From assembly GCF_000526795.1 (NCBI RefSeq), contig NZ_JAGT01000001.1, positions 1,573,001-1,637,000 on the forward strand: DNA of 64,000 nucleotides. Direction: 5' to 3'. The notes below the pieces were generated by a model. The model saw only the letters and a program-made list of their open reading frames with translations. It ran no database searches and was not told where the DNA came from. The position numbers and the translations under genes were made by a program. The stretch comes from Ruminococcus flavefaciens AE3010 (GTDB lineage Bacteria; Bacillota; Clostridia; Oscillospirales; Ruminococcaceae). Below are positions 1-64,000 of this stretch, piece by piece; the stretch's first letter is position 1; each line of letters begins with the position of its first letter.

Positions 1-1239
1 ACAGACTACATAACCAAGATAAATGTATCTATCTGTCGCTATCAGCTCAGCGAATGTTTTATTCGTATCAATTAGCCTTTCGTAATTAATTTGATTAATA
101 ATAAAGCTCTCGTCATCCTTCAGTGTTCCAGGAGTAAATATAAAAGGCTGCTTGTTTATCTTATTACCTAAATCGATATATATTCCGTCAAAGATGTCAT
201 AACCTAATTGACGCATTCTCTTTCTACATATAGAGGGAGATACTTTAAATTTCTCAGAAAGATCAAATAATAAAGAATGATAATATTGATCTCTTGGAAC
301 ATTATCGCTGAAAAAAGTATCTGGAACACTTTTTGAGAATTCGTAAATTGCTTTTTCTACCAAATGTTTAGGCATAATCAGTCGTATTGAAAGTTCATTT
401 GCTTGCCATTCTGCGTAATGATATGCTTTATCAAAGGAAGCATTCTTATCATCATAATTAATCGATACAGAAGAACATTCCAAATGGTCACTTTCATCAA
501 GAATCATGTATATTTGAAAATATGGCCAATGGAGAAAACAATGTACTATTTCATGTGAAATAGTGACTAAGTCGAGACAACCTTCTTTTTCGTTATAATA
601 ATTTCGACTAATTAATATGGTTCTTCCTGTAATATCACTATTTTTTGAATGACTATATGGGGCTTTGGGATCTGAAATACACGCTGTTGAATTTGTAAAG
701 AAAAACCTTCCTAAGCACCCAACAGGAAGATCAGCAACATTAATTAATAAATGATATTTGCTTAATACTTCTTTTAATGGGAATTGATATAAGCTATTAT
801 TATCATTACGAGTTATTCTATCTGAAATATAAGATGTATATATTGTTTCTGCAACAGTTTCTAAGTCTAAATCCTCAAAGTCAATCAGACCAAATAAAGA
901 CTGGATTGTTTCAGTTTGTAATTCGCTATAAGGTACTTCCTTAATATCAATAACGTGTAAATCAGATAGTTTTTTCTCTATATTACTCTGCAATGAAATA
1001 TTATAATATTGGGTGATATCTTCATTGTTGCAATTATTTATATTAACAGACACGCCAATCCTAACTGTTAAGCTTTCATGAGTAATATTCGTACAGCTGA
1101 GAGTATGTATAATGATATCTTTAACTATATTACTGACTTCAATGCTGTAACGAGATTTGATATGCTTTTCTATCCCATGTTCAATAACATCAATTTTATT
1201 AGCAGCAATATAATCTTTTAAATTATCATAATGAGCCAT
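1..1239 (-). CDS. ImmA/IrrE-type metallopeptidase (3' end outside window)
   Basis: An open frame of 413 codons runs from ATG at 1239 to the window edge without a stop, preceded by a GGTGG ribosome site. Residues 229-233 read HEIVH, a zinc-binding HExxH motif, and residues 277-282 read EWQANE followed by a LIMP segment. That spacing and the second motif are typical of the ImmA/IrrE (DUF955) peptidases, which cleave regulators of mobile elements or stress genes. A segment after it (FKVSPSICRKRMRQLG) resembles the helical tail of that family. The N-terminal 200 residues are not recognised. It lies 64 bp downstream of hsdR on the same strand, so it may be a passenger or regulator of the restriction operon. 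The target is unknown. Confidence 0.75.
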   Translation of the reverse strand, partial: MAHYDNLKDYIAANKIDVIEHGIEKHIKSRYSIEVSNIVKDIIIHTLSCTNITHESLTVRIGVSVNINNCNNEDITQYYNISLQSNIEKKLSDLHVIDIKEVPYSELQTETIQSLFGLIDFEDLDLETVAETIYTSYISDRITRNDNNSLYQFPLKEVLSKYHLLINVADLPVGCLGRFFFTNSTACISDPKAPYSHSKNSDITGRTILISRNYYNEKEGCLDLVTISHEIVHCFLHWPYFQIYMILDESDHLECSSVSINYDDKNASFDKAYHYAEWQANELSIRLIMPKHLVEKAIYEFSKSVPDTFFSDNVPRDQYYHSLLFDLSEKFKVSPSICRKRMRQLGYDIFDGIYIDLGNKINKQPFIFTPGTLKDDESFIINQINYERLIDTNKTFAELIATDRYIYLGYVVC

Positions 1240-1303
1240 ATTTCCACCACCTTAAATGGTTAGTATACTTCAGACCGCCCGTAAGGGCGATCTCATAGAT
1301 ATA

Positions 1304-4291
1304 TCATTGATTCGGATTATCTGGATTTTGTTTACGCATCTCACGATATATAACTCCTGCCAAAGCACTCATAATAGCGTTATACTTATTCTTGTCTTTG
1401 AACAGAGACTCATAGCTCTCTTGAGACTCTGTATAGCTCTCCATAGCTGTATCTCCGAAGATCTGAGGGAAGATACTCTCTGTGAAGATAACAGGATCGG
1501 TTGTCTTTGCAGAGCTGAGTAGCTTAATATTCTTCTTGAGCTTCTGATGCAGTGCATCGATAATGACTTTATCTGCATCTGTGAACTGTCCCTTGTACTT
1601 CTCATTTATTTGTTCAAGTATCTCGTCAAGAGGCGTTTTCTTTTGTTTTCCTCCTACGGCTTTCTGCTTGGCAGGAATATACTCTCCATCAAGCTGTTCG
1701 AGCTGTATATTACCCTCAAATGTCTTTTGTAGCTTGTAGTATTCCAGTTCCAGCTTACCTTCAAGATCGCATGGATCAGCAGGTTCTGCCGGAAGCAAAT
1801 GTAGCAGATATCTCAGGAAGAGATACTCCTTATGCATATCCTTATCAAACATTCTGACTACCTGGGTAATATAGCCATACCACTTTATGAAATTACGAAC
1901 AAGACGGCGGAACTGATACCTTTCCTCAGAGTTCTTGAGGTTATATCTGTCAGCAACAGGCTTCAGTACGCTTGTCATCTTGCCCATTGATGTTGATTCC
2001 TGACCGCCGGACTTATTCCATACCTCAATAAACGCTTCTATATCTATATTAGTATATATAGCGTAATTCAGCAGCTCCCGTTCCGTCTGGTAGATAAGAT
2101 CAACGTTAACCTCCTGTTCGAGGAAGGTCTCCTGATAGAACGGCTGGAAAGCGTCAAGGATTTCCTCTTTCTTATTGGCGAAATCCAGTATAAACGTATC
2201 TATCTTGCCAGTGCAGGTACGGTTAAGGCGTGAGAGCGTCTGTACTGCCTTTACACCTTTCAGCTTCTTATCAACGATCATTGTATGCAGCAGAGGCTCA
2301 TCGAAGCCTGTCTGGTACTTCTCTGCAACTACAAGCACGTTGAAGTTATCATGGAACTCAGCCTTTGTCTGCGTTTCAGAGATATGGCTGCCGTCTTTGC
2401 GGACATTGAGTGAGCTTTCAGTATACTCGTTTTCGCCGTCCTTGACTGAGCCTGAGAATGCTGTGAGCACGTCCATATCATCATAGCCATGCTCAGCTAT
2501 GTAGCGCTTTATCTCATGGAAATAGCGTACAGCAGCAAGTCTCGAATCAGTTACTACCATCATCTTTCCCTTGCCGCCTATCTTATATCGTGTGGTCTCA
2601 TGGAAAGTTTCAACGATGATAGCTGACTTCTGGCTGATGTTATACGGGTGCAGCGTCTGATACTTCTTGATGAGCTTCTTTGCACGGCTCTCGGGGAGCT
2701 CAGGATTCTCAGTTGTGTTCTTGGCAATCTTGAAGCAGGTACTGTAAGTCATGTAGTTGCTGAGAACGTCCAGTATGAAGCCTTCCTCGATAGCCTGACG
2801 CATACTGTATATATGGAACGGGTGGAAGGATCCGTCGGGATATGGCTCACCAAACATTTCAAGTGTCTGAGCCTTCGGAGTTGCAGTAAACGCAAAGAAG
2901 GACAGGTTCTTATGCTTGCCGTGGGATATCATCTGCTCCACTATCTTATCAGTGCGGTCGATTTCGTCCTCGGCTTTGCCCTCTATCTCTGCATACTCAC
3001 GGAGAGCTTCCTCTGTATCGGCGAGAGCGCTTTTCAGTTTGAGAGCGGAACTGCCTGTCTGCGAGGAGTGAGCCTCGTCAACGATAACAGCAAAGTTCCT
3101 GCCTGCAACGCTGTCCACTTCCTGATATATCACAGGGAATTTCTGCAAGGTCGTGACTATAATTCTCACGCCGTCGTTGATAGCGTCACGGAGGTTCTTC
3201 GAGGTCTTCTTCTCGTCGATTGTTTCAATAGCACCGAGCTTATGGTCGAATCCTGAGATAGTCTCCTGCAACTGTGCATCGAGCACTCGTCTGTCGGTAA
3301 CAATGATAACGCTTGAGAAAACAGGCTTGTCCTCGTCATTGAAGAGAGCCGCAAGTCTGTATGCCGTCCATGCGATTGAATTGGATTTGCCAGAGCCAGC
3401 ACTGTGCTGTATCAGATAATTATGACCTGCACCGAACTGCCGCACATGAGCGATAAGGCTGCGTACAACATCAAGCTGATGATAACGGGGAAACAGCAGG
3501 AGCTTCTTGTCCTTGCGGTAGCTCATGAACTTCTGCAAAATATCCATCATGCTGTCTTTCTGAAAGACATTCTGCCAAAGGTACGCTGTCGGGTAGCCGT
3601 TCGGATTGGGCGGATTGCCCTTGCCGCCGTCATTGCCTGCACCATTGCTGCCCTGATTGAAGGGCAGGAAAAAAGTGTTCTTGCCTGCGAGCTTTGTAGT
3701 CATGCAGGCTTCGAGCTGGTCTACGCAGAAATACGCAAGGATACGGTTATTGAAGCGGAAACACAGCTCCCTCGGGTCACGATCGAACATCCACTGCCGC
3801 TTGGCGTTCTCGATGTCCTGACCTGTGTACTGGTTCTTCAGCTCAAATGCGAAAACAGGAATACCGTTCACGGCGATGACCATATCCACCGACTTCTTAT
3901 TCTCGGCGGAGAAATACCACTGGCGGTTGACGGTTATCTCGTTGGCGGCATACTGCTCCACAGCGGTCTGATTCAGCGTGGATTCGGGCTTGAAGTAGCA
4001 CACACGGAACGGAATGCCCCTGTGCTTGAAGCCGTTACGCAGAACGGCGAGCAGTCCGTCCATATCGACTGCCGACTGGAAAGCCTTTGCGAACTTTTCG
4101 GGAGTGCCGCTCTGGAGCTCAAAGCGCTGCCATGACTTAGGCTGAGTAGCCTTGACAAAGCGTATCAGCGTATTGAGGTAGAGGGCGTTTTCTGCGTCGT
4201 ATGTGTCGATATTGGTTGTATATCCGCCTGCGAGCATATCGGCTTCGATATCGGATTCAAAGCGTTTTTCGTTGGTCTCGACTACACTCAT
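1304..4291 (-). CDS. hsdR: Type I restriction enzyme, R subunit (HsdR)
   Basis: A 995-residue protein of normal HsdR length. The N-terminal nuclease domain shows the PD-ExK pattern: D136, then E150-L-K152. The helicase motor follows, with Walker A SAGSGKS at 297-303, DEAH at 405-408, and FTATPK as motif III. HsdR translocates and cuts DNA as part of the R2M2S complex when the site is unmethylated. The ATG overlaps the hsdS stop by four bases (ATGA), so the two are translationally coupled. No truncation is visible. Because hsdM in this operon has an internal stop, HsdR may have no active partner complex. Confidence 0.95.
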   Translation of the reverse strand: MSVVETNEKRFESDIEADMLAGGYTTNIDTYDAENALYLNTLIRFVKATQPKSWQRFELQSGTPEKFAKAFQSAVDMDGLLAVLRNGFKHRGIPFRVCYFKPESTLNQTAVEQYAANEITVNRQWYFSAENKKSVDMVIAVNGIPVFAFELKNQYTGQDIENAKRQWMFDRDPRELCFRFNNRILAYFCVDQLEACMTTKLAGKNTFFLPFNQGSNGAGNDGGKGNPPNPNGYPTAYLWQNVFQKDSMMDILQKFMSYRKDKKLLLFPRYHQLDVVRSLIAHVRQFGAGHNYLIQHSAGSGKSNSIAWTAYRLAALFNDEDKPVFSSVIIVTDRRVLDAQLQETISGFDHKLGAIETIDEKKTSKNLRDAINDGVRIIVTTLQKFPVIYQEVDSVAGRNFAVIVDEAHSSQTGSSALKLKSALADTEEALREYAEIEGKAEDEIDRTDKIVEQMISHGKHKNLSFFAFTATPKAQTLEMFGEPYPDGSFHPFHIYSMRQAIEEGFILDVLSNYMTYSTCFKIAKNTTENPELPESRAKKLIKKYQTLHPYNISQKSAIIVETFHETTRYKIGGKGKMMVVTDSRLAAVRYFHEIKRYIAEHGYDDMDVLTAFSGSVKDGENEYTESSLNVRKDGSHISETQTKAEFHDNFNVLVVAEKYQTGFDEPLLHTMIVDKKLKGVKAVQTLSRLNRTCTGKIDTFILDFANKKEEILDAFQPFYQETFLEQEVNVDLIYQTERELLNYAIYTNIDIEAFIEVWNKSGGQESTSMGKMTSVLKPVADRYNLKNSEERYQFRRLVRNFIKWYGYITQVVRMFDKDMHKEYLFLRYLLHLLPAEPADPCDLEGKLELEYYKLQKTFEGNIQLEQLDGEYIPAKQKAVGGKQKKTPLDEILEQINEKYKGQFTDADKVIIDALHQKLKKNIKLLSSAKTTDPVIFTESIFPQIFGDTAMESYTESQESYESLFKDKNKYNAIMSALAGVIYREMRKQNPDNPNQ

Positions 4292-5616
4292 GACTGCGGC
4301 ACCTCCTTTTTGCCCGTGACATATTCGTATATCATGGATTTTTTATAGGATTCCAGCTCGATGAGGAACTGTTCTTTTTTTGATATAAGGCTGTCTATCT
4401 CGGTGCATTTTTTGTCGAGGTAGGCGGCTATTTCTTTTTGCTCAATAATTGATGGAACAATCATATGAAATTTAGTTAATGAATCTTTGCCGACGTTTCC
4501 TTGTGTATTTGAGTTAATGAACCTTCTTATATCTTCAATAAAAATACTTGATTTGAAATAATAAAACATGAACTTTCCTGTCATGTTTTTGGCGTTAGGT
4601 CTTATTGTAACACAAGCATATGAAACAAGAAAATCATTGTCTGTATCCACATAACTTACCGTTCCGATTGTTGCATATCTTGCAAATATAATATCGCCGT
4701 TCACTGGTTTATATTTTACTGCAAGATTATCAAAATCTTCATCAGAAATCTTCTTACACTTATCAAAGCATATTTCGCTCGATTTTTCTTTTAAGTCACC
4801 AATCATCAAGTATGGTTTACCATTATCTGTTGACTCAGGCATAAAATGGTCAATATCTCCTAATGATTCCATTGTATACCAAGATTTTAAAATACTCCAC
4901 TCCTCGGGTATCTCCCCGATCCACTTAATACCGCTGTCCTTCATCGGTCTGTCGCCCCTTACGCCCTTTGTCACCGCCTGTGTGATGACAGCCTGACGGA
5001 GCTTTTTGTATTCCTCGATAGAGGCTTTTGTTTTCTCGATGATGTTGTCGATATGAGCGCATTGGCGGTCGAGGTGGGCTGAGATTGCTTGCTGTTCGGG
5101 GAGAGGTGGGAATGTAAATTCAAAATTGTAAAATTGTTCTTGATATAGGTGTTTTATTGTGCTTTGTCCTGTTTGGCTTAATGTATACCATCTCCAAAAT
5201 ACATCGGAGAGTAATACATAATACATATACTTGTCATGATATTTAAAATCATAGATGTTTCTAATAAGTAATACACCGCTATTCAATGAAACCATTTCGG
5301 GACAGTTTTTAGCAATAGCAACTTTTCCAATCGTTCCGTCTTTTGTGATTAATAAATCATCTTCTTTTATGTGAATATCAGAATCTTCACGAAAGCGTTC
5401 TTCTGTGATATGAACACAACTATCCCAATCAATTACACCTTTATTGAAATTAACTCCTGTAATTAAATAGGCTCCTGTATCTGTATATTCTGTTGATTTC
5501 AGACCGTCCCAACCGATTCTTCCTTTCAACCAAGATGCATATTTAACTTTAATGGTATCCCAATTCTCAGGTATTTCCCCAATCCATTCAACACCGCTGT
5601 CTTTCATCTGTCTCAA
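4288..5616 (-). CDS. hsdS: Type I restriction specificity subunit (HsdS)
   Basis: A 442-residue protein with the usual two-half design. Each half starts with a near-repeat (MKDSGVEWIGEIPE at residue 4 and MKDSGIKWIGEIPE at about 224), contains one variable target-recognition domain, and ends in a conserved helix with the PxxEQ..I..xLD pattern (LPEQQAISAHLD in the first half, IIEQKEIAAYLD in the second). The two recognition domains read the two half-sites of a bipartite DNA target, which cannot be predicted here. Start and stop both overlap neighbours by ATGA. Both halves are complete, so the subunit looks functional. The near-identical repeats could serve as recombination points for swapping recognition domains, but no second hsdS is in the window. 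Confidence 0.93.
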   Translation of the reverse strand: MRQMKDSGVEWIGEIPENWDTIKVKYASWLKGRIGWDGLKSTEYTDTGAYLITGVNFNKGVIDWDSCVHITEERFREDSDIHIKEDDLLITKDGTIGKVAIAKNCPEMVSLNSGVLLIRNIYDFKYHDKYMYYVLLSDVFWRWYTLSQTGQSTIKHLYQEQFYNFEFTFPPLPEQQAISAHLDRQCAHIDNIIEKTKASIEEYKKLRQAVITQAVTKGVRGDRPMKDSGIKWIGEIPEEWSILKSWYTMESLGDIDHFMPESTDNGKPYLMIGDLKEKSSEICFDKCKKISDEDFDNLAVKYKPVNGDIIFARYATIGTVSYVDTDNDFLVSYACVTIRPNAKNMTGKFMFYYFKSSIFIEDIRRFINSNTQGNVGKDSLTKFHMIVPSIIEQKEIAAYLDKKCTEIDSLISKKEQFLIELESYKKSMIYEYVTGKKEVPQS

Positions 5617-7376
5617 GCCTTTTCACCCCCGAACAGAGCGTCAAGGCTCGACTGTATATCCGCTTCGATACCGCTGAGCCTTTCCATTATATCCTCCACC
5701 TTTTCAGGCGCCTGATACTCATAGAAATAGCGTGTCATGGGTATCTCATAGCCCACCTTCGTCTTCTTCGTATCTATCCACGCATCGGGAGCGTAAGGCA
5801 GGACTTCACGGGCGAAATACTCGTCTATATCCTCCCTCAGCGGAACATTCTCCGTGTCACGCTTTGAAGCATCTGCAACAGGCTTGCCCTTTTTCAGCAC
5901 AGGCTGACCGTTCTCGTCAAGTTCGGGACGCTCAACAACTATCTTGTTATAGCCGAATTCCTCGTTGTCGAATATCCTGCTGTGGCAGTAAACGCCGTTC
6001 TTGTCGCCGTATATCTCGTCATTTCTGAACTCGCCGTAAGCCTTCACGATAAGCTCACGGCAGAGGTCGGTAACGTCATAGCGCTTGAATCCGATAGACT
6101 TCCTGCGCTGTTCTCCGCAGTGAGAAGCGTCGATGAGCTGCACCTTTCCTGCACGGTAGGCAGGCTTGTTCTTGCTCAGCACCCAGATATATGTGCTGAT
6201 ACCCGTATTCATGAACATATCCGTGGAGAGCTGGATTATAGCGTCCAGCCAGTCGTTTTCAAGTATGTAGCGGCGAATCTCGGAAGGACCGCTGCCTGCG
6301 TCTCCTGAGAACAGCGGAGAACCGTTTTGTACTATCGCCATTTTGCCGTTCTGTGCCAGCTTTGAAAGGCCATTCAGTACAAAGAGCTGCTGACCGTCGG
6401 ATATTTTCGGAAGTCCCGGAGCAAAGCGTCCCAGCTCGCCCTTCTTAGCTTCCGCTTCAACAGCCTTTTGCTCTCTCTTCCAGTCGATACCGAAAGGCGG
6501 ATTTGAGATGATGTACTGGAACTGGTATCCGCTGAACTGATCCTCGGAAAGCGTGTCACCGTAACGCATATTGTTGGGATCTCCGCCTCTTATCATCATA
6601 TCAGCCTTTGCAATAGCGAATGTGGAGGGGTTGAACTCCTGACCGAAGCAGGTTACGTCCATATCGGAGTTGAGGTCGTGGATACGCTCCTCCATACAGC
6701 TGAGCATCTGACTTGTGCCCATAGCCATATCGTAAACGGTAACTGTGCCGTTCTTGGAGAGATCAGCGTCCGAGAGGAGCAGGTCTGTCATGAGGTAGAT
6801 AACGTCACGGCTGGTGAAGTGAGCTCCTGCCTCCTCGCCGAAGGACTCAGAGAAACGCTTTACAAGGTCCTCGAACATATAGCCGCAGTCAACTGCGCTT
6901 ATCTTATCAGGACCTAGATAGCCTTTCTGAGAGTTGAATTCCTTTATAACGAGATAGAGGGTGTTGCTCTCCACCATGCGGTTTATAATAGCATTGAAAT
7001 CAAACTTTGCAAGCACGTCCTGTACATTGGCGGAGAATCCTGCGAGATAGTCGCGGAAGTTAGCCTCGATGTTGTCAGGATCAGCGCAGAGCAGATCGAA
7101 TGTGTATTTGCTTGTATTATAAAACTGATAGCCGGAAGCCTTTGTGAGGAAGCCCTCGATAACTGCGAAGTTCTTCTTGCTTTCGTACTACTTCAGTACT
7201 GCATCATGTGTAGGGAGCAGACAGTCGTGAAAACGCTTCACCACTGTCATAGGAAGTATAACGAGTCCGTACTCATGCGGCTTGAACGGTCCGCGCAGCA
7301 TATCCGCTACGTTCCATATCATAGACGCCTTTTCAGCGATATTTGTTCCAACTACTGTAAATCTTTCGTTTGCCAT
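5613..7376 (-). pseudogene. hsdM: Type I restriction methyltransferase (HsdM), interrupted by an in-frame TAG
   Basis: The 5' part (7376-7191) encodes 62 residues that match an HsdM N-terminus, then a TAG at 7190-7188. The same frame continues without further stops to 5613, giving a 587-codon protein if the stop is read through. The downstream part has the N6-adenine motif NPPFG at about 292-296 of the joined frame and the C-terminal helical region. The stop sits where a lysine is plausible (LK*YESKKNF), so AAG to TAG is the simplest change. Motif I reads YDMAMGTSQML rather than the usual DPxxGTGGxL, which may be a subfamily trait. Start is ATG at 7376 behind a TTGAAA-N17-TATAAT promoter. Sequencing error, true inactivation and low-level suppression are all possible. 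Confidence 0.88.
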
Positions 7377-7417
7377 GTTCTATACCCCTTGTATCAGAAT
7401 AAACAATATTTAGCATT

Positions 7418-7446
7418 ATTATACCACATAATTGTTAAATTTTCAA
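7418..7446 (-). promoter_or_regulatory. Promoter of the hsdMSR operon
   Basis: On the minus strand TTGAAA (7446-7441), 17-base spacer, TATAAT (7423-7418). The hsdM ATG lies 42 bp downstream. A near-consensus sigma-A promoter. Confidence 0.75.
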
Positions 7447-7466
7447 GAAAAAGAGCAAAAAAGATG

Positions 7467-7484
7467 TCGGGGCTGATGCCCCGA
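7467..7484 (-). terminator. Hairpin with T-run, minus orientation
   Basis: A 7-bp stem (TCGGGGC/GCCCCGA) with a 4-base loop. On the minus strand it is followed after four bases by six T. It lies just upstream of the hsd promoter, so it insulates the operon from minus-strand read-through. No minus-strand gene is visible immediately to its right. Confidence 0.55.
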
Positions 7485-7675
7485 TAATTGTATTTTCCGT
7501 TTAGTATAAAGGAAGTGAAATATGACGATTTATAGCCTCTTGCACGTGAAATATTATACAATAGCAGGTAGTCATAATTGTATAATACTACAAAAAACTA
7601 TCTATGTGTGTATTGTTCATAAAATATTATCATTATTATTAAATAAATATGTTATAATTACACCATGGAATAGAA

Positions 7676-7715
7676 GTCGCAAATTCGAGAAATTTGCGAC
7701 GGCATACAAGCCGTC
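7676..7715. repeat. Two overlapping inverted repeats in the leader of the 7786 gene
   Basis: A perfect 10-bp stem (7676-7685 with 7691-7700, loop CGAGA) is followed by a 6-bp stem (GACGGC 7698-7703 with GCCGTC 7710-7715). The two share three bases (7698-7700), so they cannot both form completely. The rest of the 7485-7785 gap holds a TATAAT at 7653-7658 without a convincing -35 box. Function unknown. Confidence 0.5.
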
Positions 7716-7785
7716 AATACTATTATAGCATGAAAAAGGCAAAGTTATTCAAGAAAAATTATGGGTAATTACAGGAGGTTTTATT

Positions 7786-8940
7786 ATGAAAAACGGTTTA
7801 GAAATCAATCAGACAAAACAAACGATAGAGCGTTCAGAATCTGCTTCAACGTCAAAACTTGAAACTGAAAGTTCATCTCCAAGGAATACGCAGTTTAAAG
7901 AGAGCGATAGCGAGTTCAATACATCTTATGTCATTGAATCACAAAAGAGATCTCCGACAGTGTATATTCTTTGCGGTGTCATAGGAACTCTGTTGCTTGG
8001 ATTAGGTGTTTTCGGCGGAATGAAGCTTATAAAGAATAAAGACAGCAACAACAATTTTACTACGCCTGCAGTTGAAAGTGTATCTTCCACGATCACTTCT
8101 TCTACAAATAATATTCCTGTAACAACAATAACAACAGGAGCCGCAACAACTGTTGCGCAACAGACAGAAACTACAGCAACTGCAGCCGTGATAACGACTG
8201 CTATGCAAAAGGTGCTCAAAGAGTATCCTGCAAGCGATATTAGCAATTATCCGCAGTATATTTCTGCGATAAAGGACGGAATTGATCAAAACAAGTTTGA
8301 TGCTAAAAGCTCAGGATACGCTTTATATGATCTTAACGGTGATAACACTCCTGAAATGATAATAAACACTGCATTGTATGGTGTTTATTCCATTAATGGT
8401 AATACTTATTCGGAGTTAATACAAACTTATACTGTTCCTCGTTCTCCGTCTTTAGCATTAACCGATACGGGATATCTTGTTGTTAAATCTCTAACTCCAC
8501 AGGGAGAGAGTAGCATATCATATTACAAGTTTAATGGCGGAACTAATGGTGAATACGAAGATCCAAGTCCAGAACAAATAGGAACCGAAGTGGCAATCAA
8601 TCTCACACCAATAACAAATATAACAGAGTTTCAATCCACGGATAGTATTAAGCCCAATAATTATACTTCCTATGATACAAGTGAAGCGCCTTCTGACTTT
8701 ATATTTTTCTCTAATGGCCCTTACGATCCAGCGTTGGGAAAGGTTTGGACTGAAGAGGGAGCATTAAACTTAAGAGCTAAACCTAGTACTGACAGTGAGA
8801 TTATTATTCAGATGCCAAAGTCATCATATATAAATATTTTTGGACAAAATAACAATTGGTGTTATGTTAGTTATTCAGAAAATGGAATAACCTATTTTGG
8901 ATATGCTAGCAGACAATTTATAGCAGATGGGGGTATTTAA
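7786..8940 (+). CDS. Single-pass membrane protein with shared EYPASDIS module and SH3-like C-terminus
   Basis: A 384-residue protein of no named family. ATG follows an AGGAGG site. Order: cytoplasmic polar segment (1-64), one membrane helix (about 65-85, motif GVIGTLLLGLGVFGG), a Thr/Ser-rich linker (to about 143), a globular module starting KEYPASDIS at 145 with YDLNGDNTPE, and a C-terminal SH3b-like domain (ALNLRAKPSTDSEI) at about 320-384. The helix, linker and module recur in the gene at 14186, and the module alone recurs near the end of the gene at 9023. SH3b domains usually bind peptidoglycan, so a cell-wall-associated role is inferred. It probably forms a unit with the next gene, 82 bp downstream. 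Confidence 0.75.
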   Translation: MKNGLEINQTKQTIERSESASTSKLETESSSPRNTQFKESDSEFNTSYVIESQKRSPTVYILCGVIGTLLLGLGVFGGMKLIKNKDSNNNFTTPAVESVSSTITSSTNNIPVTTITTGAATTVAQQTETTATAAVITTAMQKVLKEYPASDISNYPQYISAIKDGIDQNKFDAKSSGYALYDLNGDNTPEMIINTALYGVYSINGNTYSELIQTYTVPRSPSLALTDTGYLVVKSLTPQGESSISYYKFNGGTNGEYEDPSPEQIGTEVAINLTPITNITEFQSTDSIKPNNYTSYDTSEAPSDFIFFSNGPYDPALGKVWTEEGALNLRAKPSTDSEIIIQMPKSSYINIFGQNNNWCYVSYSENGITYFGYASRQFIADGGI

Positions 8941-9022
8941 GATCGATTGATACGTTACTAGTCATGGTATTGAGATAACAGAATATACTTGATATCTAAT
9001 CTTTATTTAAGGGGGAACATTT

Positions 9023-12000
9023 ATGAAATTTAAGAGAATAATATCTATGGTATTGTCTACGGTTATTACCGTAACTTCAACAGCTGTGTTCGCTGGAGCA
9101 CCCATAATGCAAAATAGCATAGCAGTTGCTGCTGATAATAATCAAACTTATAGTTCTTGGCAGGAAGGCTATAAGGAAACACTAAAAACTGTTATGAGTG
9201 AAGGAAATTACTGTAGCAAGGCAGTATATGGCGAAAGTATGTGTTCCACTTATGCAATACGCGATTTGAATAACGACGGGACACCGGAACTCTTTATCAA
9301 TTATTCGCCTGCGTCCGCAGCATTTTCCGAGTTATATACTTTTTATAATTCAAAAGTTGTTAAGCTTATGACTTTACCAAGAGGCGGGTTTGTATCGTAC
9401 TCTCCAGAAAAAAATCTGATATATAGCAGTGGTGGCGGTGGAGCCGGAGGCTATGTTTATCATACATATTCAAAAATCAATAATGGTTCCATTGCAGATG
9501 TTGATTCATTTATGATCAGCGCAAGCACCTCGCCATGGACATACTATATTAATGAGCAAAAAGTAACTGAGGAAACATATAAATCAGCCAAAAGCAAATA
9601 TGACAGTATTATTTGGCTCACCGTAGAAAGAGAAAAATATTTTGAGGACATAAATTCTGATGATGATTTAGCTCTAAACTACAATTCATGGCAGGAAGGG
9701 TATAAAGATAAGCTGACCAGTATTGTTAAAGAGGGAAATTATTGTAGCAAGGCGGTATATGGTGAAAGTATGTGTTCCACATATGCAATACGAGATTTGA
9801 ATAACGATGGCATTCCTGAGCTTTTTATCAATTATCAGCCTGTAACTGCTGCATATTCTGAGTTATATACTTTTTATAATTCTAAAGTTGTTAAGCTTAT
9901 GACTTTACCACGAGCAGGCTTCGTATCGTACTCTCCTGAAAAAAATCTGATATATAGTAGCGGTGGCGGTGGAGCCGGGGGATATGTCTATAATACATAT
10001 TCCAAAATAGTTAATGGCTCTATTGAAAATGTTGATTCATTTATGGTTAGTGGAAGTACCACGCCACCGACATATTATATTAATGAGCAAAAAGTATCTG
10101 AATCAACGTATAAATCAGAAAAGACTAAATACGACAATATTATTTGGTTAAATGTAGAGAGAGAAAAATATTTTGAAAATATTAACACGGACTTTATGGC
10201 GTATACCACTACCACCACAACAACTACAACAACTACTACTCAGAAAAAAACTACAACAACAACTACTACAACAAGAATAACAACAACTACTACATCTTCA
10301 GATAACGCCCTTAGTGGCAAATGCGGAGAAAATGCAACTTTTATAATCGAAGAAGATGGAACGCTATATATCAATGGTACAGGAGCAATAGAATATAAAG
10401 CTACATCTTGGGATAAAAATCGAGATATTATTAAAAAAATCGTAATTTCAGATGGAATTACCAGTATTTGTAAAAGTGCATTCTTTTTCTTGCCCAAGGT
10501 TCAATCTGTAAAAATCGCAAATTCTGTAACTCAAATAGATGAAGGAGCGTTTAATTACTGTCAAAGTATTAAATCAGTTAATTTACCAAATTCTATTACA
10601 AAAATCGAAATTGATACATTCTGCCAGTGTTCGCAGCTTGAATCTATTAACATTCCAGATACTGTTACAGAGATTGGTTATGGAGCGTTTGATGGTTGTC
10701 TTAGCCTTAAAAAGTTAACATTTCCAGATTCTGTTGAGAATATAGGTCCACGTTCATTTTATAATAATAGATTAGAATCAATTATTATTCCAGCTTCTGT
10801 TACCGAAATCGGTTATGAAGCGTTTAATTATTCATCTGGTAGTAATGGTAAACATTTAGGCTCAATTAAAATAATGAATTCTCAATGTATAATTGGTATC
10901 GATGCTATTCCAAAGTCGTCAAAAATATATGGTTTTAGAGGTTCTACGGCTGAGGAATATGCTAATAAAAACGGGAATTATTTCGAAGCAATTCCTTTAC
11001 CAATGGATGATTCTTATGCAGATACAGGACCTGCTGTTGGCGATCTTAGCTTTTTTGAGAAATATGATACTAAAAAAGCAACTGTTAAGCCAATACTGTC
11101 ATTAAGCAGAATAGAACTTTCAATTGAGGAAGCAAGAGATAATCCAACTCAGACAATAGCATTATCAATTAAAAATGCTGAAAATGAATACGCAGGAGCA
11201 ATGTTAAGAGTAATTTGGGATGAACGACTAATATTTGCTGGCGGTAAGGATAAAGTCGTCTTTGGTTCTGCTTTAGAAAAAATGGCTAATTATGGTGTAG
11301 AGCCCAGTGATAAAAATAAAGAATTATTTATATCATTTGCAGGGAATGACAACGAAGGAAAAGATGGTATTATCTTGTCTTTTCCATTAACAATATCTTC
11401 TGATTGTAAACCAGGTGATGTTTATCCAATTCAGATAAAATATGGAATTGGTGACCAGTTTGTTCGTTTGCCTAATGATGAAGAAGGGCAGTTAATGGAA
11501 GCATGGGTATTTACCCAAGGTATCGTTCAAGGATATATCAAAATTAAAGATGAAGAACCGACACCTGTATATACACTTGGTGATGTCAACGATGACGGCA
11601 AAATAAACGCAGTTGACGCTTCTTCTATTCTTACAGCATACGCAAATATGTCTACGAATAAGCCAAGTGGACTATCAGATGTACAGATGTCAGCTGCTGA
11701 TGCAGACGGTAATGGAGTTGTAAATGCTGTTGACGCCTCCAATGTCCTGAGCTACTATGCTTATGTATCAACCACTCAATCAGATATTCTTTCATTTGAA
11801 GAATACTTAAAAAAAGGCAAGACTGTTGAGCAAAAAAAGATCAAAGAATATCCTGCGAGTGATATAAGCAAGTATCCTCAGTATATCAATGCTTTTAAGA
11901 ATAATATTAGCTCAAATATGTATAAAGGCATATATAATGTTTCGGATGTTGGATATGCATTATATGATATTAATTCGGATAACATTCCAGAATTAGTTAT

Positions 12001-12613
12001 ATCTGCAGGTAATTATGATATTTATTCCATCTATAATGATGAAGCAGTTAATCTGACTCCGTTCTGGGGAGCTAATCTTGTAAAAGGAGTTATTATTTAC
12101 GAAAACGGTTGTATTGGTATGACATCGATATCTGGTAACGGTGAAGGCGGTACTACGTATTATAAATATAGCGGCGGTAAAGGATTAGAAACTATTGATA
12201 GCATTTCATTTAACACCTCAAAAGCAACATATTCTCATAAGGGACAAAGCATATCCAGAGAAGAATATGATAAACTCATTTCTTCGTATGGTCAACAACT
12301 TAAGATAAGCTTTACTCATATAAATAATATTTCAGAATTTAATAAAAATGCTGTTGATGCTTCGGATAATGTAAGTACTGGAAAATCTCATGAACAGATG
12401 TATGAAGAGTACAATCGTCTGGTAGATGAGTACAATGCTCTTATTTTGGAAGCTGATCGCGCTTATGATGAAATGGCAGCAGCTTCTCCCGAAAAATTTG
12501 AAGTAGCCAAGGCAAAGTGGGAAGCTATCCTTGAAAGGGCAGGTGAAGTTGGGGATAAAGCTGACGAGCTTCATAAGAAACTTCAATCTGATGGCAATAC
12601 CACTGCTTCTTAA
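9023..12613 (+). CDS. Large secreted multidomain protein: tandem repeats, LRR, cohesin-like and dockerin modules
   Basis: A 1196-residue exported protein. Signal peptide 1-37. Two tandem modules of about 170 residues (45-215 and 220-392), each with SWQEGY, DLNNDGxPELFINY and a GGGGAGGYVY loop. Thr-rich linker 394-426. BspA-like leucine-rich repeats about 430-655. A cohesin-like beta-sandwich about 677-843 ending GYIKI. A dockerin about 849-925 with two DxNxDGxxNAVDAS-type calcium loops. The EYPASDIS module from 941. A charged coiled coil 1117-1190. Cohesins bind dockerins, so this protein could both plug into a scaffold and receive partners. Its dockerin closely resembles that of the nuclease at 61478. 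AAGGGGG precedes the ATG. No catalytic domain is recognised. Confidence 0.8.
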   Translation: MKFKRIISMVLSTVITVTSTAVFAGAPIMQNSIAVAADNNQTYSSWQEGYKETLKTVMSEGNYCSKAVYGESMCSTYAIRDLNNDGTPELFINYSPASAAFSELYTFYNSKVVKLMTLPRGGFVSYSPEKNLIYSSGGGGAGGYVYHTYSKINNGSIADVDSFMISASTSPWTYYINEQKVTEETYKSAKSKYDSIIWLTVEREKYFEDINSDDDLALNYNSWQEGYKDKLTSIVKEGNYCSKAVYGESMCSTYAIRDLNNDGIPELFINYQPVTAAYSELYTFYNSKVVKLMTLPRAGFVSYSPEKNLIYSSGGGGAGGYVYNTYSKIVNGSIENVDSFMVSGSTTPPTYYINEQKVSESTYKSEKTKYDNIIWLNVEREKYFENINTDFMAYTTTTTTTTTTTTQKKTTTTTTTTRITTTTTSSDNALSGKCGENATFIIEEDGTLYINGTGAIEYKATSWDKNRDIIKKIVISDGITSICKSAFFFLPKVQSVKIANSVTQIDEGAFNYCQSIKSVNLPNSITKIEIDTFCQCSQLESINIPDTVTEIGYGAFDGCLSLKKLTFPDSVENIGPRSFYNNRLESIIIPASVTEIGYEAFNYSSGSNGKHLGSIKIMNSQCIIGIDAIPKSSKIYGFRGSTAEEYANKNGNYFEAIPLPMDDSYADTGPAVGDLSFFEKYDTKKATVKPILSLSRIELSIEEARDNPTQTIALSIKNAENEYAGAMLRVIWDERLIFAGGKDKVVFGSALEKMANYGVEPSDKNKELFISFAGNDNEGKDGIILSFPLTISSDCKPGDVYPIQIKYGIGDQFVRLPNDEEGQLMEAWVFTQGIVQGYIKIKDEEPTPVYTLGDVNDDGKINAVDASSILTAYANMSTNKPSGLSDVQMSAADADGNGVVNAVDASNVLSYYAYVSTTQSDILSFEEYLKKGKTVEQKKIKEYPASDISKYPQYINAFKNNISSNMYKGIYNVSDVGYALYDINSDNIPELVISAGNYDIYSIYNDEAVNLTPFWGANLVKGVIIYENGCIGMTSISGNGEGGTTYYKYSGGKGLETIDSISFNTSKATYSHKGQSISREEYDKLISSYGQQLKISFTHINNISEFNKNAVDASDNVSTGKSHEQMYEEYNRLVDEYNALILEADRAYDEMAAASPEKFEVAKAKWEAILERAGEVGDKADELHKKLQSDGNTTAS

Positions 12614-12672
12614 CTATTTATTGATATTATAATATCTTTATGTATCAGATTATAAGAACCGTTAAAGAGCAA

Positions 12673-12699
12673 TAAAGGCGGGTGATAAACCCGCCTTTA
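12673..12699 (+). terminator. Terminator after the large surface protein
   Basis: An 11-bp perfect stem (12673-12683 with 12689-12699) with a 5-base loop and a short T-rich tail, 60 bp after the stop at 12613. The 100 bp beyond it show nothing recognisable. Confidence 0.75.
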
Positions 12700-12799
12700 C
12701 ATATTTCACTACGTCAGTGCTGTATAAAGTATAACAATATAAGCCTGTGCATTAGCTTCAGTATTCTATGATAGTTGATATAATAAGAGTCCTCATGGA

Positions 12800-12931
12800 T
12801 TACATCCAGTCCTCGAGCAAATCTGCTAAAGTATCGTAATCCATGTCGTCTTCGTCATAGGCGCTGCTCCATCTACGGATGTTAGCTTTAGAGTCACCTT
12901 CATGACGCAGACACAAGAACTTAGTCAGCAT
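12800..12931 (-). CDS. Small acidic 43-residue protein
   Basis: A short frame (start MLTKFLCLRHEGDSK, end LADLLEDWM) with a strong AAGGAGGG site 8 bases before ATG and a TTGACT-N16-TATAAT promoter just upstream. These two signals together make it a credible gene despite its length. The protein is soluble and rich in Asp/Glu with one WSSAYDEDD stretch. No family recognised. It stands between two plus-strand surface genes and beside a decayed gene copy. Confidence 0.6.
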   Translation of the reverse strand: MLTKFLCLRHEGDSKANIRRWSSAYDEDDMDYDTLADLLEDWM

Positions 12932-12964
12932 AAGCAATCCCTCCTTAAAGCTGATCTTAATTAT

Positions 12965-12992
12965 ATTATAGCTTAATATCCAGATTAGTCAA
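12965..12992 (-). promoter_or_regulatory. Promoter of the 43-residue gene
   Basis: TTGACT (12992-12987), 16-base spacer, TATAAT (12970-12965), 34 bp before the ATG at 12931. Confidence 0.7.
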
Positions 12993-13054
12993 CCATACAG
13001 TTTTTATTTTCAATAATTAACAAATTCCTGATAAAAGATATTGATTCCATAAAA

Positions 13055-13240
13055 TCAATCCTCAAAATCCAGATCATCAGAAAAATCAAAGTCATCTGCA
13101 TCTATGGCAGATTCTTCGTAGCCAGATACAAAATTGAAAATGTTGAATTCATCCACATTATCATACTCAAAACAAAAGCCTAAGGTCTCAGCATCTTCAA
13201 TTTCTTCTATTGTTGTCGCATACGCTTTGCCTTTTTCTTG
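13055..13240 (-). pseudogene. Truncated copy of the 16755-17426 gene (C-terminal part only)
   Basis: Minus-strand codons from 13240 to the TGA at 13057-13055 encode about 61 residues ending DEFNIFNFVSGYEES and a Asp/Glu-rich tail. This matches the C-terminus of the protein encoded at 16755-17426 (DEFNIFNFVSGYEESDNDADD). The frame is closed upstream by TGA at 13243-13241 and has no start codon or ribosome site. It is a duplication remnant, diverged at many third positions. Confidence 0.75.
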
Positions 13241-13320
13241 TCACATTATACAACATACATGTTTTAAGATTGTATAAACATACAAAAAGCACAAATATGT
13301 ATATTGTTAACAAAATGTAT

Positions 13321-13349
13321 TTGAATTTATCTAAAAATAATGATATTAT
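13321..13349 (+). promoter_or_regulatory. Promoter of the YidD-domain gene cluster
   Basis: TTGAAT (13321-13326), 17-base spacer, TATTAT (13344-13349), about 60 bp before the ATG at 13409. The flanking 13250-13400 stretch is very AT-rich and otherwise featureless. Confidence 0.55.
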
Positions 13350-13408
13350 TACTATGTAAGATACAACCGTTTCCTACTAATATGCCTATTTAGTATATTT
13401 TCAGAATT

Positions 13409-13900
13409 ATGAAGTGTAATTATAAAATCTACGAAAACTATTCCGGCGAGATGCCGGAACATAATACTCAGTTAGACGAGCAAATAATACTTACTCAAGT
13501 AAAAAAATCTTTAGAAGAACCAAAGAAGATAGTTTTCCGTCATAAAACAAAAGTCTGGAAAGATGCATTATTGCTGTTGAGCATAATTGTAATAGTTTCA
13601 GTGACTATGATTGCTATACGTTATTTAACTAATATTTCCGCTTGGATATTTGCTTTGATGTTGTTATTAGCAGCAATTGTATTCTTTGCCGTACTGGGTA
13701 AGAAATTATTGTTGACTATTATTAATCTTTATCAGAAGTATGCCCCAGAAACAATACGTTCATCATGTTTATTCGAGCCATGTTGCTCTGAATATATGAG
13801 GATATCAGTCATTAAATATGGAGCGTTAAAAGGCTTTATAAGAGGGATAAAACGCATATTACGCTGTCGTTATCCTAACGGTGGCGTTGACGAACCATAA
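13409..13900 (+). CDS. Membrane protein with C-terminal YidD-like domain
   Basis: A 163-residue protein. Residues about 105-163 match the YidD (membrane protein insertion efficiency factor) pattern: YQKYAPETIRSSCLF, PCCSEYM, KYGALKGF, KRILRCRYPNGGVD. YidD normally is a stand-alone protein of about 70-90 residues that assists YidC. Here it is preceded by about 50 polar residues and two hydrophobic helices (about 52-72 and 76-98), so it is anchored in the membrane by itself. No clear ribosome site precedes the ATG; the start could differ. It is followed 13 bp later by the 13914 gene and then by a membrane protein, so it may assist insertion of its neighbours (inference). Confidence 0.75.
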   Translation: MKCNYKIYENYSGEMPEHNTQLDEQIILTQVKKSLEEPKKIVFRHKTKVWKDALLLLSIIVIVSVTMIAIRYLTNISAWIFALMLLLAAIVFFAVLGKKLLLTIINLYQKYAPETIRSSCLFEPCCSEYMRISVIKYGALKGFIRGIKRILRCRYPNGGVDEP

Positions 13901-13913
13901 GGAGGTAGAATTT

Positions 13914-14156
13914 ATGCAGTACAAAACAATTACTATTGAACATCCATGCAGGTTAAAAAATCATGTAGCTCAAGAGCTAAATGCGGAGTATGAACAGGTA
14001 ATAAACCAACAAGCTGCTGAAGGATGGAAGCTTCTTGGAATCCACCCTATTAATATCCGTAGAAGACTTGGTTGTGCTCAATACTTGTTATGGGGCGTAA
14101 TATGGGGACGACATAATTATTTTCAAGCAGATGTGATAATCTTTTTTAAGGATTAA
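13914..14156 (+). CDS. Small DUF4177-like protein
   Basis: An 80-residue protein. The ATG at 13914 was chosen over an earlier in-frame start because it sits 7 bases after AAGGAGG. The core MQYKTITIEH...LNAEYEQVINQQAAEGWKLLGIH fits the short DUF4177 pattern (a Y-K-T strand, then a helix and EGWxL). Function of that family is unknown. The C-terminal half (LLWGVIWGRHNYFQADVIIFF) is hydrophobic. It overlaps nothing and is followed by the 14186 gene after 29 bp, so the three genes probably share a transcript. Confidence 0.55.
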   Translation: MQYKTITIEHPCRLKNHVAQELNAEYEQVINQQAAEGWKLLGIHPINIRRRLGCAQYLLWGVIWGRHNYFQADVIIFFKD

Positions 14157-14185
14157 TAATACCTTGTATCGGAGGTGGCAACGAT

Positions 14186-15988
14186 ATGTTTATGACCAAT
14201 TATGAATTGATCTACGGGAGTTATAAGGAAACCTCCAATGAAAGCATTCCTTTAATAAATAATGAGACTACTAGCCAGACATATGAAGACAGTAAAGATA
14301 CTGAAACTGCTGTAAGAGCCGTTTCAGGTGCGCACATTGCGGCTGCCAAATTTGCAGGAGGAGCAATATCAAAGCTATCAAAAAAAGCCGTTGATTATGG
14401 TAACTCAGACATTGCTTCAGAAAAGGTAGCTTTTGCCAAAGAAAAAGCTGGTTCAATTTTTAATAGACTGAAAGACAGAGCAACTGGCTTTGCAGCTAAT
14501 AATAAAAACAACACTGACGAAAATGCGTTATACAATTCTGACATGAATACTTCTATTAATGAATATGATAATGTAGGTGATAATGAAAGAAATGGTGTTA
14601 ATCTTTCGTCTACAGGTTCAGCTTTAACACAAATTCCTCAAGCATCATTCAATACAAGGCAATTTAATTATGAAGAGGAGAAGAAATCTCCTGTCATTTA
14701 CGTCCTTGTAGGAGTAATCGGAATCTTGCTTTTAGGAATTGGGGTTTTAGGCGGTATGTTGTTGATGAAAAATAAAACCGATAATAAAGTTCCAGATAGC
14801 AATGAATCAACAGCAGCAGTCGTAACAGAAAGTAATTTGGCAACAACCGACAACGCAAAGACAACGCCTATCGCATCAACTACAGTTACAGCAATTACAA
14901 CTGAATCATCTGCATTACAAATTAAAGAATATCCTTCGAATGAAATAAGCAAGTATCCACAATATATAGATGCAATCAAGGAATGTATTGATTCATCAAT
15001 ATTTACAGTAAATGATGCAAATTATTCACTTATTGATTTAAACGGTGATGATATTTCAGAATTATTAATACAATCTGGAAATGGTTCTGGTATATATGGG
15101 ATAATAGATAATCATTATGTTGAATTAATTAGAACTTATGGTGCATTACGTCCTCCTGCTTTAATTTTTACTGATAAAGGTTATTTGCACATGACATCTA
15201 TTGAAGGAGCCGGTTCACAAGTATATGAATCTTTCTCACAATACAGCGGAGGTACAAAATTGGATGGTGTTGATAGTTTTGAATGTAATCTAGCTAATCA
15301 AACATACAGCCATAATTCTTCTTCAATTTCATCAGACGAATACGAAAAATTACGCTCTCAATATGGAAAAAGTATTGAACTGTCCTTAACGCCTATCTCG
15401 AATATCGCAGATATCAATAATCTTATAACAACAACTAATGCTCCAAAACCCTATATATCAGCACAACTTATTGCAGAACGAGGATTATATGAAGGAGTCG
15501 AGATATATCTGAGCGTTTCAGGTGACTATTCATATTATACTTATGATAGCTATGAATACGGTCCAAATAGCCAAAATCCTTCTCCAAGAAGCGGAAGTTC
15601 TTCGGAACAAAAAATCCGTATAACAGGTTTTTCTGGTGGAGTAACTAAAGTAGTAGTCAATGTTACGCCATATAACAGTAGTAGTATTGCAGGTGATATG
15701 GTAAGTGCAACCTATACGCGTGAATCAAGTAACGTTAAAGCAATCACTTCGTGTAACAAATATGGAAATATATATTCTCCAAGTGGAAATAAAGTTGATG
15801 GTCTTACAAGATCATACTTAATAGATGGCGGTTCAGCGACATACGAAAGACATGATTTAACAGACGGTTGGCATATTGTTGCAGTAAATGCATACTATGA
15901 TGGTTCTGTTTATTGGTACGAACTTTATGATGCTGATGACGGTGATTATTACGGCTGGGTAAATGAAAACAATATAACTTTCTATTGA
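14186..15988 (+). CDS. Single-pass membrane protein with EYPASDIS-type module and SH3-like end
   Basis: A 600-residue protein, a longer relative of the 7786 product. Order: soluble N-terminal part with Ala/Lys-rich helices (1-168), one membrane helix (about 170-192, GVIGILLLGIGVLGGMLLM), a Thr-rich linker, the shared module from about 248 (KEYPSNEISKYPQYI, LIDLNGDDISELL), an immunoglobulin-like strand region (about 425-520), and a C-terminal SH3-like part ending GWVNENNITFY. The TGA stop at 15986-15988 is in frame with the L,D-transpeptidase region that follows, and no ribosome site separates them, so the original protein was probably a fusion of about 797 residues. GGAGG lies 12 bases before ATG. 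Confidence 0.75.
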   Translation: MFMTNYELIYGSYKETSNESIPLINNETTSQTYEDSKDTETAVRAVSGAHIAAAKFAGGAISKLSKKAVDYGNSDIASEKVAFAKEKAGSIFNRLKDRATGFAANNKNNTDENALYNSDMNTSINEYDNVGDNERNGVNLSSTGSALTQIPQASFNTRQFNYEEEKKSPVIYVLVGVIGILLLGIGVLGGMLLMKNKTDNKVPDSNESTAAVVTESNLATTDNAKTTPIASTTVTAITTESSALQIKEYPSNEISKYPQYIDAIKECIDSSIFTVNDANYSLIDLNGDDISELLIQSGNGSGIYGIIDNHYVELIRTYGALRPPALIFTDKGYLHMTSIEGAGSQVYESFSQYSGGTKLDGVDSFECNLANQTYSHNSSSISSDEYEKLRSQYGKSIELSLTPISNIADINNLITTTNAPKPYISAQLIAERGLYEGVEIYLSVSGDYSYYTYDSYEYGPNSQNPSPRSGSSSEQKIRITGFSGGVTKVVVNVTPYNSSSIAGDMVSATYTRESSNVKAITSCNKYGNIYSPSGNKVDGLTRSYLIDGGSATYERHDLTDGWHIVAVNAYYDGSVYWYELYDADDGDYYGWVNENNITFY

Positions 15989-16036
15989 AGAGAATTTAGT
16001 GAATACCTTGAAAAGCATGGATTAAATTCAAAACAA

Positions 16037-16579
16037 ATGGGCAGTTCAAAGCAAGTAATAACCGTTGATTCAAGTGGCAGTTCATGTTCTGTAAAAATAT
16101 ATGAAATTAAAAGCGGTTCATGGGATTGCTTTTTTGAATCAAGTGGCATCGTTGGCAAAAACGGTGTATCAGCAAACAGCCATGAGGGAGACTATTGTAC
16201 TCCTAAAGGTATATTCTCACTTGGATTTGCTTTTGGTACCCAGTCTATGAATAGATTGAACGTCGAATATAGGAAGATAAATGATAACTGCTATTGGGTA
16301 GATGATTCCACATCCCCACTTTATAATCAATGGACTGAAAGCAATAATATCACTTGGAACAGTGCTGAACATCTTATTGATTACCCTGATTCATATAAGT
16401 ATTCCGTAGTAATAAATTATAATATGGAACCGATAGTTCCATATAAAGGTTCAGCTATTTTCCTACATTGTATGACAGGTGAATATACTGCAGGCTGTGT
16501 GGCTGTACCTGAGGATGATATGCTTATTATTCTGAACTGGCTTGATAGTACAAAACATCCGATAATCATAATTGAATAG
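16037..16579 (+). CDS. L,D-transpeptidase (YkuD-like) domain protein, possibly part of the preceding gene
   Basis: A 180-residue product with the catalytic signature of YkuD-type L,D-transpeptidases: an Gly-rich substrate strand, then IFLHCMTGEYTAGCVAV, where the His and the Cys of GC are the expected active residues. Such enzymes make 3-3 cross-links in peptidoglycan or attach proteins to it. No signal peptide and no ribosome site precede ATG 16037. Reading upstream in frame gives 16 more codons to the TGA at 15986-15988, which ends the 14186 gene. As a separate protein it would be cytoplasmic and probably untranslated; as a fusion it would be extracellular. It ends with TAG directly followed by TGA. 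Confidence 0.7.
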   Translation: MGSSKQVITVDSSGSSCSVKIYEIKSGSWDCFFESSGIVGKNGVSANSHEGDYCTPKGIFSLGFAFGTQSMNRLNVEYRKINDNCYWVDDSTSPLYNQWTESNNITWNSAEHLIDYPDSYKYSVVINYNMEPIVPYKGSAIFLHCMTGEYTAGCVAVPEDDMLIILNWLDSTKHPIIIIE

Positions 16580-16581
16580 TG

Positions 16582-16610
16582 AAAGGGCTCGCATTATAGC
16601 GAGCCTTTTT
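16582..16610 (+). terminator. Rho-independent terminator of the surface cluster
   Basis: A 7-bp GC-rich stem (GGCTCGC 16586-16592, GCGAGCC 16599-16605) with flanking A and T runs extending it, ending in TTTTT. It starts 3 bp after the stop codon. Confidence 0.9.
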
Positions 16611-16697
16611 ATGATTATATCTGTGTACAGTTAGTCACAGTATCAGTATCTTTTCCAATGTTTGTGCTTCTGTTGTATGTTTATAGCGCCATATATG

Positions 16698-16718
16698 GCC
16701 TCCCCTTGACGGGGAGGC
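16698..16718 (-). terminator. Hairpin downstream of the 16755 gene
   Basis: An 8-bp perfect stem GCCTCCCC/GGGGAGGC with a 5-base loop, 37 bp past the minus-strand stop. There is no T-run, so termination is uncertain. Confidence 0.45.
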
Positions 16719-16754
16719 TCCTCTTATTATATTTAAAACTTCAGCTCAACAAGA

Positions 16755-17426
16755 TTAATCCTCAAACTCGAAGTCATCCGCATCGTTATCCGATTCTTCG
16801 TAGCCGGAAACAAAGTTGAAAATATTAAACTCGTCTACATCGTCCTCTTCAAAGCCAAATCCTGCGCTATCATAATCCTCAAATAACTCATCTGGGTCTG
16901 CGTGTGCCTGTGCTTCCTGTGGCGATATGTACTTGAAGCTGAACTCCTTGGCTAGCTGATGAATATGCTTCTTTCTGCTGCAAAAGAAGCATGTTACCAA
17001 TGTTTCATCCTCAAGAAGGTGATAGAATTCCGACATAGTCAAAGTCAATTCTTCAATGAAATAGCGCCGATAATTCAGCTTCTTATCAATTACAGGCAAG
17101 CCGTTCTCACCTTTGTGAGCAGCATAGCAGATGTTGCCGTTTGACGAAAACAGCAGAAAGCCTGTCAGTATATCTTTTTTGTTGGCAGGATCCTTCATGA
17201 TACGAGTCCAGTGCTTGTTGATAAACATCGCCACAAGAACTTGGTATATGCCGGGGGCTGAGCCTCCTGTGCGCTTAAATGTGATAGTTTTTGCCTCTGT
17301 GTCTACGATCATCTGACCATAGCACTTGGGCATCTGCTGAAAAGAGAACTCGAGTGGATCAATAGGACACATTTCAAAGTCACTGACAACAACTTTTCTT
17401 CCTGTTGCTTTCCATGTATTATTCAT
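16755..17426 (-). CDS. Hypothetical protein with acidic C-terminus
   Basis: A 223-residue soluble protein. ATG at 17426 was chosen because AGGAGG lies 5 bases upstream; an earlier TTG start would have no site. It begins MNNTWKATGRKVVVSDFEM and ends in a strongly acidic tail (about 185-223). The central part mixes strands and helices (FKRTGGSAPGIYQVLVAMF, CFFCSRKKHIHQLAKEF). No family recognised. A decayed copy of its C-terminus lies 3.5 kb away at 13055, so the gene has been duplicated around the surface cluster. Its 265-base leader holds a large hairpin (17622-17680). Confidence 0.65.
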   Translation of the reverse strand: MNNTWKATGRKVVVSDFEMCPIDPLEFSFQQMPKCYGQMIVDTEAKTITFKRTGGSAPGIYQVLVAMFINKHWTRIMKDPANKKDILTGFLLFSSNGNICYAAHKGENGLPVIDKKLNYRRYFIEELTLTMSEFYHLLEDETLVTCFFCSRKKHIHQLAKEFSFKYISPQEAQAHADPDELFEDYDSAGFGFEEDDVDEFNIFNFVSGYEESDNDADDFEFED

Positions 17427-17503
17427 ATTTTCCTCCTGTTCTGCCTTTAGGCAAGGCAACGTCAATCGTGATGGTTATCTCTTGTTGACCCCAAAATACC
17501 TCC

Positions 17504-17626
17504 TCACAAAGGGTTTACGTATGAGTGAGTAAAACAAGTAGTAGATTTTTTTATGTGTGCCTCCCGGCGCTCTATTTGTGCGTCCTTCCCGACGAACTTG
17601 TCAAGCTGCTGAAATAAGAAAAAGAC
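17504..17626 (-). pseudogene. Fragment of an unrelated coding sequence
   Basis: A minus-strand frame of 40 codons, LFQQLDKFVGKDAQIERRE then THSYVNPL and TGA at 17506-17504, with no start codon. The composition looks protein-like (higher GC, charged helix) and differs from the surrounding AT-rich leader. I read it as the 3' end of a gene from a mobile element, truncated at the hairpin arm. The parent family is not identified. Confidence 0.35.
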
Positions 17627-17680
17627 GTTATATTTGGATACACTACACCCGTAGGTATAATGATTCAAATACAACGTCTT
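17622..17680. repeat. Large inverted repeat with T-runs on both strands
   Basis: Arms 17622-17636 and 17666-17680 pair over 14 of 15 bases with a 29-base loop. On the minus strand the right edge is followed by CTTTTTCTTATTT and on the plus strand by ATTTTT, so it could terminate in both directions. It lies in the leader between the 17699 promoter and the 16755-17426 gene. Confidence 0.55.
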
Positions 17681-17698
17681 ATTTTTGCCTGTGCTAAT

Positions 17699-17727
17699 AT
17701 CTTATCACACTTCAAAGCAGATGTCAA
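17699..17727 (-). promoter_or_regulatory. Promoter, minus strand
   Basis: TTGACA (17727-17722), 17-base spacer, TAAGAT (17704-17699). It drives a leader of about 265 bases before the ATG at 17426. Confidence 0.65.
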
Positions 17728-17777
17728 TATGATAAAATAATAATTATGAAATAACCAACAGCTGTTAGTATGCATAC

Positions 17778-17987
17778 TTATTGCTGCTTGGCTTCACACT
17801 CTTTTTTCAGGATAAGAGCAAGTACACCTGTCATAGCGATAAGAGATACAAAATCATTTGAAGATAAGCTGCAATATGTATCTGTGGGGCTGATGAAATC
17901 CATAATATAGTTATAAATAGCTGCGATAGCACTCATAACATATATAACCTTAAAAATTGTAAATACGATGATCTCTGACTTTTTCAT
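17778..17987 (-). CDS. Small two-helix membrane protein
   Basis: A 69-residue protein with AAAGGAAG before its ATG. Two hydrophobic helices (about 6-30 and 45-61) are joined by a short polar loop (SPTDTYCSLSSND), with a lysine-rich charged end (KKECEAKQQ). No family recognised. It stands alone, 212 bp downstream of the PhzF terminator. A TATAAT on the minus strand near 18056 is a possible -10 box but has no clear -35. Confidence 0.55.
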   Translation of the reverse strand: MKKSEIIVFTIFKVIYVMSAIAAIYNYIMDFISPTDTYCSLSSNDFVSLIAMTGVLALILKKECEAKQQ

Positions 17988-18159
17988 GATAAATACTTCC
18001 TTTCGGTATAAAAGATTTCGTGTATTCGGAGTATCTCCGTTTCCATGATCTTATTATACTTCATGAAAAGACATTTGTCCTGTGTTGAAACTTACGAAAC
18101 ATTACAGTTTTGAAATGTAACATTGATCTTCTAATAAATAATATATGTATAGAAAAAGC

Positions 18160-18188
18160 GAAAAATAGAACGCTGCCCGAAGGCAGCG
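18160..18188 (-). terminator. Terminator of the PhzF gene
   Basis: A 7-bp stem CGCTGCC/GGCAGCG with a TTCG-type tetraloop (minus strand), then TTCTATTTTTC. It begins 12 bp past the stop. Confidence 0.85.
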
Positions 18189-18200
18189 GTAATATATTAA

Positions 18201-18971
18201 TCACAAAATGTCACTAACGGAAAAGAGTGCAGCTTTACCAGAGATGATAACCATATCTCCCGCACACTCGCAGTAAAGGATACCTGTACGTTTGGAAGCT
18301 TGGAATGCCGTTATATTGGGCTTGTTCAGACGTTTGCACCAGTATGGAGCAATCATGCAGTGAGTTGAACCGGTCACTGGATCTTCATTCATACCATACT
18401 TGGGAGCGAATATTCTGGATATACAGTCGTATTCGGAACCTTTTGCAGTAACAGCAACACAAGCTCCGTCCAGTTTGGAGATAAGCTCCATATCCGGTTG
18501 TAAGTCTCGTACTTCGTCTTCATTCCTGAGAATGAACAGTATATCTCGGTCCTTGTATGCAGCAAGAGGTATAGTACCGAGAGCTTCGATCATGGTATCA
18601 GTTATCTCTATATGTTCCAGTTTATAAGCCGGAAACTCCATTCTTATCATATCATCAGACCTGCATACGGTAAACTCACCGATCTGGCCGTAGAAGTTGA
18701 GTGTATCAGAATCCTGCTCCTGATAATTGAAGAGGACAAAAGCAGTAGCAAGAGTAGCATGTCCGCAGAAGTCTATTTCGCTTTTAGAAGTGAACCAGCG
18801 GATATGATACCGATTATTCTCTTTTATTACAAACGCTGTTTCGGATAGGTTATTCTCAGCAGCTATACTCTGCATGATTTCTTCACTTGGGAAGTTATCA
18901 AGTACGCATACAGCAGCAGGATTTCCCGAGAATATTTTATCCGTGAATGCATCAACGATGTATTGTTTCAT
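18201..18971 (-). CDS. PhzF-family isomerase/epimerase
   Basis: A 256-residue protein. ATG at 18971 follows AGGAGG; an earlier in-frame start lacks a site. It has the PhzF hallmarks: MKQYIVDAFTDKIFSGNPAAVC at the start, ENNLSETAF with the catalytic Glu, EIDFCGHATLATA, and ARIF-type EDPVTGSTHC in the second half. The family comprises two-domain diaminopimelate-epimerase-like enzymes; members outside phenazine pathways have mostly unknown substrates. No phenazine genes are near. It is preceded by the 19039 gene by 67 bp on the same strand, probably one transcript. Confidence 0.9.
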   Translation of the reverse strand: MKQYIVDAFTDKIFSGNPAAVCVLDNFPSEEIMQSIAAENNLSETAFVIKENNRYHIRWFTSKSEIDFCGHATLATAFVLFNYQEQDSDTLNFYGQIGEFTVCRSDDMIRMEFPAYKLEHIEITDTMIEALGTIPLAAYKDRDILFILRNEDEVRDLQPDMELISKLDGACVAVTAKGSEYDCISRIFAPKYGMNEDPVTGSTHCMIAPYWCKRLNKPNITAFQASKRTGILYCECAGDMVIISGKAALFSVSDIL

Positions 18972-19038
18972 GTACTCCTCCTCAACCTTCACGCCTGCGA
19001 TTATAATTGATATCAGACATGTTTTTGTCTCGGTATTC

Positions 19039-19392
19039 TTAATATCCAAACTGATCCTGTATCCAGTGATATCCAGGATGGCGCAAACCTGTTTCACAAA
19101 AATACAGAACAATATCTTTCAAAACATTCCTGTCATAACACATCATACGTTCTTCCGGACATACGTTGATTATCAAAGGAACACTATCTGTATTTCCGCT
19201 ACCGTTGTCAAAATAGTATACTTCTTCGTCACCGTTGAGCCATCCAATAAAGGCGTTTCTATCAGGTGAAAATTCAACTTCCAAACAATAATCCTCTATT
19301 TCACAGGAAAAATGATTTTCATGAAGAAAAGCAATGATATCATCTTCTTTTGATATCCTATGGCCATTGATAGTCAGCTTGTTATTGATCAT
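19039..19392 (-). CDS. Hypothetical 117-residue protein
   Basis: A soluble protein (MINNKLTINGHRISKEDDI...HPGYHWIQDQFGY) behind a GAGGTGG site and a TTGACA-N17-TATTAT promoter. Its beta-rich middle (LEVEFSPDRNAFIGWLNGDEEVYYFDNG) and size are reminiscent of small immunity-type proteins, but I do not recognise a family and no toxin is adjacent. Likely the first gene of a two-gene unit with PhzF. Confidence 0.6.
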   Translation of the reverse strand: MINNKLTINGHRISKEDDIIAFLHENHFSCEIEDYCLEVEFSPDRNAFIGWLNGDEEVYYFDNGSGNTDSVPLIINVCPEERMMCYDRNVLKDIVLYFCETGLRHPGYHWIQDQFGY

Positions 19393-19439
19393 GTTCTATA
19401 CCACCTCACTGGTGAATTATTAGTCGGTAGCTTACGAGT

Positions 19440-19468
19440 ATAATAGCACATCACAGCATAAGTGTCAA
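19440..19468 (-). promoter_or_regulatory. Promoter of the 19039-PhzF unit
   Basis: TTGACA (19468-19463), 17-base spacer, TATTAT (19445-19440), 48 bp before the ATG. Confidence 0.75.
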
Positions 19469-19521
19469 GTATTCGAGAAAAAATGTTGCAGTAGTTAATT
19501 ATAACATAGTAAAGAACAGCT

Positions 19522-19543
19522 CTTCCGGCACAAAGGCCGGAAG
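19522..19543 (-). terminator. Hairpin downstream of the relaxase gene
   Basis: An 8-bp perfect stem CTTCCGGC/GCCGGAAG with a 6-base loop, 70 bp after the relaxase stop on the minus strand. The tail is only partly T-rich. Confidence 0.5.
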
Positions 19544-19612
19544 TTAAGTATATAATACAAGCTGTACTTTTGGGTGGGGCAATAATTATATATATCTATT
19601 TCAGTTTAAGAA

Positions 19613-20146
19613 TCAATCCTCATAGTCATGAGGAACGAATACCTTAGGAATTTCAACCTCTGTTCCATCCTCTTTTCTGATAATAAGTTTGGTAGGTTGA
19701 CCGGTTACATCAGCCATATTCTGAGCCAATGCAAAATTGGTGCTATTATCAGCGTACAACATTGAGCCATCGTTTATGTTTGTAGGACTCACTGCTGTAT
19801 GGTTATGATACCAATTCCACTCTCTGTCCTTGTAGTGAGTACCGGTTGCAGCAAGATGAGAATCGGTGATATCTTTAAATATTTCTTTTGTGAGTTCCAT
19901 TGCTTTCTCAGCAGTTGGAGCTGTTTCGCCTGTGAACGCTGTCATGTAGTGAAACACAGGCGTTTTGTCTTGGTTGTCCCAGAACTTAGCAACGGACTGG
20001 AACTGGCGCATGGCTTCTTTAGAATCATTAGGATTGATTCCGAAGCCTTCTTTCAGCACCTGATCCTTTCCAATCGGGTAATTTACGACGTTTTTCAAGC
20101 ATTTATCGTCGCCATTAGTGTGCTTTATCACTTTAATATATTCCAT
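19613..20146 (-). CDS. Short relaxase/mobilisation nuclease domain protein
   Basis: A 177-residue protein covering roughly the N-terminal catalytic region of VirD2/MobA-type relaxases (PF03432-like). It opens MEYIKVIKHTNGDDKCLKNVVNYP, has a VFHYMTAFTGETAPTAEKAMELTKEI segment, and a His cluster THYKDREWNWYHNHTAV, matching the metal-binding HxxxxHxH strand. The stop is natural, with no decayed continuation seen. Typical relaxases exceed 300 residues, so this is either a minimal domain or a truncated form. Its start overlaps the end of the 20128 gene, which encodes the likely accessory protein. Confidence 0.7.
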   Translation of the reverse strand: MEYIKVIKHTNGDDKCLKNVVNYPIGKDQVLKEGFGINPNDSKEAMRQFQSVAKFWDNQDKTPVFHYMTAFTGETAPTAEKAMELTKEIFKDITDSHLAATGTHYKDREWNWYHNHTAVSPTNINDGSMLYADNSTNFALAQNMADVTGQPTKLIIRKEDGTEVEIPKVFVPHDYED

Positions 20147-20430
20147 AGTTTTCTGACCTCCTCGTATACTTCTAATGCCTCTTGTGGCATATTGGGTTTA
20201 AGATCCTCATACTTCTTGTTCTTAGCATTCTCCAGATCATACATCAAAGCTGGTGTAAGTGGGATTGGATAATGCTTGAGTCTGTATCTTGTTTCTTCTG
20301 AAAAGGAAATACCCTTATCCTTAGCATTCTTATCAAGCTCATTATACAAAGACTGTGGTACTTTCACCGGTAAAGGTACCATGGGATCCTTTGGTGCTTT
20401 ATTATTGTTTTTTTCATTATGATCTGACAT
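20128..20430 (-). CDS. MobC-like mobilisation accessory protein
   Basis: A 100-residue protein. ATG 20430 was chosen for the AGGAGTG site before it; an earlier in-frame start is unsupported. The middle (PLPVKVPQSLYNELDKNAKDKGISFSEETRYRL) fits a ribbon-helix-helix DNA-binding fold, typical of MobC/relaxosome accessory proteins that bind oriT. It overlaps the relaxase start by 19 bp, so translation is coupled. Confidence 0.65.
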   Translation of the reverse strand: MSDHNEKNNNKAPKDPMVPLPVKVPQSLYNELDKNAKDKGISFSEETRYRLKHYPIPLTPALMYDLENAKNKKYEDLKPNMPQEALEVYEEVRKLWNILK

Positions 20431-20454
20431 ATAGATCACTCCTAACATATTATT

Positions 20455-20566
20455 AATTCCGTAGATGTTGTTTCTATACTCTCGGACTATACCCATTAGG
20501 AATACATCTTAATATTAAATATATTAATTACAGGATATAAGTATAGAATAAACGTAATACGGAATT
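20455..20566. other. Distant 9-bp inverted repeat upstream of the mobilisation genes
   Basis: AATTCCGTA (20455-20463) and its reverse complement (20558-20566) are 94 bp apart. The region lies directly upstream of mobC and so could include oriT, but no nic-site consensus is recognisable. Confidence 0.25.
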
Positions 20567-20610
20567 TACATAGTAGTACAAATTTCGGAATAAAAATACT
20601 CAGTCTATTT

Positions 20611-20639
20611 TTGCATTTTCCTTTGGAGTATGATATAAT
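20611..20639 (+). promoter_or_regulatory. Promoter of the HAD phosphatase gene
   Basis: TTGCAT (20611-20616), 17-base spacer, TATAAT (20634-20639), 30 bp before the TTG start. Confidence 0.7.
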
Positions 20640-20669
20640 GAACTCAATAGATTCTGGAGGAAGAATACT

Positions 20670-21266
20670 TTGAAAGTCTTTGATTTTGATAATACCCTAT
20701 ATCACGGAGAGAGTGCAGTTGATCTTGCCTTATACATGATAAAGAACAACAGGAAGATCATTCTTTACCTGCCTAAGATCTTCATAAACCTGATAAAGTA
20801 CAAACTATGTCTGGTTAATAAGAGAAAGATCGTTGCTGCTATCAATGACTTCCTGAATAATGTTATCCGCAGCAAGGAAGAACTATACGGTGCTGTAGAA
20901 GGCTTCTGGTAGAAGAACAGATACAAACTGGACAGGAAGATGCTCAGCAAAATAAATAGCGAAGATGTAATTATAACAGCAGGACCTGACTTCCTGATAA
21001 ACGGTATACGAGATCTTATCAATACCGACCATATCATTAGCAGCAGGCTTGATACCGACAAGATGAAAGTTGCGTATCTTAATTTCGGGGAGAACAAAGT
21101 TAAAGGATATATGGCTTTATATGGAGATAAACGTATAGATTATTTCTTTACCGATTCATATAACGATAAGGCACTCATGGATATATCTGAAAGAGTGTAT
21201 ATCGTAAAAAAAAGGCAGACTCAGCAGAATAAAATAGCGAGTCTGCGCAAGAGAATATATAGATAA
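20670..21266 (+). pseudogene. HAD-IB type phosphatase, interrupted by an in-frame TAG
   Basis: TTG start after GGAGG encodes KVFDFDNTLYHGES, the DxDxT motif I of HAD hydrolases. After 81 codons ending EGFW comes TAG at 20910-20912; the same frame continues KNRYKLDRKML... to 21266, giving 198 codons in all. The distal part has the SSRLDT segment and FTDSYNDKALMDISE, a plausible motif III/IV. Such enzymes dephosphorylate phosphoserine or small phospho-metabolites; the substrate is unknown. The stop sits where lysine is plausible. Promoter, start signal and terminator are intact, so inactivation looks recent or the stop is an error. Confidence 0.85.
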
Positions 21267-21290
21267 AGGCGGCTTTCGAGCCGCCTATTT
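21267..21290 (+). terminator. Terminator of the HAD gene
   Basis: An 8-bp stem AGGCGGCT/AGCCGCCT closed by a TTCG tetraloop, then ATTTT. It may serve the convergent esterase gene too. Confidence 0.8.
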
Positions 21291-21301
21291 TAATGTGGAA
21301 T

Positions 21302-22453
21302 TCATGTTATATCATTCGGTAGGAAGTTCTGTTTTAGGTAATCCGTCATCATACCTCGGATATAATTGGTATGAAAACAGCCCTCATATATTTTCAGCTC
21401 CACATTGGCGCCGTGAGCTTTGAGCCTTTCATAGAGCGCTTTCGAGCCCTCTACCATATCATCGCCGTCACCGCAGTCTACTTCGATATCTTCTTTTTCG
21501 CCCACGCATATGAACACGTTCTTATCCATAGTTTCGTTGCGGTCAAAATAGTCGAATTCTCTTTGAAATGCATAAGGATCTTTGATAATGCTCAGATCAA
21601 TATCGCCCTTATATGGATTATCATCATAATAAGAATCGCTAAACGCCGGACTTCCTATTATGTAGTTCTTAAAGGGCTGATACTCATATTTATCGGAATT
21701 GCAGAGGGCGTAGTCTGCAAACGGGCCTCCGCTGGAGTGCCCGAATAAAACAGAGCGCGATTCGTCAATTTTGTAATTGAGAGAAATAGTTTTCATCAGG
21801 TCGTCTGTGATAAAATCAAGGAACTCTTTCTGGTGCAGGGTGAATTTATCAACGCGCGTTTCGTTTGCGTTGCCGTCTATACTGTATTCATATCCGTGAG
21901 TAACGAATATAACCGGAGAAGCTTCACCCTCATTTATCATGTTCCACATTATAGGGATAAGTTCCATCCAGTATATCTCATCTGTAATAAAGAATACGGG
22001 ATATTCCTTGTTCTCGTCGTAATTCGGCGGTGTGATTATATGTACAAGGAACGGCGTGTCCAGCTGTTCGTCATAAATTGCAAGTTCATGAAAGCTGTCC
22101 TGTATTTTTCTTACACTTACTAATTCGTCTGGGTCAAGGCAATAACGGTTTCTGCCGAATTTACCGAGACTGAAACACTTTTCGGGATCAAGGAGCGTGA
22201 ATTCGCGGAAGCTTGACCGCTCCTTTTCCTTGTCGGTCATATTATCCGAGCAGATAAGCCCGTCATAGTATTCAACTGTGGGCTTGGTCGCCTTTTCGGT
22301 AGTGGGTTCGGTCACGGCTTCTGTTGTGGTCTCGGAAGCTGCTGCTTCGGTAGTTGTCTGTTCTGTGAGTGCAGGGGCAGGTTCACTTTTGCTACATGAA
22401 GCGAAAGATACAGTAAGTAAGCTGCCGAGAATAAGTGCTGTGAATTTTTTCAT
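21302..22453 (-). CDS. Lipoprotein esterase (enterochelin-esterase-like), copy 1
   Basis: A 383-residue protein. Lipoprotein signal peptide ends in SFASC. A Thr/Glu-rich linker (about 28-55) precedes an alpha/beta-hydrolase of the esterase D / Fes-like family (PF00756): HIITPPNYDENKEYPVFF, VIFVTHG, nucleophile motif GHSSGG, and a C-terminal EGCFHTNY with the likely catalytic His. This family cleaves acyl or feruloyl esters; carbohydrate ester removal at the cell surface is plausible in a plant-fibre degrader. It lies 22 bp after its paralogue at 22476, in the same transcript. Confidence 0.8.
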   Translation of the reverse strand: MKKFTALILGSLLTVSFASCSKSEPAPALTEQTTTEAAASETTTEAVTEPTTEKATKPTVEYYDGLICSDNMTDKEKERSSFREFTLLDPEKCFSLGKFGRNRYCLDPDELVSVRKIQDSFHELAIYDEQLDTPFLVHIITPPNYDENKEYPVFFITDEIYWMELIPIMWNMINEGEASPVIFVTHGYEYSIDGNANETRVDKFTLHQKEFLDFITDDLMKTISLNYKIDESRSVLFGHSSGGPFADYALCNSDKYEYQPFKNYIIGSPAFSDSYYDDNPYKGDIDLSIIKDPYAFQREFDYFDRNETMDKNVFICVGEKEDIEVDCGDGDDMVEGSKALYERLKAHGANVELKIYEGCFHTNYIRGMMTDYLKQNFLPNDIT

Positions 22454-22475
22454 TTTATTGGTTTCTCCTTTATAT

Positions 22476-23621
22476 TTATGCTTCGGGCGGAAAGTTCTGC
22501 TTTAGATAGTCCTTCAGCATATCTTCCACATAATTGGTGTGATAGCCATCTTCATAGATTATAAGCTCCGTATTAACGCCACGAGCATTCAGCCTTTCGT
22601 ACAGAGACTTTGATTCCTCTGGGATAGTTGCTAGCTCTGGGGCATTGAATTTGTATATTTCCTTTTCACCAGCACATATGAACACTTTTTTGTCCATAGA
22701 CTCGTTTCGTTCAAAATAGTCAAATTCTCTTTCATAAGCATGAGGGTCCGAAATGTTTTCTATATCGTATACATTTATGTCATAATGATACGTCCATACC
22801 GCCGGACTTGCGATTATGTAATTTGCAAAGGGTTGATACTCATACTTATCTGAATTGCATAGTGCATAATCAGCAAAAAGACCGCCAAGAGAATGGCCAA
22901 AGAAAACACTTCTGCCATTGTCTGTTTTGTAATTCAAGGATATAACACTCATAAGGTTGTCAGTTATGAAATCAAGGAGCTTTTTCTGATTTACAGCGAA
23001 CTCTTTAAATCGCTCAGGATCACTTTCACCGTTTGAATCATAATCATGGCCGAGAGTAACGAATATAACAGGAGCGGCTTCGCCTTTGCTGATAAGCTGC
23101 CACATATCAGGTACATTTATCAGCCAATACTGTGCGTCGGTGATCAAAAAAACTGGGTATTCACGATCCTCATCGTAATTTGGCGGTAGTATTATATGGA
23201 CAAGAAAATTTATGTCCAGTTCCTCGTCGTATAATCTAAGCTCACGAAAGCTGTTCTCAATTTCCTTTATATTTTTGAATTCTTTAGATGCTGTACCACG
23301 AGGAATATTGTATGTACTGCGATAGCCTCCTATGTTGAAGGCTTTTTCGGGATAGATCAGCGTAAATTCGCGGAAGCTTGACTTTTCCTTTTCCTTATCA
23401 GTCATATTATCCGAGCATATAAGTCCGTCGTAGTACTCAACTGTGGGCTTTGTTGCATTTTCTGTAGTAGGTTCTGTTTGGGGTATATTCTCTGATGTTG
23501 TCGTATTTGTAGTCTCTGCTTCCGTTGGCATAACAGGCTCTGAGTTCCGGCTTTTCCCAGCGCAGGAAACTGTTGATACAATTAATGTCAAGGACAGTAG
23601 CAGTGTAAGTGCTTTCTTCAT
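22476..23621 (-). CDS. Lipoprotein esterase (enterochelin-esterase-like), copy 2
   Basis: A 381-residue paralogue of the 21302 gene. Lipobox VSTVSC, Thr-rich linker, then the same segment TKPTVEYYDGLICSDNMT found in copy 1, and nucleophile motif GHSLGG, EDGYHTNY near the end. The two differ mainly in the substrate-pocket region (after 170) and around residues 70-110. This is a recent tandem duplication. AAAGGAG precedes ATG and a TTGCAA-N17-TATAAT promoter lies upstream, so this copy is transcribed first. Confidence 0.8.
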   Translation of the reverse strand: MKKALTLLLSLTLIVSTVSCAGKSRNSEPVMPTEAETTNTTTSENIPQTEPTTENATKPTVEYYDGLICSDNMTDKEKEKSSFREFTLIYPEKAFNIGGYRSTYNIPRGTASKEFKNIKEIENSFRELRLYDEELDINFLVHIILPPNYDEDREYPVFLITDAQYWLINVPDMWQLISKGEAAPVIFVTLGHDYDSNGESDPERFKEFAVNQKKLLDFITDNLMSVISLNYKTDNGRSVFFGHSLGGLFADYALCNSDKYEYQPFANYIIASPAVWTYHYDINVYDIENISDPHAYEREFDYFERNESMDKKVFICAGEKEIYKFNAPELATIPEESKSLYERLNARGVNTELIIYEDGYHTNYVEDMLKDYLKQNFPPEA

Positions 23622-23705
23622 AGTTTACTCCTTTCAAAGAGTGAAAAGTATTCGATATATAATGCTAAGATTCAAGCCGTTTCTAATAGTTAATGCATAT
23701 CATTG

Positions 23706-23734
23706 ATTATACCATATTTAAGCTTCAATTGCAA
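23706..23734 (-). promoter_or_regulatory. Promoter of the tandem esterases
   Basis: TTGCAA (23734-23729), 17-base spacer, TATAAT (23711-23706), 84 bp before the first ATG. Confidence 0.65.
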
Positions 23735-23835
23735 CCTTAGGTTCTCTATTATTCTTGATAACGAAATATATATTGTTTCTATGGTAGTAATTATTATCAC
23801 CACCATATCACTATTTTCAAGAAAGGAGAGTAACC

Positions 23836-24120
23836 ATGTTCGATAATGAACGCTATCTTACGTGCGGAGTTGATAGCACTATCCCACTCGATTTACAGTT
23901 GTTCCTATGGGGCTGTGTTGACAACATGCCTGCTCCAAAGGACTATCTTCAGGTCTTCAAACTAAGTGCGTCAGGTCCTATGCAGGCTATAACCCACAGC
24001 TCGGAAGAACCAGAATTCAAAAGGGTGCATCTATTACCGTCGGATTCACCTATAACCAACAAGCTGTACATAATCGATGACGGTTCCCATAGCACTATGT
24101 TATTAGCAGAGGAATATTAA
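23836..24120 (+). CDS. DUF960-family protein
   Basis: A 94-residue protein: MFDNERYLTCGVDSTIPLDLQLFLW, then DYLQVFKL, and THSSEEPEFKR. These match the DUF960 pattern (RYxTxGV...LQxxLW...DYLQVFxL...EQPEY). Function unknown; members are common on plasmids and conjugative elements of Firmicutes. It opens a plus-strand series with the amidoligase and glutamine amidotransferase genes. AGGAG precedes ATG. Confidence 0.8.
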   Translation: MFDNERYLTCGVDSTIPLDLQLFLWGCVDNMPAPKDYLQVFKLSASGPMQAITHSSEEPEFKRVHLLPSDSPITNKLYIIDDGSHSTMLLAEEY

Positions 24121-24128
24121 AAAGTAAT

Positions 24129-24148
24129 GCCAGGCCTTCGGGCCTGGC
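24129..24148 (+). terminator. Hairpin between DUF960 and amidoligase genes
   Basis: An 8-bp stem GCCAGGCC/GGCCTGGC with a TTCG loop, then a T-rich tail. It may partly terminate transcription, reducing expression of the genes after it. Confidence 0.6.
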
Positions 24149-24177
24149 TATTGTTGTTTTTACGGAGGTAAATCAAA

Positions 24178-25290
24178 ATGGAAGATAATAACAGAGAAGT
24201 TTTATACTGCTCCCACTGCGGAGCAGTAATAGGCGAAGATGAGGATTATGAGACTATCGACGGGGATATAGTATGCACAGACTGCGTAGAACAGCATACT
24301 ACTACCTGTGACAGGTGTGGGGCTACCATCTGGATTGATGATAGCTACGGCGATGAATGCAGCAATCTTTGCCGTTACTGCTATGAGAATCACTACACTC
24401 GCTGCTCCTGCTGTGATGCTCTTTTACGCGAAGATGATGCTTATCATCTTGACGGTTATATCTATTGTCGTGACTGCTACGACGACGAAGTAGATAAAAA
24501 TAGAAGCATCCATGAATATGGGTTCAAGCCTGAACCAATATTCTACGGAGATGATTCGAACCGATTTTTCGGCGTAGAGCTTGAGATAGACGGTGCGGGC
24601 AAGGATAGGGATAATGCCGATGAGATACTGACAATCGCTAATAAGGACGGAGAACACATCTACATCAAGGGCGATGGCAGCCTTGACGACGGCATGGAGA
24701 TAGTCACTCATCCTATGACATTGAATTACCATAAGAGCTTTTGCTGGCAGGAGATCATGACCAAGGCAATCAGTATGGGCTACAGGAGCCATCAGACCTC
24801 GACCTGTGGTCTGCATATCCATGTCAACCGCAGCTGCCTCGGTGAAACAACTGATGAACAGGAATTAGTGATATCTCACATACTGTTTTTCGTTGAGAAG
24901 CACTGGGCGGAGATGCTGAAATTCAGCCGTAGAAGCGAGTATTCGATGAGTAGGTGGGCAGCACGCTACGGCTTTGAAAAGACAGGACGTGAAATATTGG
25001 ATAAAGCTAAGAAAGGAAACAACGGCAGATATGCAGCTGTGAACCTCATGAACTGGGCAACCATAGAGTTCAGGCTTTTCCGTGGTACACTCAAATACAA
25101 TACGCTGATTGCGGCTTTGGAGTTAGTAAACGCAATATGTGACCTTGCTATCAGTCTTTCAGATGAAGGTATAGCAAATATGTCGTGGAGTGAGTTCGTA
25201 GATACGATAAATGAACCTGAGCTTATACAGTACCTGAAAGAACGCAGGCTCTACATAAATGAAGAAATCGAAATACAGGAGGAAGTATAA
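24178..25290 (+). CDS. Amidoligase-family enzyme with N-terminal zinc-ribbon region
   Basis: A 370-residue protein. Residues 1-105 hold about ten Cys-x2-Cys pairs (YCSHCG, CTDC, CDRCG, CRYC, CSCC, CRDC), a LIM-like or treble-clef zinc-binding region. The rest matches Amidoligase_2 (PF12224), a glutamine-synthetase-fold ATP-dependent peptide ligase: FFGVELEID, GDGSLDDGMEIVTHPMT, STCGLHIHVNRSC, and AAVNLMNWATIEFRLFRGT. Iyer and colleagues predicted such enzymes to form amide bonds in peptide modification, often next to class II glutamine amidotransferases, as here. The stop overlaps the next ATG (TAATG). Confidence 0.85.
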   Translation: MEDNNREVLYCSHCGAVIGEDEDYETIDGDIVCTDCVEQHTTTCDRCGATIWIDDSYGDECSNLCRYCYENHYTRCSCCDALLREDDAYHLDGYIYCRDCYDDEVDKNRSIHEYGFKPEPIFYGDDSNRFFGVELEIDGAGKDRDNADEILTIANKDGEHIYIKGDGSLDDGMEIVTHPMTLNYHKSFCWQEIMTKAISMGYRSHQTSTCGLHIHVNRSCLGETTDEQELVISHILFFVEKHWAEMLKFSRRSEYSMSRWAARYGFEKTGREILDKAKKGNNGRYAAVNLMNWATIEFRLFRGTLKYNTLIAALELVNAICDLAISLSDEGIANMSWSEFVDTINEPELIQYLKERRLYINEEIEIQEEV

Positions 25291-25469
25291 TGAAACCTAT
25301 AGAAATAATAAAAAAGATACCAACAGGAGGACCTGCTGGAGAAATCATTAAGCTTGTTGCACTTTTCACAGCTACATTGCTGCTCGATCGAGTTGGCGAA
25401 ATCTTAGAGGATTCCCTCAACCAGAAGAATATACAGCATATTGACGTAAATTATAAGGAGGGCGAATAA
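25290..25469 (+). CDS. Small protein (59 residues) in the amidoligase operon
   Basis: ATG overlaps the amidoligase stop and follows AGGAGG. The protein has a mildly hydrophobic helix (EIIKLVALFTATLLLDRVGEI) and a polar end (NIQHIDVNYKEGE). The next gene starts 1 bp after its stop. Its tight packing makes it a real gene. It could be a membrane-associated adaptor or a substrate of the amidoligase; neither is shown. Confidence 0.65.
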   Translation: MKPIEIIKKIPTGGPAGEIIKLVALFTATLLLDRVGEILEDSLNQKNIQHIDVNYKEGE

Positions 25470-25470
25470 G

Positions 25471-26454
25471 ATGTGCAGTTTATTTGGTTGGCTCGATTAT
25501 CAGGGCATTATCCCCCATAAGGTACTCCGCAAGCTTACACAGGCATTAGCAAACGCTGCTGAAGAACGCGGCACGGACGCTTCCGGAATCAGCTACGTCA
25601 ATGGCGGTCAGATAGTTATTTATAAGCGCCCGAAAGCGGCTCACAAACTGCACTTCAATCCGCCGGAAGGCACAAGAGCTGTTCTCGGTCACACTCGACT
25701 CGCGACGCAGGGTAATGAAAAGAACAATGCGAATAATCACCCATTTTATGGTAACACAGGTGACACAGCCTTTGCCTTTGCCCACAATGGTATACTTTAT
25801 AATGATAAGGAGCTTCGGAAAGAAAAGCAGCTTCCTGTTACCACGATTGAGACAGATTCGTACATAGCAGTGCAGCTTATCGAGTCTCAGCATAAACTTG
25901 ACTTCGACTCCCTTAGATACATGGCTGAGGCTGTGTATGGCAGTTTCACGTTCAGTCTGCTTGATGATAATAACTCTCTGTATCTTGTGAAAGGCTCCAA
26001 TCCGTTATGCTTGCTGCATTTCGCTTCTCTCGGACTATACGTTTATGCAAGTACGGAGAGCATTATGAAGAATGCACTTAAACGTGTCGGACTGCATAAA
26101 TTCGCTTCTGAACGCATCGAGACTGATGAGGGTGATATCGTCAAAATCGACAAGAACGGCAACATTACACGCTCACAGTTTCAGCCAGCTCCGACATATA
26201 CTCACTATTCAAGATGTAAGTGGTGGTACGAAGATTACGAAGATTACTTTTCCACATACGAAGAAACACTAGTAGAAATGGCGCACATGTTCGGAGTTGA
26301 TGAGAATGACGTGATCCTACTCCTCGATTATGGCTATAGCGCAGACGAGGTGGCAGAATTTCTTATGGATAATAGTATGTTCCAAGAGGCTGTCAGGGAT
26401 GTAAAGTATATGGCCGGTGAAAGTTTATATGAACAGTATTGCGGAGTGTTCTGA
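25471..26454 (+). CDS. Class II glutamine amidotransferase-like protein
   Basis: A 327-residue protein beginning MCSLFGW, so Cys2 becomes the N-terminal nucleophile after Met removal, as in Ntn-type class II glutaminases. Further matches: RGTDASGISYV, LGHTRLATQGNEKNNANNHPF, FAHNGILYN, and TDSYIAVQLI. It releases ammonia from glutamine. The C-terminal 80 residues are acidic and Tyr-rich (WWYEDYEDYFSTYEE) and not recognised. Paired with the amidoligase it probably supplies or removes an amide group on a peptide product. Start follows the 59-residue gene without a gap. Confidence 0.85.
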   Translation: MCSLFGWLDYQGIIPHKVLRKLTQALANAAEERGTDASGISYVNGGQIVIYKRPKAAHKLHFNPPEGTRAVLGHTRLATQGNEKNNANNHPFYGNTGDTAFAFAHNGILYNDKELRKEKQLPVTTIETDSYIAVQLIESQHKLDFDSLRYMAEAVYGSFTFSLLDDNNSLYLVKGSNPLCLLHFASLGLYVYASTESIMKNALKRVGLHKFASERIETDEGDIVKIDKNGNITRSQFQPAPTYTHYSRCKWWYEDYEDYFSTYEETLVEMAHMFGVDENDVILLLDYGYSADEVAEFLMDNSMFQEAVRDVKYMAGESLYEQYCGVF

Positions 26455-26496
26455 AAAGTATAGGTTTTGATACACTCAAAAAACAGGCCAAAATCA

Positions 26497-26558
26497 GTTT
26501 CAAAAGGTGGTATTCTGACTTTTGAAACGTTCCGAAAGTTGCCACCACTTTTTGAGAC
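26497..26558 (+). other. Likely res/recombination site of the serine recombinase
   Basis: GTTTCAAAAG (26497-26506) and its exact inverse CTTTTGAAAC (26519-26528) form a 32-bp dyad. A third, related copy lies inverted at about 26542-26558 (CCACCACTTTTTGAGAC), matching the first half-site plus its GGTGG flank. Three such subsites directly before a resolvase gene is the expected res layout. Confidence 0.6.
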
Positions 26559-26572
26559 AGTCAGGAGGTAAA

Positions 26573-27172
26573 ATGGACAACAGGATCTATGGCTATGCCA
26601 GAGTATCTTCCACAGGTCAGAACGAGGACAGGCAACTTGAAGCACTCACCAAGTTCGGCGTTCCTGAGCAGAACATCATCATCGACAAGGCTTCCGGAAA
26701 GGATACCGAGCGTGAAGGGTATCAGTATCTCAAACGTCAGATACTCCGCAAGGGAGATACACTTGTTATCAAGGAACTGGACAGGCTAAGCAGAAATAAA
26801 GCTGACATCAAGCGAGAGCTGGAGCACTTCAAGGATATGGGCGTCAGAGTCAAGATACTAGATATACCCACAACGCTTACTGACTTCCCGCCGCAGCAGG
26901 CTTGGGTGCTTGACATGATAAACGCAATATTGATAGAAGTACTCGGTTCGATAGCTGAAAATGAACGCAACAAAATCCGAGCTCGTCAGCGTGAAGGCAT
27001 AGAAGCTGCTAAGAAGAAAAACGTCCGATTCGGGCGCCCGTCAAAGCCTCTACCTGATAACTGGCATGAGGTAATGGCGGAAGTCCGCTGCGGAAACAAA
27101 AGACCTGTGGAGGCGATGCGGGAGCTGGGAATCTCGCGGTCGAATTATTACAGGTTGTGGAAACATTTATAA
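26573..27172 (+). CDS. Serine recombinase (resolvase/invertase type)
   Basis: A 199-residue protein. ATG 26573 follows AGGAGG; the earlier in-frame start would run through the recombination site. The N-terminal catalytic domain has YGYARVSS with Ser12 as nucleophile, and KELDRLSRN. The long helix and a C-terminal helix-turn-helix (RPVEAMRELGISRSNYYRLW) are present. Size fits resolvases such as Tn3-type and plasmid multimer resolvases. A likely res site lies just upstream, so it may act on it and repress itself. Confidence 0.9.
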   Translation: MDNRIYGYARVSSTGQNEDRQLEALTKFGVPEQNIIIDKASGKDTEREGYQYLKRQILRKGDTLVIKELDRLSRNKADIKRELEHFKDMGVRVKILDIPTTLTDFPPQQAWVLDMINAILIEVLGSIAENERNKIRARQREGIEAAKKKNVRFGRPSKPLPDNWHEVMAEVRCGNKRPVEAMRELGISRSNYYRLWKHL

Positions 27173-27180
27173 AGATGAAT

Positions 27181-27202
27181 GAGCCTCCTAATTTGGAGGC
27201 TC
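27181..27202 (+). terminator. Terminator of the recombinase gene
   Basis: An 8-bp stem GAGCCTCC/GGAGGCTC with a 6-base loop, then TTCTCTCTT. It sits between convergent genes. Confidence 0.7.
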
Positions 27203-27212
27203 TTCTCTCTTA

Positions 27213-27542
27213 CTATTCATTATCATCTACCAAGTCTTTGATGAACAAGCTGATATAGTCGCGCTTTCCGTAAAGGACGCGATCGATATAAGCAGTATCA
27301 TTGCTGCTTCGGTAGAATACAAGATAATTCTTATAGATCAGATATCGGTAACCGCTGAAAATGTCATCTGAGAAGTAGAGAGGCTTGCCTATCTCGGAGT
27401 GATCTTTAAGTATATCCGCAGTATCAAGTAGACCATTAACAATGCTTTCTGCAGCTATTGGATTAGCGAGTTTGTCTGAGATATAAGCAAATATCTCATC
27501 GAGATCAGCCAAAGCCTTCGGTGAATAAACTACTTGATTCAT
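27213..27542 (-). CDS. RelE/ParE-family toxin
   Basis: A 109-residue protein of the ParE/RelE fold: YSPKALADLDEIFAYISD at the N-terminus, GYRYLIYKNYLVFYRS, and VLYGKRDY near the C-terminus. ParE types poison gyrase and RelE types cut mRNA on the ribosome; which applies is not clear. Its ATG overlaps the antitoxin stop by 4 bases (ATGA), a typical type II toxin-antitoxin layout. Confidence 0.9.
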   Translation of the reverse strand: MNQVVYSPKALADLDEIFAYISDKLANPIAAESIVNGLLDTADILKDHSEIGKPLYFSDDIFSGYRYLIYKNYLVFYRSSNDTAYIDRVLYGKRDYISLFIKDLVDDNE

Positions 27543-27802
27543 GTGCGTTTAGCTCCAAAATGTTTTCTTACATCGTCAGAAGATATCCAGCCTTCCTGTT
27601 CGCCAGATTTTCTGCCCTCGTCAAGCTTGCACATTAATTTGAGTGCCGCCTTAGTGCGTTCGTATTCTTCCTGTTCAGCTATATCAACAATAGCATAGCA
27701 GCCTCTGCCGTTTTTGGTGAGGTAAACAGGAGAACCAACCGCAACGTCCTGCAACACAGAGGAATAGTTTCTGAGATCTGAAATCGGAACTATATTCGGC
27801 AT
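27539..27802 (-). CDS. Phd/YefM-family antitoxin
   Basis: An 87-residue protein. ATG 27802 follows AAGGGAG. MPNIVPISDLRNYSSVLQDVAVGSPVYLTKNGRGCYAIVDI is the Phd/YefM DNA-binding fold; the C-terminal half should wrap the toxin. It probably represses its own promoter. Upstream in-frame codons lie within the promoter and are not coding. Confidence 0.9.
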   Translation of the reverse strand: MPNIVPISDLRNYSSVLQDVAVGSPVYLTKNGRGCYAIVDIAEQEEYERTKAALKLMCKLDEGRKSGEQEGWISSDDVRKHFGAKRT

Positions 27803-27832
27803 AAAATCATCTCCCTTCAATTTTCTACTTAT

Positions 27833-27861
27833 ATTATACACTACAAAGAATATGATGTCAA
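27833..27861 (-). promoter_or_regulatory. Promoter of the toxin-antitoxin operon
   Basis: A perfect-consensus TTGACA (27861-27856), 17-base spacer, TATAAT (27838-27833), 30 bp before the antitoxin ATG. Such a strong promoter fits autorepression by the antitoxin. Confidence 0.85.
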
Positions 27862-27928
27862 GTTTTACGATAAATATTACGACAAATATATCCATAGGAA
27901 CTTGCCTCAACATGGGAAAGGCAACATT

Positions 27929-28768
27929 CTAATTATTATCATTCAATTGTGATAATAGATCGATTAGCCTGTGAATGTGGTAATTCTTACGTGATGTTAT
28001 CATAAATTCAGTAGTCGACAGAATAAAATTTTCCGCCTTTAGACTTTGAATAGAACAGCGTATGTCATTAATAACTGGAGAAGTATCGTTGCTTGTGTTT
28101 TGGGGCAATATCTTTGAGAGCGCTAATAACTTCTCAAAATCATTTGTCAACGCATCTTTTAACCTTGAATATCTAATGTCATCGCCCACACCAGTTGGTT
28201 TGAATTCCGCTATTTCATGCCCGTTTGCAATAAGTTTTTCTAACAGTATACCCATCTTCACTTCTAAAGAGTCTTCGCTTTCATTGCTGCGATTGGCATT
28301 ATTGGGCGATACAGGCTCTTTTCGTCTTTTATCTGGTATAGCTGCTTCTTCTCTAAGAATTTTAACGAACTCGTTAGTTATATCATCAAAGAGTGTTGAA
28401 AAGGAAGTAGAAGGAAGATACTTCTCAAAATCCGTTACCAGTCTTTCTTTATCATAATTCTCAACATAGTCCTCAAGAAAATGCTTAAACTTGTTTTTAT
28501 CAATGTTATTACCATTTATTATCCCCTCGGCAATTGGATGTAATGATCTTCGATCTACGTTTCTATAGAATGCTTGAAAAGCTGACTCACCATACTCATG
28601 GGCTTTGTCTTGAATGCCATCTATATACAATACTAATTTTTCGTCTTTTGTAATACTGCAAAGAAGATCTCTACAAAAATATGGCTTAGTCAGGCTCTTA
28701 TTTGTACCACGATCAATCATTTTACGATATCCAGTGCCAAAAGCATTAACGAACTCTCCGAAATCCAT
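27929..28768 (-). CDS. Hypothetical protein, divergent from the ATPase gene
   Basis: A 279-residue soluble, helical protein of unknown family. ATG at 28768 has TTGGAGGG 6 bases before it; an earlier TTG would overlap that site. Opening MDFGEFVNAFGTGYRKMIDRGTNKSL, with a central acidic linker (NNANRSNESEDSLE). It runs divergently from the 974-residue ATPase with 263 bp between, a layout often seen for a regulator or partner protein. A toxin-antitoxin operon lies on its other side. Confidence 0.55.
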   Translation of the reverse strand: MDFGEFVNAFGTGYRKMIDRGTNKSLTKPYFCRDLLCSITKDEKLVLYIDGIQDKAHEYGESAFQAFYRNVDRRSLHPIAEGIINGNNIDKNKFKHFLEDYVENYDKERLVTDFEKYLPSTSFSTLFDDITNEFVKILREEAAIPDKRRKEPVSPNNANRSNESEDSLEVKMGILLEKLIANGHEIAEFKPTGVGDDIRYSRLKDALTNDFEKLLALSKILPQNTSNDTSPVINDIRCSIQSLKAENFILSTTEFMITSRKNYHIHRLIDLLSQLNDNN

Positions 28769-28872
28769 ATTATTTCCCTCCAATCAATACAATTGTAATT
28801 GTATGATTCTGTATATTCTTGTTTAATCGACATTCAGACCATTTTTTCTTATAATTTGATTAGGACACATAA

Positions 28873-28989
28873 GTCCGAAAAAAAACAGGTTTGCTCATAA
28901 AAGCAGGTGAAAAATATAGCGCTTAATTAAAATCAGCTTTTTCGGACAAGATTTAGCGGTTTTTTTACAACATTGAAATTCTCACCTGC
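28873..28989. repeat. Interleaved inverted repeats in the 28769-29031 intergenic region
   Basis: GTCCGAAAAA (28873-28882) pairs with TTTTTCGGAC (28938-28947). GCAGGTGA (28903-28910) pairs with TCACCTGC (28982-28989). GGAC...GTCC also lies at about 28863-28876. The pairs interleave in the divergent control region and may be operator or replication/transfer-origin sites. Confidence 0.4.
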
Positions 28990-29031
28990 GTTTGAGAAAA
29001 CTGAAAAAATATTTTGAAAGGAGCACGAAAT

Positions 29032-31956
29032 ATGTGCACAGGAAAACAAATTCCTCAGGAACAATATTCGTTAATGGGACAAAGTAATGTCTCCTTCCTT
29101 AAGGGACAAAAAGTCTTCAGCATGGCAAAGGGAAGCTTTGTTAATTTCGATGAACTCATCAAGACTTCGGGCGAAGAGCTAAATTTAGAATATGAGATTT
29201 TCTTCTCAAATTCACTAGAAAACGCGTGGGGCTACATGAAAATAGTAAATGGTAAAAGCGTCAATACAATCCCGCTTTTACAGGTAATGATTCTTGATGT
29301 AACACCTGTTGCATCAGATGATGGAACTAACAGCGGTAGAATCGTCAAGTATTGTAAGGAAAAAATGGCTGATATAAAAGAGGTATTTATTCCTGAAAAT
29401 AATATTCGCAGAAAGAAGCTTCTGCAATACTTTGAAATACCATCACATGGAAACAAGAAAATGGACGACCTTAGCAATCGTCTGTTACATAACTTGATTT
29501 TAGTAAAATCGGAAAATGCTCCGTATATTTCAATTGGAAAAAAACGTGGTTGGTCATTGAAGCCTGGTATATCTGCTACATATGAATCGAAGGAAAGATA
29601 TCCGAAGGCATTACATCAAACGCTTCCCAAAAGCATATTAAATGCTGAAAGACCGCAACGTCGTCTAAAAAGCGATGATTACGCAAAAGAAGCCAAAAAT
29701 TGGTTTTATTCAATATTCGAATTCGGAATTTCCAAAAAGCTGTTATACTTATTTCGTATAACAAGCTACAATGGTGCTTTTTCAAGGCGTTTAGGGATTG
29801 ATTTTGATCAAATCATTACGATTAAATCATCTGAAAATAACTCTCCTTTGATTTCGGCATTTATTAAGAATGATACCTTTTCTTCAAATGAGGTACTCAC
29901 ATTAGGAGAAAAGCCACAGAAGCTTGAAGAGAAAGTGGAACTGCTCAACGACTGTATTGCGCTAATTGTGGACGATACAAAAGCTGATGAAGTAGATAAG
30001 CGAAAAGCAGCTTTATCAGTTATGGAACGCAAAGTAGTTTCTAAGGAGCTTGATGTCGTTCCAGTGGTTTTGTCAAAATACTCTGACGCGCAGGTACGAC
30101 CTGATCTTGGTTGTACGTTGAAAATTCCCAACATTACATGCTGTATTGAGCCAAGGTATGTTAAAAATACTCTTGAGTGGAACGATGCGGGATACTTATC
30201 GAAAATCGAAGGAAATTACAGTGATTTTAAAGATTCCTACTGTGAAAATTATACTCAAGTATCATTCTCTGTTCCAGAAAGCATTCCACCCAATAGAAGA
30301 AATTTGTATATAGCACTTGTAACATCAGCAAGAGTTTATGATAGTTTTTATGAACCCTTCTTTGGTACAGCTGTTGAACAGTTAGTAGTCAGCTGGCTTA
30401 GTTCCTACAAAGAGATCGGTTCAACTGTTGATGAGATGATCCTCACTGATTTCGGTAAATGCCTGAATGATGAGATATGCAGCGGGAGCTTCAATTTCAT
30501 AAAGCGTACTAAGTATATCGTCATTAACCAAGGCAAAAACTCGGTTATTGTTGATGGCGACTACATCTACCTCGAAACTGAAGTCGTCAAGGAGCTTGCT
30601 CACAGTAAGCTAAAGCTTCACAGTGTTAACTCGCTTACTGAGTCATTGAAGGCAAACGATTGCTTGAATATCAACGATCAGAATAGCAAGTGTTACAGAT
30701 TTCACGTTCAAAACTCAAATGGTGAGCCGTATATGCTGTATACCTATGGTATCAGCAAAAAACTCATCAATACAGAGAACCGTAGAAGGCTCGATCTCGC
30801 CGATTATCAGAAGTTCCTTCTTGAGTATATCGATTTTGAGAAAAACCAAATTCTTCCGCTTGGCATAACTGCCGATGGAAGCTACATTGGAAAAGATATA
30901 TCATTCGGCAATAAATTTAACGATTCGGCCACTATCACTGGTCAAAGCGGAAAAGGAAAGTCATTCTGTGCTACGAATCTGCTTCCCTCATTAGCTATGC
31001 TCGGGAGCAGGATGCTTGTATGCGATGTAAGTGACTCCTTCACTCGTGATGAGGTCCTCAGGGCACTGCCTGCTGAGGTCGTCGATGCGCTTTTTGAGTT
31101 TATCGAAGTTGCTGCTGGTAGAAGAAAGCTACCGGTAAACCCATTGTGTATCGGAGATTGTCTTGGACTTCCAGCTAAGAAGCGCCGCATCGTCAGTTTT
31201 ATCAAAGCTATCGCAGGCAAACTCGACAAGGAGGAAACAAGGGAGCTTACAGGCATTATTTCGGACATGCTTAAAAGGTATCCAAAAGTTTCCTCGGTGA
31301 CTACAGATATGCTCCGTAATACACTAAAAAGAGGCGGCAAGACAGGTCATCATGTGTTCGGCCTTATCAGCTCTACGCTTGACGATATCGATCATATCGG
31401 TTTCGAGGAGCGTGGATGGGCAGAATTCTTTGAGAAATCAAAGAGGATTCCAGTTGTGTCCTTCGGGAACGAGTCGGGCGACAACGTTCACTCATTGCTC
31501 GATGAAATGATAGCATCGGCTTTCGAGTGGCAAAGAGAGCACGACACCGTTCCGCTGAGCATAGTAATTGATGAAATCAAAGACCAGTGTTTTGCTGAAG
31601 GCGGTCCACTGCATACTATATTGACGCAAGGAAGAAAGTTCAATACCAAATTCGTAGGTATGACACAGCAGTATATCTCAACAAGCAGTCACGCTATTGA
31701 CGTGGTTAAAGAAGCTGGTATAAAGATTTTCTTTAAGCCGGCAAAATCCCACGATAGAATAGCTACTGAGCTCGGATATAAGAATCCGACTGAGGCTGGA
31801 TTCGGTTACATGGGTATCGGAGATATCATACTCTGCGCGGAACTATACAACAAAGAAGACGGTGTGAACGAGCCTGTAGTTATACACGCAAAGGCTATCA
31901 AGTTCATCGACACGCCGCTCTATGAGAAATTCAAGAAGGAGTATGGCATAAAATAA
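29032..31956 (+). CDS. HerA/FtsK-superfamily P-loop ATPase with large novel N-terminal region
   Basis: A 974-residue protein. ATG 29032 follows AAAGGAG; the earlier TTG overlaps that site. The C-terminal third is a HerA/VirB4/FtsK-type ATPase: Walker A GQSGKGKS at 637-644, Walker B IVIDE with D847-E848, then a TQGRKFNTKFVGMTQQYIS sensor segment. The first 600 residues match nothing I know and are beta-rich with few motifs. Such motors pump DNA or protein in conjugation, plasmid partition or defence. Placed between toxin-antitoxin genes and integrase, a transfer or element-maintenance role is likely; defence is possible. Confidence 0.75.
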   Translation: MCTGKQIPQEQYSLMGQSNVSFLKGQKVFSMAKGSFVNFDELIKTSGEELNLEYEIFFSNSLENAWGYMKIVNGKSVNTIPLLQVMILDVTPVASDDGTNSGRIVKYCKEKMADIKEVFIPENNIRRKKLLQYFEIPSHGNKKMDDLSNRLLHNLILVKSENAPYISIGKKRGWSLKPGISATYESKERYPKALHQTLPKSILNAERPQRRLKSDDYAKEAKNWFYSIFEFGISKKLLYLFRITSYNGAFSRRLGIDFDQIITIKSSENNSPLISAFIKNDTFSSNEVLTLGEKPQKLEEKVELLNDCIALIVDDTKADEVDKRKAALSVMERKVVSKELDVVPVVLSKYSDAQVRPDLGCTLKIPNITCCIEPRYVKNTLEWNDAGYLSKIEGNYSDFKDSYCENYTQVSFSVPESIPPNRRNLYIALVTSARVYDSFYEPFFGTAVEQLVVSWLSSYKEIGSTVDEMILTDFGKCLNDEICSGSFNFIKRTKYIVINQGKNSVIVDGDYIYLETEVVKELAHSKLKLHSVNSLTESLKANDCLNINDQNSKCYRFHVQNSNGEPYMLYTYGISKKLINTENRRRLDLADYQKFLLEYIDFEKNQILPLGITADGSYIGKDISFGNKFNDSATITGQSGKGKSFCATNLLPSLAMLGSRMLVCDVSDSFTRDEVLRALPAEVVDALFEFIEVAAGRRKLPVNPLCIGDCLGLPAKKRRIVSFIKAIAGKLDKEETRELTGIISDMLKRYPKVSSVTTDMLRNTLKRGGKTGHHVFGLISSTLDDIDHIGFEERGWAEFFEKSKRIPVVSFGNESGDNVHSLLDEMIASAFEWQREHDTVPLSIVIDEIKDQCFAEGGPLHTILTQGRKFNTKFVGMTQQYISTSSHAIDVVKEAGIKIFFKPAKSHDRIATELGYKNPTEAGFGYMGIGDIILCAELYNKEDGVNEPVVIHAKAIKFIDTPLYEKFKKEYGIK

Positions 31957-31969
31957 GTTAATACTGGTT

Positions 31970-31986
31970 GCGCCCTGAGCGGGCGC
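31970..31986 (+). terminator. Hairpin after the ATPase gene
   Basis: A 6-bp stem GCGCCC/GGGCGC with a 5-base loop, 13 bp after the stop, without a T-run. Weak terminator at best. Confidence 0.4.
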
Positions 31987-32046
31987 ACTGTATACAATAA
32001 TTATACGATAAATGACCTTTTCGGTCAAGTGAAAGGAGAAACTTTT

Positions 32047-32271
32047 ATGAAGAAGATGAATAGCATAAACGAGACCTTTAAGCTCTGCAACGAGCACGAT
32101 ATCGGAATCAGCCGCAGATTGCTGCTAACCCTCGTCAACAGTGGAGAAATTCCGTCAGTTAAGGCTGGACGTTCGATACTTGTTAACTGGGAAGCGCTTA
32201 TGAAGTATCTTGATACTCATACTCTCACTCAGGACGAGCCTGTGTCAAGAATCAGAAAAATAACTGCTTAA
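32047..32271 (+). CDS. Excisionase-like helix-turn-helix protein
   Basis: A 74-residue protein. ATG 32047 follows AAAGGAG. It fits the excisionase/MerR-like winged-helix pattern: a first helix, GISRRLLLTLVNSGEIPSVKAGRSILVNWEALMKYL. Such proteins direct the integrase toward excision. It lies 56 bp before the integrase gene on the same strand, the normal Xis-Int order. Confidence 0.75.
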   Translation: MKKMNSINETFKLCNEHDIGISRRLLLTLVNSGEIPSVKAGRSILVNWEALMKYLDTHTLTQDEPVSRIRKITA

Positions 32272-32282
32272 AGGCTAAACAT

Positions 32283-32304
32283 GGGGCGTTTTACGGAACG
32301 CCCC
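32283..32304 (+). terminator. Hairpin between excisionase and integrase genes
   Basis: An 8-bp stem GGGGCGTT/AACGCCCC with a 6-base loop followed by TTATTC. It may attenuate transcription into the integrase gene. Confidence 0.55.
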
Positions 32305-32327
32305 TTATTCATAGAAAGGAGTCCATA

Positions 32328-33785
32328 ATGGCGACCTATAAGAAACACGTCTCAAAGAAGGGGACAATTGCATATTATATCCGAACATATGATGGATACG
32401 ACTGCTACGGTAAACAAATCGAAAGGTCTATGACATGGAAGCCACCAGATGGCATGAGCGATAAGCAGATTGAGAAAGAACTGCAAAGACAGATCGTTAA
32501 GTTTGAGGACGCCGTCAAAGAAGGACAATATTACAACAGTAATATGCGTTTCGGCGACTACGGCGAAGAATGGTTGGAGATGAACCGTCCGCCACAGCTC
32601 GCTCCTAAAACATATGAGTGCTACAGAGGAATGTTCAGAGACATAAAAGAAGCGCTTGGCGATATCAAGCTCATAAAGCTTCAATCTCGCCATTTACAGA
32701 TGTTCTATAGCAATCTGCGCGAAAACGGTGTCAAGCGAACAGGAGCTTATGCTGTTTCAGACAAGATAGATGATATAAGAAAGGAAATGCAGCTATCTAA
32801 GGATAAGTTCGCTGCATTATGCGGAGTCTCCTCTGCAACAATCTGCGCTGTCTGCAAACCTGATGGTCATATCAGTATCAATTCGGCAGAAAAAATAGCT
32901 AAGGGGCTGAATGCCCCAGTTCAGAAATTGTTTGAGCTTCATCTTGATACGGGAGGCTTGTCAGACAAGACCATACTCCACTACCATAAGCTCATAAGCA
33001 CAATACTGGCACAGGCAACCCGTGACAGGCTTATCCCCTTCAACATCGCCGACAGGAACCATATGAAGGCTCCAAAGCTGGAACGCAAGGAAGCTGCTTT
33101 CCTTGATGATGAACAGGTAAGGCACGTTCTGGAGCTGCTTGAGAACGAACCTATCAAATGGAAGACAATTATGTATCTGCTTATTTACAGTGGTATCCGC
33201 AGAGGAGAACTGCTCGGACTTGAATGGAAGGATATAGATTTTGAGAAGAAAGTCATACATATACGAAGGACGAGCCAGGCAGTAGACCATATGGGGATAA
33301 TTACAAAGTCTCCTAAGAACGATACTTCATACCGCACTATCAAGCTGTCGGATACAATGTTAAATCTGCTTCGTGATTACCAGCAGTATTGGCAGAAACG
33401 AAGAAACGAGCTTGATGATTACTGGCAGGACGAAATACAGATCATTCTTGCTGATGGCAGTACGCAAATAGTCACGAACGACCGATTATTCACTAAGGTT
33501 GATTCAACGCCTATGAATCCCTACAGCGTCAGCGATTGGGTGCGGAAGTTCGTAAAACGTAATGATCTGCCGTACTTTACGCCGCACTCACTCAGACATA
33601 CTCATGCAACGCTTCTGATTGCTGAGGGCGTAAGTATCCCGACTGTCTCACGAAGGCTGGGACACTCCAGCATCGCTACGACAAGTAAGATATATATTCA
33701 CGCTATTCAGTCCGCAGATGAGATCGCATCTAATGCTCTTGAGGATAAACTCAAGCTTGAAAGGCACAAGGATGATGAGGTCTAA
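32328..33785 (+). CDS. Tyrosine integrase with an inserted HTH domain
   Basis: A 485-residue phage/ICE-type integrase. It has an N-terminal arm-binding region (AYYIRTYDGYDCYGKQI), a core-binding domain, and a catalytic domain with R at about 290 (SGIRRGELLGL), HSLRH at about 420, H446 (LGHSS) and nucleophile Y456. About 70 residues (141-210; VSDKIDDIRKEMQLSKDKFAALCGVSSATICAV) resemble an XRE-type helix-turn-helix and lie inside the core-binding domain, making the protein longer than the usual 380-410. AAAGGAG precedes ATG. It ends beside tRNA-Ala, its probable target. Confidence 0.92.
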   Translation: MATYKKHVSKKGTIAYYIRTYDGYDCYGKQIERSMTWKPPDGMSDKQIEKELQRQIVKFEDAVKEGQYYNSNMRFGDYGEEWLEMNRPPQLAPKTYECYRGMFRDIKEALGDIKLIKLQSRHLQMFYSNLRENGVKRTGAYAVSDKIDDIRKEMQLSKDKFAALCGVSSATICAVCKPDGHISINSAEKIAKGLNAPVQKLFELHLDTGGLSDKTILHYHKLISTILAQATRDRLIPFNIADRNHMKAPKLERKEAAFLDDEQVRHVLELLENEPIKWKTIMYLLIYSGIRRGELLGLEWKDIDFEKKVIHIRRTSQAVDHMGIITKSPKNDTSYRTIKLSDTMLNLLRDYQQYWQKRRNELDDYWQDEIQIILADGSTQIVTNDRLFTKVDSTPMNPYSVSDWVRKFVKRNDLPYFTPHSLRHTHATLLIAEGVSIPTVSRRLGHSSIATTSKIYIHAIQSADEIASNALEDKLKLERHKDDEV

Positions 33786-33792
33786 TGAATTG

Positions 33793-33825
33793 AGGCTCTC
33801 CGTAATAGAGAGCCTTATTTTTTAT
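33793..33825 (+). terminator. Terminator of the integrase gene
   Basis: An 8-bp stem AGGCTCTC/GAGAGCCT with a 7-base loop followed by TATTTTTTATT. Confidence 0.88.
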
Positions 33826-33876
33826 TATGTGATTGCTTCAGCATTTGACGTTACAAGATGCTATTCCTGATACCCG

Positions 33877-33900
33877 TAACGGAAATCTTAACGGAAATCT
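33877..33900 (+). repeat. Tandem 12-bp direct repeat, likely integrase arm sites
   Basis: TAACGGAAATCT occurs twice head-to-tail (33877-33888, 33889-33900), between the integrase terminator and the tRNA gene. Arm-type binding sites of tyrosine integrases are short direct repeats at this position. Confidence 0.55.
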
Positions 33901-33939
33901 ACTATTTTCTACTTTCTCAATGCATAATATCAAAAAACA

Positions 33940-33969
33940 AAGCCTATGTTTTTGGCTAAACATAGGCTT
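33940..33969 (-). terminator. Terminator of the tRNA-Ala gene
   Basis: A 12-bp stem (33940-33951 with 33958-33969) with a 6-base loop; on the minus strand it is followed by TGTTTTTTG. It starts 6 bp beyond the CCA end. Confidence 0.85.
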
Positions 33970-33975
33970 TTTCAT

Positions 33976-34051
33976 TGGTGGAGCATAGGGGACTTGAACC
34001 CCTGACCCCCACACTGCCAGTGTGATGCGCTCCCAGCTGCGCTAATGCCCC
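33976..34051 (-). tRNA. tRNA-Ala (anticodon GGC)
   Basis: Minus strand, 76 bases including encoded CCA. Acceptor GGGGCAT pairs with ATGCTCC, including the G3-U70 wobble that marks alanine tRNAs. D arm GCGC/GCGC, anticodon stem TCACA/TGTGG with loop CTGGCAG (anticodon GGC), T arm AGGGG/CCCCT with loop TTCAAGT. All stems are complete. Its 3' end faces the integrase gene, so it is the probable integration site. Confidence 0.97.
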
Positions 34052-34151
34052 GCATATAATTATTATATCACAATTGAGGCAAAAAGTCAATATCAGCCGT
34101 GATATTTTGCAAATTATCCGCGATAAACAGCATATCCATGCAATTATTGCG

Positions 34152-35285
34152 TCAGTAATACAGCGCATATCCGTCTGCTGAGGACTCTTTCACGGCAGCT
34201 ATCTGCTTATCTATTATGTCGGAGTCGTTTATCCACTCCAGCTCTCCCGCCGCGCCTGCCCACTTGTCCTCTCTCCCGAGCTTATATGGAGCAAGTCCAA
34301 CTATCAGCGAAACTCCCCCATTCACCAATTCTTCCCACTGAGCAAGGGTCGGCAGAAATGGGCAGCACTCATTTTCAAAGCCGAAATACAGCTGCGGAAC
34401 TATATAATCGCAGAAGCCCTCTCCTCTTCCCCACTGTCTTACATCTGCATACTGAGAGCTGTAATCGCTGTCGATATTTCCCTGTGGACTTATACCGAAA
34501 AGCAGCCTGTTATCGCGGGACTTCACAGTGTCGTGGAGCGCCTTGACATATCGGCTGACTATCTCTGTACGCCACGCCTCAAGGTCAGTACTGCCGCTGC
34601 TTTCAAAGGCTTCGCGGTCAAAATCCTCGTCAGTGGTGGGATAAAAATAATCATCGATGTGGACTCCGTCAACGTCGTAATTATCCAGTATCTCGCCGAC
34701 AGTATCCTCAAGTAGCCCGACCGCCTCTGCATAGGCAGGAGCAAGATACCAGCGCCCGTTAACGGCTTTAACATATGGCTCCCCTTCATTTATCCACTTT
34801 TTTATAATAAAGTCGTCGGGCAGAGCTGACATCTCCTCTTCTGTTTGCAGGCGCAGCGGATTTATCCACGCATGGACTGATATTCCCAGTTTATGGGCTT
34901 CTTCGATGACTATCCTGAGAGGATCGTAGTTCCCGTCGAGAAAAGCTCCGTCGGGGTATATCTCCGAGCGGTAGTAGGCGTCACCGTTAGGGTGAGCGTG
35001 AAAATACAAAGTATTCACGCTCTCGGCAGCTCCGTCCTGAAGCAGCTCCGCAACAGCATTTCGGAACTGCTCCTCGCTTTTCCCCTGCATTATCTCGGGA
35101 AATCTCACATACGGCAGCCACATTCCCACCTGCTCCGAATAGTTCAGCGGAATATTTCTCAGGGGCTCTGCGGCAGGCGGTACTGAGCCTATCAGTGTCT
35201 CGGAGCTGCTCTCTAATGGCATGGCTGAGCAGCCTGACGATAACAAAAAAGCAGCCGCACAGGCAGCTGCAAAGAATTTCTTCAT
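34152..35285 (-). CDS. GHL10-type glycosidase-like lipoprotein
   Basis: A 377-residue lipoprotein (ATG 35285 after GAGGTG; lipobox LLSSGC). It matches the GHL10 / DUF187 (PF02638) TIM-barrel family: VGMWLPYVRF, VNTLYFHAHPNGDAYYRSEIYP, GISVHAWINPLR, VDGVHIDDYFYP with candidate acidic residues, GISPQGN, and DYIVPQLYFGFE. These proteins are thought to act on peptidoglycan or polysaccharide glycans; the substrate is not established. It stands as the first chromosomal gene after tRNA-Ala. Confidence 0.85.
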   Translation of the reverse strand: MKKFFAAACAAAFLLSSGCSAMPLESSSETLIGSVPPAAEPLRNIPLNYSEQVGMWLPYVRFPEIMQGKSEEQFRNAVAELLQDGAAESVNTLYFHAHPNGDAYYRSEIYPDGAFLDGNYDPLRIVIEEAHKLGISVHAWINPLRLQTEEEMSALPDDFIIKKWINEGEPYVKAVNGRWYLAPAYAEAVGLLEDTVGEILDNYDVDGVHIDDYFYPTTDEDFDREAFESSGSTDLEAWRTEIVSRYVKALHDTVKSRDNRLLFGISPQGNIDSDYSSQYADVRQWGRGEGFCDYIVPQLYFGFENECCPFLPTLAQWEELVNGGVSLIVGLAPYKLGREDKWAGAAGELEWINDSDIIDKQIAAVKESSADGYALYY

Positions 35286-35369
35286 ACATCTCACCTCACT
35301 GCATTATATGCATTTGGCGGACATGATATGCTCAGTTTTGTGACAACGTCCCGCAAATGATCATTTAAC

Positions 35370-35388
35370 GGGCGGATAATATCCGCCC
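35370..35388. repeat. Palindromic GGGCGGATA hairpin, copy 1
   Basis: A 9-bp perfect stem around one base, flanked by CCTACA. The same hairpin and flank recur at 59385-59403, so it is a dispersed REP-like repeat. It occupies the gap between rpoC and the lipoprotein gene. Confidence 0.7.
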
Positions 35389-35397
35389 CTACATGAT

Positions 35398-35432
35398 AAA
35401 AAGCTCCCGAAGAATTGTCCTCGGGAGCTTTG
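35398..35432 (-). terminator. Terminator of the rpoBC operon
   Basis: A 10-bp stem (35401-35410 with 35421-35430) extended by A/T, with TTTTTATC after it on the minus strand. It begins 4 bp past the rpoC stop. Confidence 0.9.
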
Positions 35433-35435
35433 AAG

Positions 35436-38400
35436 TTATATCTGGTTTGCCATAGGAGCTGTTGTATTGTGCTCCCCGTAGCCTTCGTTCTTAACGACCT
35501 CAACGTTTCTGTAGCACTCCATACCTGTACCTGCGGGTATGAGCTTACCGATGATAACGTTCTCCTTGAGTCCGAGGAGTCGGTCGCTCTTACCTCTGAT
35601 AGCTGCGTCTGTGAGAGCCTTTGTAGTCTCCTGGAATGATGCAGCCGACATGAAGCTGTCTGAATTTGATGAAGCCTTTGTGATACCCTGAAGAACAGGA
35701 CTTGTCTGAACAAGCTGTACATCGTACTCGCCTGCATCGATACGAGCCTGAAGCTCTTCATTGATAGCGTCGATCTCCTTGCTGTCAACAAGAGTACCCG
35801 GAAGCAGATAGCTGCTGCCTGTTTCCTCTACCTTGATCTTGCGGAGCATCTGACGAACGATAACTTCGATATGCTTATCGTTGATATCAACACCCTGTAA
35901 GCGGTAAACCTTCTGAACTTCATTGATGATGTAGTTCTGAACAGCCTGTGTGCCGAGGATATTGAGGATATCAGCGGGATAGATGTTACCTTCTGTAAGA
36001 CGTGTGCCCTTTTCGATGACCTCGCCCTCCTGAACTCTGATCTTGAGGTTGTAGGGGATCATATAGCTTTCGGACTCGCCTGTCTCATCGTTGGTAACGA
36101 TGATATTTCTTGTGGTCTTGACCTCTTCGATGTGTATCTTACCATCGATTCTGGAGAGGATAGCTGCGCCCTTCGGACGTCTGCTCTCGAAGAGTTCCTC
36201 AACACGGGGAAGACCCTGTGTGATATCTTCTGCGTCGGCGGAAGCAACACCACCGGTATGGAAGGTTCTCATGGTAAGCTGTGTACCCGGCTCACCGATG
36301 GACTGAGCAGCGATTACGCCGACAGCCTCACCAACTGATACCATATTGTTGAATGCAAGGTTTGCACCGTAGCACTTTGAGCATACACCTGTTCTTGACT
36401 TACATGTAAGAACCGAACGTATCTTTATTCTCTCGATGCCGCTGTCAACTATCTTCTTAGCGTCAGCGTCATTGATGAGCTTATTGCGTGATACGATAAG
36501 CTCGCCCGACTCGTCGCGGAGGTCCTCAGAGAGGAATCTTCCCACAAGACGCTCCTCAAACGGCTCAACGATCTCGTTGCCGTTCTTGATCTCGAATACC
36601 TCGATACCGTCTGTAGTTCCGCAGTCCTCCTCACGAATGATAACGTCCTGAGAAACGTCAACAAGACGACGTGTAAGGTAACCTGAGTCAGCGGTACGGA
36701 GAGCCGTATCGGCAAGACCCTTTCTCGCGCCTCGTGACGCGATAAAGTACTCTAAGATGTTAAGACCTTCACGGTAGTTAGCTCTGATCGGGATCTCGAT
36801 AACGCCGCCCGAGGTATTAGCGATAAGTCCACGCATACCCGCAAGCTGTCTGATCTGTGAGATACTACCACGGGCACCTGAGTCAGCCATCATCCAGATA
36901 GGATTGTAGCGGTCAAAGTTTGCCTTCAGAGCGGCAGTAACCTTGTCGTTTGTATCAGTCCAGAGAGCGATGACCTTCTTGGACTTCTCCTGTGCGGAGA
37001 TATAGCCGTACTCGTACTCGCTTGTGATCTCAGCGACCTCTGCATCAGCCTCAGCAAGGATAGTTTTCTTCTGTGGCGGGATAGAAGCGTCGCAGACAGC
37101 AACGGTAAGAGCTGCTCTTGTGGAGTATTTATAACCGAGAGCCTTGATACGGTCAAGTACCTCGGAGGTAGTTGTTGTGCCGTGTATCTTTATGCAGCGC
37201 TCGATGATGTCGGAGAGCTGCTTCTTGCCAACGAGGAATGCAATTTCAAGGTCGAACTGCTTGTCGGAGTTGGTTCTGTCAACGTAGCCCAGATTCTGCG
37301 GGATATTCTCGTTGAAGATAAGACGTCCTACTGTAGCGTCGATGATCTTGGATACCTTCTTGTCGCCGATATCCTTTGTGATCTTTACCTTGATGTTAGC
37401 GTGGAGGGATACGTCATGCTCATTGTAAGCCATGAGTGCCTCGTTAACATCGCGGAATACCTTGCCCTCGCCGGGTTCACCGGGCTTATCCATGGTCAGG
37501 TAGTAAGAACCCAGTACCATATCCTGTGAAGGAACGGCAACAGGCTTACCGTCTGAAGGCTTCAGCAGGTTGTTTGCAGCAAGCATGAGGAAACGTGCCT
37601 CAGCCTGAGCCTCTGCGGAAAGAGGAAGATGTACAGCCATCTGGTCGCCGTCGAAGTCAGCGTTGAAGGCTGAGCATACCAGCGGGTGGAACTTGATAGC
37701 ACGACCCTCAACGAGGATAGGCTCGAATGCCTGGATACCAAGTCTGTGGAGCGTGGGGGCACGGTTGAGCATTACAGGGTGATCCTTGATAACGTCCTCA
37801 AGTGCGTCCCAAACCTTGTTGTCTGCACGGTCGATGAGCTTTCTTGCACTCTTTATGTTAGCGATGGCCTTTTTATCAACAAGTCTCTTTAATACGAAGG
37901 GCTTGAAGAGCTCCAGTGCCATTTCCTTAGGAAGACCGCACTGATACATTTTGAGCTCAGGTCCTACGACGATAACCGAACGTCCCGAGTAGTCAACACG
38001 CTTACCGAGAAGGTTCTGACGGAAACGTCCCTGCTTACCCTTGAGCATATCGGAAAGAGATTTGAGAGCACGGTTGCTTGGACCTGTAACAGGTCGGCCG
38101 TGTCTGCCGTTGTCTATGAGAGCGTCAACAGCTTCCTGAAGCATACGCTTCTCGTTTCTTACGATGATGTCGGGAGCGTCAAGCTCTAACATTCTCTTTA
38201 AACGGTTGTTTCTGTTGATAACTCTTCTGTAGAGATCGTTAAGATCTGATGTTGCATAGCGTCCGCCGTCCAGCATTATCATAGGGCGGATATCAGGCGG
38301 TATAACGGGAACTACGCTGAGTATCATCCACTCAGGCTTGTTGCCTGAGAGACGGAATGCCTCGATTATCTGGAGTCTCTTGAGAAGCTTTACCTTCTTC

Positions 38401-39158
38401 TGACCGCTTGGGAGACCGACCAGCTCAGCCTTGAGGTCGTCAGCAACGATCTCAATGTTGTTTCTCCAGTCGATGTCCTCCAGCTCTCTGAACTTCTGGC
38501 ACTCCTCGCACTCACACTCTGTGGGCTTGTTGTAGCACTCGATCTTCTTGCCGCCGAGAGATATCTTGCCCATTTCGATGAGTCTCTGCTTGTGAGTATC
38601 GTATCTTGCGGGATCATACTCGTTGAGGAGCTTTCTGATAGCCTCAGCGCCCATCTCAGCCTTGAAGTCGTCGCCGTACTTCTCTAAATATGAAAGGTAC
38701 TCCTTCTCGGAGAGGAGCTGCTTTTTGAGGAGCTCTGTATTGCCGGGGTCTGTTACGATATACTTTGTGAAGTAGAGAACTTCCTCCAGTCTCTTCTGAG
38801 ACACCTCAAGCACCTGTCCGATACGGGAAGGTGTACCCTTGAAGTACCAGATGTGAGAAACGGGAGCAGCCAGCTCGATGTGGCCCATTCTCTCTCTTCT
38901 TACTCTTGCTCTTGTTACCTCAACGCCGCAGCGGTCGCATATTTTGCCCTTGAAGCGTATCTTCTTGAACTTACCGCAGTGGCACTCCCAGTCCTTTGTA
39001 GGTCCGAAGATCCTTTCGCAGAAAAGACCGTCGCGCTCGGGCTTCTGGGTTCTGTAATTTATAGTTTCAGGTCTTTCAACTGCGCCGTGAGACCAGCTTC
39101 TGATCTGCTCGGGTGACGCAAGACCTATCTTTATCGATTCAAAAGTTGTAAATTCCAA
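35436..39158 (-). CDS. rpoC: RNA polymerase beta' subunit
   Basis: A 1240-residue protein. It starts with TTG (39158) 7 bases after [29 protein letters not shown] is the normal N-terminus, so the rare start is right. Zinc site 1 CHCGKFKK...CDRCG, catalytic [12 protein letters not shown], bridge-helix and trigger-loop segments, and zinc site 2 [11 protein letters not shown] are present. No large insertions are visible. It is downstream of rpoB with a 132-bp gap containing a hairpin. Confidence 0.98.
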
Positions 39159-39214
39159 ACTGCTACCTCCTGATTATTAATTCGGAATTTGAATTCGGAA
39201 TCATGCACCGCAGC

Positions 39215-39238
39215 CTGCTCCGTATAACTCAGGAGCAG
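39215..39238 (-). other. Hairpin in the rpoB-rpoC gap
   Basis: A 7-bp stem CTGCTCC/GGAGCAG with a 10-base loop and no T-run. It could be an RNA processing or stability element between the two cistrons. Confidence 0.4.
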
Positions 39239-39290
39239 CGCCGTGGTCAATCATTATTCGTATCCGCTTTTTTTATTCGTTTACCTGTGA

Positions 39291-42200
39291 TCAATCCTCG
39301 TCATCGAAGCTGTATCCGTCACCGTCGTCGTCGCCAAGATCAAGAACATCCTCATCGTCATCATCACCGATGCCGAATTCGTCCTCATCTTCATCGAACT
39401 CGTCGCCGAAGCCGTCAACGAGATCAGGATCGCCGTCCTCGTCCTCGCCTTCGATACCGAAGCCTGCATCGCCCAGATCGCTCTCACTGAAGTCTGAGCT
39501 GTCGCCTGTATCCTCATCATCGTAGGATCCGCGGGGCGGCATTGGATCTTCGTCGTCGAAGTTCTGAGTGAGGTCGATCTCCTCCTGATTTTCATCAAGT
39601 ACCTTAACGTCGAGACAAAGTGACTGCATTTCCTTGATAAGAACCTTGAAGGACTCGGGGATACCCGGAGTAGGAACGTTCTGTCCCTTAACGATAGCCT
39701 CGTAGGTATTGACACGTCCGATAGTATCATCAGACTTGACTGTAAGGATCTCCTGAAGGGTGTAAGCTGCACCGTAAGCTTCAAGAGCCCAAACTTCCAT
39801 TTCTCCGAAACGCTGTCCGCCGAACTGTGCCTTACCGCCAAGAGGCTGCTGTGTAACCAGTGCGTAAGGACCGACTGAACGAGCGTGTATCTTATCGTCA
39901 ACGAGGTGGTGGAGCTTGAGGTAGTACATATAGCCCACCGTTACGCGGTTATCGAACTTTTCACCTGTACGTCCGTCGTAAAGGGTAAACTTACAATCCT
40001 CTGTGAATTCCAGAGCATTGGGGTTGATAACTTTATCCATAGCCTTGAGCTCGAACATATCGTCCTTATGCTCAATGGCGTGGTCGTTTGCCATCTTGAA
40101 GCACTCACGGATATCGTCCTCGTGAGCGCCGTCGAATACAGGAGTCATGATGTGCCAGCCCAGAGCCTTACAAGCCATACCGAGATGTACTTCAAGTACC
40201 TGTCCGATGTTCATTCGTGAAGGAACGCCGAGAGGATTGAGCACGATGTCGAGAGGTGTACCGTCAGGAAGGAATGGCATATCCTCCTCGGGAAGTATAC
40301 GTGAAACGACACCCTTGTTACCGTGTCTACCGGCCATCTTATCGCCGACAGTGATCTTACGCTTCTGAGCGATATAGCAGATAACGCGCATATTTACGCC
40401 TGCTGAGAGCTCGTCGCAGTTCTCTCTTGTGAATACCTTTACATCAACGATAACGCCCGATTCACCGTGAGGTACCTTGAGGGAGTTATCACGTACTTCT
40501 CTTGCCTTCTCACCGAAGATAGCGCGGAGAAGTCTTTCCTCTGCGGTAAGCTCTGTCTCACCCTTAGGTGTTACCTTACCAACGAGGATATCGCCTGAAT
40601 TGACCTCCGAACCGATACGGATGATACCGTTCTCGTCAAGGTTAGCCAGTGCGTCATCACCCACATTGGGGATATCTCTTGTTATTTCCTCGGGACCGAG
40701 CTTTGTATCACGGCACTCGATCTCATATTCTTCGATATGAACAGATGTAAATACATCTTCTCTTACAAGTCTCTCGTTAAGAAGTACAGCGTCCTCGTAG
40801 TTGTAGCCTTCCCAAGTCATGAAGCCGATGAGGGCATTCTTACCGAGGGAGATCTCTCCGTCTGCTGTAGCGGGACCGTCTGCAAGTACCTGACCCTTCT
40901 TGACCTCTTCGCCTGCTGTGACGATAGGTCTCTGGTTTACGCAGGTACCCTGGTTGGAACGCTTGAACTTGATGAGCTCGTACTTGTGCTCAACGCCGTC
41001 GGTATCCACCATAGTGATCTTGTCAGCGTCAACATAAGTGATCTTTCCGTCGTAGTCGGAAACAATGCATACGCCCGAGTCAACGGCAGCCTTGTACTCC
41101 ATACCTGTACCAACGAAGGGACGCTCTGTCTTGAGAAGCGGAACAGCCTGTCTCTGCATGTTGGAGCCCATGAGAGCACGGTTCGCGTCATCGTTTTCGA
41201 GGAACGGGATCATGGAGGTAGCAACTGAAACGACCATCTTAGGAGATACGTCCATGTAGTCAACGTTTTCTCTTGGGCACTCAAGGATCTGCTCACGGAA
41301 ACGTGCGTTTACACGGGGTCTTGCAAGCTTTCCGTCCTCAGTGATAGGCTCGTTTGCCTGAGCAACAACGAAGTTGTCCTCCATATCGGCAGTCATGTAA
41401 ACTACCTCGTCGGTAACGACGCCTGTAGCCTTGTCTACCTTTCTGTAAGGAGCCTCGATGAAGCCGTATTCGTTTATTCTTGCGAAAGTAGCCAGATAGG
41501 AGATAAGTCCGATGTTAGGTCCTTCAGGAGTCTCGATAGGACACATTCTTCCGTAGTGGCTGTAGTGAACGTCACGTACCTCAAATCCTGCACGGTCTCT
41601 TGAAAGACCTCCGGGTCCGAGAGCTGAAAGACGTCTCTTATGAGTAAGCTCGGCAAGAGGGTTGTTCTGATCCATGAACTGTGACAGAGGTGAGGAGCAG
41701 AAGAACTCCTTCATAGCCGAAGATATAGGTCTTATATTGATAAGGGTCTGAGGAGTGAGAGTATTCACGTCCTGAGTCTGGAGGTTCATTCTCTCGCGGA
41801 TACCGCGCTCCATACGTGTATAGCCGATACGGAACTGGTTCTGGAGGAGCTCGCCGACTGAACGGATACGTCTGTTGCCCAGATGGTCGATATCGTCAAC
41901 AGTACCAACGCCCTCGCAGAGGTTGAGGAAGTAGCTGATAGAAGCTCTGATATCGTCGAGTGTGATGTACTTTGGTGAGAGCTCGTCAGCCTTCTTCTTG
42001 ATAGTCTCCTCAAGCTCGTCAGCGTCAGCGGCATTGTCCATGATATCCTTGAGGACGCTGAAGGATACCTTCTCGTTGATGCCGTACTTCTCAGCGTCGA
42101 AATCAACGTAGCCCTTGATATCTACCATGCCGTTGCCGATGACCTTGACAGTCTTCTCCACCATGCGGATATTTGTCTCACCGCGTTCGTCGGTGTAGTA

Positions 42201-43211
42201 TTCCTTGGCTTCAACGTTTACGAATGCGCTGTAAACGCCTGCCTGCTCGATCTCGCAAGCCTTGTCGTAGGTAAGAGTTTCACCTGCGTCTGCGAGTATC
42301 TCACCTGTCATCTCGTTGATGATAGGCTGTGCAAGAGTTCTGCCCGAAAGACGTGAAGCTATGCCCAGCTTCTTGTTATACTTGTAGCGTCCGAAACGGC
42401 AGAGGTCATATCTCTTAGCCTCGAAGAAGAGGTTGTTGAGGTGGCTTACTGCACTTTCGACCGTAGGAGGCTCGCCGGGGCGGAGCTTCTTGTATACATC
42501 TATGAGGGCGTCTGAGCGGTTCTTTGTCTGATCCTTCTGGAGGATAGTCTGTCTGAGGCGCTCATCATCGCCGTATGTCTCAAAGATCTCGTCGTCAGTA
42601 CCCTCTTCGCCGAGAGCTCTGATGAATGTAGTAAGCGGGATCTTTCTATTCTTATCTATGCGGACGTAAACAACGTCGTTTGAATCCTGCTCATACTCCA
42701 GCCACGCACCGCGGTTAGGGATTATCTGTGAGCTGAACAGGTCTTTACCCGTCTTATCCTTGGTGAAGGAGTAGTAAACACCGGGGGAACGGACGAGCTG
42801 TGATACGATAACACGCTCTGCACCGTTTATGACGAAGGTACCGCTGTCTGTCATAAGGGGGAAGTCACCCATATAGATCTCACTTTCGCTGACAGCGCCA
42901 GTTTCCTTGTTTGCAAGGGTCGCAGTCGCTCTCATAGCGACCTGATAGGTAGCTCCTCTTGATTTACATTCTGCGAGAGTGTACTTGGGAGTATCGTCAA
43001 AGCGGTAGTCCTTGAAGTTGAGGACGAGATTGCCGTTGTAGTCGGTAATAGCAGTCATTTCGCGGAATACCTCGCGAAGACCTTCTTCCTTGAACCACTT
43101 ATACGAGTTCTTCTGCACCTCGATAAGGTTCGGCATCTCCAGAGGCTCGGTAATCTTACCGAAGCTCATTCTGACATTCTTTCCCAGCTGCTTAGGTGTA
43201 ACATTCACCAT
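39291..43211 (-). CDS. rpoB: RNA polymerase beta subunit with acidic C-terminal tail
   Basis: A 1306-residue protein. ATG 43211 follows AAGGAGG; in-frame codons further upstream belong to the leader. It has the full RpoB order: [10 protein letters not shown], the rifampicin region ([30 protein letters not shown]), [10 protein letters not shown], and the C-terminal ending [17 protein letters not shown]. Beyond that point about 93 extra residues are nearly all Asp, Glu, Gly and Ser, longer than in most Firmicutes. His in the rifampicin cluster ([10 protein letters not shown]) is wild type. It is not preceded by rplJ-rplL as is common. Confidence 0.98.
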
Positions 43212-43392
43212 AGGCGGAACCTCCTTGTATTTTTTTGCTGCTATGCCAACCCACACAGTGTAAGCAGAGCAGATCTGTTTGTTGCTATCGTACCACAGAA
43301 AAATTTTTGCAGAAACTATTGACAAGTCACTGCTTTGTATGCTATAATATCTTGCAAAATAGCGATACTATTCCATATTGATACATTATAAC

Positions 43393-43421
43393 ATTATAAT
43401 ACAGTTTTTGTCCCATGTCAA
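43393..43421 (-). promoter_or_regulatory. Promoter of rpoBC
   Basis: A perfect TTGACA (43421-43416), 17-base spacer, TATAAT (43398-43393), 182 bp before the rpoB ATG. The leader includes further AT-rich TATAAT-like boxes, so other starts are possible. Confidence 0.85.
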
Positions 43422-43441
43422 GGGGCTCCGCGAAGATTTAT

Positions 43442-43481
43442 AAAAAAGCGCCGAATTTGAAAACCATTCGGCGCTTTTTTT
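43442..43481 (-). terminator. Terminator of the TraB-like gene
   Basis: A 13-bp perfect stem (43444-43456 with 43466-43478) with A and T runs on both sides, so it works in both directions. It separates the 43506 gene from the rpoB promoter. Confidence 0.9.
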
Positions 43482-43505
43482 GTTTGATTTAGTAATATCT
43501 GACAT

Positions 43506-44555
43506 TCAGTCCACTCTTTCGACCTTGTAGCCCTCAGCTGAAAGGGCACGGTCAACGCTCTTTTCTCCCGCAAAGCTTGTGATATTCACGATGATAAAGG
43601 GCTTGTCACCCTCTGCAAGGAACTCCTCCACCTTAGAGGTTATCGCCTCATTCTTGGGGTAAAGAGTAGCTTCAAGATAGTCTTCGTAGTCGTCGTCAAG
43701 ATCAGACGAACGGTCGAGCCAGTAGAGCTCCTCGGCAAGAGGCTCGACGTCACCTCTTGCCCATTGGTTGTACTGCTCGGCAAGAGTTTTTGTGAATAAG
43801 CCTATATCCTCTGCACGTCTGATAGTATCGCTTATCATAAAATCAGACAGCTCGTCGGTACCTGCGTCCATAGCTCTCAGCTGAGAATCTGCATCAGCAA
43901 GGCTTATCACCTTTTTGTTCTCCATTTTTGCCATAGTGACAAATCTCGAATCAAGCGTCTCCATGAGAATATTCCTAACATTTCCCACAGCTACTGCATT
44001 TACCTGCGAAGCCCAGAAGCTTGCGGAATAGCCGTCCATCATATTATTGTAGAAGAAATACTTTGACAGATACTCCTTTGCCTTATTATAGGTCTCTTCG
44101 GAGATATGATCGGTTATGCTGGTACCATCGGTATAGACCATATGACTGTAGAATTCCTGCATGCTTTCCATATCCTGAGTCATGTTGCTCATGTCGAACT
44201 CGACTGCTACGGAATCACTGTTTTTATAGGCGTCCATAACATAGTCGGGCAGGGGCAGTGTATTATCGGTCATGAAGTAAACCATCCCGAACATATAAAG
44301 TGAATTGCCGTTATTGGGGTCTGTTACCTTCCACAGTGCAGGTTTTGACTCCTTTACTGTGATATATGAGTTAAGATCGTTGGCATTTGTATTTTTTTCA
44401 GCCGACTCAGTTCCCTTTTCCCCTTCTGCCGAAGTTGTATCCTGCACGCCCGATGTCTTCTGGCTTTCATCGACATGGAGCTCATTATTGCAGGAAACAG
44501 CGCTCAAAGCAACCAGTGCCGCCATAAGAGCGGCAAAGAACCCTCTTTTCCTCAT
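43506..44555 (-). CDS. TraB/GumN-family lipoprotein lacking catalytic motifs
   Basis: A 349-residue lipoprotein (lipobox SAVSC) with a polar linker, then a TraB/GumN (PF01963) fold: PALWKVTDPNNGNSLYMFG, DYVMDAYKNSDSVAVEFD, KVISLADADSQLRAMD. In active family members the first motif is GTxHxG and a second GxxH lies near the end; here they read GMVY (90-93) and VNITSF (about 325). Only the Glu in AVEFD is kept. It is therefore probably a non-catalytic member. Location is the outer face of the membrane. It is 13 bp after the FadR regulator and likely co-transcribed. Confidence 0.75.
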   Translation of the reverse strand: MRKRGFFAALMAALVALSAVSCNNELHVDESQKTSGVQDTTSAEGEKGTESAEKNTNANDLNSYITVKESKPALWKVTDPNNGNSLYMFGMVYFMTDNTLPLPDYVMDAYKNSDSVAVEFDMSNMTQDMESMQEFYSHMVYTDGTSITDHISEETYNKAKEYLSKYFFYNNMMDGYSASFWASQVNAVAVGNVRNILMETLDSRFVTMAKMENKKVISLADADSQLRAMDAGTDELSDFMISDTIRRAEDIGLFTKTLAEQYNQWARGDVEPLAEELYWLDRSSDLDDDYEDYLEATLYPKNEAITSKVEEFLAEGDKPFIIVNITSFAGEKSVDRALSAEGYKVERVD

Positions 44556-44568
44556 ACTAATCCTTTCC

Positions 44569-45240
44569 TTAGCCGAAGCTCTCGTCTATTATATTATAGT
44601 GTGTATCGATGGCGCGGAAGCAGAATTCGATATCACCCGTAATGATGCCCTGTACTATTTTCTCATGGGCATCCTGAAGTCTCATGCGCACATCGTGGTC
44701 GGCAGTTGTGAGAAAATCATCTATCCAGCGCATATACACCTCTGATACAGCATTCATGAAGGTTATCCAGAAGCTGTTTTCCGTAGCGTAAATAAGCGAA
44801 TAGTGGAAATCCCTGTCTGCCACAGTCTGCTCCTCAGTGCCCTCGGAATCCTTGAGCCTGTTGAGAGCAGCAACGATCTTAAGCTTGTTTTCCGAGCTGC
44901 AGCCCTTTGCAACAAGGTAGCTGCACACGGTCTTTTCCATGCTTCTTCTGAAAGAACATATCTCTTCTTTTGAAGTCCTGTTCATCAGAAGCATGATATC
45001 CATCGCAGAGGCGATAGAATCAGAGATATTATCCGTAAGATAATTTCCCGAGCCTTGTTTTCCATTGACTATACCAAGTATCTCAAGTCCCCTGAGCGCC
45101 TCACGGACAGTATTTCGGCTTATGCCGAGCTTTTCCGATATACTGCGCTCCGTCGGAAGCTTGTCCCCTACCTGCAGCATTCCGCTTCTGATAAGGTCGA
45201 GTATATAATCAATAGTCTTGCGGTATTCACTGTTTCCCAT
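44569..45240 (-). CDS. GntR/FadR-family transcription regulator
   Basis: A 223-residue regulator. The N-terminal winged helix has GDKLPTERSISEKLGISRNTVREALRGLEILGIV, and the C-terminal FCD domain has IYATENSFW, with the metal-ligand pattern DFHYSLI and later H residues (DAHEK, DTHYN). FCD members sense organic acids or sugar acids. It leads a transcript with the TraB-like lipoprotein, so it may control it or autoregulate. Ribosome site GGGAGG before ATG. Confidence 0.9.
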   Translation of the reverse strand: MGNSEYRKTIDYILDLIRSGMLQVGDKLPTERSISEKLGISRNTVREALRGLEILGIVNGKQGSGNYLTDNISDSIASAMDIMLLMNRTSKEEICSFRRSMEKTVCSYLVAKGCSSENKLKIVAALNRLKDSEGTEEQTVADRDFHYSLIYATENSFWITFMNAVSEVYMRWIDDFLTTADHDVRMRLQDAHEKIVQGIITGDIEFCFRAIDTHYNIIDESFG

Positions 45241-45309
45241 AGCTTCCTCCCTGAAAATAAAATATAAAAAAATATATAAAAGAATATAAATAATTTATAT
45301 ACACAAAAA

Positions 45310-45338
45310 ATTATATCATATTTTTCTTGTCAAGTCAA
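45310..45338 (-). promoter_or_regulatory. Promoter of the FadR-TraB unit
   Basis: TTGACT (45338-45333), 17-base spacer, TATAAT (45315-45310). AT-rich dyad-like sequence follows and could hold the regulator's operator. Confidence 0.7.
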
Positions 45339-45395
45339 CATATAATATGTGATTATACGATGAAATAACGCAAATATTGCTATTTTATATAGAGA

Positions 45396-45423
45396 AGCCC
45401 CTGTCGTTGCGAAAACAGGGGCT
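45396..45423 (-). terminator. Hairpin after the PPK2 gene
   Basis: A 9-bp stem AGCCCCTGT/ACAGGGGCT with a 10-base loop, 7 bp past the stop, followed by TCTCTATA. Confidence 0.7.
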
Positions 45424-45429
45424 GATCTT

Positions 45430-46377
45430 TTACTTTTTCGACTTCTTTTTGGACTTTTTCTTCGGCTCGTCCGGCTTCTTTTCATCCTTTGCGCTTTCAT
45501 ACTCAGCCATAGCGTCCGCAAGTATCTGTCTGCACTGAGGGAGCTTTTCGGCTTCCTCGGGCGGAAGTGCAGGATATTCGGGCTTGCAGGCTTTCAGCTC
45601 ACTGAGAAGTATCTCGGTAATGAGATATCTGGTGTACCACCTCTGGTCTCCCGGCAGAACATACCACGGACTGTGCTTGGTTGAGGTCTCATTGATAACA
45701 TCATTGAAGCATTTGAGGTATGCGTCATACTTGTCGCGGACTTTAAGGTCGTTTGCACGGAATTTCCAGTTTTTTTCGGGAAGCTCGATACGCTCAAGAA
45801 GCTGACCTGTCTGCTCTTCCTTTGAAACATGAAGGAATATCTTGACCATGCGGTAGCTGTTCTCATAGAGGTACTCCTCGAAGTTGTTCACCTGCTCATA
45901 GCGCTTTCCGAAGAATTTCTTCTTTGTATCGTCAAGAACACGGTCGGACATATGGTAATTCTTCCATATCTCCTCAGCCTGCACGGTAACGAGGTCCTCA
46001 TAGTGGCTGCGGTTGAAAACCGCTATCTCTCCCCTGCGAGGTATATTATTGTGGATACGCCAGAGATAGTCATGAGCAAGCTCGTCTGCGGTAGGAGCTT
46101 TGTAATAATGCACCTTTACGCCCATGGGATTCATTCCGCTGAAAACGTATTTTATAGCCGAGTCCTTACCGGAGGCGTCAAGAGCCTGTATAACAACGAT
46201 AAGTCCCTCTCTGCCGTCAGCGTAGAACTTATCCTGCAGGGCAATGAGCTCCTGCTTGTTAGCCTCGTATTTAGCAATTATATCTTCTTTTTCAACGTTG
46301 TCTTCCTTGCTGTTGGTAGGAAGCTTTCTGATGTCTGTTTTCTTGTTTTCTGCTATGATATATTTATCGGCTTTCAT
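45430..46377 (-). CDS. ppk2: Polyphosphate kinase 2 family protein
   Basis: A 315-residue PPK2: Walker A ALDASGKD at 65-72, MNPMGVKVHYYKAPT, the lid RRGEIAVFNRSHYEDLV, and WYVLPGDQRWYTRYLI. PPK2 uses polyphosphate to phosphorylate nucleoside mono- or diphosphates. Which class (GDP/ADP or AMP) is not decided by inspection. The lysine-rich tail (KKKSKKKSKK) is typical. It follows a DUF4003-like gene by 53 bp on the same strand; GAGGAGG precedes ATG. Confidence 0.92.
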   Translation of the reverse strand: MKADKYIIAENKKTDIRKLPTNSKEDNVEKEDIIAKYEANKQELIALQDKFYADGREGLIVVIQALDASGKDSAIKYVFSGMNPMGVKVHYYKAPTADELAHDYLWRIHNNIPRRGEIAVFNRSHYEDLVTVQAEEIWKNYHMSDRVLDDTKKKFFGKRYEQVNNFEEYLYENSYRMVKIFLHVSKEEQTGQLLERIELPEKNWKFRANDLKVRDKYDAYLKCFNDVINETSTKHSPWYVLPGDQRWYTRYLITEILLSELKACKPEYPALPPEEAEKLPQCRQILADAMAEYESAKDEKKPDEPKKKSKKKSKK

Positions 46378-46430
46378 CGTGGTCCTCCTCTTGGTTTTAA
46401 GTTATATCGTTTCCTGCTTTAAGTTTATCG

Positions 46431-47408
46431 CTATTCGGGCACAACAGGGGCAACGGTCATCATGCTGTATACCATTACCGAGTACAGTGCAGCCTGTCTT
46501 GCTGCAAGGAGCGCTCGTCTTTCATTTCGGTCGCCCACGTTCTCATCGCTGGCATAGGCTGTGGTCAGCAGCATGAACGCATGGCTAACGGGCTCGCTCC
46601 TGCCGAACTCGGATAAATCGGCAATGGTATTATGCTCGGAAAGGAAATTCTCAACGTCGCTTATATCGCTGAGTATCTCCCCACTGTCAAACTTTGTCAT
46701 AGCCAGTGCTGCCAGCATTGCAAGCTCATAATGCTTGCCGTATTTGCGTCCCTTTTTGATCATACTGTCATAAAGCTCCATGAACTTGGCGCACTTTTCC
46801 TCAGGCTTTCCGCCCGCCATAGCCAGCACATGTGACACAGTCTGTATACTGTTCTTATCGGCGCTGTGTTTCAGAAGCTTGTAGCTCTCCTCCATATCCT
46901 CGATGAGCTCGTCGTCGGACTTCTCCGAAAAAGCCAGCATTATGGCAAAAGCCACGTCTTCCTTGGTGGTGAGGATACGGTGCTCCTTTTTCATGCGGTC
47001 GTAGATCTGCCTGCCGCGCTTTATGTAGTCCTCCGCATTGCTCTTGTCCGTTATCCTCTGGAGCATTACCGCCATAAGAGCAAGGTGCTCGGAATTGGTA
47101 AAGTACTTCCTGAGGATATCGTAGCATTCAAGACATCTCTCCATGCCGCCCCGCGGGTCGCCGCTTACAGAGAGCCACGACGCTATCAGCGGTCTTATGG
47201 TACTGCGGAAGCTTGACAGCATCTTGCTGTTTTCCTTTATAAGAGCCATGCTGTTCCTGTATTTTTCAAGGTCGAACTCCGTGTCCGCAGTGCACATAAC
47301 ATTTGCACATACAGGATAAAGGATATCCCTCTCCAGAGGGCAGAAATCGGTAAACAGCCCCAGATTGAGCAGAAACTTATCACACAGAGTTTCAAGCAGC
47401 TCTTTCAT
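46431..47408 (-). CDS. DUF4003-like helical protein
   Basis: A 325-residue soluble protein, nearly all helical: NLGLFTDFCPLERDILYPVCANVMC, then RSTIRPLIASWLSVSGDPRGGMERCLECY, and DMEESYKLLKHS. The pattern agrees with the DUF4003 family, whose role is unknown. Start ATG follows a GGGGG site and a TTGAAA-N17-TATAAT promoter. It is the first gene of a pair with PPK2. It ends with TAG, showing TAG is a normal stop here. Confidence 0.6.
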   Translation of the reverse strand: MKELLETLCDKFLLNLGLFTDFCPLERDILYPVCANVMCTADTEFDLEKYRNSMALIKENSKMLSSFRSTIRPLIASWLSVSGDPRGGMERCLECYDILRKYFTNSEHLALMAVMLQRITDKSNAEDYIKRGRQIYDRMKKEHRILTTKEDVAFAIMLAFSEKSDDELIEDMEESYKLLKHSADKNSIQTVSHVLAMAGGKPEEKCAKFMELYDSMIKKGRKYGKHYELAMLAALAMTKFDSGEILSDISDVENFLSEHNTIADLSEFGRSEPVSHAFMLLTTAYASDENVGDRNERRALLAARQAALYSVMVYSMMTVAPVVPE

Positions 47409-47471
47409 GGTGCACCCCCTTTGTGTTCATCAATTTACATTTTTCACAAACACTTATTACAAATTTATATT

Positions 47472-47500
47472 ATTATACCACATTGCGCAGGAAATTTCAA
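47472..47500 (-). promoter_or_regulatory. Promoter of the DUF4003-PPK2 unit
   Basis: TTGAAA (47500-47495), 17-base spacer, TATAAT (47477-47472), 64 bp before the ATG at 47408. Confidence 0.7.
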
Positions 47501-47588
47501 TGCAAAAATGCTGATTTTTTATATTTTTTTGGACAAAAACGGCAAAAATATACCAAAAACATCATTTGTTGCGCTTTTTATATATAAA

Positions 47589-47658
47589 ACGAGCCCTTTG
47601 TCAAGGACTCGTCTTGCTGCAAAAATCAAGAAAGCCCCCTCATTACAAGGAGACTTTC
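47589..47658 (-). terminator. Hairpins downstream of the GH11-like dockerin gene
   Basis: Two stems: an imperfect GAAAG...CTTTC hairpin (about 47630-47658) with TTGATTTTTG after it on the minus strand, and GAGCCCTTTGTCAAGGACTC (about 47590-47609). They lie 24-90 bp past the stop at 47682. Confidence 0.55.
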
Positions 47659-47681
47659 TGTTTATTAAAGAGGTAGAAGTA

Positions 47682-50063
47682 TCATTCGTTTCCAATACCG
47701 AGGACGAATTTCTTCAGCAGAATGAGGTCGCCCACATCGAGCCTGTCGTTTCCGTTCAGGTCGCCTGCCTTGACGTCATATCCGCTGTAGTCCTCGCTGA
47801 TGATAGCTTTTCTGCATGCGATGATATCAAAAGCATCTACTGCGCCGTCCATGTTCAGGTCGCCTGACACACCGCTGTAAAGCTGGTGGGGAGCTTCCTT
47901 TGCATTGATATTGAATGTGCATGTATTGAGGCTGAATGAGCCCTTGGGGCTGTTTGTCTCAAAGAATACCTCGCAGCGGTCGATAGCGGTCGTCGGGAAG
48001 CCTACGCTGTCCCAAGCCATGATATGCTTAGCCCAGTTAACGCTTCCGCTCACATGGATAGCTTCGCCCTTCTTGACAGCAGCGTCACACTTGATGCTTA
48101 CACAGCGGTAAATATCATAGCCGCCGATGCCGCCGTTTCCAACCTTGTAGCGCAGATAGAATAGATCATACTTTGCGCCGTTGATGATAGCGGTATTCCT
48201 TTTCAGTACAGCATGGTCTTTCAGGAACGTATAGGGCAGTGTATTGTCATTTACCACACAATTCTCACCGTAAGCCTCAAATACATAATATTCCAGATTG
48301 GACTGTCCTGATTTGCAGCTTGCGCACAGAGCCCACTCGGTATCATTATCGGCTTCGATCTCAAGATCGGCGTCATAGTCCACCGAGAACTTTTCCATGC
48401 TGATATTTGAGGTGGTCTCCAGCTTCTTGACAAAGGACTTGTAATCGTCGCTCTCGTTCCACTCAGAGGTGAATCCGCCCGAGCCGTTGGGAGTCATATT
48501 GTAAGCTCCGCTCTCAGCATCGCTCCAGCTGTAGAAGGAGACCTTATTGTTTCTGCCCATGTCACTGCCCACATATAGGTCGAACTTGTTGACCTTAGCA
48601 CTTCCGCTCAGCGAATCAGTACCCAGATTCATAGTGGAAACGTTAAGGGATACCTCATAAAGGTAGTCCACCTTCTCCACCTTTGCAGCAGCTTCCATAT
48701 AAGCATCGAGGTGCTTCCTGATGTCTACGCTGCCTGTGAGCTTTGCATTTTCGGCAGTGCCCATATCGTAGTTCTCGACAACGCTCCAGTAGGTATATCT
48801 TGCATAGGGCGGCTGCTCGTTGGCATTTCCGTAGCCCTGGAAATGGAGCGGTATAGAACGGTAAAGCTTGAATATTCTTCCGTTGTCATTGACAGTGCCA
48901 AGCTCTACCACGTTCTGCATGTCAATGATCTTTTTGTAATTCACAGGGAAATCATTGTTCTTTCTTGCAAGAACAATATTGAACTCGTCCTTCCACATGT
49001 CGCCTGCATAATCATCGATCCAGCCGTGAATTGCAACATCGCAGGCGTTGCCGCCCGAAGAAGAACAACTCAGGTCGTAATCGGCAATAATGCAGTCCTC
49101 CTCGGTAAAGTCCACAGGATCCTCATTAAAGTTCTTTCCCTTTTTGAATGTTGTATTTGAAAGTGGTTCCCAGCTTGCTGAGAAACCGCCTCCGCCGAGG
49201 GAGGTCATCTCATAATCCGCCACAGGATTCTTCTGGTCCGCATTATAAAAATAACCGTCCTCGGGGAAAGCTTCCCTTTCCTTTTCCACAATATTTATCT
49301 CGCAGCTGTTAAGCGTCGCCTTGCCGCAGGATTTCCACGCATTAACATCGAGCACAACGCTGCATACGGCACTTTCCTCCATACCCAGCTTGTTCCATTC
49401 CTCGATATGCTTCGTAACATCGATAGAGCTTCTCAGCGTTACGCAGGCACCGCTTCCGATGCCGTTGTAGCGGCGCACGCTCAGATACTTTACTGTGCCC
49501 GCATCGGGAGAAAACATGTTTTTCGGAGCTTTCTTGCAATAGAGGTCATAAACGAGACCATTAACCTCATAGCTTCCGATACTCTGCATCTCCGAAGCTT
49601 CGGCAAAGTTTTTGCCGTTGAAATTGCACTGATAATCCACGATAGAGTATTCGATGTTATACAGCATACTCTGTGGGGTGAGGCAGCCATACGCCTCCAC
49701 ACGGGAACCGCCCTCGGGCGATTTCTCGTCAATTTCAGGCTCGAAATCCATGTCGTAGTTTATTACGACACTTTCAGGGGATTTCGGTACCTCCTCGAAT
49801 GTGAGACCCTTGTAGAAATTACATTTCTCGATGCCGTTCCAGCTTGCGCTGTAACCGCCCTCGTAGTCGGGTTCAAAGGAGCATTCTCCGATTTGGCTCA
49901 TGTTATAAAACTCATAGTGGTAGCCGTCAATATAGTATTGTTCATCTTGGTCGGAAGTAGCATAAGAACTGAGATTGGGCGAGAAGTTCAGCGACACAGC
50001 CGTAACGCACAGGGCTGCTGCTATCGTTCCCGTTATGAACTGCTTAGAGCTTTTAAAAATCAT
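47682..50063 (-). CDS. Secreted dockerin protein with three GH11-like modules
   Basis: A 793-residue protein: signal peptide 1-37, three beta-rich modules (about 45-260, 270-500, 505-715) and a C-terminal dockerin (about 725-793, SGDLNMDGAVDAFD and AGDLNGNDRLDVGD). Each module follows the GH11 xylanase order: GxxSxxW...FxKG...F, a strand with IEYSIVD/DEFNIV/LEYYVFE, and YWSV or YLSVR. The nucleophile Glu is present as E138, E360 and E591. An acid/base Glu is clear only in module 3 (E702, FFETNSPKG). Modules 1 and 2 may therefore bind rather than cut. GH11 acts on xylan; the target here is inferred. Dockerin docks it to a cellulosome. Confidence 0.7.
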   Translation of the reverse strand: MIFKSSKQFITGTIAAALCVTAVSLNFSPNLSSYATSDQDEQYYIDGYHYEFYNMSQIGECSFEPDYEGGYSASWNGIEKCNFYKGLTFEEVPKSPESVVINYDMDFEPEIDEKSPEGGSRVEAYGCLTPQSMLYNIEYSIVDYQCNFNGKNFAEASEMQSIGSYEVNGLVYDLYCKKAPKNMFSPDAGTVKYLSVRRYNGIGSGACVTLRSSIDVTKHIEEWNKLGMEESAVCSVVLDVNAWKSCGKATLNSCEINIVEKEREAFPEDGYFYNADQKNPVADYEMTSLGGGGFSASWEPLSNTTFKKGKNFNEDPVDFTEEDCIIADYDLSCSSSGGNACDVAIHGWIDDYAGDMWKDEFNIVLARKNNDFPVNYKKIIDMQNVVELGTVNDNGRIFKLYRSIPLHFQGYGNANEQPPYARYTYWSVVENYDMGTAENAKLTGSVDIRKHLDAYMEAAAKVEKVDYLYEVSLNVSTMNLGTDSLSGSAKVNKFDLYVGSDMGRNNKVSFYSWSDAESGAYNMTPNGSGGFTSEWNESDDYKSFVKKLETTSNISMEKFSVDYDADLEIEADNDTEWALCASCKSGQSNLEYYVFEAYGENCVVNDNTLPYTFLKDHAVLKRNTAIINGAKYDLFYLRYKVGNGGIGGYDIYRCVSIKCDAAVKKGEAIHVSGSVNWAKHIMAWDSVGFPTTAIDRCEVFFETNSPKGSFSLNTCTFNINAKEAPHQLYSGVSGDLNMDGAVDAFDIIACRKAIISEDYSGYDVKAGDLNGNDRLDVGDLILLKKFVLGIGNE

Positions 50064-50248
50064 TTATATTTCCCCCTTTTTTCTGTAATCAACTGAAAAG
50101 CATGAGCCGATCGGGGATTTATGACTAAATTATATAATAAATTCATAAAAAAGACAAGCTAAAAATTGTTAATAAAAGATTAAGCCATATCAAAAATTGC
50201 GGTTTTATTCAAAAAATGTTATTTTTTTATTCAAAAGCTGTTCAAAAA

Positions 50249-50277
50249 TTGACATCTTGCAGTCAAGGGGTTATAAT
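50249..50277 (+). promoter_or_regulatory. Promoter of the two-component operon
   Basis: A perfect TTGACA (50249-50254), 17-base spacer, TATAAT (50272-50277). The 50064-50407 gap holds this and a second TATAAT (about 50373) lacking a -35 box but preceded by ACACAAA repeats that could be response-regulator sites. Confidence 0.8.
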
Positions 50278-50407
50278 TGAATCACAATATTTGATATGAG
50301 ACTTTTGAATTTGTATGACCAAAAGTTACACAAAAAACCTTTCAAGGACACACAAAGGATACATCACCGAGCTATAATGAGCTCAGAACACAAAGGGAGC
50401 ACGTGCT

Positions 50408-51082
50408 ATGGATAAGATTCTTCTCGTAGAGGACGACCTCGACATCTGTGAGGTCATATGCAACTACTTTGAAACTAAAGGAACATCGGTCAATGCAGTC
50501 AACAGCGGCGGCGAAGCCTTCGACCTTATAAGGAACGGTCTTGAGGGCTACGATCTGGTGCTGCTGGATATAATGCTGCCCGAGACCGACGGCTTCACCC
50601 TGTGCAGACAGCTGCGCATGAGAAGCGATATCCCCGTTATATTCATCACCGCCCGCGGTCGCGAGGAGGATATCCTCAGCGGCTACGATCTGGGCTGCGA
50701 CGACTATATCGTAAAGCCCTTTCTGCTCTCGGTGCTCTACAGCAAGTGTGAAGCCCTTGTGCGACGCGCATCGGGCACCGCTGAAAATACTGTTATCACC
50801 TGCGGCGGCATAAGCCTTGATACCCGAACTCTCCGCTGCTTTGCAGACGGTGCGGAAATAGAGCTCCCGCCAAAGGAGTTCGCTATCCTGCGCTATCTTT
50901 TAGAGCATGAGAACTGGGTAGTCACCCGCGACACTCTCCTTGACAAGGTGTGGGGCTATGACTACTTCGGCAGCGACCGCGTAGTGGATAATCACATAAA
51001 GAAACTGAGAAAAGCCCTCGGCAGCGCAGGTCCACAGATAAAGACTCTTGTGGGACGGGGGTATAAGCTGACAAAGGAGTGA
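50408..51082 (+). CDS. OmpR/PhoB-family response regulator
   Basis: A 224-residue response regulator. The receiver domain has acidic ED at 8-9, phosphoacceptor D54 (VLLDIMLP), and K103 (IVKPF). The C-terminal winged helix ends DNHIKKLRKALGSAGPQIKTLVGRGYKL, so it is OmpR/PhoB type. The stop overlaps the kinase unit region, with 5 bp to the kinase ATG. GGGAG precedes ATG. Confidence 0.96.
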   Translation: MDKILLVEDDLDICEVICNYFETKGTSVNAVNSGGEAFDLIRNGLEGYDLVLLDIMLPETDGFTLCRQLRMRSDIPVIFITARGREEDILSGYDLGCDDYIVKPFLLSVLYSKCEALVRRASGTAENTVITCGGISLDTRTLRCFADGAEIELPPKEFAILRYLLEHENWVVTRDTLLDKVWGYDYFGSDRVVDNHIKKLRKALGSAGPQIKTLVGRGYKLTKE

Positions 51083-51087
51083 GCAAA

Positions 51088-52839
51088 ATGAAAAACAAGC
51101 TCTTCAAGCGCAGACCCAAGCGCACCACATTCCGGAAGATGTTTGCAAAGGCAATGATATTCCCTGTGGTATTCACGCTGATATTCTCATTCGTGCTTTT
51201 TTACGCAACGGAAAGGATAGCCTGCGAGCAGGCGCAGAGCCAGCAGGATCAATTAAACAGTACCATAATGGAAGCAGCAGTTGCGACCGAGGATAAAAAT
51301 GATAAAATGGGCGGCACTATCAATTCATTAAGAATGAAAATGTGTCTGGGAACATATTATAACACACTGAATATCAGTGAATTTTTCGGCTACAGATTCC
51401 CTTTGCCTGAAACAGGAGTAACTTCATATGATAAAAACGGAAAAGCCGTTACTGCTATCATAGACAAGGACGGAAACGTGCTCATCTCAAATGCCGCAAA
51501 GATGTTCTGCATCATAAAATTTGACGAGAATCACGAGCATAACAAATGGCTATACTGCGATCCCGAGGAAACAGATATCCCCGCATTTCAGCAGCTTATC
51601 AAAAATCATCTGGATTCAAGATACTCTGATCACATCGCATATTCCTATGATATAACCAGCGCTTACGTTGATCTGCAAGAGCATAAGATGATACCTCATG
51701 TTATTCAGGTCAAAAACCTCTACTATAAAGACAAATATAATGAGTATGATGATGAAGCAGAAGAAACAGGAACAGAGGAAGTAGTAATAGATGTTGACAG
51801 CGCTTATCTTGAGGGCTATGAACTCATGGAATTCTCAGCAGACAAGTCCAGCTCCTCGGACGAGTTTACTTATCCGAGGTGTACCTTTGAAAACATCTGG
51901 GGTATTGAAAAGGAAAAGGTAGACGAAGCCATAAGCAGTCATTTCATCAAGGGAATGTCAGGTCACACTTACGAAAGCGATTACGACCTTGTCATGAACG
52001 AATCCATGACCCACAGCAGCGTTTTGATAAACGGCGAAAGATATACTCTTTTCTCGGATTACAAGGTCAATGTGTGGACAGAGTTTGCAAAGAAGATGTA
52101 CTGCATTTTCGTAGCACTTTTCTTCCTGCTGCTGACCTTAATCGCCTTCCTCATATGCTGGCGCAAAAACGTGAAGAACAAGGCTCAGTACGCCTTTGAG
52201 GACTACCAGAGAGCTCTCACCAACAACCTCGCCCACGACCTGAAAACTCCCCTTGCGGTCATCGGCGGCTATGCCGAGAACCTCATGGAGATGCGGCGGA
52301 ACAGTGCTGACGGGAAAGAGCTGAAATACCTGAGCTCCATTATGAACAACGTTTCCTACACCGACGACATCATCGCCAAAACACTGCAGCTCAGCGAGAC
52401 CGAACAGATAAAGAAACTGAACAAAACGAAAGTCGATATAAAGGCTCTTGCGGAGAAGTCCGCGGAGAAATACAGCACCGCCCTCGAGGAGAGAAGTATA
52501 GACCTGAAAATTGAGGGCAAATGCGAAGTAACTGCCGACGAGTATACCTTAGCGGCAGCCGTTGAGAATCTTATCTCCAACGCCGTGAAGTACACCCGCG
52601 ACGGCGGAAGCATTAAAATAACTTCCAATAAGAAGCGGTTCACCGTTGTCAACGATGTTGCGGAAAACATCGACACCAAGGACCTGCTGATGCCATTCGT
52701 CAAGGGCGATAAAGCCCGCAGCGACAAGAGCAGCAGTGGTCTCGGACTTGCCATAGCCTCGGCTGCTGCCGCACAGAACGGCTTCAGGGTCAAGGTGGAC
52801 TGCAAGGACAAGAAATTCACCGCAGCTGTTGAGTTCTGA
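51088..52839 (+). CDS. Sensor histidine kinase
   Basis: A 583-residue kinase. ATG 51088 follows AAGGAG; a GTG at 51079 overlaps that site. Two membrane helices (about 22-42 and 327-350) enclose a 280-residue extracellular sensor with no recognised family. The HisKA box has H383 (NNLAHDLKTPL), followed by the N box (NLISNAVKYTRDG) and G box (SSGLGLAIASA). The signal is unknown. It pairs with the response regulator just upstream. Confidence 0.95.
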   Translation: MKNKLFKRRPKRTTFRKMFAKAMIFPVVFTLIFSFVLFYATERIACEQAQSQQDQLNSTIMEAAVATEDKNDKMGGTINSLRMKMCLGTYYNTLNISEFFGYRFPLPETGVTSYDKNGKAVTAIIDKDGNVLISNAAKMFCIIKFDENHEHNKWLYCDPEETDIPAFQQLIKNHLDSRYSDHIAYSYDITSAYVDLQEHKMIPHVIQVKNLYYKDKYNEYDDEAEETGTEEVVIDVDSAYLEGYELMEFSADKSSSSDEFTYPRCTFENIWGIEKEKVDEAISSHFIKGMSGHTYESDYDLVMNESMTHSSVLINGERYTLFSDYKVNVWTEFAKKMYCIFVALFFLLLTLIAFLICWRKNVKNKAQYAFEDYQRALTNNLAHDLKTPLAVIGGYAENLMEMRRNSADGKELKYLSSIMNNVSYTDDIIAKTLQLSETEQIKKLNKTKVDIKALAEKSAEKYSTALEERSIDLKIEGKCEVTADEYTLAAAVENLISNAVKYTRDGGSIKITSNKKRFTVVNDVAENIDTKDLLMPFVKGDKARSDKSSSGLGLAIASAAAAQNGFRVKVDCKDKKFTAAVEF

Positions 52840-52845
52840 CCGTAT

Positions 52846-52874
52846 TTGACAAATCCCGCATATCAGGGTATAAT
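52846..52874 (+). promoter_or_regulatory. Promoter of the 52909 gene
   Basis: A perfect TTGACA (52846-52851), 17-base spacer, TATAAT (52869-52874), directly after the kinase stop. The two short genes that follow have their own strong promoter. Confidence 0.8.
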
Positions 52875-52908
52875 ATTCTCATCAAGTCCCGAGAACGGAG
52901 GAGCTGTC

Positions 52909-53100
52909 ATGAGATACGAAATAATCGAGATATACGAGGAAGATTACGGCTGCGAGGGCATTCCAGAGGGCGAGGAGCTCATGTGTACTGTACTCATACG
53001 GGACGAAAACGGTCTCGATAAGCACATAAGGCTCGCCGACAGCTTCCTCACAGAAAATCAACTGAAAAAAGGCAGCACCCTGCTGCTGGAGGAGGTTTGA
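52909..53100 (+). CDS. Small acidic 63-residue protein
   Basis: ATG 52909 follows GGAGGAG. Sequence MRYEIIEIYEEDYGCEGIPEGEELMCTVLI...LTENQLKKGSTLLLEEV: a small beta-rich acidic protein of no recognised family. Its stop is 2 bp before the C_GCAxxG_C_C gene, so the two are co-transcribed and possibly coupled. Confidence 0.65.
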   Translation: MRYEIIEIYEEDYGCEGIPEGEELMCTVLIRDENGLDKHIRLADSFLTENQLKKGSTLLLEEV

Positions 53101-53102
53101 AC

Positions 53103-53471
53103 ATGGCAGAAAAAGCCAGCAAGGCAGTGGAAAACCACAAGCGATTCTACAGCTGCTCCGCTTCCGTGCTCTGCGCCTTTGCCGAAACAGCAGGCATGAG
53201 CGAGCAGGAGGCAAAAGCCGCTGCTGCACCCTTTGCAGGCGGAAAAATGGGAAAATGCGGAGCTGTTCTCGCTGCGGAATATGTGCTTTCCAAGCGTTTC
53301 CCCGACAGTGCGGACGAAAAGCTTGAAGCCTTTGAAAAGGAATTTACTGATTTGAACCGCTCGGTGATATGCCGTGAGCTCAAAGGAGCTCTCACAGGCG
53401 CTCCCCTGCGTTCATGCAGAGGCTGCGTTACCGACGCCGCTGAGATACTCGAAAGAATGTGCTCGGAATAA
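53103..53471 (+). CDS. C_GCAxxG_C_C family protein (short form)
   Basis: A 122-residue protein: YSCSASVLCAF, FAGGKMGKCGAVLAAEYVL, ICRELKG, and a C-terminal RSCRGCV. The spaced cysteines and the CGA motif match the C_GCAxxG_C_C family (PF09719), thought to bind a metal or Fe-S centre and of unknown role. ATG 53103 after GGAGG. A longer paralogue is encoded at 58620. Confidence 0.75.
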   Translation: MAEKASKAVENHKRFYSCSASVLCAFAETAGMSEQEAKAAAAPFAGGKMGKCGAVLAAEYVLSKRFPDSADEKLEAFEKEFTDLNRSVICRELKGALTGAPLRSCRGCVTDAAEILERMCSE

Positions 53472-53476
53472 GATAC

Positions 53477-53556
53477 ACCCCGAAAACGGTCCGACCGACT
53501 GTGATGCTTTATATAGAGTATTACGTTCAGTCTTCGTCGTTTTCGGGGTCTTTTTT
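53477..53556 (+). terminator. Large stem terminator
   Basis: ACCCCGAAAACG (53477-53488) pairs with CGTTTTCGGGGT (53538-53549), 49 bp apart, then CTTTTTTTC. The enclosed loop has partial further pairing. Confidence 0.75.
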
Positions 53557-53658
53557 TCAACAATGGCTATACTTTACTGTAAAAATGAACTGATATTTGA
53601 ATCAGAAAAGAAATATAACTGCTGCTCACCTTGATTTGAATGATTTTTCTTACAAATT

Positions 53659-53671
53659 CAACCAATGGTTG
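53659..53671. promoter_or_regulatory. Palindromic operator candidate before the XRE regulator
   Basis: CAACCAATGGTTG is a perfect 13-bp palindrome. A related half-site (ATTCAACC) overlaps the promoter at 53697-53704. A natural place for autoregulation. Confidence 0.5.
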
Positions 53672-53693
53672 TATTCTGTCTATTATTATTCGC

Positions 53694-53722
53694 TTGTATT
53701 CAACCGCGAGTAGTGATACAAT
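53694..53722 (+). promoter_or_regulatory. Promoter of the XRE regulator
   Basis: TTGTAT (53694-53699), 17-base spacer, TACAAT (53717-53722), 36 bp before the ATG. Confidence 0.6.
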
Positions 53723-53757
53723 AGATTGTAGAAAGCACAGAGAGCGGGAGGTGTACC

Positions 53758-54654
53758 ATGGACAAGAAAAGCATTTTCAGAATAAATCTCGTAAAACGCC
53801 GTAAGGAACTGGGTCTCACTCAGGAGCAGCTTGCTTCGCGTATGAACGTTTCCCCTCAGGCAGTTTCCAAATGGGAGAACTCCAGCTACCCCGACGGCGA
53901 GCTCCTTCCACAGCTTGCCAAGGAGCTCAATACTTCTCTTGACTCCCTGTTCGGCGTAAAGATAACAGACAGCCGCAGGGACATCGAACAGCTCGTTGAT
54001 GACGAGCTCCGCGCAACTCCGCCTGAAAAGCGCTCTGAGAAGTTCATGCGTATCATGTACTCTGCACTTTGTGCCTGCAATCCCAATACCGATACAGTAG
54101 GACGGCTTCGGGAGAGCTATGAGCATGAGACCTACGCAGGTCTCAAGACTGACCGCGAGTTAGCACTGTCGCGTATCAGCGAGGACCTGCGTTACTTCTG
54201 CTTCCTTGAAATTCCCGAAAACGGCGTGAACTCCTACTTTGGCGACACAACCAACATGATAAGGCTTTTCAATACCCTTGCGGACGGCGACGCCATAAGC
54301 ATTATCAGCTATCTCGGCGCAAGCGTGAGAAACAAGATGTTCTCGGTGGCAATGATATCGGAAAAGCTGGAGATACCCGCCGACAAGGTCCAGCACATCA
54401 TCGACAGGCTTGACCGCTTCGGCCTGGTATGGCGTGTTTCTGCCGACCTCAACGACAGTCCTGTCATACTCTACGGCTACACACACCAGATACCCCTTAC
54501 ACTGATCCTCGTGCTTGCCAAGACCATTACCAACTATCTGAAATATATGGACCCCAATGTGGAGGAGTGGTCTCAGGGAGCTTTCAGACGTGAGAACGGC
54601 GAACAGGACGAGGTAGTCCCGCAGGTACCGTGGTGGAGCGAAGGCGAATTATAG
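53758..54654 (+). CDS. XRE-family transcription regulator
   Basis: A 298-residue regulator. Residues 8-65 are a classic XRE helix-turn-helix (LVKRRKELGLTQEQLASRMNVSPQAVSKWENSSYPDGELLPQLAKELNTSLDSLFG). The C-terminal part has helical segments and a second winged-helix-like region (EIPADKVQHIIDRLDRFGLV). It lies 70 bp upstream of the GH44 cellulase on the same strand, so it may control or be co-transcribed with it (inference). GGGAGG precedes ATG. Confidence 0.92.
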   Translation: MDKKSIFRINLVKRRKELGLTQEQLASRMNVSPQAVSKWENSSYPDGELLPQLAKELNTSLDSLFGVKITDSRRDIEQLVDDELRATPPEKRSEKFMRIMYSALCACNPNTDTVGRLRESYEHETYAGLKTDRELALSRISEDLRYFCFLEIPENGVNSYFGDTTNMIRLFNTLADGDAISIISYLGASVRNKMFSVAMISEKLEIPADKVQHIIDRLDRFGLVWRVSADLNDSPVILYGYTHQIPLTLILVLAKTITNYLKYMDPNVEEWSQGAFRRENGEQDEVVPQVPWWSEGEL

Positions 54655-54724
54655 GCAAAAACAGCGAAAGCTGTGATAATACCGCCGTCCTGCACTGCGG
54701 CGGAACAAAAACGGAGGAAAACAT

Positions 54725-57175
54725 ATGAAAAAAACAGCAGCGTTTCTTGCAGCCTGCGTTGTTACAGGCTGCACACTCACAGCGCCCATGAACGGCATCC
54801 CTCAGTCAGCCGTTAATGCGGCTGACGGCTATGACATGAAGATAACCGTTGACCTGAAAGGCGAAAGAAAGGAAATATCCCCTCTCATCTATGGCGTGAA
54901 CCAGTATACGACCTCTCTCAAGGACGTAAAGACCAATTCTGTACGTCAGGGAGGCAACCGTATGACCGCCTACAACTGGGAGACAAATGCTTCAAACGCA
55001 GGCTCTGACTGGAAGCACAGCTCGGACACCAACCTATCGGAGTCCGACGATCCCGCAGACTGCGTTCAGCAGCTCTCAAAGGACGCAGCCAAGAACAATG
55101 TGGGCTACAAGCTGACAACTCTCCAGCTTGCAGGCTATGTTTCCGCTGACAAAAACGGTCCCGTAAGTGAGGAGGAGACAGCTCCCTCAGACCGCTGGAA
55201 CAAGGTAGTCCTCACAAAGGGCTCTGACTTTGCAGATACTCCAGACCTCACAGACGGCGTAGTCTACATGGACGAGTACGTAAACTACATCATCAAGAAG
55301 CTGGGCGATTCCAAGTCCGCAACAGGTATTCAGGGCTACAGCCTTGACAACGAGCCTGTTCTCTGGAACGACACCCACAGCAGAATGCACCCCGAGCCTG
55401 TTACTATCGAGGAGCTCAGCAAAAAGTCCATAGAAATGGCTAAGAACGTCAAGAAGCTTGACCCCAACGCAGAGGTATTCGGTCCTGCACTGTACGGATA
55501 CACTGCTTTCGACCACCTCGATGACGACGATCAGCACACCGAATGGGAAACTGTAAAGGCTGCCAACAACTATCACTGGTACCTTGACAGCTACCTTGAC
55601 GATATGCACAAGGCTTCCGAGGAGGCAGGCACAAGACTCCTTGATGTTCTGGATATCCACTACTACTCAGAGTCAGCACGTAAGGGCGCTGAGGACAGAG
55701 TTCAGTCAGTTCGTACCCTTTACGAAAAGGGCTTCGCTGAGAACAGCTGGATAGGTCAGTGGTGCATGGAAAACGTACCGATACTCCCAACTATACAGGC
55801 TTCCATCGACAAGTACTATCCCGGAACTAAGCTTGGTATCTCAGAGTATAACTTCGGCGGCGGCGACGATACCTCGGGCACTATCGCTCAGGTGGAGGCT
55901 CTTGGCTGCTACGCCGATCAGGGCGTTTACTTCGCTACGCTCTGGGGCGGCGAGCCTTTCATCGTAGCAGGCATCAACCTTTACACCAACTACGACGGCA
56001 AGGGCGGCTGCTTCGGCGATACCCTTATCCCTGCAAAGACAGAGGACGTTTCCAAGTCCAGCACATACGCAGCTGTAAACGCTAAGGACGACTCCAAGGT
56101 AACTGTTATGGTCACAAACAAGAACATGACAGAAAAGGAAAATGCAACTATCGACCTCACAAACGCTGAAAAGGACTACAAGTCCGCAGCTGTTTATGCT
56201 ATCTACGGCGACGACGAGAAGATAAAGCTCATTGACATCGTAAAGGATATCAAGGACAACAGCGTAAGCGTTGACCTCCCTGCATTCTCAGCAGCTATGG
56301 TAGTTGTTTCCGACAAGGCTGACGCTTTCAGCGACCTCAAGACATATGAGGAAACAAAGACTGATCTCGTTACAAAGGAATACACAGATATCGAGGGCAT
56401 GACCAACGACAAGGGCTTCGTAGTAGTACCTATCGAGGACGCAAAGCACCTCTCAAAGATAGTTATCAACGGCGCTGTTACATCAAGCGCAGGTTCAAGC
56501 TGGGCTACAGCAGGCTGCGCAGTATGCATGAACGCTGTTTCCAAGGACGGCGAGAACTTCTGGACATACAAGGATTACTCAATGCCTCTTGGCAATAAGG
56601 TATCCGCTACAGTAAAGTTCGACGGCATACTCACAAAGACCACAGGCGAGGGCGCTGACAAGGTATCAGAAGACCTTGAAGCTACTATCGCCGACGGCAA
56701 GATAGAGCTCCAGAAGTGGTGGGACGCTTCAGAAAAGGGCGAATCCTCCGCAGATGACAAGGTAGAAGTCAAGTATTCCAGCATACAGGTAGTTTATGAG
56801 TACGCACAGGGCGAAGCTCCCGCAGTATCGACAACTACCACATCAAAGGCAACCACAACGACTACAGCCAGTAACAGCACAACAACAACTACTGCTGCGG
56901 CAACTACTACAGCTAACGGCAGCGATATTTTATACGGCGACGCAAACTGTGACGGCGGCGTAGACCTTGCTGACGTAGTTATCATCATGCAGGAGCTGGC
57001 TAACCCCAATAAATTCGGCGTAAACGGTACAGACACGCACCACATCACCGAAAAGGGTCTCAAAAACGCAGACTGCTGCAACGTGGGCGACGGTGTTACA
57101 AACAACGACGCACTTGCTATCCAGCAGTATCTGCTGAAGCTGGTCGACAAGCTCCCTACAGAAATAAAGGAATAA
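54725..57175 (+). CDS. GH44 endoglucanase/xyloglucanase with dockerin
   Basis: An 816-residue secreted enzyme. Signal peptide 1-33. GH44 catalytic region about 35-540: ISPLIYGVNQY, acid/base E210 (SLDNEPVLWNDTHS), nucleophile E374 (KLGISEYNFGGG). A beta-rich module (about 545-695, possibly carbohydrate-binding), a Thr-rich linker (about 700-735), and a C-terminal dockerin (YGDANCDGGVDLADVV and NADCCNVGDGVTNNDAL). GH44 enzymes cut beta-1,4-glucan and xyloglucan. Codon use is the Ruminococcus type with strong C/T bias, suggesting high expression. GGAGG precedes ATG. Confidence 0.95.
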   Translation: MKKTAAFLAACVVTGCTLTAPMNGIPQSAVNAADGYDMKITVDLKGERKEISPLIYGVNQYTTSLKDVKTNSVRQGGNRMTAYNWETNASNAGSDWKHSSDTNLSESDDPADCVQQLSKDAAKNNVGYKLTTLQLAGYVSADKNGPVSEEETAPSDRWNKVVLTKGSDFADTPDLTDGVVYMDEYVNYIIKKLGDSKSATGIQGYSLDNEPVLWNDTHSRMHPEPVTIEELSKKSIEMAKNVKKLDPNAEVFGPALYGYTAFDHLDDDDQHTEWETVKAANNYHWYLDSYLDDMHKASEEAGTRLLDVLDIHYYSESARKGAEDRVQSVRTLYEKGFAENSWIGQWCMENVPILPTIQASIDKYYPGTKLGISEYNFGGGDDTSGTIAQVEALGCYADQGVYFATLWGGEPFIVAGINLYTNYDGKGGCFGDTLIPAKTEDVSKSSTYAAVNAKDDSKVTVMVTNKNMTEKENATIDLTNAEKDYKSAAVYAIYGDDEKIKLIDIVKDIKDNSVSVDLPAFSAAMVVVSDKADAFSDLKTYEETKTDLVTKEYTDIEGMTNDKGFVVVPIEDAKHLSKIVINGAVTSSAGSSWATAGCAVCMNAVSKDGENFWTYKDYSMPLGNKVSATVKFDGILTKTTGEGADKVSEDLEATIADGKIELQKWWDASEKGESSADDKVEVKYSSIQVVYEYAQGEAPAVSTTTTSKATTTTTASNSTTTTTAAATTTANGSDILYGDANCDGGVDLADVVIIMQELANPNKFGVNGTDTHHITEKGLKNADCCNVGDGVTNNDALAIQQYLLKLVDKLPTEIKE

Positions 57176-57248
57176 TTCCCTCTTACTCCTTTATTATATC
57201 CCTCTCTTTCTAAATTGAGAGCAGCATTATGAGAGAGAATGCTGCAAA

Positions 57249-57274
57249 AAAGGACTTCCGCAAGGAAGTCCTTT
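57249..57274 (+). terminator. Terminator of the GH44 gene
   Basis: An 11-bp stem AAAGGACTTCC/GGAAGTCCTTT with a GCAA tetraloop. T-run is short. Confidence 0.75.
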
Positions 57275-57367
57275 CGCCTTTCACAGCGCCTGTGCACCCT
57301 CTCCACGACGACGCTCGCAAGCTCGCTTACGGCACATTCAAGCATTTTTTCTGACCATATATATGAC

Positions 57368-57392
57368 AAAAGCTCCCGTTACGGGAGCTTTT
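57368..57392 (-). terminator. Terminator of the GGDEF gene
   Basis: An 11-bp perfect stem AAAAGCTCCCG/CGGGAGCTTTT with a 3-base loop, overlapping the TAA stop at 57393-57391. Confidence 0.85.
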
Positions 57393-58500
57393 AATCTGTG
57401 AATTCCGTGTGGTTCTTGCCGTTGTTCTTGCCCTTGTAAAGGCGTTTGTCAGCCGTTGTTATTACGTTGTCTATCTTGTCGACGGGGATTCCCTTGCTGA
57501 CGCCGAAGGTCATTGTAACTCCGAATTCAACATCGTCTATCTCAAAAACATGGGAACGGAGCATCTTATGTATCTTATCGGTAAAGGCGACGCCCTTTTC
57601 AATGCTTGCATTGGGTATTACGAAGAGGAACTCCTCACCGCCCCATCTTGCAGCGTAGCCGCCCTCGGGGATAAAGTTGATGAACTGATTTGATACGTAA
57701 ACAAGCACCTTATCGCCTACATCATGTCCGTAGGTATCATTTATTCTCTTGAAGTTGTCGATATCACCGATACCGATCACATACTGGCTTCGCGGAGGAC
57801 AATCCCTTCTGATAGCGCGTATATGCTCATTCATAGCACGGCGGTTGAAAAGATGAGTAAGTGGATCCTTTGAGGCAAGGTCTCTGAAGGTCTCTCTCTG
57901 TTCCACTATCTGGAATTCCTTATACTCTCGTATAAAGATATTGGAAACTCCTCCTGTAAGCATTACAAAAACACCTATGACAGCATTCATGATCTGGATT
58001 GCTTTTATAATGCTGTTATCATCAAATATATACTTCACTTCCGCATTATAATCCATTGTGATTTTATAATAAAGGAACAGTCCCATTGAGACGCCGGAGA
58101 TAATAAACGGAATATATATCCTTTGGGTATACGTCAGGAACGTGGCAGGGATTATCAGGATAAAGAACATCGCAAAATCAGGCTGCCACCCAAGAAAATG
58201 TGTCGCGACTGCGGCATGGATTATAATTTCTATCAGCGCAAGATAAAGGAATTTTGGTCCGCTTTTACCGAGTGCAATAATGATCTGAAGTGTCACATAG
58301 AAGGCAACACTGAATATATTGAACAGAAAAAGCTCACGTACTCCAAGAATATAGAACATTATCAGATATGCCATATGAGCGCAGATACAAGACATATTAC
58401 TGAACGAATATATGATCTTCTGACTTTTTTCATTTTCAAAGATCTGCTTATGGCTGGCAACGAATTCTCTAAGAAAATACGTGTCGTTTCGGGAATCCAT
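57391..58500 (-). CDS. Membrane-bound diguanylate cyclase (GGDEF)
   Basis: A 369-residue protein. ATG 58500 was preferred over a GTG 12 bases upstream that overlaps GAGGGG. About six hydrophobic helices (about 27-200) precede a GGDEF domain with DPLTHLFNRRAM, IGDIDNFKRINDTYGHDVGD, and RWGGEEF, an active-type signature with GGEEF. It makes cyclic di-GMP. No EAL domain is present. It stands alone in its operon. Confidence 0.94.
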   Translation of the reverse strand: MDSRNDTYFLREFVASHKQIFENEKSQKIIYSFSNMSCICAHMAYLIMFYILGVRELFLFNIFSVAFYVTLQIIIALGKSGPKFLYLALIEIIIHAAVATHFLGWQPDFAMFFILIIPATFLTYTQRIYIPFIISGVSMGLFLYYKITMDYNAEVKYIFDDNSIIKAIQIMNAVIGVFVMLTGGVSNIFIREYKEFQIVEQRETFRDLASKDPLTHLFNRRAMNEHIRAIRRDCPPRSQYVIGIGDIDNFKRINDTYGHDVGDKVLVYVSNQFINFIPEGGYAARWGGEEFLFVIPNASIEKGVAFTDKIHKMLRSHVFEIDDVEFGVTMTFGVSKGIPVDKIDNVITTADKRLYKGKNNGKNHTEFTD

Positions 58501-58619
58501 GTTTATTATCACTTCCCCTCAAGTTGTTATACAAATTATTATACACCAAAATCAGAATAATATCAATATATAAATTGTTAACAACATATATAAATGTAAT
58601 CGCAGCAAACTAAGTCTAT

Positions 58620-59087
58620 TTATTCATTTAAGTATTTAGGCGGATTTTCCGCGATATAGCTGTCAAGTATCTCCGCAGCGGTGCGCACGAATCTGACGCA
58701 GGGGCGCACCTTGTAGTACTGCTCTGTGCGCTTTTCGGGCTCGGGAGAGCTTGTAACGCTGAGCTCTTTGAGAAGCTCGCGGCATATTATAGTTTCATGT
58801 TTTTCTTTGAAACGGGCAGCAAGCTCCTGTATACGCTTGTAATGCTCGGTCTTGTCCTCGTGAGTGAAGCTATAACCTGTTCCGTAGAGTATGCCTGCTA
58901 TCATGAACATAGCCGAACAGGTACCGCATACCTCACGAAGTCTGCCCATTCCGCCGCCGAAGGACGATGAAAGGCGCAGGGCAAGCTCCCTGTCCATGCC
59001 GGTAACGTCCGAAAAAGCAGCGAATACCGACTGAGCGCAGTTAAGTCCGCCTGCAAATAGCTCGCAGGCTTTATCAGCATGATCCAT
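58620..59087 (-). CDS. C_GCAxxG_C_C family protein (long form)
   Basis: A 155-residue protein: GGLNCAQSVFAAF, SSSFGGGMGRLREVCGTCSAMFMI, ICRELLKE, and RPCVRFVRTAAEIL. The CxxC and final Cys fit the C_GCAxxG_C_C family. Start ATG 59087 after GGAAGG. Longer than the paralogue at 53103, with an extra charged insert (KTEHYKRIQELAARFKEKHE). Biochemical role unknown; a metal or cluster centre is expected. Confidence 0.82.
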   Translation of the reverse strand: MDHADKACELFAGGLNCAQSVFAAFSDVTGMDRELALRLSSSFGGGMGRLREVCGTCSAMFMIAGILYGTGYSFTHEDKTEHYKRIQELAARFKEKHETIICRELLKELSVTSSPEPEKRTEQYYKVRPCVRFVRTAAEILDSYIAENPPKYLNE

Positions 59088-59152
59088 ATTTATACCTTCC
59101 TTGTTTAAATCATAATTTAACGTAATAACTTCCTGAGGATATGAACGGGATT

Positions 59153-59403
59153 CCAAAGGGACTGTGTTCCTTTGGCAGAGTCCAGAGGCAGCGCCTCTGG
59201 TCGCTGTTCCCAGCTTTTAAAGAACAGCGAAACTTTACGAAGGCGCTCCGCAAGGGTGAATCCCGAAAACAATCCAGTGAATTGTTTTCGGGAGAGGGAC
59301 GCCCTGCAAGAGAGGGCGTCCCTTAATGTTTTTCGGAAAACGTCCCTACCAAACGGGACGTCGAGACGCCGTCCCCTACATTTCGGGCGGATAATATCCG
59401 CCC
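59153..59403. repeat. Array of seven hairpins in 250 bp
   Basis: Successive perfect stems: 59153-59175, 59182-59200, 59202-59229, 59262-59292 (12 bp), 59296-59322 (10 bp), 59341-59360, and 59385-59403 (9 bp, GGGCGGATA). No coding sequence is credible in the 59088-59714 gap, which is otherwise filled by this array and the promoter and leader of the next operon. The last hairpin is identical to the one at 35370. The array may be a tandem accumulation of REP/MITE-like repeats. Confidence 0.75.
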
Positions 59404-59556
59404 CTACAAACGTAAATTATGATTTATATTATACTCCAAAACGACAAAAATTGCAAGCGCTTGTCGGAGTGTTATTTTTTTAACACGGAAAAAGCTGCCT
59501 TTTCGGTAATTTTGAAACAAAACTGCCCCTCAGACAAAGTTTTTTGTAAAAAGGAC

Positions 59557-59585
59557 TTGATTTTACAGCGAAAAAGTCGTATTAT
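59557..59585 (+). promoter_or_regulatory. Promoter of the Fe-S scaffold/GGGtGRT operon
   Basis: TTGATT (59557-59562), 17-base spacer, TATTAT (59580-59585), about 130 bp before the ATG. Confidence 0.7.
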
Positions 59586-59599
59586 TATATAGGTATGTT

Positions 59600-59686
59600 C
59601 TGCACACTCAATGATATCTTCGCACAATATCTGTGCAGAGCGCCCGTAAGGACAGGTATTGCCGCATCATGCGGTCAATAATGGGC
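59600..59686 (+). promoter_or_regulatory. Structured leader RNA before the Fe-S scaffold gene
   Basis: Stem A: CTGCACA (59600-59606) with TGTGCAG (59632-59638), enclosing a smaller GATAT/ATATC stem. Stem B: GCCC (59642-59645) with GGGC (59683-59686), enclosing ATTG(CCGC/GCGG)CAAT. A GGACAGG stretch lies in B's 5' side. Two helices of this kind before a metal-related operon suggest a riboswitch; the class is not identified. Confidence 0.45.
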
Positions 59687-59714
59687 TTCCTAAAAACCGA
59701 AAGGAGTATTTATA

Positions 59715-60407
59715 ATGATTTATTCGCACGAAGTTGAAACAATGTGCCCAATCGCACAGGGCGTTGCTCACGGCGCTGCTCCCATTCCTGAGGAGGCAAA
59801 GTGGGTAAAGGCTAAGGAGATCAAGGATATTTCCGGATTTACACACGGTATCGGTTGGTGTGCACCTCAGCAGGGTACCTGCAAGCTCACACTCAATGTT
59901 AAGGAAGGAGTTATCCAGGAGGCTCTCGTTGAGACTATCGGCTGCTCAGGTATGACTCATTCAGCTGCTATGGCTGCTGAGATCCTTCCCGGCAGAACTA
60001 TTCTTGAAGCTCTTAACACAGACCTCGTTTGTGATGCTATAAACACAGCTATGAGAGAGCTCTTCCTCCAGATCGTTTACGGTCGTTCACAGTCTGCTTT
60101 CTCTGAGGGCGGTCTCGTTATCGGCGCAGGTCTTGAGGACCTCGGTAAGGGTCTCCGTTCACAGATCGGTACTACATACGGTACTCTCAAGAAGGGTCCG
60201 CGTTACCTCGAACTCACAGACGGTTATATAACAGGCCTCGCTCTTAATGAGGACGACGAGATCATCGGCTATAAGTTCATCAACTTCGGTAAGATGATGG
60301 ACTTCATCAAGGCAGGCGATGACGCTAACACTGCTTTTGAGAAGGCTCAGGGTCAGTACGGCAGAGTTGCTGACGCTGTTAAGATCGTTGATCCGAGAAA
60401 AGACTAA
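59715..60407 (+). CDS. NifU-like iron-sulfur cluster scaffold protein
   Basis: A 230-residue protein. MIYSHEVETMCPIAQG, then ISGFTHGIGWCAPQQGTCKLTLNV, and ETIGCSGMTHSAAMAAEILPGRTILEAL, the U-type scaffold pattern with conserved Cys in place for cluster assembly. It pairs with the GGGtGRT protein 14 bp downstream, a partnership common in Clostridia and other Firmicutes. AAAGGAG precedes ATG. Codons are strongly biased, so it is probably highly expressed. Confidence 0.85.
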   Translation: MIYSHEVETMCPIAQGVAHGAAPIPEEAKWVKAKEIKDISGFTHGIGWCAPQQGTCKLTLNVKEGVIQEALVETIGCSGMTHSAAMAAEILPGRTILEALNTDLVCDAINTAMRELFLQIVYGRSQSAFSEGGLVIGAGLEDLGKGLRSQIGTTYGTLKKGPRYLELTDGYITGLALNEDDEIIGYKFINFGKMMDFIKAGDDANTAFEKAQGQYGRVADAVKIVDPRKD

Positions 60408-60421
60408 GGAGGACTTGTAAA

Positions 60422-61420
60422 ATGGCTTTATTTGAATCATATGAGAGACGCGAGAAACAGATCCTCGCTGTTCTTAAAGAATACGGCATCAGCTCCATCG
60501 AGGAGTGTGCTGAAGTATGCAAGGCTAAGGGACTCGACATCTACAAGCTCGTTGAGGGTATCCAGCCTATTTGTTTTGAAAACGCTAAGTGGGCTTACAC
60601 TGTAGGCTGCGCTATCGCTATAAAGAAGGGCTGCAAGAGAGCTGCTGACGCTGCTGCTGCAATCGGCGAGGGCCTCCAGGCTTTCTGTATCCCCGGTTCA
60701 GTTGCCGATCAGCGTAAGGTTGGTCTCGGCCACGGTAACCTCGGCAAGATGCTCCTCGAAGAGGACACAGAGTGCTTCGCATTCCTGGCTGGCCACGAGT
60801 CATTCGCTGCTGCTGAGGGTGCTATCGGTATCGCTGAGAAGGCTAACAAGGTTCGTCAGAAGCCCCTCCGCGTTATCCTCAACGGTCTCGGCAAGGACGC
60901 TGCTCAGATCATCGCTCGTATCAACGGCTTCACATACATCGAGACAGAAATGGACTACGCTACAGGCGAAGTCAAGGAAGTATTCCGCAAGGCTTACTCA
61001 AACGGTCTCCGCGCTAAGGTAAACTGCTACGGCGCTAACGATGTAAGAGAAGGCGTTGCTATCATGTGGAAGGAGAACGTTGACGTTTCTATCACAGGTA
61101 ACTCAACTAACCCAACACGTTTCCAGCACCCTGTTGCAGGTACATACAAGAAGGAGCGCGTTGACGCTGGCAAGAAGTACTTCTCAGTTGCTTCAGGCGG
61201 CGGTACAGGACGTACACTCCACCCAGACAACATGGCAGCAGGCCCTGCTTCCTACGGTATGACAGATACTCTCGGCCGTATGCACTCTGACGCTCAGTTC
61301 GCAGGTTCATCTTCTGTTCCTGCTCACGTTGAGATGATGGGACTCATCGGCATGGGCAACAACCCGATGGTTGGTGCAACAGTTGCTTGCGCAGTTGCTG
61401 TTGAAGAGGCTATGAAGTAA
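60422..61420 (+). CDS. GGGtGRT protein
   Basis: A 332-residue protein named for the motif it carries: SVASGGGTGRTLHPDNMAAGPASYGMTDTLGRMH. It begins MALFESYERREKQILAVLKEYGISS. The family is always found near iron-sulfur scaffold genes and is believed to take part in Fe-S or related metal handling, although its reaction is not settled. AAGGAGG precedes ATG. Codon bias matches its upstream partner. Confidence 0.92.
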   Translation: MALFESYERREKQILAVLKEYGISSIEECAEVCKAKGLDIYKLVEGIQPICFENAKWAYTVGCAIAIKKGCKRAADAAAAIGEGLQAFCIPGSVADQRKVGLGHGNLGKMLLEEDTECFAFLAGHESFAAAEGAIGIAEKANKVRQKPLRVILNGLGKDAAQIIARINGFTYIETEMDYATGEVKEVFRKAYSNGLRAKVNCYGANDVREGVAIMWKENVDVSITGNSTNPTRFQHPVAGTYKKERVDAGKKYFSVASGGGTGRTLHPDNMAAGPASYGMTDTLGRMHSDAQFAGSSSVPAHVEMMGLIGMGNNPMVGATVACAVAVEEAMK

Positions 61421-61440
61421 TTTATTACTGAATATAACGA

Positions 61441-61471
61441 AAGAGCAGTCCGCTTGGACTGCTCTTTTTTG
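61441..61471 (+). terminator. Terminator of the GGGtGRT operon
   Basis: A 12-bp stem AAAGAGCAGTCC/GGACTGCTCTTT with a GCTT loop and a further T-run. Very strong, and shared with the convergent nuclease gene. Confidence 0.93.
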
Positions 61472-61477
61472 TTCATT

Positions 61478-62731
61478 TTAAGGATTGCATTTCTGACATG
61501 GTGTATATCCTTGCCTTATCAATTCATCTCGCGAACCGTTAAAATACCATTTGTTACTTTCTTTCATTTTATTTACCGATGAACATGAAGCATAATGAAA
61601 AACATGAGAATTTGTATTTGCAACATATTTTGAACCTGATTGAATGTAGGTTGTCGTTACAACAATAGGCTTGGCAGTTGTTGCTTTAGTTGTAGTCGTC
61701 ACTTTTATTGTTGTAAGCTTAGTTGTTATTTTGGTTGTGGTGGTAGTCGCTGTTGTAGTTGTTGTGGCAGTGCCAATCGCCTTGCTTTCGCCGTTAGAAT
61801 AATTTATCTCAATACCTGGCTGAACATTATAACAAAAAACATTAAAGCATATACCGTCGCCTTTATCTTCAAGAGAATATGCTTCCATTAATACTCCACG
61901 GCAAACCAGCTCATTTTCTACAAAAACAGGAGTAACTCTATAAATTACATGATTATGAGTAGAAAGAACATAATTTGCTGTTTTATTCTCAAAAGGAAGC
62001 ATTCCCTCTGTGTTAAGATATCGTGTACCTGTTACAAGATTACATACATTAGCGTTTTCCCCAGACAATTGATAAGCTATGAGATGACAACGATTATAGA
62101 GATATTTATCCTCGATAATATCATCATATCTCACAGTTTGCCAGCCAGACGGCTTAACACTACCTATCTCCCCTCTTGCCTCTGTAGGCATGAGATCAGG
62201 ACCAACACAAGCCATACATATTCCGCATCGCGACAGATTATCTAATGGACTATAATATTCAAATGAAGTAGCTGCATAATTGTGGACATCAAAAAATGGA
62301 TTATTATTATTCACAGTAACATAAGGTTTATCTTTATATTGCGGAACATCATTTATATTAAAAGGAACTTTTCCTGGGACTTTATCCTTTGAAATAGGTG
62401 GATTTATAAGATATTCCTCAAAATCCATAGTACCGCTCGTTGATGTATAGGCATAATAAGAAAGAATATTCGAGGCATCTACTGCATTTATCTTTCCATC
62501 TTTATTTACATCAGCCGCCTGTTTCTGCGTCTCGGTAAATTCACTTTCTTTGTTTGTAGATGTTCTGGCATACTCCGAAAGTGTTTCCGAGGCATCAACA
62601 GCATTGATTTTGCTATCATTATTTAAATCGCCAAGTTTATAATCTGCTGCATTTACTGTAACAGGAAAAACCGAACCCGATATTAAGCATATGCCTGACA
62701 TTATACCTGCTATTATCTTCTTGAATTTCAT
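61478..62731 (-). CDS. Secreted DNA/RNA non-specific endonuclease with N-terminal dockerin
   Basis: A 417-residue secreted protein. Signal peptide 1-28. Dockerin at about 31-108 with two DxNxDxKINAVDAS loops, nearly the same as in the 9023 protein. The EndA-like nuclease domain is about 120-305: RGEIGSVKPSGWQT, YLYNRCHLIAYQLSGEN (His general base in place of DRGH), NLVTGTRYLNTEGMLPFEN. A Thr-rich linker leads to a C-terminal Cys/His tail (HVFHYASCS...GYTPCQKCNP). Such nucleases degrade external DNA; in a cellulosome-like setting the target is unclear. ATG follows AAGGAG. Confidence 0.88.
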   Translation of the reverse strand: MKFKKIIAGIMSGICLISGSVFPVTVNAADYKLGDLNNDSKINAVDASETLSEYARTSTNKESEFTETQKQAADVNKDGKINAVDASNILSYYAYTSTSGTMDFEEYLINPPISKDKVPGKVPFNINDVPQYKDKPYVTVNNNNPFFDVHNYAATSFEYYSPLDNLSRCGICMACVGPDLMPTEARGEIGSVKPSGWQTVRYDDIIEDKYLYNRCHLIAYQLSGENANVCNLVTGTRYLNTEGMLPFENKTANYVLSTHNHVIYRVTPVFVENELVCRGVLMEAYSLEDKGDGICFNVFCYNVQPGIEINYSNGESKAIGTATTTTTATTTTTKITTKLTTIKVTTTTKATTAKPIVVTTTYIQSGSKYVANTNSHVFHYASCSSVNKMKESNKWYFNGSRDELIRQGYTPCQKCNP

Positions 62732-62784
62732 AAACCCACACTCCTTATTTAGATATAATAAATAATAATATAGCTTATATGTTA

Positions 62785-62813
62785 ATTATATACCACATAT
62801 ACTATATATGCAA
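62785..62813 (-). promoter_or_regulatory. Promoter of the nuclease gene
   Basis: TTGCAT (62813-62808), 17-base spacer, TATAAT (62790-62785), about 54 bp before ATG. Confidence 0.7.
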
Positions 62814-62900
62814 TACATAATTCCAAAAGTTACAATTGCTTAATAATAAAGGTATAAACGTACAAAAAGTGCGCACCCGTTTTAGATATATTTACAATAA

Positions 62901-62931
62901 CAAAAAGAACCGCCTTATATGCAGGCGGTCC
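62901..62931 (-). terminator. Terminator of the 62955 gene
   Basis: A 7-bp stem ACCGCCT/AGGCGGT with a 7-base loop, flanked by G-C and G-T pairing and followed on the minus strand by TTTTTG. Confidence 0.85.
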
Positions 62932-62954
62932 TTCTGTTTCAATCATCTTCTGAT

Positions 62955-63290
62955 TCAATTAATTCTGCAAAACACGTGGGAGAGAGCACTGCTAAGCTCG
63001 TAGTACTGCTCGTTGATCTCGTAGGTATCAACGTACTCGGCTATCTCCTCTCTCAGGTCGCGCGGCTGCTCGTCGTTGTCGATAAGAATGCTGTCAAGAG
63101 TGTAGTTGAAGTCGTGATCCATTGTGAAGATCAGAACTCCGCAGTCGTTGCATTCTTTCTCCAGTGTGTGAGTTACGTACTCCTTGCTTACAGGCAGGTA
63201 CAGACAATCATAATCGTCGTCGTACATGTAGGTGTTTCTGCCGGTCACCACGTCGTCGTAAATCTCGCCCATCATTGCAAATAATCTCAT
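62955..63290 (-). CDS. Hypothetical acidic 111-residue protein
   Basis: A soluble protein: MRLFAMMGEIYDDVVTGRNTYMYDDDYDCLYLPVSKEYVTHTLEKECNDCGVLIFTMDHD, then an acidic helical end. Start ATG follows AGGGGG. The TTTACA-N17-TATTAT promoter and strong terminator show it is a one-gene unit. No family recognised. Confidence 0.65.
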   Translation of the reverse strand: MRLFAMMGEIYDDVVTGRNTYMYDDDYDCLYLPVSKEYVTHTLEKECNDCGVLIFTMDHDFNYTLDSILIDNDEQPRDLREEIAEYVDTYEINEQYYELSSALSHVFCRIN

Positions 63291-63328
63291 AAAAAAGACC
63301 CCCTAAATAAAAAATAAATTATGTACTT

Positions 63329-63357
63329 ATAATACTCTCAAATGGGCGATTTGTAAA
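63329..63357 (-). promoter_or_regulatory. Promoter of the 62955 gene
   Basis: TTTACA (63357-63352), 17-base spacer, TATTAT (63334-63329), about 39 bp before ATG. The rest of 63358-63567 shows nothing recognisable. Confidence 0.7.
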
Positions 63358-63567
63358 GACCTTTTTTTGAAATGTCACATTTTGTTAATCATATTCGGTA
63401 TTCTGCTACAAAATTGACTAAACGAATTGTATAATTATTCCATCTTTGGAACCGTGTTCAACAAAGATTTGTGGACAAAATCGCGTATACAGGTGGTTTG
63501 CAGAGGGTTGATTCTTGTTTCGATTATACATTCGGGATAATTCGTGCATTTTTGTTGTCATTACATG

Positions 63568-64000
63568 TCACTTCAACACGGCTGACAATGTATGGTCATC
63601 CTTCTTTCTGATATAAATTTTTCCAAGCTCTGTTCTCTCTCCGCCCGCATCTCCGCTTATTATTATTTCTGTTTCAGAGCCTTTTATATCCATGTTATCA
63701 GGCGTCCAGAAAATATAACCGCTATTGCCTACATAATGTGTTTTGCCAACATTTGTAATAACTCCGCTTCCAGCTTCTATATCCCAAATTGAAAAATGAC
63801 CTTCGTTGGTCGATAATGAAATTAAATAATCGTTGGAATCAAATTCAAGTAATATGCCTATTCCCGAAAGACTGCTCATAAGAGGATCATAATCTGTTTT
63901 TATTGTCACGACCTCATTGGCTTTCATCTCTGTGTACTGAGAATTGTCATAACCATTTGAATTATAAAGCCTTATTATCGGGAACACATTTGTACTGTTG
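63568..64000 (-). CDS. Hypothetical protein, 5' end outside window
   Basis: An open frame of 144 codons runs from the window edge to TGA-type stop at 63568. A GTG at 63987 is in frame but has no ribosome site, and codons NST N precede it, so the true start lies beyond the window. The visible part is beta-rich (EVVTIKTDYDPLMSSLSGIGILLEFDSNDYLISLS, GYIFWTPDNMDIKGSETEIIISG) and could be an extracellular cohesin- or Ig-like domain. No family assigned. Confidence 0.5.
   Translation of the reverse strand, partial: NSTNVFPIIRLYNSNGYDNSQYTEMKANEVVTIKTDYDPLMSSLSGIGILLEFDSNDYLISLSTNEGHFSIWDIEAGSGVITNVGKTHYVGNSGYIFWTPDNMDIKGSETEIIISGDAGGERTELGKIYIRKKDDHTLSAVLK

Follow-up and report, generated by a model that had tools for sequence, protein, structure and literature searches.

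In the window (the whole 64,000-nucleotide stretch of Ruminococcus flavefaciens AE3010 DNA that was analysed), the gene for a 600-aa modular membrane protein was found to share its reading frame with a coding region for an L,D-transpeptidase (LDT), with a single TGA between them (Table 1). The layout is conserved, the enzyme half has no export segment, no start codon is common to the copies, and the stop context is fixed. A surface-protein gene in frame with an enzyme that has no export signal, across one conserved UGA, makes an occasional leak of ribosomes through this stop probable in some rumen Ruminococcus, and conserved readthrough of the UGA probably yields a minor, anchored, LDT-tipped form of the membrane protein.

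Table 1. Features of the region, in window coordinates
Feature	Position	Strand	Details and basis
384-aa membrane protein	7786..8940	+	module about 8200-8721; SH3_3 8761-8922; absent from the collinear G049 locus
1196-aa secreted protein	9023..12613	+	Pfam, NCBIfam, ScaE-cohesin similarity
1196-aa protein, N-terminal part		+	two divergent modules about 9107-10192; LRR_5 10430-10768
1196-aa protein, rest		+	ScaE-like cohesin 11081-11545; dockerin 11576-11746; third module 11828-12331
YidD fusion	13409..13900	+	two hydrophobic segments, then YidD domain (13700-13891); TIGR00278, PF01809
DUF4177 protein	13881..14156	+	between YidD and membrane protein; PF13783 29.6 bits, cut-off 25
600-aa modular membrane protein	14186..15988	+	long N-terminal part, stop TGA; ORF, hydropathy, family members
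600-aa protein, parts		+	anchor 14693-14749; module about 14912-15406; YYGW-type C-terminal domain about 15722-15985
In-frame TGA then A, proposed readthrough codon	15986..15988	+	TGA-A in 8/8 intact and 1 degenerate copy
16 in-frame codons, TGA to first ATG	15989..16036	+	gapless alignment to single-ORF LDT homologues
LDT half, 196 codons and TAG	15989..16579	+	PF03734; ORF callers list 16037-16579

Conservation of the TGA junction

A search of 125 genomes of the genus found the junction, crossed with exactly one TGA, at eight places in six genomes, including strains FD-1 and MC2020 of R. flavefaciens; this count omits the LDT fragments of G071 and G006 and takes G035b as a degenerate copy only and G025 as a single ORF. 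The half after the TGA is exactly 196 codons long in all eight intact copies, and the +4 base is A in these eight and in the degenerate copy. Pairwise comparison of the eight gave pS values of 0.47–0.86 and pN values of 0.08–0.27. Because the TGA and the length have stayed fixed while synonymous sites are near saturation, we count both in favour of readthrough; the eight copies have a common ancestry and are therefore not eight independent cases. Coding selection continues in frame past the TGA, with a pN/pS of 0.26 in codons 17–196 and 0.66 in codons 1–16. None of 74 column shuffles free of stops gave a linker value as low; the loose constraint on this linker nevertheless counts against readthrough. 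Directly behind the TGA, the codons can be aligned without a gap to single-ORF LDTs, with tblastn alignments reaching residues 3–7.

Seventeen relatives have the same C-terminal domain and no LDT, and they end in TAA (eight), TGA (eight) or TAG (one). The +4 base of the eight TGA-ended relatives is T in seven and C in one, and TGA-A is present in all nine members with LDT sequence behind the stop and in none of the 17 that lack it (Fisher p 4e-5 for +4A among TGA-ended members and 0.009 for TGA, values that ignore shared ancestry). On the tree, two LDT-free members lying within the LDT side end in TAA and TAG. In E. coli, according to the passages of PMC5289835 used here, UGA-A is prone to misreading by tRNA-Trp and UGA-U is low in this respect. 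Against this, TGA-A is in itself no rare context: with these junctions counted, it ends 56 of the 153 ORFs that stop at TGA.

In-frame neighbouring ORFs are common, which weighs against the readthrough reading: at least 150 open codons follow the stop in 38 of 444 long ORFs, and six of the 38 are these junctions. Also against it, no well-supported consensus RNA structure was found around the TGA (-2.86 kcal/mol; 213 columns, eight rows). Readthrough in a weak stop context requires no RNA structure. The predicted structure of the joined C-terminal domain, TGA position and LDT had a mean pLDDT of 50.8 and was unusable.

The LDT might instead be a second gene in its own right, read by re-initiation or from some unusual start downstream of the TGA, with its in-frame position left over from insertion behind the stop of the membrane protein. 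This is consistent with the position of the junction TGA, which is where the LDT-free relatives stop too, and with the early candidate starts of some copies, which differ from one another (ATG at codon 16 in G000, TTG at 2 in G159, TTG at 11 in G057b and GTG at 8 in G057a). Furthermore, MC2020 (G008) retains an intact LDT half behind a broken upstream half of only 106 open codons; readthrough by itself would explain this only if the break were recent. However, no start codon (ATG, GTG or TTG) is common to the eight copies, two of them (G044a and G035) have none at all before codon 36, a separate gene would not account for the fixed TGA-A and 196 codons, and its product would lack an export segment although the substrate of LDTs lies outside the membrane. 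We consider a separate gene unlikely.

The transpeptidase half and the decoding of UGA

The LDT half is matched by PF03734 (E 3.3e-8). In YkuD-type enzymes the C-terminal motif has a His and a Cys with catalytic roles, and in the alignment of the eight copies both residues (His160 and Cys170, post-TGA numbering) are invariant and there is no indel. The likeness to YkuD-type L,D-transpeptidases consists of this Pfam match and these two residues in 8 of 8 copies; the LDT described here differs in having no export segment of its own and in sitting behind the stop codon of another protein. LDTs make 3-3 cross-links. The hydropathy script found a hydrophobic export segment in none of the eight LDT halves; among six single-ORF LDT homologues, the same script found a transmembrane segment in three, and a lipobox-like start was seen by eye in three.

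Losses of the LDT have occurred: G035b has an internal deletion, only fragments are left in G071 and G006, and none lies behind the stop in G085 and G178. These losses would fit a decaying gene fusion, with a stop having appeared between its two domains and the LDT half now disappearing. Such decay appears very improbable given the low pN/pS of codons 17–196 at near-saturated synonymous sites, and the retention of His and Cys in every intact copy with no indel.

A viral origin of the LDT was rejected, as none of 17 pattern-matched viral-contig stretches held a relative; four phage records matched the LDT with 30–45% identity. Comparison of the 600-aa protein with plasmids gave no match.

A selenoprotein was rejected, because tRNA-Sec (RF01852) and SelB (TIGR00475) were over cut-off in none of ten genomes; among 14 control genomes, they were over cut-off in five and two, respectively. 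Reassignment of UGA, or its suppression by a dedicated tRNA, was likewise rejected, because ARAGORN found no TCA anticodon (UGA-suppressor tRNA) in 27 loci chosen to cover 50 tRNA matches and because TGA is in use as a stop, ending 42 of 108 long ORFs in stretches of the strain's own genome.

Neighbouring genes and the shared module

The sequence-only reading had taken the genes from 7786 to 16579 for one docking or sensing system. Its ORFs were all confirmed, and its description of surface or wall proteins is borne out by the anchors, signal and domains. The hydropathy script found a single hydrophobic segment in the 384-aa protein (residues 59–77) and a single one in the 600-aa protein (residues 170–188), in agreement with the proposed single anchors. 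The SH3-like ends assigned to both hold for the 384-aa protein only (SH3_3, E 1.6e-10), since the C-terminal end of the 600-aa protein had no Pfam model at E<=1 and no NCBIfam model. The 1196-aa protein is, as proposed, a secreted protein with cohesin-like and dockerin modules: it has a signal-like hydrophobic segment at the N-terminus (residues 6–24), a cohesin resembling that of ScaE (2zf9, E 6.2e-24; no Pfam cohesin model at E<=1) and a PF00404 dockerin (E 7.6e-8, 32.9 bits, cut-off 22.9). No catalytic domain was matched in Pfam or NCBIfam. Signal-LRR-dockerin proteins have been described in R. flavefaciens FD-1 (PMC2930009); compared with those in the passages of that paper used here, the 1196-aa protein likewise has a signal-like N-terminal end, LRR and dockerin, together with the ScaE-like cohesin, and it adds three module copies and has no matched catalytic domain. 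Docking fits this one protein and not the other genes.

The similarity of the segment proposed to be common to the three genes is far above chance level: a search of this genome with the 600-aa protein's copy retrieved the other two copies, with E values of 3.7e-33 and 1.6e-23, and also two divergent copies at the N-terminal end of the 1196-aa protein (E 3.5e-6 and 1.4e-5). Three D/N positions of a DxNxD motif are invariant in the module alignment. When checked against known domains, the 1196-aa protein was above the cut-offs for FG-GAP (PF01839, 26.9 bits, cut-off 22.1, across 26 residues of its third copy) and for the XAC2610-related NF047539 (41.6 bits, cut-off 35, best stretch 79–154), whereas the 384-aa and 600-aa proteins had no match to either model. 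A PliI Pfam match was found below cut-off only, in a relative. Foldseek returned 834 matches with the module, none at E<=0.001; among the matches listed, structure 4qtq gave the longest structural alignment, 125 residues. The module may resemble FG-GAP/XAC2610-type domains; its possible likeness to the XAC2610/PliI-type inhibitors of peptidoglycan hydrolases, as they appear in the parts of PMC10933484 consulted, lies in the above-cut-off NF047539 match of the 1196-aa protein and in the 4qtq alignment.

That the module makes one system of these genes, perhaps linked to the cellulosome, now seems a poor prospect. The shared module itself and the cohesin and dockerin of the 1196-aa protein point that way, as do the LRR/dockerin protein found behind the membrane protein in G037 and, in G159, the LRR protein behind the LDT. 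On the other side, the module is present at 13 places in nine ORFs of this genome, in differing architectures, and G049, which is collinear with the window on both sides, lacks about 7662–13228 with the 384-aa and 1196-aa genes.

The recurring unit is the YidD fusion and the membrane protein, followed in some genomes by the LDT behind the in-frame TGA. A YidD-fusion gene precedes a modular membrane protein at 13 of the 18 genus loci among those listed, a count that omits the degenerate matches with several stops in G171 and G172, and the DUF4177 gene is in the same place in G049, G173, G167 and G085. YidD has a role in membrane insertion. The YidD fusion and LDT domain named by the sequence-only reading were both upheld, the former by TIGR00278 (59.8 bits, cut-off 40), its two hydrophobic segments and PF01809 at residues 98–161. 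The likeness to the YidD insertion factor is the TIGR00278 match; the fusion differs in its extra N-terminal hydrophobic part and in adjoining one surface-protein family. A separate, shorter YidD is encoded elsewhere in this genome.

It is plausible that the cassette is mobile cargo: integrase-like genes lie near it in G159 (tested with PF00589), in G085, G057b and G087 (same cluster), and in G167 and G037 (same N-terminal motif, by eye), and a PF03432 relaxase is present in the window, with cluster members in four more loci. A defence role was rejected: among ten proteins, PADLOC matched the type I restriction genes next to the cassette and, weakly (E 0.0075), the YidD fusion, the latter with a CARF-membrane model. 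Duplication of the sequence ahead of 7786 and of 13409 was also rejected, as the two share only short, weak similarity.

Proposed readthrough and its meaning

What we infer from these features, namely the readthrough itself, the inserted residue, the topology, the enzyme activity and all roles, is as follows. Positions 14186–16579 would constitute one readthrough gene. Most ribosomes would halt at the UGA, giving a single-pass membrane protein with the module and the YYGW-type C-terminal domain outside, and a minority would decode it, tRNA-Trp being the likeliest misreader, and continue into the LDT. The product would be a membrane-anchored surface protein with a peptidoglycan L,D-transpeptidase at its end, its amount staying low relative to the enzyme-free form. 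Because the LDT would be reached only via readthrough of the anchored protein, export of the enzyme would be tied to that protein. The YidD fusion upstream probably aids its insertion. Possible roles of the XAC2610/PliI-like module are to bind or inhibit hydrolases of the wall, or to attach to wall glycans.

For the cellular genes of bacteria, readthrough has mostly been inferred statistically. The specific UGA described here is testable, with the sharp prediction that the same chain occurs with and without a terminal L,D-transpeptidase. A survey of bacterial stop-codon readthrough (Belinky et al. 2021, PMC7918605) is similar in its in-frame stops with purifying selection behind them and in having TGA as the stop that leaks, with tryptophan inserted; as far as its abstract and passages show, it treats short-term nonsense changes inside genes, whereas the TGA here is fixed at a domain border in copies whose synonymous sites are nearly saturated, and it links a half that can be exported to an enzyme that lacks export. 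Among open PMC papers, we found none joining readthrough with transpeptidase, UGA and peptidoglycan, and those listed for readthrough and Ruminococcus flavefaciens concerned RNA-targeting CRISPR and an exon-isoform reporter only.

ORF callers split such genes, so that the enzyme appears cytoplasmic. On balance, we lean towards a fixed UGA readthrough that would set the share of a surface protein carrying a wall cross-linking enzyme, with the anchored protein carrying the enzyme out of the cell. This would be the cellular equivalent of the readthrough fusions of viruses, and the cassette that holds it has its own YidD and often lies among integrase and relaxase genes.

Layout and conservation of the TGA junction

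A single TGA separates the L,D-transpeptidase half (LDT) from the 600-aa membrane protein gene, and both lie in the same frame. When the read-through segment was used as query against 125 genomes of the genus, a junction with exactly one TGA was found at eight places in six genomes (G000, the AE3010 genome itself; G008, strain MC2020; G035; G044, twice; G057, twice; and G159), and exactly 196 codons follow the TGA in all eight copies. The copy G035b has two TGAs at the junction and an internally deleted LDT. The bearing genomes include those of R. flavefaciens FD-1 (two copies) and MC2020, an uncultured Ruminococcus MAG, and the R. flavefaciens MAGs RUG12238 and RUG14191, the intact copy of the latter beginning at a contig end.

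Features discussed in the text (positions in the window unless another stretch is named)
Feature	Position	Strand	Length
hsdM frame	5613-7016	-	467 aa
Stretch absent from genome G049	about 7662-13228		
Module protein gene	7786-8940		384 aa
Secreted module protein gene	9023-12613		1196 aa
YidD fusion	13409-13900		
Membrane protein gene	14186-15988		600 aa
Junction TGA	15986-15988		
LDT half	15989-16579		196 codons
Relaxase-domain protein (PF03432) and small gene before it	19613-20496	-	
Second secreted protein, own genome	L063 6959-9103	-	714 aa
LDT relative, Faecalibacterium MAG	L193 9001-9561		in a 192-codon frame
Module protein, genome G081	L052 7959-9113	-	

Of the 444 long ORFs in the loci retrieved, 38 were followed by at least 150 open same-frame codons, six being these junctions; therefore, a lone in-frame pair carries little meaning. 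The weight of the case lies in the constancy across the eight copies, though these are related by ancestry.

Codons 17-196 after the TGA had pS 0.68 and pN 0.18; in the 24 codons that precede it these values were 0.64 and 0.14. Purifying selection therefore acts on both halves, and synonymous sites are close to saturation, whereas the TGA and the length are unchanged. The 16 codons after the TGA had pS 0.70 and pN 0.46, and their pN/pS ratio of 0.66 was reached by none of 74 stop-free column shuffles of 16 codons; this linker is constrained loosely, no more.

Absence of an export segment and context of the stop

No start codon is common to the eight LDT copies, two of which have none before codon 36 after the TGA. 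A hydropathy script found a hydrophobic segment in none of the eight LDT halves and in three of six aligned homologues encoded in a single ORF (G029, G060 and G025); three of the six (G061, G005 and RGIG2815) have a lipobox-like start, as judged by eye. Residues directly behind the TGA align gap-free with all six.

The single-ORF LDT of G025 (stretch L108) has, near its C-terminus, an in-frame TGA at a Trp (TGG) position of the G060 homologue, with the remainder conserved behind it, which may reflect either a nonsense mutation or a further UGA that is tolerated. The L193 relative (38%) has no obvious export signal and is preceded by a 296-codon open frame with a TAA stop.

Stop usage was compared in 26 proteins ending in the YYGW-type domain, the C-terminal domain of the 600-aa protein. 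TGA-A was found in all nine with LDT sequence behind, and the 17 without it had TAA (8), TGA (8; next base T in 7, C in 1) or TAG (1), giving Fisher p values, uncorrected for shared ancestry, of 0.009 for TGA and 4e-5 for +4A. One supported branch of the tree holds the nine LDT bearers and two LDT-free members, ending in TAA and TAG. The background of +4A was 56 of 153 TGA-ended ORFs in large loci, these junctions included. For E. coli, one report describes UGA-A as prone to misreading by tRNA-Trp and UGA-U as low (PMC5289835).

A dedicated UGA decoder is unsupported: neither tRNA-Sec nor SelB exceeded the cut-off in any of 10 genomes, and no TCA anticodon was present in 27 loci picked to cover 50 tRNA matches or in the window's tRNA.

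Gene order around the YidD fusions

Among the matches listed from 199 genomes, genes for YidD fusions that exceed the bare domain in length occupied 18 places in the genus and one outside it, the degenerate G171 and G172 being excluded. At 13 of the 18, a member of the membrane-protein family lies directly 3′ of the YidD or of a DUF4177 gene (G000, G049, G173, one of two in G167, G085, G087, G024, G166, G178, G044, G037, G039 and G159); the G166 protein, cut at a contig end, is counted although its partial piece shows no anchor. The next gene is of another kind at G031, G065, G163 and the second G167 place, and G018 is in neither group. Two layouts were seen, YidD-DUF4177-membrane protein and small protein (124-136 aa)-YidD-membrane protein; one representative of the small protein had no Pfam match.

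The 384-aa and 1196-aa genes are outside the recurring unit, because G049 DNA matches the window on either side of the stretch that holds them, at 78-92% identity, but lacks that stretch. The hsdM frame aligns at 97% over 462 aa with residues 121-582 of a G049 homologue 586 aa long. Because this match is partial and the DNA is collinear at 90% as far as about 7661, this type I methylase frame looks disrupted in its 5′ part in the window.

In the secreted 1196-aa protein, a cohesin similar to that of ScaE (2zf9, E 6.2e-24) shares one chain with a dockerin, a combination that would suit a cellulosome adaptor. The L063 protein, far from the window, has two copies of the module common to the 384-, 600- and 1196-aa proteins, LRR and a dockerin. 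The L052 module protein is without its own anchor part, and its gene looks truncated or rearranged because an ABC-transporter fragment lies ahead of it in another frame. The relaxase-domain protein is preceded by a small gene, and homologues of both near the cassette in L049, L050, L057 and L061 hint at a mobile region.

Proposed mode of expression

Most likely, low-level readthrough takes place at the UGA, which would tie LDT export and dosage to the anchored protein. Against readthrough, the upstream half in MC2020 is broken (106 open codons) and the LDT half is intact, which is unexplained unless the break is recent. No conserved RNA structure was found at the junction, and structure prediction gave a poor model of the joined product. 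In the proposed sequence of events, low-rate readthrough would insert tryptophan at the UGA, the product would take the topology of the anchored protein, and LDT would perform cross-linking; YidD may help, and the modules may protect or bind the wall.
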